From NCBI GenBank assembly GCA_903834925.1, contig CAILLA010000222.1, forward strand, positions 1-33,040: a stretch of DNA of 33,040 bases, written 5' to 3'. The position numbers and the translations under genes were made by a program. Shown here one piece after another: positions 1-33,040 of the stretch. Source of the DNA: an uncultured Schlesneria sp. Its GTDB lineage: Bacteria; Planctomycetota; Planctomycetia; Planctomycetales; Planctomycetaceae. Numbering within the stretch: the first letter of the stretch is position 1; each line of letters opens with the position of its first letter. The notes under the pieces are model-generated. The model worked only from the letters and a program-made list of their open reading frames with translations. It did not search any database and was not told the origin of the DNA.

Positions 1-3000
1 GCATTCGGATTACGAATCGACCTCAGCGATCCGCCGCCGGTCATCGATGTGATCCTTGTCTTTGGCAGCGCTTTCTCAAGTTCTGTGAATTCCGCCTGAT
101 TGATATTCGACATCAGGAACGACAGCTCGCGAAGTTGCTTCAGGTCCTTCAGTCCAAGATAGCTTCCCTGATCTCGAAAACCGCTCAGCCAAAGAGTTCT
201 CAAGTTGGGAAGATCTTTTAACTGCTGCAAGCCTTGCACCGTAAAGTTCGATCCCGACAGGTCGAGTCGATCCAGAGATTTCACCTTTGCCAGATGGCCG
301 AGCCCAACATCGGAAAAACCACCAGCTCGCAATTCAAGATGATTCAACTTTGTCATCCCCTGGAACTCTGCTAGAACGTCATCAGAAATCCGACTTCGGC
401 TGATGGAGATGCGTTGAAGCCCTGTCAGTGTTCCGATCTTCTTCCAGCCAGCCTCGGTCATTCGCACGTCCGCTAACGTGATACTTTGTAATCCGCGAAG
501 TTCTGATATCCGCTCGGCAACAGCATCGTCGATAAATTCGCCCCCCATATCGAGAGATCTCAATCGGGAGAAACCCGTTAAATCGACCGACGCAGGTTGG
601 CCCGGTATGATCAGCGATTCGAGGTTTTTCATACTTGATAACTGGTTCATCCCTGCGGGCGAGAATCGCATCCAGCCCAGTTTTTCGGTCCCGACGTAAC
701 TTGTCAGACTCAGGTGTTTGAGACGATTCATGGTGACGATGACAGCCAGAGTCTCGTCAGTGATTCTCCCTTCCTGATAAAGACTCAGACTGGTCAGCCG
801 CGAATCTTTCAGCGTTCGAATTCCAATGTCCGTCACTCCCGTTTCCGAGAGACGAAGTGTTCGTAACGACTTCAGACGGAAGATCTGCTTAACGATTTCG
901 TCCGCAATGCCTGCGTCTAAATTGGCACTCCCCGAGATCGAAACGTTTTCAAGAACAGGGAAATCCGCGAAATGGACCAGACCTGCGGCCGTCAGCTTTG
1001 TCTCACCGCTGATATCCAGTTCTTGCAGTTTCGGCAATTCGGTCAGACGCTTCAATAAATCGTCCGTTAACGTCGTTGCGACGACACTCACAACCTGCCC
1101 ATCATCATCGATTGACGGATGAAGACCCGTGTCGTTTGAGGGCTTCATCCAGTCGGGCGAGTCATCCAGGTTGCGTTTGACATAACCATTCAGGGTCGTG
1201 AGAAACAGTTTGCGACTTCCCGGTCGTGATGCGATGATTTGTTGCAGGTCGATATCATCATTCAATTCGATTAACTGAGTGATTGCCGTCCAGAGTTTTT
1301 CGTCAACGATCTTGATCGTAACAGGCGCCTTAAGATCAACCTTCGCGATGGTCAGTTCACGTTCATCCAGTTCAAGCGGAACCTTTGCGGCTCGAGCCAA
1401 CTGAATAAACGCTTCACGCAACGGTAACTCCTTCGCATCCAGAGACACAATTCGTCCGAGAATATTTCCTGTTTCGAGATCTTTCGAATTCTGTTCTGCG
1501 TCGCCGTCCTTCGGAGTCTCTTGATCCCCATTTGAGACCGGCCCCTCCGCCATCGCCGTGGCTCGTTCCTTCTCGCGAGCGGCAACGCGTTCGCGACTGC
1601 TGACAAAAACTCGATTCTTGTCGATTGTGAACGACAATTTCTCAAAGGGTTTTAGCACGAGCGTCAGTGCTTCTTGCAGCGGCTTGTCCTGTGCGGCGAT
1701 CGTCACAGCCACATTCTTCGTGAGCCCCTGAGTCTTCAACCCGTCGACGTCGAGCTCCAATGTCACGACCGCCGATTTGCAAATCTTGTCGAGTGCCGCA
1801 TGGAGTGGCGTCTTTTGAAAATCTAACGTGACAATTCGCTTTTCCGGCGGGCCATCGAATGCCGGAGTTCCCACCTTTAGAACCAAACGTTCAAGTTCAC
1901 CTTCCGCAGGGACATCAAACTCCCGGACCGAATCTTGCCCCACAAGACCATGCTCAGCGGCAGTGACTTTACTTCGGCCTGGTGGGACAAAGAATTCGAA
2001 CTCTCCGTTTTCGTCAGTGTCTGCAGTGGAATTGTTTCCACCAGGTCTCGCCGGACCAGTACAAGTCACCGTACGCCCCGAGATTGGCTGTCCCGATTTT
2101 ACGTCGACAACGCGGCCAGATAGTCGCTTACCAACGATCGCAGACAAATTCACTTCGACCGTTTTTCCGATATCCAAATCCACTGTTTGAGCGACCGCCA
2201 TCAGCTTTGGATCGGACCCTTCGGCGAAATAAATATGGAACTTGCCGCGATTCAGCCCCCCGATCAGATATTTTCCGTCTGCATCCGTAATGGCATCCCC
2301 AAAACCACCGATGGCAAGATTCGGCTCGTCCGCCAGAGCCGTTATTCGGGCACCAGCCAACGGAGTTCCCGTTCGTGAATCGAGCACCTTTCCGCCAACC
2401 AGGGCTGCGCGCGTCAACTTGATATCGGGGATCTTGTCACTGAGATTCTTAATCACAGAAATGTTCTGCATCATCCATTCAGGATGACGGGTACTGAACA
2501 TCGCCATCGAGTCAACGGGGACGTGAATTTCAAACTCCCCGTCGTTATTCGTAACCCCGCGCAGGAATTGGGGATCGTCAATCGGTTTGAAATAACGCCA
2601 AGTCACCGAGGCGAGATTCGACTGATTGTCGAGGAACTCGACAGGAAGGTCGACACCGGCCAGCGGCTTGCCTTGATCATTCAGGACTCGGCCGCGAATT
2701 GTTTGATTGACAGGAAGCAGCACAATCCGAAGCGAATCATTGTTCGATGGCTCGCCAGCCCCCGCCTGGCGATGAAAGAAGAAGTCGTACCAGCCGAGTC
2801 GCTGATTTCCATCGCGTGCGACGAGTTTCCGAAACTGATTCGATTCCCCCCACGCCTTGGGAATCTGAAACTGGCCACGTTCGTCCGTCACGAATTTTTG
2901 ATCGAGTTGTTTCCCCCCCACGAACACCAGCACTTCAATCCCGGCAACCGGCATGTTATCTGTTGACACAACAGTCCCGATCCGCGTTGCAATCGAAGAT

Positions 3001-6000
3001 TCCTTAACGCGAGCAGCAACGCGTTCACGACTGCTGACGAAAACTCGATTCTTGTCGATTGAGAAGGACAGTCCTTCAATGGGCTTTAGTAAGAGCGTCA
3101 ATAATTCCTGAAGTGGCTTGTTCTCGGCGGTAATCGTCACAGTGACGTTCTTCTCGACCCCAACGGTCTTCAGCCCTTCGACGTCGAGTTCCAATTTGAC
3201 GAACACCGATTTGCAGATTTCCTCTAATGTTCGGTCGAGTGGTGTCCGCTGAAAATCCACTGTGACAATTCGTTGCTCCGGCGGACCATCGAATGCCCGA
3301 GTTTCATCTTTTACATTCACATACCCATATTGCTCGTCGGCAGGAACATCGACCAAATCGATATACAGAGGCAACGAGGCAGGAAGTGAACAAACATCGG
3401 ACTTATGTCGCACGCGGCGTCCTTGGTCATCATCATCGCTGATAAATTGAATTTCATGTCGACCAACGTGATTGAGTTCGAAGAACGTTGAAAGAAAATC
3501 ATCCCTTTCGACCAATGTGACCGTTTCACCGGGATTTATCGACGTGATTCCGCCGGTGGTTAGTATCATTGTTTGCGAACGAAAGCGCACAGGCTTTCCA
3601 TCTGGTCCAACAACCCTAATTGATCGGTCCGGTCTTACACTCTGGCGATCGAATTTTCGAACGTTATTGGAGAAATTTCGAAGTTCGATCTTCAGTCCGA
3701 TTGGCTTGCCGAACTGATGTGGCCACGCACAGACGACTCGCGTTCGAAGGCCCTGATCTTCTTCGGTATCAAAGTTTTTCTTCGCAATCGATTTCGTCTT
3801 GCGCAGCAATTCAATCTGCTTCCGTGAACTGATCTGAAGCGTGTCGTCGACGACTTGAAAGTCCAGAGCCAGTGGCTCCAGGATTGCAGAAAGGGTTTCG
3901 CGACATAAGATGGTGCCATCCCCTCGCGCCAGCATCGACAAGGCCCATTCGGAAAGATGCCCGTGACCTTCGGTGTTTTTCACCGCATCGTAAACACCCG
4001 TTAACGTAATGTTTCTCGAAAGCATGTCATCAGTGCCGCCATCAGCCCAGATCTCCACGTGATCGATATTTAATTTTGCACCCAATTGTTGGGAAATATT
4101 CTCCAGGACTTCGCGTGCCGGAACGCCGTCGATGTCTTTGTTAAACGCCATATCTAATCGAAATTTAATTGTTTTTTCGCGTTTTGCTAAAGCGCTATTG
4201 GAAGCGATGCCATGATAAGTCTCTGAGTTCACCTTTCTGGCCGTTGCGTTGTCGGTAATCTTGAGGACTCCGTCTTCGACGACAAACCCGAGTGATTCCC
4301 AGCCCGCCTCCTTACAGATTAGCTCAATCACCTTTCTGAGCGGGATATCCACGGCTTCGATTTCAATCGTTTTGTTGAAGTCCAGCTTCAAATCAGAAAT
4401 CGCACTCGAATCGATCCAGATTTTGAACCTGCTTTTATTCTCGATCGCTTTCAGCAACTCCATCCAACCAATGTCGTTGCGAACCACCGTGGCATTCTCA
4501 TCGAGTTGCTTCAGGATTCGAGCCTCGACAACATTCAGTCCCGCAGGAACGACTGGAGGTTCCTGGGCGATGATTGTTTTAGGCGATGTGAGGAAAACGG
4601 GCATCGTGCTGTGACCACCAAATTCGACCGAAACCTGGATTTTTCCTGGCTCGGACTTCGGTAACCACGACCCATCAATATCCTCTTCGATCCGATCTTT
4701 CCACAATCCTTCCCGAACCAACTTGGGCCATTCGATGGGTAATCCGATCGATTCACCTGACTCTAATTCAATTGTTGATTTTTCGTCATCGTGTGCCGGA
4801 GGATTAAACAGGCGATATTCGCTCCATTCGGTTGTGAAACTGATTTCCACCGGGGAAAACGCGATCTTCTCGGAAGAGACGTTCGTAATCTCAACAAAAA
4901 TAAGTTCTTCTTCCGGAAATTCCCCTTCAGCACGCGCCGCGACCGACACGTCTTTGTTCGTAATTCTGGACCACTTTCGAAGTCGCCGCTCAACGACTGC
5001 GTCCTGGGTTGGAAGCGTGACTTGAAAAGCAGTACTCACTGGAGAACCGCCACCTGCAATCAGCCAGTGCGTCCCTGCTGAGAGGTTTTCTAACGAGACT
5101 TTTCCTTCACGATCGGTAAACCCAAGCCAGTGCGAATAGGGAGTAGCCTTACGCGGGTATCCCGATGAGGCGCGCACAACATTGACAGATGGCGCCGGTG
5201 TCCCATCGAATGTCAATAATTTCAGCATCGGTGAAATTGTTTCGGGCAACTCGCTTTTGGCTTCCGATCCGGCTTCTGCGACCGGTTCTGGCAATTCGTT
5301 TCCGCGCTTGATCCCGTTCCAGATCAACAGGCCGATTGCCACGCCGATCAGGGTGAAGACGGACAGCACTGCCGGCCAGCGATCGATCCAGCGCCGCGGG
5401 GTTCCGTCGGAGCCGACCCCGACGATCCGTCGGACTCGGGAAAGTAACGAACCATCCGCCACACCCAGTGCCAGCACTGAGTACCGCCCGTTGTGTTCAG
5501 CGATGGCTAGCAGCGCCCGGCCGTACTCGACATTATTGCCGATGCATGCCACGACCATGTCGTCACAACAATGCTCTCGTTCAACCCGGATACGATTTGA
5601 GAGCCACCAGACGGCTGGATGATAAAAAAAGAGGGTTTCGATCATTGTCTGTAACAGGTTGATCACGAAGTCGTGTCGCCTTACGTGAGCCAATTCATGG
5701 GCTAGAATGGCTTCCAATTGAGCAGTAGGCATATTCGTTAACAGGCTGACAGGAAGCAGAATCACCGGACGCAGGTACCCCACGACCACCGGAACCTTGA
5801 TCAACGTCGATTGCATGACATGCACGACTTGATTCAGCCCAAGCTGTTTTGACAATCGAGATACGGTGGCCTGCACATCTTCAGAAACCACAGAAACGCC
5901 ATCGCGACGCAATCGTCGTAACATCCGCCATCCCAGCATTGGACGAAGCGAGCAGAGAACGACTCCAATGACCCAACTCGCCACAATCCAGATCAGCCAC

Positions 6001-6494
6001 GGTTGCACTGCGGATTGAATGCGCATCATCCAGGTCATCTCTGTTGATGCAGTCGCATCCTGCGTGGACACGGGCAGCACGGGTTCGATCCCGAGTTTCG
6101 ACTCGGCAACGTCTGAACCGGGCAACGGATTGACGCGGTCATATCCAATGCCTGAGTCTCTCATCACAACGGGGAAATTCAGCTCAATGTTCGGTTGAGC
6201 GTTTGTTTCAAATTGGCTGACTAACGACGGCTGGTCTGTCGAATCGATTCGGATATGGGCAGGTAATACCAACCAGGTCGCGACGGGAATCGTCACCATG
6301 ATTCCCATGACGCCGACCAGAAACGCGTACCGCGCCCTGGCCGAATTTCGCTGCATGAGACGCACCATGAAAAACGTGATCAGCGCAAAAATAAAAAATT
6401 GCCAAAGGGAATGCACCAGCACCCACCCGAGTCGTTCAATCGCAATTTCGAGATCTGCCGAGAACGGTCGTTGCCACGCCAGGATCGTGTTCAT
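1..6494 (-). CDS. Giant BlaR1/MecR1-like M56 metallopeptidase with carboxypeptidase-regulatory, STN-like and leucine-rich repeats (partial, 3' end outside window)
   Basis: I translated this frame by hand; it is open from ATG 6494 to the left edge (at least 2164 residues). Residues 1-400 resemble the BlaR1/MecR1 M56 membrane peptidase: hydrophobic segments near 25-45, 57-75, 170-190, 275-295 and 378-395, a zinc motif HELAH at about 266-270, and REHCCDDMV near 306 supplying the likely third ligand. The rest is not BlaR1-like. Four beta-sandwich modules of the carboxypeptidase-regulatory type lie at about 1168-1540 (GRVLNDQGKPLAG, GKVLDSRTGTPLAG and similar). Several secretin/STN-like modules occur, two of them near-duplicates (about 1067-1164 and 1545-1646). 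Leucine-rich repeats run from about 1810 to the edge. The start codon overlaps the stop of the BlaI-type gene (ATGA), so the two are probably translationally coupled. By analogy with BlaR1, a signal sensed outside the membrane would trigger cleavage of the repressor; the ligand is unknown. Confidence 0.88.
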   Translation of the reverse strand, partial: MNTILAWQRPFSADLEIAIERLGWVLVHSLWQFFIFALITFFMVRLMQRNSARARYAFLVGVMGIMVTIPVATWLVLPAHIRIDSTDQPSLVSQFETNAQPNIELNFPVVMRDSGIGYDRVNPLPGSDVAESKLGIEPVLPVSTQDATASTEMTWMMRIQSAVQPWLIWIVASWVIGVVLCSLRPMLGWRMLRRLRRDGVSVVSEDVQATVSRLSKQLGLNQVVHVMQSTLIKVPVVVGYLRPVILLPVSLLTNMPTAQLEAILAHELAHVRRHDFVINLLQTMIETLFFYHPAVWWLSNRIRVEREHCCDDMVVACIGNNVEYGRALLAIAEHNGRYSVLALGVADGSLLSRVRRIVGVGSDGTPRRWIDRWPAVLSVFTLIGVAIGLLIWNGIKRGNELPEPVAEAGSEAKSELPETISPMLKLLTFDGTPAPSVNVVRASSGYPRKATPYSHWLGFTDREGKVSLENLSAGTHWLIAGGGSPVSTAFQVTLPTQDAVVERRLRKWSRITNKDVSVAARAEGEFPEEELIFVEITNVSSEKIAFSPVEISFTTEWSEYRLFNPPAHDDEKSTIELESGESIGLPIEWPKLVREGLWKDRIEEDIDGSWLPKSEPGKIQVSVEFGGHSTMPVFLTSPKTIIAQEPPVVPAGLNVVEARILKQLDENATVVRNDIGWMELLKAIENKSRFKIWIDSSAISDLKLDFNKTIEIEAVDIPLRKVIELICKEAGWESLGFVVEDGVLKITDNATARKVNSETYHGIASNSALAKREKTIKFRLDMAFNKDIDGVPAREVLENISQQLGAKLNIDHVEIWADGGTDDMLSRNITLTGVYDAVKNTEGHGHLSEWALSMLARGDGTILCRETLSAILEPLALDFQVVDDTLQISSRKQIELLRKTKSIAKKNFDTEEDQGLRTRVVCAWPHQFGKPIGLKIELRNFSNNVRKFDRQSVRPDRSIRVVGPDGKPVRFRSQTMILTTGGITSINPGETVTLVERDDFLSTFFELNHVGRHEIQFISDDDDQGRRVRHKSDVCSLPASLPLYIDLVDVPADEQYGYVNVKDETRAFDGPPEQRIVTVDFQRTPLDRTLEEICKSVFVKLELDVEGLKTVGVEKNVTVTITAENKPLQELLTLLLKPIEGLSFSIDKNRVFVSSRERVAARVKESSIATRIGTVVSTDNMPVAGIEVLVFVGGKQLDQKFVTDERGQFQIPKAWGESNQFRKLVARDGNQRLGWYDFFFHRQAGAGEPSNNDSLRIVLLPVNQTIRGRVLNDQGKPLAGVDLPVEFLDNQSNLASVTWRYFKPIDDPQFLRGVTNNDGEFEIHVPVDSMAMFSTRHPEWMMQNISVIKNLSDKIPDIKLTRAALVGGKVLDSRTGTPLAGARITALADEPNLAIGGFGDAITDADGKYLIGGLNRGKFHIYFAEGSDPKLMAVAQTVDLDIGKTVEVNLSAIVGKRLSGRVVDVKSGQPISGRTVTCTGPARPGGNNSTADTDENGEFEFFVPPGRSKVTAAEHGLVGQDSVREFDVPAEGELERLVLKVGTPAFDGPPEKRIVTLDFQKTPLHAALDKICKSAVVTLELDVDGLKTQGLTKNVAVTIAAQDKPLQEALTLVLKPFEKLSFTIDKNRVFVSSRERVAAREKERATAMAEGPVSNGDQETPKDGDAEQNSKDLETGNILGRIVSLDAKELPLREAFIQLARAAKVPLELDERELTIAKVDLKAPVTIKIVDEKLWTAITQLIELNDDIDLQQIIASRPGSRKLFLTTLNGYVKRNLDDSPDWMKPSNDTGLHPSIDDDGQVVSVVATTLTDDLLKRLTELPKLQELDISGETKLTAAGLVHFADFPVLENVSISGSANLDAGIADEIVKQIFRLKSLRTLRLSETGVTDIGIRTLKDSRLTSLSLYQEGRITDETLAVIVTMNRLKHLSLTSYVGTEKLGWMRFSPAGMNQLSSMKNLESLIIPGQPASVDLTGFSRLRSLDMGGEFIDDAVAERISELRGLQSITLADVRMTEAGWKKIGTLTGLQRISISRSRISDDVLAEFQGMTKLNHLELRAGGFSDVGLGHLAKVKSLDRLDLSGSNFTVQGLQQLKDLPNLRTLWLSGFRDQGSYLGLKDLKQLRELSFLMSNINQAEFTELEKALPKTRITSMTGGGSLRSIRNPN

Positions 6495-6877
6495 TGTTTC
6501 CCTTCCATCTCATCGAGCAGCTTCCGGACCTCATCGATCTCATCTTTAGAAACTTTGCCGGATGAAAGAGCCTGCAGGACGAGACTCATCACCGATCCGT
6601 CATAGACCTTCTCGACCAATTCCCCGAGAAATTTCTTTGCCGCCTTATGTCGCGTGATCGCCGCACGGTAAAGATGAGGGGTCGCCTGTTCGTTGCGAGT
6701 CACCAAACCCTTATTCAGCATGACCGAAAGCATTTTAACGGTCGTGGAGTAATTGGTCCCCTTGGCCTCGGACAATCGGGCATGAATGTCACGCACCGGG
6801 CACGGTTCCATTTCCCACAGAATCCGCAGTATTTCCAACTCAACCGCCGTCGGTTGAGAAGAACCCAATTCACGCAT
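6491..6877 (-). CDS. BlaI/MecI/CopY-family transcriptional repressor
   Basis: This 128-residue protein has the length and layout of BlaI/MecI repressors. A winged helix-turn-helix covers about residues 8-75 (PTAVELEILRILWEMEPCPV, then a recognition-helix region with YSTTVKMLSVMLNKGLV), followed by a C-terminal dimerisation segment rich in Lys and Glu. In the family such proteins repress their own operon and are removed by proteolysis after signalling by the partner M56 protease. The stop codon TGA overlaps the start of the downstream M56 gene in ATGA, which strongly supports a repressor/sensor pair. No beta-lactamase lies nearby, so the regulated target is not evident. Short hairpins 31-80 bp upstream lie where an operator could be, but they look more like dispersed repeats. 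Confidence 0.92.
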   Translation of the reverse strand: MRELGSSQPTAVELEILRILWEMEPCPVRDIHARLSEAKGTNYSTTVKMLSVMLNKGLVTRNEQATPHLYRAAITRHKAAKKFLGELVEKVYDGSVMSLVLQALSSGKVSKDEIDEVRKLLDEMEGKQ

Positions 6878-6908
6878 CTCAGCACCTGCACTTTCGAAAC
6901 AGCCCCGG

Positions 6909-6957
6909 AGTAGCGAAAGGTTTCGCCACGCCGAGTATAGCGAAAGGCTTCGCTACT
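6909..6957. repeat. Pair of short palindromes upstream of the BlaI-type gene
   Basis: AGTAGCGAA (6909-6917) pairs with TTCGCTACT (6949-6957). Each half is also self-complementary (AGCGAAAGGCTTCGCT is the clearer one). The block lies 31-80 bp upstream of the BlaI-type start. It could be a dispersed REP-like repeat or an operator; the sequence alone does not decide. Confidence 0.5.
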
Positions 6958-7054
6958 GCAATCGAAATATCCCCAAATCATTTTGGGCAGAGCGTCCGTG
7001 GCGAGAAAAGAATAAATGCGTCTCGCCGCGAGTATAAGGGAGGCGAGTCTTCAG

Positions 7055-7297
7055 TCGCGAAGCGACGCAGGAATACAGCCAGGGGTTTCAACCCCTGGAA
7101 AGACGCACCGTATTCTGACATGAAGTCCCAACGGGACGCAGGTGGACCTCGCAATCATGCCAGACCTCAGTTTGTTAGCGGCATTGGTCGCAATCAAAAT
7201 CACCTGCGCCCTTCTCAGGGCTGATGTTGGATTGCGCGGGATCGCGGCCACGGGGTTGAAGCCACCGGGCTAAATACCTGCGTCGCTTTGCGACTGA
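7055..7297. repeat. About 240-bp gene-free element with inverted ends
   Basis: GTCGCGAAGCGACGC at 7055-7069 is the reverse complement of GCGTCGCTTTGCGAC at 7283-7297 with one mismatch. Inside are several small perfect hairpins, for example AGGGGTTTCAACCCCT near 7080 and TCCCAACGGGA near 7126. No reading frame looks coding. This resembles non-autonomous, structured dispersed repeats seen in large environmental genomes; copy number cannot be judged from one window. Confidence 0.5.
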
Positions 7298-7520
7298 CAA
7301 TTCGTGTGGTTTGATACGGCATTTCTGGACGCGATGACACCAAATGAGACTTTAAACTTGACCCGCAGCTAAGTGCAGATCAAAGTGTTTGTGTATTCTG
7401 CGAAAAACGAATTCGCTCATTTTAAGCCCACTGATTGAGCGCTCTGAGCTTTAAAGGAGGCATAACTTCACTCACAGAAACGATTGGCCACTGTTCTTTA
7501 TTTTCTCGACACTGACGCTC

Positions 7521-7754
7521 ATGATCAGCTACGGAATTGTCGCAATAACGGGTTGGTCTTTCATTTCCATATTTGTGGTCGCGTGCAGTGTGGTATTTGG
7601 TATTCCGATTGCTCTTGTTCAGATCGGCAAGCACCGAAAATCAGCGTTGGTGGATCGCCTCATGACTTGGTATCTGTTTTCTTGCTGTTGGATTTACATG
7701 GCGCTGTTGGCTGTAGGTACATTCGTAATGGTTTCAAAATTATTCCATGCCTAA
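7521..7754 (+). CDS. Possible small two-helix membrane protein
   Basis: The 77-residue frame starting MISYGIVAITG has two strongly hydrophobic stretches (about 3-30 and 50-72) separated by a basic loop with KHRKS, as expected of a small inner-membrane protein. The same frame is open upstream to 7455 and also reads hydrophobic (PLFFIFSTLTL). A very good ribosome-binding-like AAAGGAGG sits at 7453-7460, but no ATG, GTG or TTG lies in frame at the right distance behind it. The original start may have been lost, or the ATG at 7521 is used with a poor site. I do not recognise a family. The next gene on the strand starts 168 bp downstream and looks unrelated. Confidence 0.4.
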   Translation: MISYGIVAITGWSFISIFVVACSVVFGIPIALVQIGKHRKSALVDRLMTWYLFSCCWIYMALLAVGTFVMVSKLFHA

Positions 7755-7922
7755 CACTTCAACGTCTGCTGGTTGCGTCGTAGCCTGTTGGTGAGTCGCG
7801 CTCGTGCCGAACATCGGCGAATTCTTAAGGACCACCCATTCAGATCGTGATGGCCAATCACAAGACGTTATTCAATAATCACCTGGCATCGTGCACATCA
7901 CCTTAAACTTTCGGAACAAAAG

Positions 7923-8543
7923 ATGCGCAAGTTTGTCTCTCGCGTCGATGACGTATTTCAAATCGAGGGCCGGGGCTGTATTGTGCTCCCGGGAATACCT
8001 CGGGATCCCGAATGGAAGATCAAAATCGGCGATCAATTGTGGCTTGAGCGTCCTGATCATTCCGAGATATCAACTTTGATTCGCGGTGTCGACATTTTCA
8101 CGGGAAATCAATCCTCAGGAATTCCGATCCTTCTTGCTTCCGAGCTGTCAAAAGATCAAGTCCCAGTCGGCACGATTCTGACAATCGAATTTACGCCGAG
8201 CGAGACTGTCACGCTTCATGCAAAATCTGAATCCGGAACGATCGCCCCCGATCGAGTTTTCAAACAAGACGAACTTGGGCATCTCAAATTTGGCCGCCAA
8301 GGTAAAAGTCGACGCGCTGCGACGGCAGTTGACATTCAGAATAAGCCGATTGAGTTTACTGATTATGTGATGGAGGGTTTCGTTAAATACCATTTGTCGC
8401 TCATGGCAACTGCCGATCAACTGACTCTCAACTTGTTCCTACATGGGACGAAGCGCGACCAATATCTGCCCACTCACGCCATGTTTCAACTTGTACAAAA
8501 TGGCTTGAGATCGGCAGATGAAGGCAACGTACGACGCGATTAA
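7923..8543 (+). CDS. Stand-alone EF-Tu domain-II-like beta-barrel protein
   Basis: Residues 3-95 follow domain II of translational GTPases such as EF-Tu: a VDDVF-I-GRG opening strand, KIGDQLWL, a GVDIF stretch, a glycine-rich loop, LLASELSKDQVPVGTIL, then IEF. No G domain precedes it; the protein starts at the beginning of the barrel. The remaining 110 residues are a basic linker (GRQGKSRRAA) and a mixed segment I cannot assign. In EF-Tu this barrel contacts tRNA or the ribosome. Whether this protein binds RNA, a ribosomal protein or something else is not known from sequence. The ATG at 7923 is the natural start because it abuts the domain; the ribosome binding site is weak. No obvious operon partner lies next to it. 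Confidence 0.72.
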   Translation: MRKFVSRVDDVFQIEGRGCIVLPGIPRDPEWKIKIGDQLWLERPDHSEISTLIRGVDIFTGNQSSGIPILLASELSKDQVPVGTILTIEFTPSETVTLHAKSESGTIAPDRVFKQDELGHLKFGRQGKSRRAATAVDIQNKPIEFTDYVMEGFVKYHLSLMATADQLTLNLFLHGTKRDQYLPTHAMFQLVQNGLRSADEGNVRRD

Positions 8544-8802
8544 CCGAGACCCGAAGTGTTCTGCCCGTAATCTGAAACGTTAGGTGTAGGATAAGAATGC
8601 TGCGAGAAGAAGAGATACCATTCGTATCGGTCGATGCGAAGGTGGCAGCAATCTCCGCGTTTTACACATCTCCACAGGCATCTCTCGCAGCAAATGCCCG
8701 TTCGGCGGTGAAACGATATGATGACGAACGTTGAGCACTTTATGCCCACGGCGTACAATTGAGCTTGGTACGAAGCGACGCATTTTTCCAAGGCAATTGA
8801 CG
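8544..8802. other. Gap before the oxidoreductase; one doubtful 45-codon ORF
   Basis: A frame from ATG 8597 to TGA 8734 encodes 45 residues beginning MLREEEIPFVSVDAK. It has no recognised domain and no clear ribosome binding site, and could be a remnant or chance. The oxidoreductase frame also extends upstream to a TTG at 8731, which I do not favour as a start. Confidence 0.3.
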
Positions 8803-11049
8803 ATGCAACGAGTGCGAACAGGTGGCGGTTGGCGAGCAGTGCGTTACACCTTCAGCAAGGCGCGCGAGGCGGGTGGATTGTGGAAATTGTGGAAAGCAAT
8901 GCGCTCGAAGAATGCCTGCAAGACATGCGCTTTGGGAATGGGCGGCCAAAAGGGCGGGATGGCCAATGAACGAGGCGTCTTTCCAGAGGTCTGCAAAAAA
9001 TCGCTGCAGGCGATGGTCGCCGATATGCAAGGAGCGGTGACTCCTGATTTCTTTAAAACCTATTCAATTCCGCAGCTGCAAGCGTTCTCGCCACGCGAAC
9101 TCGAAACCAGCGGTCGATTGACTCAGCCCGTCATTCATCGCCAAGGAGAGAATTACTATCAGCCGATTTCCTGGGAAGAAGCGTTCAAAAAAATCGTCTC
9201 GAAATTAAAACCCACTTCCGCGAACGGCACCACTTCTGAGTCGTCTCAACACGCTCTACCCGACGAAACCTTCTGGTACTTCAGCGGCCGCAGTTCCAAT
9301 GAAGCGGGATTCCTGTTGCAGGTCTTTGCCCGCGTCTTCGGAACCAATAATGTCAATAACTGTTCGTTCTATTGCCATCAGGCGAGTGGCGTTGGACTCG
9401 GTAGTGTCCTTGGAACCGGGACAGCCACACTCGTCCTCGAAGACGTCGAGCATGCCGACCTTGTCTTTATCATCGGTGGAAATCCGGCAAGTAATCATCC
9501 GCGACTGATGTCGACGCTCAAAAACCTCCGGCGCAAAGGGGGACATGTCGTCGTGATCAACCCCATCGTTGAAACCGGGTTAGTCAATTTCAGCGTACCG
9601 AGTGACCCCATCAGTCTTTTGTTCGGAACCAAAATCGCTTCCCTTTACGTTCAGCCGCATATCGGTGGTGACCTGGCGCTACTGACAGGGATTGCCAAAC
9701 GAATCGTGGAAATGAACGCCCATGACGAGCAGTACCTGACTCGCTATTGCGATCATTGGCCTGAATTAAAGGCACAACTCGCCAGTCTCGACTGGGACGA
9801 GATCTACCGCAAATCGGGCGTTGACGCTGAAGCCATTCAGGCCATCGCCACGCGCTATGCGAGTGCCGAGAACGTCGTTTTCACCTGGACCATGGGAATC
9901 ACTCATCACACGTACGGTGTTGAAAACGTCGAAGCGATCGCCAATCTCGCGCTGCTGCGAGCCATGGTCGGTCGTCCCAATGCCGGACTCTTGCCGATTC
10001 GAGGTCATTCCAACGTTCAGGGAATCGGTTCGATGGGGGTGACTCCGCAGCTGAAAGAGGCCATCTTTGACCAATTGCAGACACACTATGGGATGAAGCT
10101 TCCGACGACTGCCGGGCTGGATACGCTTGCCTGCATGGAAGCGGCCAGTCGAAAAGAATTGAAGTTTGGTTTCTGCCTGGGGGGAAACCTGTATGGTTCG
10201 AACCCCGATTCCGCATTCGCGGCACATGCGCTCAACGAGTTAGATCTGCTGGTTTATCTGAATACCACGCTGAATACAGGCCACGCCCACGGATTGGCCA
10301 AAGAGACGATTATTCTGCCGGTACTCGCACGCGATGAAGAGCCTCAGGCAACGACTCAGGAATCGATGTTTAACTACATCCGTTTAAGCGATGGCGGACC
10401 ATCCAGGCATGTCGGACCCAAAAGCGAAATCGAAGTGATTGCGACAATTGCCAGCGGTGTGCTTGGTAACAAGGGACCGATCGATTGGGAATCCATGCAA
10501 AATACCAATCGAATTCGCGAAGCGATTGCCAAGGTCGTTCCCGGTTTTGAAAAGATCAAAGATATCGGCCAGACAAAGAAAGAGTTTCAACTGGACGGCC
10601 GCACATTTCATACGCCAGAGTTTCCTACGAAAAACGGTAAAGCCCAGTTGCGAGTCCACTCGCTACCCGAACTGATTGGTGGCCCGAATGAGTTACGAAT
10701 GATGACGATTCGAAGCGAGGGGCAGTTCAATACGGTTGTTTACGAGGACTATGATCTCTACCGGGGAATTGAAGGCCGGTTTGTGATATTGCTTCACCCC
10801 GAGGATCTTGTTCGTTTTCGTCTGCTGCCAGGTCAGAAAGTGACTGTTCGCAGCGGAACGGGTGAGATGACAAATATCATCGCCACTCCCTTCGAAAAAA
10901 TCCGACCTGGCAATGCGGCAATGTACTATCCCGAATGCAATGTTTTGGTCCCTCGTTTCGTCGACCCAAGATCTCGTACACCCGGCTTTAAATTGGTCCT
11001 GATCACGATCGAAGCAACGAAGACAGGGCGATTGCCAGTGCTGAGATAA
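8803..11049 (+). CDS. FdhF/YdeP-family molybdopterin oxidoreductase
   Basis: The 748-residue protein matches the large catalytic subunit family of molybdopterin-dependent oxidoreductases, subgroup FdhF/YdeP (formate dehydrogenase H relatives). The N-terminus has the typical GGGWRAV start and a CKTC pair (C39, C42) with C64 further on, which may hold an iron-sulfur cluster. FYCHQASG places C191 where the enzyme-derived Mo ligand (Cys or Sec) sits in the family. FIIGGNPASNHPRLM is typical of the dinucleotide-cofactor binding region, and the C-terminal part (about 640-748) is a molydopterin dinucleotide-binding barrel. Substrate is not known; YdeP relatives are linked to formate metabolism or acid resistance without firm proof. 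ATG 8803 is chosen over TTG 8731 because family-like sequence begins there. No FdhD-type maturation gene is present in the window. Confidence 0.88.
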   Translation: MQRVRTGGGWRAVRYTFSKAREAGGLWKLWKAMRSKNACKTCALGMGGQKGGMANERGVFPEVCKKSLQAMVADMQGAVTPDFFKTYSIPQLQAFSPRELETSGRLTQPVIHRQGENYYQPISWEEAFKKIVSKLKPTSANGTTSESSQHALPDETFWYFSGRSSNEAGFLLQVFARVFGTNNVNNCSFYCHQASGVGLGSVLGTGTATLVLEDVEHADLVFIIGGNPASNHPRLMSTLKNLRRKGGHVVVINPIVETGLVNFSVPSDPISLLFGTKIASLYVQPHIGGDLALLTGIAKRIVEMNAHDEQYLTRYCDHWPELKAQLASLDWDEIYRKSGVDAEAIQAIATRYASAENVVFTWTMGITHHTYGVENVEAIANLALLRAMVGRPNAGLLPIRGHSNVQGIGSMGVTPQLKEAIFDQLQTHYGMKLPTTAGLDTLACMEAASRKELKFGFCLGGNLYGSNPDSAFAAHALNELDLLVYLNTTLNTGHAHGLAKETIILPVLARDEEPQATTQESMFNYIRLSDGGPSRHVGPKSEIEVIATIASGVLGNKGPIDWESMQNTNRIREAIAKVVPGFEKIKDIGQTKKEFQLDGRTFHTPEFPTKNGKAQLRVHSLPELIGGPNELRMMTIRSEGQFNTVVYEDYDLYRGIEGRFVILLHPEDLVRFRLLPGQKVTVRSGTGEMTNIIATPFEKIRPGNAAMYYPECNVLVPRFVDPRSRTPGFKLVLITIEATKTGRLPVLR

Positions 11050-11106
11050 AAGTGTCGGCTTCCCGAACGTATTGTAATCTACTCGCGTCTGTCTTACGCT
11101 CGCTCT

Positions 11107-14067
11107 ATGAATACTGTTTCTGCTACTTCGACACGCCGGTCATTCTTGTTGCGTTTCGTTTTATTCGGCGCGCTGATCTCTGCGATATTACTCGGCATTT
11201 TTTGGTTGCGGCAGGACGAGTCGGCAGATCGATGGTTAGAAGAAGGTCGTCAAGCGACCGACGAACGCGATTTTGCCAAGGCGGCTCTTGCCCTCGAAAA
11301 CGCCGTGAAGGCTTCGCCCGATTCAGGAACGGCCTGGAAACTGCTGGCAGACGCCGCCTATCGAAATGGACAGCCCAAACGATCAATCGAAGCTCTCGAA
11401 GCCTATGGACGGCTTGCTCCGGCAGAGGCAGCAAAACTTGGCGTCCAACTTGCCGGCCTTTGGATGACGCGAAATCAAATTCAACCGGCCATCAAAGCGC
11501 TCCGTTTGGCCGTTGAATTCAATCCCCAGTCTCCAGAGCCTTACCGTCTGCTCGCACAAATCTTCGGAGTGACGGGACATCGATCAGAAGTCGTCAAATG
11601 CCTGTTGGAGCTAGTAAAACGAAACGCGTTTTACCGAGACGATCTGATCGTTCTCTCATCCGTCAATCCGAGCCTCGACAGCCCTGAACGGCTGAAACTG
11701 ATGTTACAGGCGGACCCATCAGACAAATCGCCCCTGATCCCGTTCGCGATGAACGAGCTTGATCGGAATCAAATTCCGTCCGCGAAAAAATATCTGCTCC
11801 AAATCACAGATGCGCAACCGGATGACATGGAGGCCCAAAGTATCCTGGGGGAACTTTACGCCGATTTTCTACCGGACGAATTTCTCGGCTGGAACTCACA
11901 ACTTCCGCCCAAAGCCGAACACGATGCCCGCGTCTGGCTTGCACGTGGCAAATGGTTGAAAACTCATGGACCAGCCGACTCCACGGTCCGTTGCCTGTTC
12001 GAGGCGATCGTTCGCGAACCCGAAAGCCTGTCTGCCAACATGCTGATCGGTCAAATTCTGAAATCGCAAGGCGAATTAGAACTCGGTAATGCATTTACCG
12101 AGCGAGCGCGTCGGCTTCAAAGGATCATGGACCTCAGTTCCCGAATGAGCGAGCCTCGAGCCAACGAGTGGGTCGAGCCGATGATTGAGGAACTTGAAGC
12201 GACGGGTCGATTATGGGAAGCCTGGGCCTGGTGTGTCGTGTACGATCAGGTCGTCCCGGCTCAAAACAAAGCCATCACCGCTTCCCGAGAACGACTTAAG
12301 TCACAGTTGAATTCAACCCTGCCGCGCACGAAGCCTGGCAGTGTCCCTGGGGAAAACAATGACTGGCAGAAATACCCATTGCCTGATTGGTCGCGTTTGA
12401 AATCGAGCCAAACGAAATCCTTACCGAATTCACAGAATGAAACGTCAGCAATTCGATTCGAAGATTTAGGGCCAGCAACGGGTTTGAATTTTCAATATGT
12501 GAACACGGCTTCACAAAAAAGCGGTCACAAGATCTACGAGACGATGGGAGCTGGCGTCGCGGTTCTGGATTACGACATGGACGGCTGGCCCGATCTCTAT
12601 TTTCCGCAGGGGAACAAAACCGGACCGCTGGCAGCTGAAGACGCACCCAGCGATGCCCTCTATCGCAACCAATCCGGCAAACTCTTTCGGGCGGTCGCTC
12701 AATCCGCTGGGATTTATGAAACGTCTTATTCACATGGTGTCGCTGCCGGGGATTATAACAACGATGGCTTTCCCGATCTTTATGTCGCCAATTTCGGGCG
12801 CAATCGACTTTATCGCAACAATGGCGATGGCACATTTTCAGATGTCACTGACGAGGCGGGATTGAAACAATCCACCTGGACAGTCAGTTGTGCCATCGCG
12901 GATCTCAACGGCGACGGACTTCCCGAACTGTTTGACGTGAACTATTGCCAAGGCAAAGATGTGCTGACGGCCACTTGCTATGACGAACATCAACGACCAA
13001 TCGTTTGCCGACCGACAATGTTCGATCCCGCCACCGATACGGTTTGTTTCAATCTCGGCGACGGACGATTCCAGGAATTACAAACTGAAGCGGGTCTCGA
13101 TCTTCCGCAGGGAATGGGACTTGGACTCGTCATCGCCGATTTTAACGATGACGATCAAATCGACGTGTTCGTTGCCAACGATATGACAGCGAATTTTCTC
13201 TTGATCAACGAAACCGCCGGACCGGGACAGCAGCCGAAGTTCCGAGACGAAGCATTTCTACGCGGTGTGGCGCTCGACCTGAACGGGTTAGCGCAAGCCT
13301 GCATGGGTGTTGCCACTGCCGATATCAACCGCGATGGTCAGCCGGATTTGTTCGTGACCAATTTTGCGCGAGAGTCCAACACGCTTTACTTGTCTCAGCC
13401 GGGTGGGATGTATCAGGATCAAACTCAAATCGCCGGATTACGCGAGCCGAGTTTTGACCCGTTGGGATTCGGCACACAATTTTTCGACGCGGATCGAGAC
13501 GGCTGGTTTGATCTCGTTGTGGCCAACGGCCATATCGATGAATTTGTCAATGAGTCCTTTCGAATGAAAGCTCAGTTTTTTCGCGGTCTGTCAGCCTCTC
13601 GCTTCACAGAGCTGGCATCGAAGGATATTGGCCCATTGTTTGCGGAATTACGCTTGGCACGTGGATTGGCCCTGCTCGACTGGAATCGTGATGGTCGTCG
13701 CGATTTTGTTGCCACAGACCTCGAAAGGCCTGTCCTGCTGGGCGTCAATACGACGGTTTCGACCAACCATTCGCTACGCCTGAAATTGGTTGGGACGCGG
13801 AGTAGCCGGGACGCAATTGGTGCAAAGATTCGTGCCGTTGTGGCCGAAGGGGACGAACGAGTTTGCCAATTGACGGCAGGTGACGGATACGAATCGAGCA
13901 ATGAACGAATGATCGAGATCGGTATTGGTGCTCGTGACCGTCTGAAACGTCTCGAGATTCGATGGCCTTCCGGAATACGATTCCAACTCGACGACGTTGC
14001 ATGCGACCGTGCATGGCTCGCGATCGAAGGAGCGACCAATCTGATTCAGTCATCTCCCGCAGAATAA
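11107..14067 (+). CDS. TPR / FG-GAP (VCBS) / ASPIC-UnbV protein, membrane anchored
   Basis: The 986-residue protein starts with a basic tail and one hydrophobic segment (about 12-36), so it is probably anchored or exported with its bulk outside the cytoplasm. Residues 40-340 are alpha-helical TPR-like repeats (DFAKAALALENAVKASPDSG, PAIKALRLAVEFNPQSPEPY). Residues 449-860 are a calcium-binding beta-propeller of FG-GAP/VCBS repeats with recurring D-D-DG-PDL signatures (LDYDMDGWPDLYFPQGN, GDYNNDGFPDLYVANFG, ADINRDGQPDLFVTNFA). Residues 888-965 are an ASPIC/UnbV domain with GDGYESSNE and RWPSG. Such proteins are abundant in planctomycetes and are thought to act in surface adhesion or binding; the specific function is not known. 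It begins 57 bp after the oxidoreductase on the same strand, so the two may be co-transcribed. Confidence 0.9.
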   Translation: MNTVSATSTRRSFLLRFVLFGALISAILLGIFWLRQDESADRWLEEGRQATDERDFAKAALALENAVKASPDSGTAWKLLADAAYRNGQPKRSIEALEAYGRLAPAEAAKLGVQLAGLWMTRNQIQPAIKALRLAVEFNPQSPEPYRLLAQIFGVTGHRSEVVKCLLELVKRNAFYRDDLIVLSSVNPSLDSPERLKLMLQADPSDKSPLIPFAMNELDRNQIPSAKKYLLQITDAQPDDMEAQSILGELYADFLPDEFLGWNSQLPPKAEHDARVWLARGKWLKTHGPADSTVRCLFEAIVREPESLSANMLIGQILKSQGELELGNAFTERARRLQRIMDLSSRMSEPRANEWVEPMIEELEATGRLWEAWAWCVVYDQVVPAQNKAITASRERLKSQLNSTLPRTKPGSVPGENNDWQKYPLPDWSRLKSSQTKSLPNSQNETSAIRFEDLGPATGLNFQYVNTASQKSGHKIYETMGAGVAVLDYDMDGWPDLYFPQGNKTGPLAAEDAPSDALYRNQSGKLFRAVAQSAGIYETSYSHGVAAGDYNNDGFPDLYVANFGRNRLYRNNGDGTFSDVTDEAGLKQSTWTVSCAIADLNGDGLPELFDVNYCQGKDVLTATCYDEHQRPIVCRPTMFDPATDTVCFNLGDGRFQELQTEAGLDLPQGMGLGLVIADFNDDDQIDVFVANDMTANFLLINETAGPGQQPKFRDEAFLRGVALDLNGLAQACMGVATADINRDGQPDLFVTNFARESNTLYLSQPGGMYQDQTQIAGLREPSFDPLGFGTQFFDADRDGWFDLVVANGHIDEFVNESFRMKAQFFRGLSASRFTELASKDIGPLFAELRLARGLALLDWNRDGRRDFVATDLERPVLLGVNTTVSTNHSLRLKLVGTRSSRDAIGAKIRAVVAEGDERVCQLTAGDGYESSNERMIEIGIGARDRLKRLEIRWPSGIRFQLDDVACDRAWLAIEGATNLIQSSPAE

Positions 14068-14505
14068 AGGCCGGATATTCCACACGAAGCGCCGCTCACA
14101 TGCCTGCCAAGTCCACATTTCAGGGTCAATTCATGAGCATCCGCGAATGGGATATGAATTGACACTTCGCGAATCGAAATGGCTTCGGTTATCAGAACCG
14201 TGGTCTTAACGAATTGCTGTAACCAGCTTATTTTTCATTGCTTGCCGGATTCCCTTCTTCCGTTTCTCTTCGGTTTTTAGCGAGATGCTGCCTCGCCGCT
14301 TTGCACAAGCACCATCGCGCGTCGTTCACTCAGTCCATTATGGAACGACAGTTGCGTTCTCGTAAAACGCGTTCTCCATTAAGCCTGTTGATTAGACATT
14401 CGGATATTTCGTGGCGCTACGAGTGGTACGAGATCGCTATTTCATTATGTCGTTACCGGTGAAATAGCACTTTGATTCGTAATTTATTTATTGAGGACTT
14501 CCGTT
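14068..14505. other. Intergenic region with one hairpin
   Basis: No coding frame is convincing here. GTCAATTCAT (14125-14134) and ATGAATTGAC (14154-14163) form perfect 10-bp arms with a 19-nt loop, 58 bp after the ASPIC gene. There is no U-run, so a role as an intrinsic terminator is not clear. The promoter of the lipoprotein gene should lie in the last 150 bp, but I see no strong sigma70 match. Confidence 0.45.
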
Positions 14506-14994
14506 GTGAGAATGATTCGACGCGGTTTCTGGCCAATCCTTTCGGCGCTCGTGTTATGCCTGCTTCCCGGCTGCGGGGGAACAGTTAAGGGTGCTGTTGA
14601 AAAGGTGGTTCCTGCCTCTGGTTCGATCAAATTGGATGGGTCACCTGCCGGCGGAATCCGCATCCGTCTGACGCCGATTAATGAAACAAAAAGTGTCGGC
14701 GGTGCATGGGCCGTCACCAAGGACGACGGTACGTTCACCGTGATGCACTGGTCGAACAAAGAGGGGATTACTCCTGGGTCTTATTTCATCACCTTTTCGA
14801 AGATGGTCAAACCCGATGGCAGTCCTCTTGGCGACAAAGATTCTCCGATGATGGTGAATGCCAAAGAGACAATTGCACCGAAGTGGAGTTCGCCGGACGG
14901 GGACAAGATGTCTGCAATTATGCGGCGAGTCGATATTCCGGATTCGGGGAAGAAGGATATTGAATTTAAAATCTCGTCATCACAGAAGAAGTAG
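14506..14994 (+). CDS. Small lipoprotein with a transthyretin-like domain, partner of a DUF1559 gene
   Basis: About 162 residues. A basic start and hydrophobic segment end in LLPGC, a lipobox, so the mature protein should be acylated at that Cys. The rest reads as one beta-sandwich of the carboxypeptidase-regulatory/transthyretin type (ASGSIKLDGSPAGGIRIRL, DDGTFTVMHW, PGSYFITFSK). GTG 14506 is chosen because GAGGA at 14493-14497 lies 8 nt before it; ATG 14512 is the alternative. It lies 94 bp upstream of a DUF1559 gene on the same strand, a very common pairing in planctomycetes. The function of these lipoproteins is not known. A small hairpin followed by TTTT lies between the two genes (about 15013-15045) and could reduce read-through. 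Confidence 0.85.
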   Translation: MRMIRRGFWPILSALVLCLLPGCGGTVKGAVEKVVPASGSIKLDGSPAGGIRIRLTPINETKSVGGAWAVTKDDGTFTVMHWSNKEGITPGSYFITFSKMVKPDGSPLGDKDSPMMVNAKETIAPKWSSPDGDKMSAIMRRVDIPDSGKKDIEFKISSSQKK

Positions 14995-15088
14995 AAGTTG
15001 TCTTTTCGATTTAGTCCGTAATGGATGTCCATTTCCAGGACTTTTGTAACTGTTTTGTTTCGATTCAGGTCTTTTTTGGAGAAGGTTG

Positions 15089-16105
15089 ATGCTAAGTTTT
15101 GTTCGATTTCCCGCGAAAACGTCTCGTCGAATCAGTGCATTCACATTGATTGAATTGCTGGTGGTGATTGCGATTATTGCCGTACTGATTGCGTTACTGC
15201 TTCCCGCCGTACAACAGGCACGCGAATCTGCTCGTCGTACGCAATGTAAGAACAACCTGAAACAGATCGGGCTGTCACTGCATAATTATCACGATGTCTC
15301 AAACATGTTTCCCTACGCATCAAGTTTCAGTGCGGTGACAGCGAATAATAACAACTTATCGGAGATCAAAAATCAGTCGGGATGGGTGTTGCTACTCCCC
15401 TATTTCGATCAAGCACCGTTGTACAATTCCATCAATCATTCGGCCGCAATGGGTAGCTGGTTAAACGGTGGAAGTAAACCTTTGGCCGGTGGCGGTACTG
15501 TCCCGGCAGCGAATGCTGCGGCAGGAGGCACAAAACTGATTGGCCTCCTGTGTCCCACCGATTCAGGAAAACAGTATCACGGTGGATTTGATGGGTTTTA
15601 CGGCTGCGTGGCAGGTGTGAATTCCTATAAATCAAACTATGGCTTCAGCACACGGGACGGACAAGGGTCTGGTCTGTGGTCGAACGAACCTCAGTATTCC
15701 CGATCGATGTTTGGCGCCATGTCGAACACTTCGATGCGTGACCTCAGCGATGGATCGAGTAACACGGTCGCGATTGCCGAAACAACGCTGAATATCTACG
15801 ACGGTGAAACCGGTTCATGGGCTTGTTCTCAGCACGTTGGCAACGGTGTGAATTTCGCCGATCTGAATGGGCAACGTAAGATTAACGACTGGGCATGCTG
15901 TGGCTGGGGTCCAGGCACGCCGTGGAGCATTCAAAATCCACAAGGAAAGCTAGGCGAATGGGGATCGATCGGTAGTATGCATACGGGGGGAGCTCAGGTT
16001 CTCCTGGGTGATGGGACCGTCCGATTTATTAGTGAAAACATCGACGCAACCACCCGTCAACGATTGGGCTATATCGCCGATGGAAATCCAATTGGGGACT
16101 TCTAA
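15089..16105 (+). CDS. DUF1559 protein with type IV pilin-like N-terminus
   Basis: The 338-residue protein carries a prepilin-type leader: basic residues then [20 protein letters not shown], with the phenylalanine after the processed residue and Glu at position +5. Then come the planctomycete DUF1559 signature ([20 protein letters not shown]) and a C-terminal H-x9-DG motif in [18 protein letters not shown]. The pilin-like helix suggests export by a type II secretion or type IV pilus-like machine, but the role of DUF1559 proteins is not established. Dozens to hundreds of paralogues per genome are usual. ATG 15089 is used rather than the TTG three bases upstream because GGAG at 15078-15081 is correctly spaced. 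A second paralogue lies at 19759-20706 on the other strand. Confidence 0.93.
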
Positions 16106-16136
16106 TTCGATTCACGAGTTCGCAAACCGCTAATGC

Positions 16137-16179
16137 ACAACTTCGCCGCAGCCCCTCGCTGCCGGCGACGTTGTCTTTT
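16137..16179 (+). terminator. Likely intrinsic terminator after the DUF1559 gene
   Basis: ACAAC...GTTGT outer arms and CGCCG...CGGCG inner arms form an interrupted GC-rich stem, followed by TCTTTT. It lies 32 bp past the DUF1559 stop codon. Confidence 0.6.
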
Positions 16180-16261
16180 ATGGTAGAGTTTCATATGGAT
16201 ATGGCGTTTGGTTTTTCATCATGTCGATTTTGCACAACGGACCCGAGAACGGATTGTATGA

Positions 16262-17278
16262 ATGTTTCTTCGCTCCCTGATAGTGTTCGTTTTCATTTCT
16301 GTACTCTGCAATTCATTTCCACTTTCTGCACAAAACGTTGGACCCGATTGGGTCAAGGTCACGCCGGACGCCGGGTGGCGAGCTCGTGATTCGAGTGGTG
16401 AGCTTGTCTACAATGAAAGGATGTGGATTTTCGGCGGCTGGTTCGATTCGTTTCAGTCGCCTCCCCGCGACGTGTGGAGTTCGTCCGACGGCAAGACATG
16501 GACGCTGGTAACAAGTGAAGCGCCTTGGAAATACAGCGATCTTCCCATGACGATAGCGTTTCGTGATCGGATGTGGTTCATGGGAGGATGGACCAATGGT
16601 CGCCTGGCGGGTCACGGGGCCACCAACGAAGTCTGGTCTTCAATTGATGGTGCAAAGTGGGATCGAGTCTCGACGGCGGGTTGGAGTCCCCGTATTGCGG
16701 GTGCGGTTGTCGAATTTCAAGGACGCATATGGATTCTCGGAGGTACCGAAAATTACTATTTCGGCGACGAAAAGAGTCTGAAAAACGATGTCTGGTCTTC
16801 AGTCGACGGCAAAGAGTGGCGTCTTGAAACCGAAGCGGCGGGTTGGTCGCCGCGAGCTTACCATCAGGCGGTTGTTCTCAACGACAAGATCTATGTGTTG
16901 GGAGGCGGAAACTATGTTCCTCAATACGAATCAAAAAACGATGTCTGGTCAACCAGCGATGGCAAGACATGGACTCAAGTGACGGAACATGCAGAATGGT
17001 CGCCGCGTCTGTGGTTCTCGTCCGTTACATATCGTGACCGAATGTGGGTGCTCGGCGGTTGGTCGAACAATCCCGCGAAGAACTGGGGCGACGTCTGGTA
17101 TTCAAAAGAGGGACGAGACTGGCGGCAATTGAAGTCCAACGTGATTTGGAAAGAACGCCACGAACATTCCGCTTACGTCTTTAAAGACAAGCTGTGGGTC
17201 GCAGGAGGGCACGCTCAACCGCTGAGTAATGAGGTCTGGTCGTTAGAACTGCCTTTGGGCTTTTCACAGGATGACTGA
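16262..17278 (+). CDS. Secreted Kelch-like beta-propeller protein
   Basis: This 338-residue protein has a signal peptide (residues 1 to about 23, ending LSAQ). It consists almost entirely of about six repeats of roughly 50 residues, each with a WxxGG turn (MWIFGGW, MWFMGGW, IWILGGT, IYVLGGG, MWVLGGW, LWVAGGH) and a linker of the form DVWSSxDGKxWxxxTxxAxWSPR. The repeat number and the double glycine are those of Kelch-type propellers. No enzymatic motif is seen, so a binding or sugar-recognition role is plausible but unproven. It follows the DUF1559 gene after a likely terminator, so it is probably transcribed separately. The start at 16262 is set by the signal peptide; the ribosome binding site is weak. 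Confidence 0.85.
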   Translation: MFLRSLIVFVFISVLCNSFPLSAQNVGPDWVKVTPDAGWRARDSSGELVYNERMWIFGGWFDSFQSPPRDVWSSSDGKTWTLVTSEAPWKYSDLPMTIAFRDRMWFMGGWTNGRLAGHGATNEVWSSIDGAKWDRVSTAGWSPRIAGAVVEFQGRIWILGGTENYYFGDEKSLKNDVWSSVDGKEWRLETEAAGWSPRAYHQAVVLNDKIYVLGGGNYVPQYESKNDVWSTSDGKTWTQVTEHAEWSPRLWFSSVTYRDRMWVLGGWSNNPAKNWGDVWYSKEGRDWRQLKSNVIWKERHEHSAYVFKDKLWVAGGHAQPLSNEVWSLELPLGFSQDD

Positions 17279-17334
17279 AAAGTCACCTGGTTCTACCTGC
17301 CGGTTGTGCAATGCCGTGAAGGATTAAACGGCAA

Positions 17335-17382
17335 CGCAACCCCACCGCCCCCGGGGCGGTGGTTAACGGGACTTTGCACCAG
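17335..17382 (+). repeat. Hairpin repeat, family A, left arm of locus 1
   Basis: It contains a perfect 9-bp hairpin CCACCGCCC/GGGCGGTGG followed by TTAACGGG and CTTTGCACCAG. The reverse complement of 17425-17473 and the repeats at 27469-27504 and 28027-28074 belong to the same family. Confidence 0.85.
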
Positions 17383-17424
17383 TACGAGCCATCATTCACC
17401 GACCACACAATATCAGGTAAATTC

Positions 17425-17473
17425 CTAGGGCAAAGACCCGTTATCCACCCCCGCAGGGGAGGTGGGGTTGCGG
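17425..17473 (-). repeat. Hairpin repeat, family A, right arm of locus 1 (inverted)
   Basis: On the minus strand it reads CCGCAACCCCACC, a G/C stem, GGTGGATAACGGG and CTTTGCCCTAG, matching the left arm in inverted orientation. The arms enclose only about 42 bp here. Confidence 0.85.
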
Positions 17474-17530
17474 TTCCGCTTCGGGGCTTACCAGAAGCGG
17501 TCCCTCACGACATTCGTATCCTTTCAAACC

Positions 17531-18835
17531 CTAATTCTTTTTCAAAATATCAATTACGGCCGCTGACATTGCAGTGACTCCGGTCGTGATCGCTTCGCGA
17601 GCATCGGGATAATAAAACGGCGAATGGAGCGACGGGGGCGTTTTCCCACCCTTCTTCATTTCCTGAAGACGGTCCGCGTTAACTGAACCAAGTCGAAACA
17701 TAAAGATCGGCACACCTGCAAGACCATACTGCGAAAAATCTTCGCCCCCCATCGATGGTTCAACAGGTACGACGTTGTCTTCGCCAAGGACACGACGGAA
17801 CGTCGGCACAACTCGTTCGACCAGTTCCGTGTCATTCTTCGTGGCTGGGGTCCAGTCGGACAATTCGATCGTTGGCTCAGCGGCACCAGCACTTGCGGCC
17901 GCCGCTTTCGCCTTACGTTTGATCCCTTCGATTAGCTTTTCACGAACATCCGGTGAATAACTTCTGACGGTCAACTGCAATCGACAGTTGTCGCCAATAA
18001 TGTTGTGTTTCGTACCGCCATGAATGGACCCGACTGTAACGACAGCAGGCTCGAACGGGCTATTTTCCCGACTGACGAGAGTTTGCAGATCAACGATCAA
18101 ATGGGCCGCCTGGACGATCGGATCGATCGTTGTATGAGGGAACGCGCCATGCCCCCCCTTTCCTTTCATCACGATGTCGACACTATCGACATTTGCGAGA
18201 ATATACCCTGCTTTGAATCCAATTTTTCCGGTCGGCAATGAAGCGTCAACGTGCAACGCGAGGGCGTATTGAGGCTTTGGAAAGCGAGTGAACAAGCCAT
18301 CTTTGAGCATCGCTTCGGCACCACCCCCGACCTCTTCGGCCGGCTGACCGACAAACACAACCGTCCCTCGCCATTCGTCCTTGTGGCTGGCCAGGTAGCG
18401 CGCCGTTCCGATTTGACAGGTGATGTGAATATCATGACCACAGGCGTGCATCACGCCAACATCATTCCCCTTCGGATCCTTTGTTTTAACCGTCGATGCG
18501 AATGGCAAACCGGTCGCTTCCACCACCGGAAGCGCATCCAGATCTGTGCGCAACATCATGACGGGGCCATCACCATTTTTGAGCAACCCGACAACTCCTT
18601 GCCGTCCCACTCCTGTCGTCACCTCAACGCCGACTTTTTTAAGTTCTTCTGCCAGCCTGGCGGCCGTCCGTTCTTCGCGAAATGAGAGTTCAGGATTCGC
18701 ATGAAAATCGCGGTAAAGTCCTACCAACTCGTCGACTTGCTGTTTTGACCAGCCACTCAGGCTGTCGTCCGATCCGAATACGGACGAATCGAGTAAACCC
18801 AATCCGATCGAAACGAACATTAAAAAACGATGCAT
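17531..18835 (-). CDS. Secreted M20-family amidohydrolase (IAA-amino acid / hippurate hydrolase type)
   Basis: The 434-residue protein belongs to the M20D amidohydrolases (HipO, AmhX, plant ILR1 relatives), which split N-acyl amino acids with a metal pair. Visible ligands are C132 and H134 in MHACGHDIH, E167/E168 in GQPAEEVGGGAE, H195 in ALHVD and H404 in LHSPFYYPD. The dimerisation domain lies around 205-320 (KGKGGHGAFPHTTIDP). Unlike most cytosolic members it starts with a signal-like hydrophobic segment (FLMFVSIGLGLLDSSVF), so it is probably exported, perhaps to scavenge amides or peptides. It is transcribed alone: about 300 bp separate it from the lipoprotein gene upstream, and its 3' end faces the Kelch-like gene. 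The natural substrate is not known. Confidence 0.92.
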   Translation of the reverse strand: MHRFLMFVSIGLGLLDSSVFGSDDSLSGWSKQQVDELVGLYRDFHANPELSFREERTAARLAEELKKVGVEVTTGVGRQGVVGLLKNGDGPVMMLRTDLDALPVVEATGLPFASTVKTKDPKGNDVGVMHACGHDIHITCQIGTARYLASHKDEWRGTVVFVGQPAEEVGGGAEAMLKDGLFTRFPKPQYALALHVDASLPTGKIGFKAGYILANVDSVDIVMKGKGGHGAFPHTTIDPIVQAAHLIVDLQTLVSRENSPFEPAVVTVGSIHGGTKHNIIGDNCRLQLTVRSYSPDVREKLIEGIKRKAKAAAASAGAAEPTIELSDWTPATKNDTELVERVVPTFRRVLGEDNVVPVEPSMGGEDFSQYGLAGVPIFMFRLGSVNADRLQEMKKGGKTPPSLHSPFYYPDAREAITTGVTAMSAAVIDILKKN

Positions 18836-19135
18836 GGTAGATTTTCCTTCTTCAAGCAGTTGCCCTTAAGAAAAGGACAGGAAAGATTTTGCGGCGAAAA
18901 CAAAAAGACTCTACGGCATTTTAGAGGCAATGAACTTCATTTACGACGACGGATCGATTTGACGACTTACCAAACCATCAATCCCGTGAAATTGTGTCTT
19001 CTGATGAATAGACCCCTCAAACAAATCAACAAAAAAACGCCCCAGGAAAACCCTGGGGCGTCTTTTGAGACTTTACGCAATCAGACTTACGAGCCGCTAA
19101 CTCCAATAACAAGAGAATTCGCAACGATCTGACAT
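18836..19135. other. Intergenic region with one terminator
   Basis: Upstream of the amidohydrolase no coding frame is convincing. The only clear element is the bidirectional terminator at 19031-19066. Confidence 0.5.
19031..19066. terminator. Bidirectional intrinsic terminator
   Basis: CGCCCCAGG (19038-19046) and CCTGGGGCG (19052-19060) form a perfect 9-bp stem with a 5-nt loop. Seven A residues precede it (a U-run for minus-strand transcripts) and TCTTTT follows it. It lies 70 bp beyond the stop of the minus-strand lipoprotein gene and probably ends that transcript. Confidence 0.85.
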
Positions 19136-19609
19136 TTACTTCTTCGATGTGATTCGAAAATCCGCCGATTTCGTTCCACTGTCGGGGACTTCGATGGTCA
19201 ACTTTGTCGTCTTTGGGTCGCTGAATTCCGGGGGAATCAAACTCAACTTTTTTGCTTTTCCTTCCTTGGTCTTTGATTGAGCCTCCATCATCGCCGCCGC
19301 CTGCCCTTCATCCATTCCGGGAATACTCATGTCAATTCCAGCCGCATTTGAAGTGTCAAACTTCTTCAAATGAACTTTATTCTCTCCAACGGCGGCACCA
19401 TTCACCAGACGATATTTCCCCTCGGCATCGGTCGTCCCGTATCCCCCAACCTTTCCTGACGAGAAATAAACATCCACTCCTTCTAAAGGCTCGCCATCAA
19501 GCGAGACCGTTCCCGAGACATCAACCGATTTGACCCCATTACTACCACCCCCACACCCAATCACACTGTAAATCAACACGAGGGATACGCAACCGACTAG
19601 ACAACGCAT
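19136..19609 (-). CDS. Small lipoprotein with a carboxypeptidase-regulatory-like domain
   Basis: The 157-residue protein has a short hydrophobic signal ending in VIGCGGG, a lipobox, so it should be lipid-anchored. The mature part reads as a beta-sandwich (VSGTVSLDGEPLEGVDVYF, TTDAEGKYRLVNGAAVGENK) with an inserted Met/Ala/Lys-rich helix (EGQAAAMMEAQSKTKEGKAKK), and ends with VPDSGTKSADFRI. It resembles the lipoprotein at 14506-14994 in plan and in its C-terminal 'PDSGxKxxxF(R/K)I' ending. It lies 149 bp downstream of a DUF1559 gene on the same strand, so here the order is DUF1559 then lipoprotein. A strong terminator follows. Function unknown. Confidence 0.87.
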   Translation of the reverse strand: MRCLVGCVSLVLIYSVIGCGGGSNGVKSVDVSGTVSLDGEPLEGVDVYFSSGKVGGYGTTDAEGKYRLVNGAAVGENKVHLKKFDTSNAAGIDMSIPGMDEGQAAAMMEAQSKTKEGKAKKLSLIPPEFSDPKTTKLTIEVPDSGTKSADFRITSKK

Positions 19610-19758
19610 AACTTTGCTCCAAGCTCCCCTTATTTTTCAATTCACTCAAAAAAGACGTGTCCAACATTTTACACCACATTTGACGCCAAGCAGAACTGAT
19701 CCGAGCGATTGCTCGCGTGGTTCAACCTTCTCCTTGTTTATGCCTGATCTTCGATCAC

Positions 19759-20706
19759 CTAGAAGTCGCCCGGCACTTCGCCTCCATTAATGCTGACCAG
19801 ACCATTCAGCAGATTCTGATCCACATTTTGACTGACGAATCGAACGGAACCGTCACCTAAAAGGGCGTGGCAACCACCCACATGGGCACTTCCCGCCCTC
19901 CAGGCATAGACGTACTTCGAAGTTAAATACGGCTGATTAATACCATATGCCGGAATGATGAAATGCGTATGAGTGTAAGCGGTCAAAAACGGCCCGTATG
20001 CCGGATCATACTTGTGCAGCGGGGTTTCAATCATCAAAAAGGTATTGGTTGACCCGTCCTTGATGTCCCTTAAGCCAGCGGCGCCATTGAATCCACCAAA
20101 AGCAGCACGGTTTGCATTAGCATTTGCAGACCAAAGCTTGCCGGCCTGGAGATCGTATTCTGTTGTTTCAGACACAAATCCATAACTGACACGTTCAGCC
20201 TGATTGATGGTATACATATTCTGGGTTGCGTACGTGTGCGGGGAGTCATAAACAATATCGCTAGGGCATTGAAATGCGGGAACTTTCAGATTTTGTAATA
20301 CGACCTGATCATTACCCCCACCCAAGGCCAGCCAGTCCGCTTTACCAGTCGCAATGCTGAAGTTCACTTGATTGTAAACATTTGACTGATCAATGTACGG
20401 AAGCAAGTATAAGTAGCCGGTGAAGTTCCGAACCTGACCAGCCGGAACAAAGCTTGACGAGAGGTTACTTCCCGGATTAACGGCAGATGGAGGGAAGGAA
20501 CTGTAGTTATCATGGTAATTGTGTAAAGCGAGACCCATCTGCTTGAAGTTGTTTTTACACTGCGTCCGTCGAGCCGATTCACGCGCCTGCTGTACCGCAG
20601 GCAAAAGAAGAGCAATCAAGACGGCAATGATGGCAATAACAACAAGCAACTCAATTAGCGTAAATCCGCGGCACCTAGAAGACAGTTTTCTACGATTGTG
20701 AAACAT
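19759..20706 (-). CDS. DUF1559 protein with type IV pilin-like N-terminus
   Basis: The 315-residue protein shows the same prepilin-like leader ([18 protein letters not shown]), the [15 protein letters not shown] signature and a C-terminal H-x9-DG motif (SAHVGGCHALLGDGSVRF). ATG 20706 is taken as the start because AGAGGTG on the minus strand (complement of 20712-20719) lies at the right distance and because DUF1559 proteins usually begin only 10-20 residues before the hydrophobic helix. The frame continues upstream to 20841 but that part looks non-coding. It is a paralogue of 15089-16105 with clearly different central sequence, so this is not a recent duplication. The lipoprotein gene 19136-19609 follows. 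Confidence 0.93.
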   Translation of the reverse strand: MFHNRRKLSSRCRGFTLIELLVVIAIIAVLIALLLPAVQQARESARRTQCKNNFKQMGLALHNYHDNYSSFPPSAVNPGSNLSSSFVPAGQVRNFTGYLYLLPYIDQSNVYNQVNFSIATGKADWLALGGGNDQVVLQNLKVPAFQCPSDIVYDSPHTYATQNMYTINQAERVSYGFVSETTEYDLQAGKLWSANANANRAAFGGFNGAAGLRDIKDGSTNTFLMIETPLHKYDPAYGPFLTAYTHTHFIIPAYGINQPYLTSKYVYAWRAGSAHVGGCHALLGDGSVRFVSQNVDQNLLNGLVSINGGEVPGDF

Positions 20707-21260
20707 CAAACACCTCTTGTAAGAAAAGGAAACCGAAACCAGAACTTGCGAAAGCAAGTGAATCCTGAGGTTGGTGCGAGATTTAAGAAATATTGGCCAA
20801 TGGCTTGCTGGGCTCATTTCGGGAACGCGATTCATGAGCATTAATCAGTGAACAGCAAACTCTGTGCCCTCCGCTTGCGGAGGGTCCTGAAAGTGAAGGC
20901 CTTGCCCGATGCGTTGACATCGAGAGGTGAATACTCGTGGTGAATTCGGTGAAACGGACGCCCGAACGCTGCCGACTTCATCGATTCGCTTGCATTATGG
21001 GGTATGGCATCGGCGTTTGATCCGGAGAGATTCCAATATCCGAAGGTCCGTCGCTTCACTGATGAAATTCAGAAGGAAGCGTCGATCGTGATTGTTGATC
21101 GATCCATAATGTTTGATCGATAAGCAAGTATGGTGACGTTCAAGGCAGACGGACAACCGCACAGTTTGCGACCATGCCCCAGCGGGTAATATCGCCATCG
21201 GACGGCTTGTGGTAGTTCCCAGACGCGGTGAATCTTCTTGACGTGAGTTTCAGGAGTTAA

Positions 21261-21359
21261 ATGGTCGATCGTTGCCATTTGCAATTCCGATTGACGTTAC
21301 TTGTTTTGTTTCTTGTCACGCTACAGAAGGCGTTTGGCGCTCAGCCGCAGCATCCATAA
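21261..21359 (+). CDS. Isolated signal-peptide-like mini-ORF
   Basis: This 32-codon ORF starts at ATG 21261, five nt after CAGGAG. It reads as a basic N-terminus, a hydrophobic core (LTLLVLFLVTL) and a small-residue cleavage region (AFGAQ), then stops six codons later. It may be the remnant of a secreted protein gene cut by a stop codon, a real tiny peptide, or chance. It overlaps the end of the doubtful minus-strand ORF at 21316. Confidence 0.3.
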   Translation: MVDRCHLQFRLTLLVLFLVTLQKAFGAQPQHP

Positions 21360-21612
21360 GCGAATCGGCCTTTTCGGTCGCTGTCTCCGAGAGCCTGTCA
21401 GCATCCATTTTCTTGATCGCTTCAATCGTCTTTCCGGCACCCGCACTGACGACAGGTTGGACTTCGTTAGCAAAGGACTGGAAACGGGCTTCAACCCGTT
21501 CGGTTGACTGAACTGCTCGCACCAGTTTCGGTGGTAGGCCAAATACGATCTCGCAACAACCGGCGACCATCACGAGTCGATTTGCTACCAGCACAAATCG
21601 ACCGTAATGCAT
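21316..21612 (-). CDS. Doubtful hypothetical protein
   Basis: From ATG 21612 the frame gives 98 residues beginning MHYGRFVLVANRLVMVAGC, with a C-terminal half rich in Ala, Glu, Lys and Asp (KTIEAIKKMDADRLSETATE, then a further AADxxxR helix) that would form an amphipathic helix. Its composition is protein-like, but I recognise no domain and there is no clear ribosome binding site. A longer version from TTG 21738 would run antisense across the promoter and leader region of cimA and is less likely. Confidence 0.35.
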   Translation of the reverse strand: MHYGRFVLVANRLVMVAGCCEIVFGLPPKLVRAVQSTERVEARFQSFANEVQPVVSAGAGKTIEAIKKMDADRLSETATEKADSLMDAAAERQTPSVA

Positions 21613-21619
21613 CTCCGAT

Positions 21620-21648
21620 TTGACGCGGCTCGAACGAATGTTTATGAT
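21620..21648 (+). promoter_or_regulatory. Sigma70-type promoter for the cimA leader
   Basis: TTGACG at 21620-21625 and TATGAT at 21643-21648 are separated by exactly 17 bp, each one base from consensus. Transcription would start near 21655, about 45 nt upstream of the leader ORF. This places the leader peptide, the antiterminator and the terminator in one 5' untranslated region. Confidence 0.7.
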
Positions 21649-21698
21649 CTGCGTCTCTACTCCAATTTGAGTAACAACGTTTCTGCAAGGTTTTCTCG

Positions 21699-21791
21699 AT
21701 GTCGCTTCCGTCGTCAGGTCGTAGTCTGCATGATTCAACAGCGATATTCGCTGTTCGAATTATTGTGATTTCGATTATTGGAGACGTGTAA
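21699..21791 (+). CDS. Ile/Val-rich leader peptide (attenuator) of cimA
   Basis: This 30-codon ORF starts at ATG 21699, 8 nt after AAGG (21687-21690), and stops at TAA 21789-21791. The first half is unremarkable (MSLPSSGRSLHDSTA). The second half, IFAVRIIVISIIGDV, has 6 Ile and 3 Val in 15 codons. In the known ilv leader peptides such runs make the ribosome stall when branched-chain aminoacyl-tRNA is short. The next gene makes citramalate, a precursor of isoleucine, so the codon run matches the end product. The stop codon lies 4 nt before the candidate antiterminator strand, and the terminator stem starts 34 nt after it. The function is inferred from this layout; no homologue was checked. Confidence 0.75.
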   Translation: MSLPSSGRSLHDSTAIFAVRIIVISIIGDV

Positions 21792-21795
21792 GCGG

Positions 21796-21837
21796 CCTCG
21801 GGGTGTTATTGAACAAATACAACACAAGCCCTCAGGT
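21796..21837 (+). promoter_or_regulatory. Candidate antiterminator of the cimA attenuator
   Basis: CCTCGGGG (21796-21803) can pair with CCCTCAGG (21829-21836), the 5' arm of the terminator, with one mismatch and one G-U pair. TGTT (21804-21807) can extend the helix with AACA (21821-21824) after a short bulge. A ribosome stalled on the Ile codons (to 21779) would leave 21796 onward free. A ribosome at the stop codon 21789-21791 would cover it and let the terminator form. I fitted the pairing by eye and did not compute energies. Confidence 0.6.
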
Positions 21838-21856
21838 TGCACCTGAGGGCTTTTTT
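21826..21856 (+). terminator. Intrinsic terminator in the cimA leader (attenuator)
   Basis: AAGCCCTCAGGT (21826-21837) and ACCTGAGGGCTT (21841-21852) form a perfect 12-bp stem with a TGC loop. The U-run covers 21851-21856. There is no plus-strand gene for over 4 kb upstream except the leader ORF, and cimA starts within about 35 nt, so this is best read as an attenuator rather than the end of another transcript. Confidence 0.85.
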
Positions 21857-21887
21857 CTTAATGCGAATCGATACCGAAAGTAGACTC

Positions 21888-23465
21888 ATGCCGAGAATCC
21901 AGATCTACGATACGACACTGCGAGATGGCAGTCAGGGCGAAGGAATCAATTTCTCGCTGCAAGATAAGCTGATGATCACTCAGAAGCTGGACGATGTTGG
22001 CATCGATTTCATCGAGGGTGGGTATCCTCTTTCGAACCCGAAAGATGCCGAATACTTCGTTCGTGTTCGCGATCTGACTTTGAAGCATGCAAAGATCGTG
22101 GCGTTCGGGATGACGCGGCGACGAGGCTGCGCCGCAGAAGACGATATCGGCATGTGTGCCTTACGCGATGCTCATTCGCCGGTTGTCACGATCGTCGGCA
22201 AGACCTGGGACTTGCATGTCACCGAAGTGCTCAACGTCGATGAAGCGGAAAACCTGGCGATGATTCGTGATTCCGTGGCGTTCCTGAAGGCGGAAGGGCG
22301 CGAAGTCTTCTATGACGCCGAACATTTCTTCGATGGTTTTCGAGCCAACCCCGAGTTTGCGCTCAAGACCGTTGTGGCAGCTCAAAATGCCGGCGCCAGT
22401 ACGATCGTCCTGTGTGACACGAACGGAGGACGGCTGCCGGAAGACATCGCCAAGGCGGTCGAAGCGGTGCGTAAAGAACTGAAAATTCCCGTTGGTATCC
22501 ATTGTCACAACGATTGTGAACTGGCGGTCGCGAACTCGTTGACTGCCGTCGATCATGGTGCGATCCAGGTTCAAGGAACGATCAACGGTATCGGCGAGCG
22601 TTGCGGGAATGTCGACCTGATCAGTGTCGTCGGCAATCTGGCTTTGAAAAAGGGATACGACGTCCTGCTGCCGGGTGGCATGGTTCACCTGACAGAACTG
22701 TCTCGTTACGTCTACGAGATTGCCAACATGAACTTTCGGTCGGGTCAGGCTTTCGTGGGGACCAGTGCTTTCGCTCACAAGGGAGGCATGCACGTGCATG
22801 CCGTGAACCGTCTGGCATCCAGCTACGAACACATTCCGCCGGAAACCGTCGGCAACCAACGACGTGTTTTGGTGAGCGAACTATCCGGACGATCCAACAT
22901 CATCGCCAAAACAACAAAGTATCAGATCGAAAATGACAAAGTTCTGATGGGACGAATCCTGGAACGAGTGGTCGATCTGGAGAACGAGGGCTATCAGTTC
23001 GAGGCGGCGGAAGCGTCGTTTGATCTGCTCGTCCGCAAAGAGGCTGGTGTCTATCAACCGAAATTCCAGCGGCTGCATTACCGCGTAAATGTCGAAACAA
23101 CGGCAGGACAGGGAACCATTACCGAAGCGACGGTCAAACTGCGAGTCGACTCGCACACGGAACACGTCGTGGCGGAAGGTGACGGTCCGGTGAATGCTCT
23201 CGATAATGCCTTGCGAAAAGCACTGTCAGTGGCATATCCGAACCTCGCTGAAATGCAACTTGTCGATTACAAAGTGCGAGTCATCAATTCGGCGGAAGGG
23301 ACCGCGGCCCGAGTTCGCGTCGTGATCGAAAGTCGCGACCACACCGACGTCTGGAGTACCGTCGGTGTCAGCGAGAACGTGATCGAAGCAAGCTGGCTGG
23401 CTCTGGTCGATAGTGTGGAATACAAACTGTATAAAGATAGTGAGGTCAAGGCGGGGGTTGTTTGA
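21888..23465 (+). CDS. cimA: (R)-citramalate synthase
   Basis: The 525-residue protein belongs to the alpha-isopropylmalate/homocitrate synthase family, citramalate synthase group, which condenses pyruvate and acetyl-CoA to citramalate, the first step of the threonine-independent route to 2-ketobutyrate and isoleucine. The TIM barrel opens with IYDTTLRDGSQGEGINFS, where R and D are the catalytic/metal-site residues. HCHNDCELAVANS supplies the metal-binding HxH and N. GTINGIGERCGNVDL is the second family signature and NMNFRSGQAFVGTSAFAHKG is typical of the CimA subgroup. The C-terminal LeuA dimer/allosteric domain (about 395-520) would bind the inhibitor isoleucine. I chose ATG 21888 because MPRIQIYDTT matches usual family starts. 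ATG 21861 (nine residues longer, just after the terminator U-run) is the alternative. No ilv or leu gene follows in the window. Confidence 0.93.
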   Translation: MPRIQIYDTTLRDGSQGEGINFSLQDKLMITQKLDDVGIDFIEGGYPLSNPKDAEYFVRVRDLTLKHAKIVAFGMTRRRGCAAEDDIGMCALRDAHSPVVTIVGKTWDLHVTEVLNVDEAENLAMIRDSVAFLKAEGREVFYDAEHFFDGFRANPEFALKTVVAAQNAGASTIVLCDTNGGRLPEDIAKAVEAVRKELKIPVGIHCHNDCELAVANSLTAVDHGAIQVQGTINGIGERCGNVDLISVVGNLALKKGYDVLLPGGMVHLTELSRYVYEIANMNFRSGQAFVGTSAFAHKGGMHVHAVNRLASSYEHIPPETVGNQRRVLVSELSGRSNIIAKTTKYQIENDKVLMGRILERVVDLENEGYQFEAAEASFDLLVRKEAGVYQPKFQRLHYRVNVETTAGQGTITEATVKLRVDSHTEHVVAEGDGPVNALDNALRKALSVAYPNLAEMQLVDYKVRVINSAEGTAARVRVVIESRDHTDVWSTVGVSENVIEASWLALVDSVEYKLYKDSEVKAGVV

Positions 23466-23558
23466 CGAACGTTCGTGCCACTCGCCTTGCTGACAAATTC
23501 ATGATCCCGTAGGGCATCGCCGTGAAGGATTTTTCAAAACGGTATGGACGTGACGTGC

Positions 23559-23588
23559 CACTGCATCGGAGTCTTCTCCGACGCAGTG
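23559..23588. repeat. Long hairpin 1 downstream of cimA
   Basis: CACTGCATCGGAG pairs with CTCCGACGCAGTG, 12 of 13 positions, with a TCTT loop. It lies 94 bp after the cimA stop. Confidence 0.75.
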
Positions 23589-23616
23589 TCTTCGCCCCGT
23601 AAACTCGCAGTTGAAA

Positions 23617-23650
23617 GCCACTGAGTGACCGACGACGGTCATTCAGTGGC
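23617..23650. repeat. Long hairpin 2 downstream of cimA
   Basis: GCCACTGAGTGACCG pairs with CGGTCATTCAGTGGC over 15 positions (one G-T wobble) with an ACGA loop. There is no U-run, so an intrinsic terminator of the usual kind is unlikely; it could protect or end the cimA mRNA by another route. Confidence 0.75.
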
Positions 23651-23767
23651 ACAAGATTTAGTTGGAACCCCTTTTTTCCCCGAAAATGAATCCTTGACGA
23701 CGTTTCCCGTTGGGGTGTGCCCAGTGGTGTTAATATCGATAACCCTGTCCAGATCGGAGGATGACTT

Positions 23768-24397
23768 ATGAGCGTTGGTCTTCTTGATGATCTGCGTGAC
23801 GGGGTCAATTTGAATCTGGCACCGCTGACCGTCGATCAATACCGCCAGATGATTCGTGATGGAATTCTTCACGACGCCGAACCGATCGAATTGATCCAGG
23901 GGACGCAGCTCTATAAAGACCGCAGGGATCAGGCGGGAGGGATCAAGGCGCACGGACCGAATCATCTGCGATCGCTCAATAAATTGATGGCCGTACTGTC
24001 ACAGTGGGTTGCATCAAAGGCGGCATTTCTTCAAGTCCAGGGGCCGATTGTCATCAGTGACAACAGTGAGCCTGAACCAGACTGTTGTCTCGTTCGCGGA
24101 ACGCCAGATGATTTTGCCGAATCAGTTCCACATGCCACTGATGTGATCGCCGTTTTTGAGGTCGCGGACAGTTCGCTTTTGTCAGATCGGCGGACGAAGC
24201 AGCGGCTTTATGCCAGCCAGGCGATACCCGTTTACGTAATCGTTAATCTTCAGGACGAATTGATCGAAGTCCTTTCGGAACCTTTGGCCGATGAGCAGCG
24301 TTATCAGGCTCAGTCGGTCTATCGAACTTCTGAGACCGTCATATTCGACGTTGATCAATTCGGACCACTTTCCTTTCTTGTCGATAGCGTGATTTGA
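23768..24397 (+). CDS. Uma2-family (DUF820) PD-(D/E)XK nuclease-like protein
   Basis: The 209-residue protein fits the Uma2/DUF820 family, which shares the restriction-endonuclease-like fold and is highly expanded in cyanobacteria and planctomycetes. The pattern seen is E41 in IELIQG, PEPD at 102-105, then E131 in VFEVADSSLLSD and a downstream K144 in RRTKQRLYA, as expected of a PD-(D/E)XK core. Nuclease activity has rarely been shown and the biological role is not known. The start is supported by GGAGG seven nt before ATG 23768. It ends 8 bp before the start of valS, so the two genes are probably in one transcript, though no functional link is apparent. Confidence 0.88.
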   Translation: MSVGLLDDLRDGVNLNLAPLTVDQYRQMIRDGILHDAEPIELIQGTQLYKDRRDQAGGIKAHGPNHLRSLNKLMAVLSQWVASKAAFLQVQGPIVISDNSEPEPDCCLVRGTPDDFAESVPHATDVIAVFEVADSSLLSDRRTKQRLYASQAIPVYVIVNLQDELIEVLSEPLADEQRYQAQSVYRTSETVIFDVDQFGPLSFLVDSVI

Positions 24398-24405
24398 AAA
24401 GACCC

Positions 24406-27400
24406 ATGACGACTGAAATTCCAAAGCAATACGATCCCGCCCTGGCTGAAGCTCGTTGGTTCCCTTTTTGGGAAGAACGAGGTGACTTCAATGCCAATCC
24501 GCCGAAGCCGAGTGATCCACATCCCAAGCCACCGCATGTGATCATGATCCCGTTGCCGAACGTGACGGGTGCGCTGCATATGGGACATGCGCTCAATGGA
24601 ACGTTGCAAGACCTGCTGACTCGTTGGCGCCGGATGCAGGGTTATGAAGCCCTTTGGATGCCGGGGACCGATCACGCGGGGATTGCGACTCAATCGGTCG
24701 TCGAAAAACGGATGCTCGAAGAAGAGGGCCTGACCCGGCACGACATCGGCCGTGAGGCACTCGTCAAGCGGATCTGGACCTGGAAAGACGCATACGAAAA
24801 ACGGATTCTCAGCCAGTTGAAAAGCCTGGGTGCAAGCTGCGACTGGCGACGGGTCCGGTTCACTCTGGACGATGTTTGCTCGCGCGCCGTGCGACAGACA
24901 TTTTTTAAAATGTTCAAAGACGGACTCATCTATCGCGGCAAGCGGCTGGTGAACTGGGATACGTTTCTGCAAACCGCAGTGGCTGATGACGAAGTCTACG
25001 ACGAAGAGATCGACGGTCACTTCTGGACAATGAACTACCCAGTGATCGACGATGCGGGCCAACCAACGGGTGACCGTATTTCGTTTAGCACAACTCGTCC
25101 CGAGACGATGCTTGGAGATACGGCAGTCTGCGTTCATCCAACTGACGAGCGATACACTCATCTGATCGGCAAACGAGTTCGCATCCCCATTAACGGTCGG
25201 TTGATTCCGATCGTGGCGGATGCATTGCTGGCAGACAAAACGCTGGGAACCGGCTGCGTGAAGGTGACCCCTGCGCACGACCCGAACGACTACGCCTGCT
25301 GGACTCGCAACAAAGAAGCGATGGGCGAGCCGATCAACATTTTGAATCCCGATGGGACCCTGAACGAGAACGGCGGAACATGGCAGGGGCTGGACCGACT
25401 GGTCGCACGTGATGCCGTGGTGGCCGAGATGGAAAAGCTGGGACACTTCGAGAAAGTGGAAGATCGCAAGATTCCGCTGAAACATAGTGATCGCTCGAAG
25501 ACTCCGGTCGAGCCGTACCTGTCCGAACAATGGTTCGTGAAGATGGACACGCTGGCCCAGGCCGCGATCGATGCCGTCAACGACAACCGGGTGACGTTCT
25601 ATCCCGAACGATACCGTTCGTCATATCTCGACTGGTTGGGCGAGAAGCGGGACTGGTGTATCAGCCGACAACTCTGGTGGGGACACCGGATTCCGGTCTG
25701 GTCAAAGACGTTTGAAGACGAAAGCGCTGCTCGAAAGGCAAAAGCGGAGTTTGTGGCGTCGTCAAAATTCGACAGTGGATTGATCGAGTTCACGGTTCAC
25801 GCATTGTCAGGTTCATCGGCGGCAGCAGGTGGCGCTTTATTGCAGGCTTGCCTGGCGACTGACGATGTGGAATGGACTGCGGAGATCGAATCGCACGGTT
25901 TCAAACGGGATGAAGATGTCCTGGATACCTGGTTCAGTTCAGCACTCTGGCCGCACGCGACGCTCGGCTGGCCTGACCTCAAACACAATCCTCCGCTTGA
26001 CGGCCACGCAGACCCTTCGGCGACGGGCACGAACGAAGTCCTGCCGTACTTTTATCCCGGCAGCGTGCTGGTGACCTCGCGTGACATCATCACGTTGTGG
26101 GTGGCACGGATGGTGCTGACGGGCCTGTATAACATGGGGGACGTTCCGTTCAAACACGTTTGTATTCATCCGAAAATACAGGATGGATTCGGGCAGACGA
26201 TGTCGAAGTCGAAGGGGAACGGCGTTGATCCGATCGAATTGATCGAGAAATACGGCTGCGACGGAATGCGGTTTACGATCGCGTCGTTCGCGGGCGAGAC
26301 GCAGGACGTGCGGTTGCCGGTCGGCTACGAGTGCCCTCATTGCCAGGCGGTGATTCCGCAGGAACCGCATCATCTGAAATTCAAACCGGGCAAGCCGAAG
26401 ATCAAATGCCCCAAGTGCAAGAAGGAATCACAGTACGCCACGCCGAACTACATTCCGGACGAAGGTGAACTGGTCGCGAGAATCGTGATCGAACGCTTCG
26501 AGTTCGGTCGTAACTTCTGCAACAAACTGTGGAACGCCGCCCGGTTCGCGATGATGAATCTGGAAGGCTATACGCCGGGCACCGTTGATCCCACATCGCT
26601 GGCCATTGAGGATCGCTGGGTTCTGTCACGACTGGCCACGGTCACGGACGAAGTGACTTCGTTACTAAGTGTCTACAAGTTTGACGCGGCGACTCGTTCG
26701 TTACGTGACTTCGTCTGGAACGAGTTCTGTGACTGGTATCTGGAAATGATCAAGCCTCGCCTGCGAGACGAAGCTCTCAAGCCGACGGCTCAGCGAGTCC
26801 TCGTGGCCGTGCTCGATACGACCTTAAGGCTGCTACATCCGTTTACGCCCTTTATTACGGAAGAGCTTTGGCAGCGATTGGCTGAAATCGCCCCCGAGCG
26901 AGGTCTTCCTTCTCCGGCTAAGGTGTCTGCCGCGATCATCGTTGCCCCGTGGCCAACGGGTCTTGAGGGCTATCGAGACGCTTCACTTGAGGCCCGTTTC
27001 CAGAGATTACAAGACCTGATCGTCGCCGTCAGAAATGTGCGAGGGACCTATAACATCAGCCCCGCCGTCGCCGTTTCGATCTCCGTTCGTTGTTCGCCCG
27101 AGATTGCTGCCGACCTCAATCAAGTAAAGCCGCAGTTCGAGATGCTGGCCAAGGCGACGCTGACCGATGCTGGACCGGGTGTCACTCGACCCAATGCGAG
27201 TGCCAGCTTTGCCCTCGGTGAAGCCGATGGATACCTCCCTTTGGAAGGGTTGGTCGATCTCCAGGCCGAAGTAGCACGCCTCAAGAAAGAGGCGGAGAAG
27301 CTGCGCGGATTCATCGCGGGGCACGAGAAGAAGCTCTCAAACCAGAGCTTCATCGATCGAGCTCCGCCGGAAGTCGTCGTCGAAGTTCGTGAAACCTTGG

Positions 27401-27462
27401 CGGGACTTCAAAATCAACTGAACAGCATCGAGGACGCGGCGAAGCAGTTGTCGGGAGCATAA
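24406..27462 (+). CDS. valS: Valyl-tRNA synthetase with zinc-ribbon insertion
   Basis: The 1018-residue protein is a class Ia aminoacyl-tRNA synthetase that charges tRNA-Val. The HIGH motif appears as HMGH (58-61, after PLPNVTGAL) and the KMSKS motif as TMSKS (598-602). The editing CP1 domain is between them (SFSTTRPETMLGDTAVCVHP), followed by the RDWCISRQLWWGHRIPVW segment. After KMSKS there is a CPHC (643-646) ... CPKC (668-671) pair, a zinc-ribbon-like insertion not present in E. coli ValRS. The C-terminal anticodon-binding domain and a coiled-coil arm (about 945-1010, AEVARLKKEAEKLRGFIAGH) are complete. ATG 24406 is used rather than the TTG at 24394, which overlaps the previous stop. A hairpin repeat begins 6 bp after the stop codon. 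Confidence 0.96.
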   Translation: MTTEIPKQYDPALAEARWFPFWEERGDFNANPPKPSDPHPKPPHVIMIPLPNVTGALHMGHALNGTLQDLLTRWRRMQGYEALWMPGTDHAGIATQSVVEKRMLEEEGLTRHDIGREALVKRIWTWKDAYEKRILSQLKSLGASCDWRRVRFTLDDVCSRAVRQTFFKMFKDGLIYRGKRLVNWDTFLQTAVADDEVYDEEIDGHFWTMNYPVIDDAGQPTGDRISFSTTRPETMLGDTAVCVHPTDERYTHLIGKRVRIPINGRLIPIVADALLADKTLGTGCVKVTPAHDPNDYACWTRNKEAMGEPINILNPDGTLNENGGTWQGLDRLVARDAVVAEMEKLGHFEKVEDRKIPLKHSDRSKTPVEPYLSEQWFVKMDTLAQAAIDAVNDNRVTFYPERYRSSYLDWLGEKRDWCISRQLWWGHRIPVWSKTFEDESAARKAKAEFVASSKFDSGLIEFTVHALSGSSAAAGGALLQACLATDDVEWTAEIESHGFKRDEDVLDTWFSSALWPHATLGWPDLKHNPPLDGHADPSATGTNEVLPYFYPGSVLVTSRDIITLWVARMVLTGLYNMGDVPFKHVCIHPKIQDGFGQTMSKSKGNGVDPIELIEKYGCDGMRFTIASFAGETQDVRLPVGYECPHCQAVIPQEPHHLKFKPGKPKIKCPKCKKESQYATPNYIPDEGELVARIVIERFEFGRNFCNKLWNAARFAMMNLEGYTPGTVDPTSLAIEDRWVLSRLATVTDEVTSLLSVYKFDAATRSLRDFVWNEFCDWYLEMIKPRLRDEALKPTAQRVLVAVLDTTLRLLHPFTPFITEELWQRLAEIAPERGLPSPAKVSAAIIVAPWPTGLEGYRDASLEARFQRLQDLIVAVRNVRGTYNISPAVAVSISVRCSPEIAADLNQVKPQFEMLAKATLTDAGPGVTRPNASASFALGEADGYLPLEGLVDLQAEVARLKKEAEKLRGFIAGHEKKLSNQSFIDRAPPEVVVEVRETLAGLQNQLNSIEDAAKQLSGA

Positions 27463-27468
27463 AGTTAT

Positions 27469-27504
27469 GCCCCCGCGGCGGTGGTTAGCGGGCCTTTGCA
27501 CCAG
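27469..27504 (+). repeat. Hairpin repeat, family A, left arm of locus 2 (5' truncated)
   Basis: It reads GCCCCCGCGGCGGTGGTTAG then CGGGCCTTTGCACCAG, the same as the arm at 17335 but without its first dozen bases, which would fall at the end of valS. Confidence 0.85.
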
Positions 27505-27543
27505 CCTATTGCCACTTGCCCGAATACTCGTTGGCTTGCCTGT

Positions 27544-27954
27544 TTATTCAGAAATCCCATTCTCGACGATGGTTTTCGGTTTCGCAATTCGTGGTTTAGT
27601 GAGTAGCAGGAATGCCGAGATCAGAGTCAGCGGGCTGACAATTGACCAATATGGTAGCCGCCAAACAACGAACTCTTTTCTGAGCTGCGAACCCCTTATG
27701 TGCTCGCTGGGATGTGAATCGACTGGCAACTCCTCGACGGGCGATGTCGCGAGTTCTTCGTGTGAAGGAATAAAAACATGTTCAATTGCTCCATTACGGG
27801 AATAAATTGGTTCCATGCCGCGTCTGGAATGAGTCACGTCGTGGATGATCTCTTCAATAGCCAAGCTCCTGACCCAGATGCCCATGAACGCGCACGCCAT
27901 TACGAGCGTCAAAACACCGATCTTCCTTCGCCACGGCTTGAAGAAGTCGCCCAT
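27544..27954 (-). CDS. Small two-helix membrane protein (planctomycete PYWSIV type)
   Basis: The 136-residue protein has a basic start (MGDFFKPWRRK), a first membrane segment (about 12-31, IGVLTLVMACAFMGIWVRSL), an extra-cytoplasmic loop of about 70 residues, then LPYWSIVSPLTLISAFLLL as second segment and a basic tail (KPRIAKPK). From memory, short proteins with this WRRK...PYWSIV..LTL.SA.LLL..PR plan are multi-copy in planctomycete genomes, with unknown function. The gene lies alone between convergent valS and the SNF2 helicase gene, and is enclosed by an inverted pair of hairpin repeats, as if the repeats and gene form one cassette. The start at 27954 is the first ATG and fits the N-in basic tail. 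Confidence 0.72.
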   Translation of the reverse strand: MGDFFKPWRRKIGVLTLVMACAFMGIWVRSLAIEEIIHDVTHSRRGMEPIYSRNGAIEHVFIPSHEELATSPVEELPVDSHPSEHIRGSQLRKEFVVWRLPYWSIVSPLTLISAFLLLTKPRIAKPKTIVENGISE

Positions 27955-28026
27955 GATTCATGGTCCCGATTCTGAACACGGCAATTGCACCTTTGCCGGT
28001 ATTGGCTGATAAAACGGTTTGCCGGG

Positions 28027-28074
28027 CTAGGGCAAAGGCCCGTTAACCACCCTCGCGGGGAGGGTGGGGTTTCG
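28027..28074 (-). repeat. Hairpin repeat, family A, right arm of locus 2 (inverted)
   Basis: On the minus strand it matches the arm at 17335-17382 in 39 of 48 positions, and stem bases change in pairs. It abuts the stop codon of the SNF2 gene (28075). Confidence 0.9.
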
Positions 28075-31000
28075 TTACGTCTGTTGGCCGCCCAGTTTGA
28101 TCAGGTCGACCAGTTCGGCTGTTGACAACTTCGCGGCGGCGTCGGTTCCTTCGAGGATTCCTGCGACCAAACCTCGCTTGTCGGCGTGTAGCTTGAGGAT
28201 CTGTTCTTCGATCGTATCCTTGGCGACCAGTCGATAGACCGTAACGGGTCGAGTCTGGCCGATCCGGTGGGCTCGGTCGGTGGCCTGATCTTCGACAGCC
28301 GGATTCCACCAGGGGTCGAGATGCACGACGTAATCGGCCCCGGTGAGATTCAGGCCGGTCCCGCCTGCTTTGAGCGAGATCAGAAACAGATCTCCTTCAC
28401 CCCGTTGAAAGGCATCGACTGCCGCTTGACGCTTCTTTACGGGGGTTCCGCCGTCGAGGTATTGATACGTGATCTTCCGTTTGTCGAGTGCTTCACGGAT
28501 CAAAGCCAGGTGCTGCGTGAACTGACTGAAGACGAGGGCGCGATGACGTCCTTCTCGAAGTTCGTCGATCGTTTCGAGGAACAGATCGAGCTTGGCTGAC
28601 GAGAGTTTCCATTCCTTATCAACCAGTCGTGGATGGCAGGCGAGTTGCCGCAGTTTGGTTAATGCGGCCAGAACCTGGAATCGCTGATCCTTATCGGTCC
28701 CATCGATCATGTCCGTCAGGTTCGTGACGGCCCACAGTCGAGCGTCTTCGTAGACCCGCCGCTCTTCTTTGGACAGTTCTGCCGTGAGCTGAATTTCCGT
28801 CCGCGAAGGAAGTTCGGTGAGGACTTCGCTCTTGGTGCGGCGGAGAATAAATGGTCGGATGACCCGTGACAACGCTTGCTTACGGACGACATCCTTGCCT
28901 TTTTCGATCGGGTCTGCGAAGACTTCTCGAAACCGTTCCCAACTGCCGAACAGCCCCGGAGCAACCCCGCGGAAAAGGCTCCAAAGATCGCCGAGATGGT
29001 TCTCCGCCGGGGTTCCGGTCAGCGCCAGTCGCCAGTCGGCCTCGATCTCGCGCACGGCTTGCGACGTCTTGGTCTGGCTGTTCTTGATCGCCTGAGCTTC
29101 ATCCAGAACCAGCGTTCCCCACTTGATGCCGCTCAGTTCGGCCGCATGCTGCTGCAACAAGTGGTAACTTGTAATCAGCAGATCGCCGTTCCCGAGCGTC
29201 TTCAGGAATTCCACTCGGTCGGTATCCCGATAAAGGATTGGGCGAAGCGTCGGTGCGAACCGTTCGACTTCACGCATCCAGTTAAAGCCGACCGAAACCG
29301 GGGCGACGATCAATGTTGGACCAATCTCACGTCGATCCAATAGGACGGCGATCGCCTGCACAGTCTTGCCCAGACCCATGTCATCTGCAAGACAACCACC
29401 CACGCCCCATTCGGCAAGTCGCCTCAGCCACTTATAGCCTTCCACCTGATAATCGCGGAGGTCGGCGGTCAACGTTGTAGGAACGACCGGATCAAGATCG
29501 GTCGCCAGTTGCAACCGCTTCAGCGATTGCTTCCATTTCTTGCTCGCCTTCAGCGTGACTTCGTCTTTGAACAGATCGGCCAGGACCGGAGCCGCAGTCG
29601 CATTGAATTCCAGCTTGCCCCGGTTGGAATGGATCATGTCGGTCACGCTGGCCAGACGATTGCGGAACTCTTGTGAGATCGCCGCGAACTGTCCTTTGCC
29701 CAGATCAAGATACCGACGTCCACCCTTGATCGCCGTCAGCAATGTGGTCAGAGGAAAGCTCTGCCCGCCGATGTCGATTGTTCCGGTCAGGCCGAACCAG
29801 TCGTGCTGATCTTTGACTTCGACTCGCAAGCCAGCGGGCGAGACTTCGCCCAGCACCTGCATTTTGCGAGCTTCTTTTGCTTCGGGCCACAAGACAATCG
29901 GATCGTTCTCGGGGCGAGCCCTGAGCACATCGAGCATGTCCAAGACGTCATCGTCGGAGGGCATCGACCATTTGAATGGTTCCACGTTCTGAAATCGTTG
30001 CAGAAACAGTTCTTTCGCGAGCGAGTCGGCCCGTTGCCGTTCATCGAAGTGGTCGCGGCTTACTTGAACACGAGCCTGATTGATCTGACCAGCGATCTCA
30101 TTTGGCCCGTCACCCGGCAAGTAATAAGCTCCATTCGGGGCGGGTCTGACCTGGATCTGGATCGTGGCCCCGGCAGGCTCAATCGGCGTCAGGCGAGCCA
30201 CTAACCGTTGTTCTGCCGGGACGAATTCCCCTTTGAGTGACGCAGGCAGTCCAACAGGCAACTTCGCCTCAAGGGCTGGGAGTCGCTTCAGAAATTCTGC
30301 TTGGACTTCCGGAGGAATGGTGGGAGCCTCTTCCAGCAAACTCATTGCCATCCGCCACAATTCATAGCTCGCACGGACGACGAAAATCTTGCCTTGCTCG
30401 ATGTCGCAGGCGAATCCACACTGACTATCACCCGATGAAAAATGAAGGAACTTTCGCAAACTCCGACCGTCGACCGCTGGAACAAGTTTCCAATTCTTGT
30501 CCGATTCTTCGAGTAATAATCCCAGCTGGCCGCGAACGACGTTCATCGGATCAGCATCGAAATACACGTAAGGGTGACCGATCAACTTTTCCAGAATTGA
30601 TCCGATCTGGTTCGTCGTCGGACCACCGTAGTAGTGGCGTACGTCACTAACCGCACGAAGAACTTCGTGGTCCTGAGGAAGGAATTGCACATGGGATTGC
30701 GAACGCATACGATCCCAGCCAATCATGCGTCCCTTGTTCCATCCCCCCTTTTTGCCAGGGGTTTGGTCGACCGGATCGAGCTTGAAATTCGTCTCGCCGT
30801 ATACCGTCAAACGCCAGGCGAGTCGCGATTTGGCTGGTCCTTCTTCCGGCTCGTCCGGTATCGATTTTTGATTAATGAACTGATCGAGCGTCCTGAGGGC
30901 GATGGTCCACGATGGTTCGGGTTCGCCAAGTAATGCGGTCACCATTTTCGAATCAGGATTTGTAAACTCACGGTGCAGAACCGTCAGTGCGGCAAATGTA

Positions 31001-31338
31001 TGTGGGCAATGAAACCGTGTTCCGGAATGTGGACATGAACAGGTGGCATGAAAATGAAGACTTGTTTCGAAGGGCCGCTCAAAAACGATCGATGCGATCT
31101 GTGACTTGCCATCACTACCGTTGAAATAAAAGAGAATGGTCGATGTGCCGATCTCGAAATTCGCTTTCGTGATCTGACCAATACAGTTATTTCCTTTGAA
31201 AATAAGATCGTGACGATGGATTCGGATCTGTTCGGCGATCCGAATCAGCCAAATTTTGCGAGCGTGTTCCCTGCCGAGCTTCGTATTCCTCGGCATTGAT
31301 GACATTTGTCCGATTCCATTCGATGGGAACATTGGCAT
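28075..31338 (-). CDS. SWIM zinc-finger SNF2/Rad54-type helicase
   Basis: The 1087-residue protein starts with a SWIM zinc finger (C100, C102, C111, H113; CSCPHSGTRFHCPH). The central 150-600 region is of the kind found in bacterial SNF2 proteins. An SNF2 ATPase core follows: Walker A DDMGLGKT near 652, DEAQAIKN near 745 (motif II), ALTGTPAENHL, and C-terminal helicase motifs SLKAGGTGLNL and DRAHRIGQTRPV near 985-1030. Such proteins translocate on double-stranded DNA and often act with RNA polymerase (RapA-like) or in repair or defence. No methylase, nuclease or other defence partner is adjacent, so a housekeeping role is equally likely. It is 137 bp downstream of bioB on the same strand. Confidence 0.94.
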   Translation of the reverse strand: MPMFPSNGIGQMSSMPRNTKLGREHARKIWLIRIAEQIRIHRHDLIFKGNNCIGQITKANFEIGTSTILFYFNGSDGKSQIASIVFERPFETSLHFHATCSCPHSGTRFHCPHTFAALTVLHREFTNPDSKMVTALLGEPEPSWTIALRTLDQFINQKSIPDEPEEGPAKSRLAWRLTVYGETNFKLDPVDQTPGKKGGWNKGRMIGWDRMRSQSHVQFLPQDHEVLRAVSDVRHYYGGPTTNQIGSILEKLIGHPYVYFDADPMNVVRGQLGLLLEESDKNWKLVPAVDGRSLRKFLHFSSGDSQCGFACDIEQGKIFVVRASYELWRMAMSLLEEAPTIPPEVQAEFLKRLPALEAKLPVGLPASLKGEFVPAEQRLVARLTPIEPAGATIQIQVRPAPNGAYYLPGDGPNEIAGQINQARVQVSRDHFDERQRADSLAKELFLQRFQNVEPFKWSMPSDDDVLDMLDVLRARPENDPIVLWPEAKEARKMQVLGEVSPAGLRVEVKDQHDWFGLTGTIDIGGQSFPLTTLLTAIKGGRRYLDLGKGQFAAISQEFRNRLASVTDMIHSNRGKLEFNATAAPVLADLFKDEVTLKASKKWKQSLKRLQLATDLDPVVPTTLTADLRDYQVEGYKWLRRLAEWGVGGCLADDMGLGKTVQAIAVLLDRREIGPTLIVAPVSVGFNWMREVERFAPTLRPILYRDTDRVEFLKTLGNGDLLITSYHLLQQHAAELSGIKWGTLVLDEAQAIKNSQTKTSQAVREIEADWRLALTGTPAENHLGDLWSLFRGVAPGLFGSWERFREVFADPIEKGKDVVRKQALSRVIRPFILRRTKSEVLTELPSRTEIQLTAELSKEERRVYEDARLWAVTNLTDMIDGTDKDQRFQVLAALTKLRQLACHPRLVDKEWKLSSAKLDLFLETIDELREGRHRALVFSQFTQHLALIREALDKRKITYQYLDGGTPVKKRQAAVDAFQRGEGDLFLISLKAGGTGLNLTGADYVVHLDPWWNPAVEDQATDRAHRIGQTRPVTVYRLVAKDTIEEQILKLHADKRGLVAGILEGTDAAAKLSTAELVDLIKLGGQQT

Positions 31339-31425
31339 CGTCTCCTATGATCCTTGCTTCGATTTGACTGAGGTCGCAGTGCGAAAATACTGTTAATATG
31401 AACTGTCAATCACGTCCGTGGTAGA

Positions 31426-31477
31426 GATTCCAAGTTATCCCAGTTCAATGATTTGGGAGGATAACCAAACTGGAATC
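31426..31477. repeat. Inverted repeat between bioB and the SNF2 gene
   Basis: GATTCCA (31426-31432) pairs with TGGAATC (31471-31477), and TTATCC (31435-31440) pairs with GGATAA (31459-31464). The stem includes the first bases of the bioB stop codon. There is no U-run on the minus strand, so a terminator role is not shown. Confidence 0.55.
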
Positions 31478-32555
31478 AACCGTGGCACGAGATCGGTTCA
31501 CCTTTTTCGCAGCATGTTTCGGCTTGGGTCTGAGTTGCTTTCCATGCCTGGTAGGCTTCATGGTCGCCAATCACGATTTCAAAACCTAGGTCTGCGACCA
31601 TCTTAAAATCGTCCTCAGCGGGTTGCCCTTTTGTGGTCAGATAATCGCTGACGAACATCGAATTTGCAGCGTAGAGACTCATCGCCTGCATCGACCGAAG
31701 ATTGACCTCGCGGCCACCCGAGACTCGCAGTTCCACTGACGGGTTCGCCAGTCGGAACATGCACAGTGTCTTCAGGCAATATCGGGGATTGAGATCCCAC
31801 TTGCGTTCCAGTGGCGTTCCATCGATCGAATGCAGGAAGTTGACCGGCGTCGAATGGACTCCCAGCGTTCGCAATTCAAAGGCCACGTCGACGAGATCCT
31901 GATCGGTTTCGCCCATCCCCACGATCAGTCCGCTGCACAGTTCCATCCCGGCGCTCCGAACTGCTTGCAAGGTCTGCAGACGGTCGTCATAGCTGTGAGT
32001 CGAAACAACCTTGTCGTGGAATGTGCGGCTGGTGTTCAAATTGTGGTTGATCCGGTCGACACCTGCCGCTTTCAAAGTCTCGGCCTGTTCGGGTTTGAGC
32101 AGACCCAGACAGCAGCAGATATGAAGCCCATATTTGTCTTTGATCTTAGTGACCGTGCTGGCGATATGGTCAACCTCGCGGTTACTGGGACCACGTCCCG
32201 ACGCCACGATACAGTACGTTCGAGCCTGCGAGGCGACCGCTCGTTCGGCACCTTCCATCAGCTTGGCTTCGTTTAACATGGCATATCGAGGAATCTCGGC
32301 CTCTGACACGATCGATTGCGAGCAGTAACCACAGTCCTCAGGGCAGAGACCGCTCTTGGCGTTCTTGAGGAAGTATAGGTGTACTTGCTTACCGAAATGT
32401 TTCCGACGGACACGATACGTCGCTGCCAAAAGGTCTAACAGATCATCGTCGTCCGATTGAAGAATGCTCAGTCCCTCATCAGCGGTTAACTGATGCCCGT
32501 CCAGAACTCGGGAGGCAAGGTCATTCCAGCGGTCTGCAGCCAGCAAGCAATCCAT
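31476..32555 (-). CDS. bioB: Biotin synthase
   Basis: The 359-residue protein is a radical SAM enzyme that inserts sulfur into dethiobiotin, the last step of biotin synthesis. The [4Fe-4S]/SAM motif CPEDCGYC has C71, C75 and C78. Other BioB signatures are KSGLCPEDCGYCSQS, DRINHNLNTSRTFHDKVVSTHSYDDRL (with the Asn and Asp that face dethiobiotin), GLIVGMGET and LRVSGGREVNL with the conserved Arg that ligates the second cluster. The C-terminal tail (EAYQAWKATQTQAETCC...) varies in the family. No other bio genes are in the window. Upstream no BirA-like operator was recognised. Confidence 0.96.
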   Translation of the reverse strand: MDCLLAADRWNDLASRVLDGHQLTADEGLSILQSDDDDLLDLLAATYRVRRKHFGKQVHLYFLKNAKSGLCPEDCGYCSQSIVSEAEIPRYAMLNEAKLMEGAERAVASQARTYCIVASGRGPSNREVDHIASTVTKIKDKYGLHICCCLGLLKPEQAETLKAAGVDRINHNLNTSRTFHDKVVSTHSYDDRLQTLQAVRSAGMELCSGLIVGMGETDQDLVDVAFELRTLGVHSTPVNFLHSIDGTPLERKWDLNPRYCLKTLCMFRLANPSVELRVSGGREVNLRSMQAMSLYAANSMFVSDYLTTKGQPAEDDFKMVADLGFEIVIGDHEAYQAWKATQTQAETCCEKGEPISCHG

Positions 32556-32907
32556 CGACGAAAATCCTTCGATTCAAAAACGCACGGTTCGGGTCTTTCC
32601 TGAACGCTCCATTCTAATCGCGAAGCGGCCTCTGACGACAGGCAACCAGACGTTTTCCTGCCCAAACAAAGTGCGAAATATCCTTCGTGCTGACGTTTGT
32701 TTCTTTGCGTGGCGAAAAGATTTTCTACAGGAGCATCAGGCTGTGCCAATAAAACAGCCAAACTGTCCTCGGGTAATAATGTTGCGCCTCATCGATGGAA
32801 TCGCCATTGAAACTTGTCGTGCCTCGGTTTTACACTTTTTCGAGTTTGCAACTTGACTCGATGGCTCAAGTTTCAGGATTTCTGCCAAAGTAGCTACCAT
32901 CGCTCCG
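32556..32907. other. Gene-free region upstream of bioB
   Basis: Frames here are short and not convincing. It should contain the bioB promoter (minus strand), but I found no strong match. Confidence 0.45.
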
Positions 32908-32909
32908 AG

Positions 32910-33022
32910 GTTGTCAGTTTTTGTAAGTTGAGAATGGTAAGCCACAACCCGTAGCATGGGCTTCAGCCCGTGCGACACAACATCTTGTGCGGGCTAAAGC
33001 CCACACTACAAAAACTGACAAC
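32910..33022. mobile_element. MITE-like palindromic element
   Basis: GTTGTCAGTTTTTGT (32910-32924) and ACAAAAACTGACAAC (33008-33022) are a perfect 15-bp terminal inverted repeat. Inside, GTAGCATGGGCTTCAGCCCG (32951-32970) pairs with CGGGCTAAAGCCCACACTAC (32990-33009). CTCCG occurs 2 nt outside each end (32903-32907, 33025-33029), a possible target-site duplication. At 113 bp with no ORF it would be non-autonomous. Confidence 0.6.
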
Positions 33023-33040
33023 ATCTCCGCGTGATGAGCA

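Follow-up and report, generated by a model that had tools for sequence, protein, structure and literature searches.

A probable ribosome-mediated transcription attenuator upstream of cimA in Planctomycetota, with leader codons that appear to follow valS linkage

Features of the cimA locus

The window, a stretch of 33,040 nucleotides from the forward strand of contig CAILLA010000222.1 in the 9.02-Mb assembly GCA_903834925.1 of an uncultured Schlesneria sp., encodes on its plus strand a citramalate synthase (cimA, 21888-23465, with ATG at 21888; 681.4 bits to TIGR00977, for which the cut-off is 450, E 6.5e-205) and, after a gap of 0.94 kb, a valyl-tRNA synthetase (valS, 24406-27462, start ATG; over the cut-offs of NF004349 and TIGR00422 with 24409-27462 as the profile query). 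The gap contains an ORF on the same strand (23768-24397) without an NCBIfam match, which may be Uma2-like. In two loci of the same genus (L003 and L005) valS directly follows cimA and the intervening ORF is absent; the ORF has therefore been gained or lost within the genus.

Upstream of cimA, also on the plus strand, a putative sigma-70-type promoter (21620-21648) consists of TTGACG (21620-21625), a 17-nucleotide spacer and TATGAT (21643-21648), from which the transcript would start at about 21655. A predicted leader peptide ORF of 30 codons follows (21699-21791, MSLPSSGRSLHDSTAIFAVRIIVISIIGDV, with ATG at 21699 and the stop codon TAA at 21789-21791). Its last 15 codons (21744-21788) include 6 Ile and 3 Val, and the C-terminal end of the peptide is IFAVRIIVISIIGDV. 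The first antiterminator pair, at 21795, lies 4 nucleotides past the stop codon and begins strand 2, the 5' arm of the candidate antiterminator (21795-21804), which folds with strand 3 (21826-21837) at -12.3 kcal/mol. Strand 3 is also the predicted partner of strand 4 (21841-21852), which with the U-run (21853-21858) belongs to a putative intrinsic terminator (-20.8 kcal/mol) of 12 pairs (21826-21837/21841-21852), a loop of 3 and TTTTTT. The minimum free energy fold of the leader RNA (21655-21862, z = -6.88) pairs the start region of the ORF with the strand 2 region, and thus predicts a strand 1 at approximately 21695-21714 that would pair in this way when the leader is untranslated. In the leaders of this genus, including that of the window (21774-21785), GGAG is found after the last Ile-Ile codons, either immediately or one codon later.

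Scan counts for promoters and terminators alone are no evidence for these parts, the promoter scan by itself being at chance level (2 found versus 2.1 expected). The closest upstream ORF of appreciable length (19759-20841) lies on the minus strand, and the plus-strand ORFs before the terminator are all short (79 and 68 amino acids from TTG starts, 53 amino acids from an ATG, and others), the one of 53 amino acids overlapping the leader in a different frame. The locus is thus as an earlier note on this DNA had described it: a near-consensus promoter with a 17-bp spacer, a 30-codon ORF with Ile and Val concentrated in its second half, an antiterminator strand 4 nucleotides after the stop codon, and a perfect 12-bp terminator with a U-run (21826-21858) that precedes cimA and has no plus-strand gene upstream to serve. 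The frequent presence of valS downstream of cimA and the wide spread of the arrangement were both missing from that account.

Conservation of the leader and predicted pairing of its strands

Fifteen genomes of the genus were searched, the window's own included, and 14 of them have cimA at E 1e-100. Thirteen of the 14 loci retain the whole set of parts (promoter, strand 2, terminator and the frame of the leader); L015, of the same genus, lacks the arrangement by the criterion used. The earlier note had named in advance a finding that would speak against its reading, namely that close relatives have no such conserved short ORF rich in Ile and Val before cimA. This was looked for, and the ORF proved to be conserved: the C-terminal Ile/Val cluster is kept in 13/14 same-genus loci, and the stop codon, either TAA or TAG, stays in place. 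The N-terminal half of the peptide is without conservation.

From the 153 genomes of the family Planctomycetaceae that have cimA, 90 cimA loci in 53 genera were examined (30 from search results plus 60 chosen by hand, 1-4 per genus), and the arrangement, scored as a terminator adjoined by an ORF whose last 20 codons include two or more Ile and four or more Ile plus Val, was found in 75 of these loci, representing 44 genera. A wider set of 157 distinct cimA loci (171 minus L002, duplicates and short ones) has a terminator within 350 nucleotides upstream of cimA in 111 cases, versus 24 of 785 dinucleotide shuffles; beside the terminator, 80 of these 111 loci have the end of an ORF whose last 20 codons contain 4 or more Ile, versus 19/1110 shuffles. 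In 83 of 95 related loci, versus 6 of 1900 shuffles, a promoter-like TTGAC-TANNNT pair precedes the terminator by 60-230 nucleotides. Outside the family, a terminator and an Ile/Val-rich ORF are found, for example, in Gemmataceae (L052, L056, L068), Pirellulales (L069, L081, L082), Sedimentisphaerales (L110) and Planctomycetota strain ZRK32 (L100). No terminator was detected by the strict criterion at the 16 cimA loci sampled from Isosphaeraceae (L282-L297), a clade that may have lost the attenuator. The strict criterion overlooks hairpins that are weak or have long loops, although they are visible by eye (L266, L268, L270, L274, L298 and L301), and therefore the counts are likely to be lower bounds.

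The terminator arm differs between lineages (e.g., CCCTCAGG, GCCCCCGG, CCCCGAAGC and AGCCCTACC), and strand 2 tends to follow it. When partners were swapped between loci and compared by raw duplex energy, a locus' own partner was better than the swapped median in 50/95 cases, a result without discrimination that probably reflects stronger binding of GC-rich arms to any partner. After subtraction of the row and column means (95 loci, 18 arm types), the own pairing was favoured in 17 of 18 arm types, and 0 of 20000 permutations were as good; among single loci only 53/95 were favourable, with a mean of -1.38 (0/10000 permutations). Co-variation of this kind between terminator and antiterminator, the arms changing together between lineages, is what the earlier note had named as support for its reading. 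When relatives of Gemmata were included, with one representative arm per type and up to four regions each, 22 of 25 arm types favoured their own partner, and the mean was -3.76 versus -0.39 (sd 0.32) for 60 dinucleotide-shuffled sets. In this larger test the two commonest arm types with CTCAGG and CTCGGG had no preference for their own partner (+0.3 and +0.2; -2.07 and -0.31 in the centred test of 18 types), and that of arm type CCCCGGAGC was almost nil (-0.4).

Counted from the first base of each codon, strand 2 starts a median of 17 nucleotides downstream of the last Ile codon and a median of 3 nucleotides upstream of the stop codon (95 loci). Since a ribosome covers about 12 nucleotides beyond the translated codon, according to a passage of PMC4833913, this spacing fits classical attenuation, as had been supposed for the window: a ribosome stalled at the Ile codons would leave strand 2 free, and one at the stop codon would cover it.

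The same terminator might instead be controlled by a riboswitch, a T-box or a protein, with no part for the ribosome, and the region upstream of the terminator does fold somewhat better than control stretches (mean z -1.43, n=95, versus -0.31, n=72). The fold of the region is therefore variable; the conserved features are the codon cluster and the position of the stop codon, with no obvious fixed fold, as far as can be judged from these loci. No Rfam family reaches its gathering cut-off in the leader region of the window or at 16 related loci (L002 included), and this applies to the known leader families (His_leader RF00514, Phe_leader RF01859 and others); the best sub-threshold scores in 21550-21950 are those of RF04312 (28.2 bits, cut-off 59) and RF00514 (19.9 bits, cut-off 49). 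Control of this kind is accordingly regarded as highly improbable, the least probable of the alternatives considered. The only Rfam match at cut-off in the whole window is an Acido-Lenti-1 RNA located elsewhere (7053-7098, minus strand, 47.2 bits, cut-off 37).

Comparison of sequences establishes the parts, their conservation, their co-variation, their geometry and their association with particular genes, and from these the element is very probably a classical ribosome-mediated transcription attenuator upstream of cimA. It has a leader ORF rich in codons for Ile, the amino acid made through the downstream operon, an intrinsic terminator between the leader and cimA, an antiterminator that excludes the terminator and is preserved through co-variation (with raw energies non-discriminating and single loci at 53/95), a spacing at which stalling would free strand 2 and a ribosome at the stop codon would cover it, and a promoter upstream of the leader ORF that is recognized only by sequence pattern and conservation. 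The interpretation offered in the earlier note is thereby strengthened through co-variation, ribosome geometry and gene specificity. The sensed signal is most likely charged tRNA-Ile, together with charged tRNA-Val where valS is linked.

In the mechanism that we infer, RNA polymerase would start at about 21655 and a ribosome would translate the leader. With ample charged tRNA-Ile (and tRNA-Val), the ribosome would reach the stop codon at 21789 and cover strand 2, so that strands 3 and 4 would form the terminator and transcription would end at about 21858. With low charging of either tRNA, the ribosome would stall on the Ile and Val codons (21744-21788) with its leading edge short of strand 2, strand 2 would pair with strand 3, and, the antiterminator having formed, the polymerase would continue into cimA and probably valS. 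If the leader were not translated at all, pairing of the strand 2 region with the ORF start region would again favour termination.

Leader codons and the content of the operon

The leaders of 95 cimA loci contain 326 ATT, 113 ATC and 4 ATA codons, and the first 20 codons of cimA at the same loci contain 24 ATT, 111 ATC and 5 ATA; the leaders favour the Ile codon that is less used at the start of cimA.

Among other amino-acid genes of the family, leuA has a terminator upstream in 23 of 31 loci, and at 19 of the 31 the leader contains at least 5 Leu. With ORFs selected for Ile plus Leu plus Val in both cases, 22 leuA leaders average 6.2 Leu and 0.5 Ile, versus 0.8 Leu and 4.3 Ile for 106 cimA leaders. 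The leuA gene of the window's own genome (L002, G000:C170, upstream of 109039) has an attenuator-like leader (MTFNTFLLLGLLTR) with strand GCGAGGTTCAGGG and terminator ACCCTGAGACCTCGCGGTCTCGGGGT. Terminators are rare upstream of ilvB (3/29 family loci), ilvD (1/23) and trpE (1/26), and on these counts attenuation was rejected as a general feature of the amino-acid operons of the family. Control thus appears to sit at entry enzymes, cimA for the Ile branch and leuA for the Leu branch, and to be rare or absent at ilvB, ilvD and trpE in this family, which points to a conserved, gene-specific control by amino acids in Planctomycetota that is read through the translating ribosome.

The stretch from promoter to terminator is complete in itself and its RNA folds very stably in this species, as would suit a separate gene for a small RNA or a small protein, cimA having some other promoter and the Ile residues serving the peptide. 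Such a gene would not account for Ile at cimA versus Leu at leuA within one family, for Val codons that track the linkage of valS, for a strand 2 that follows the terminator arm, or for the lack of conservation in the N-terminal half of the peptide, and it is considered very unlikely.

At 62 of 110 loci valS is found downstream of cimA in the same orientation and no more than 1.6 kb away; of the other 48, 34 have no valS in at least 1.4 kb, 12 are too short to score, and at 2 (L085 and L086) it lies about 2 kb away. The pairs scored as linked include gaps of up to about 1.5 kb. It is probable that valS is the distal gene of the cimA transcription unit, co-transcription being deduced from this linkage. 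In a first count, 35 of 39 leaders with valS linked had at least 2 Val, versus 5 of 18 unlinked; two loci unlinked in that count (L016 and L018) were later moved to the linked group, with valS at about 1.4-1.5 kb. In the family set the leaders average 2.25 Val where valS is linked (n=52) versus 0.65 where it is unlinked (n=17), with L028 called unlinked (no valS in 1.5 kb), L141 called linked, and six loci of unknown linkage omitted. Averaged by genus, the values are 2.04 Val (28 genera) versus 0.49 (12 genera; Mann-Whitney p = 5e-5), and the number of Ile codons does not differ by linkage (p = 0.12). On a tree of cimA from 63 loci, independent contrasts give a slope of 1.98 Val (p = 0.014), with 15 of 16 informative contrasts in agreement, and no relation for Ile (p = 0.43). 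Thus, the leader codons appear to follow the content of the operon, with more Val where valS is linked, and would constitute a natural experiment in the retuning of an attenuator.

The attenuator could be real and its Val codons nevertheless incidental, with valS outside the regulated unit. Ile and Val resemble each other in their codons and properties, the result of the contrasts is modest (p = 0.014), and copies of valS not seen beside cimA have a terminator in 0/20 cases (one of them, L251, with only 105 nucleotides upstream, and L242, L243 and L251 from genomes without a cimA passing E 1e-100). The last result led to rejection of the proposal that valS has a Val leader of its own when it is away from cimA. 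Against incidental Val codons stand the difference between genus means, which is found for Val and not for Ile, and the near-unanimous direction of the informative contrasts; this alternative is judged unlikely, but it has to be taken seriously.

Relation to known attenuators and to Gemmata

Leader attenuators are known from ilvGMEDA and ilvBN of enterobacteria, the ilv leaders of Actinobacteria, the leuABCD operon of enterobacteria (the leu operon attenuator) and pheST of E. coli, in which a leader with cognate codons precedes a tRNA synthetase gene. The cimA leaders resemble the ilv leaders in having a short ORF with branched-chain codons, mutually exclusive antiterminator and terminator, a branched-chain target and, apparently, several amino acids sensed at once. 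They differ in the target, which is cimA and often valS as well, in belonging to the phylum Planctomycetota, and in that the ilvB and ilvD genes of the family mostly lack an upstream terminator. The leuA leader of the window's genome is of the enterobacterial leu operon kind, but belongs to a separate gene and lineage and matches no Rfam family at cut-off. In Rhodobacterales an upstream ORF with cognate codons precedes the tRNA synthetase gene cysS (according to part of PMC8632094). The cimA-valS arrangement is like pheST and cysS in placing a tRNA synthetase gene behind a leader with cognate codons, but unlike them it links ValS to the biosynthetic enzyme of another amino acid, and its leader codons are a mixture of Ile and Val.

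The literature searched, mostly titles and the openings of abstracts (PMC1262725 and PMC10272879 among them), contained no attenuator for cimA and no planctomycete amino-acid attenuator, although a broad survey of attenuators (Lopatovskaya et al. 2010) may cover planctomycetes. Searches by term in the main texts of PMC2965389 and PMC8632094 gave no mention of planctomycetes. PMC4833913, in the part consulted, counts leader genes by distance with Planctomycetes among its phyla, and a term search of it did not find cimA. The mechanism is thus already known; the target cimA and the phylum are undescribed in the literature searched.

The genus of Gemmata sp. IIL30 (L079), which includes G323 with an identical (100%) cimA, has the arrangement in 18/18 listed genomes with cimA, and the ORF tails contain at least 6 Ile plus Val in 17 of the 18 listed and 4 in the other (L267). 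Among the 30 closest cimA loci returned for IIL30, 25 have the arrangement by the strict criterion; the five that do not are all of one other genus, and in four of them a hairpin can be seen by eye. The presence of an attenuator in relatives of Gemmata matters because transcription and translation have been reported to be spatially separated there, in G. obscuriglobus (Gottshall et al. 2014, as related in passages of PMC6212462 and PMC5394234), although this is disputed: the relevant part of PMC6212462 states that some ribosomes are found together with the DNA, and calls the extent of the separation unclear. An attenuator needs a ribosome close behind RNA polymerase, and Gemmata therefore allows a direct test of coupling.

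On balance, we favour the broader proposal that a phylum-scale attenuator responding to tRNA-Ile and tRNA-Val governs cimA-valS in Planctomycetota, its codons evolving with gene content, and that coupling occurs in the genus of IIL30, though with clearly less confidence than we place in attenuation itself. If this is true, transcription and translation would be coupled in that genus at least at cimA, against the separation reported for G. obscuriglobus.

Ten leaders from relatives of Gemmata (L052, L057, L064, L068, L266, L268, L270, L274, L298 and L299) share the sequence GCGCAGGGAGTGCGC, which encodes the peptide AQGVR and is a perfect 5-bp hairpin inside the leader ORF.
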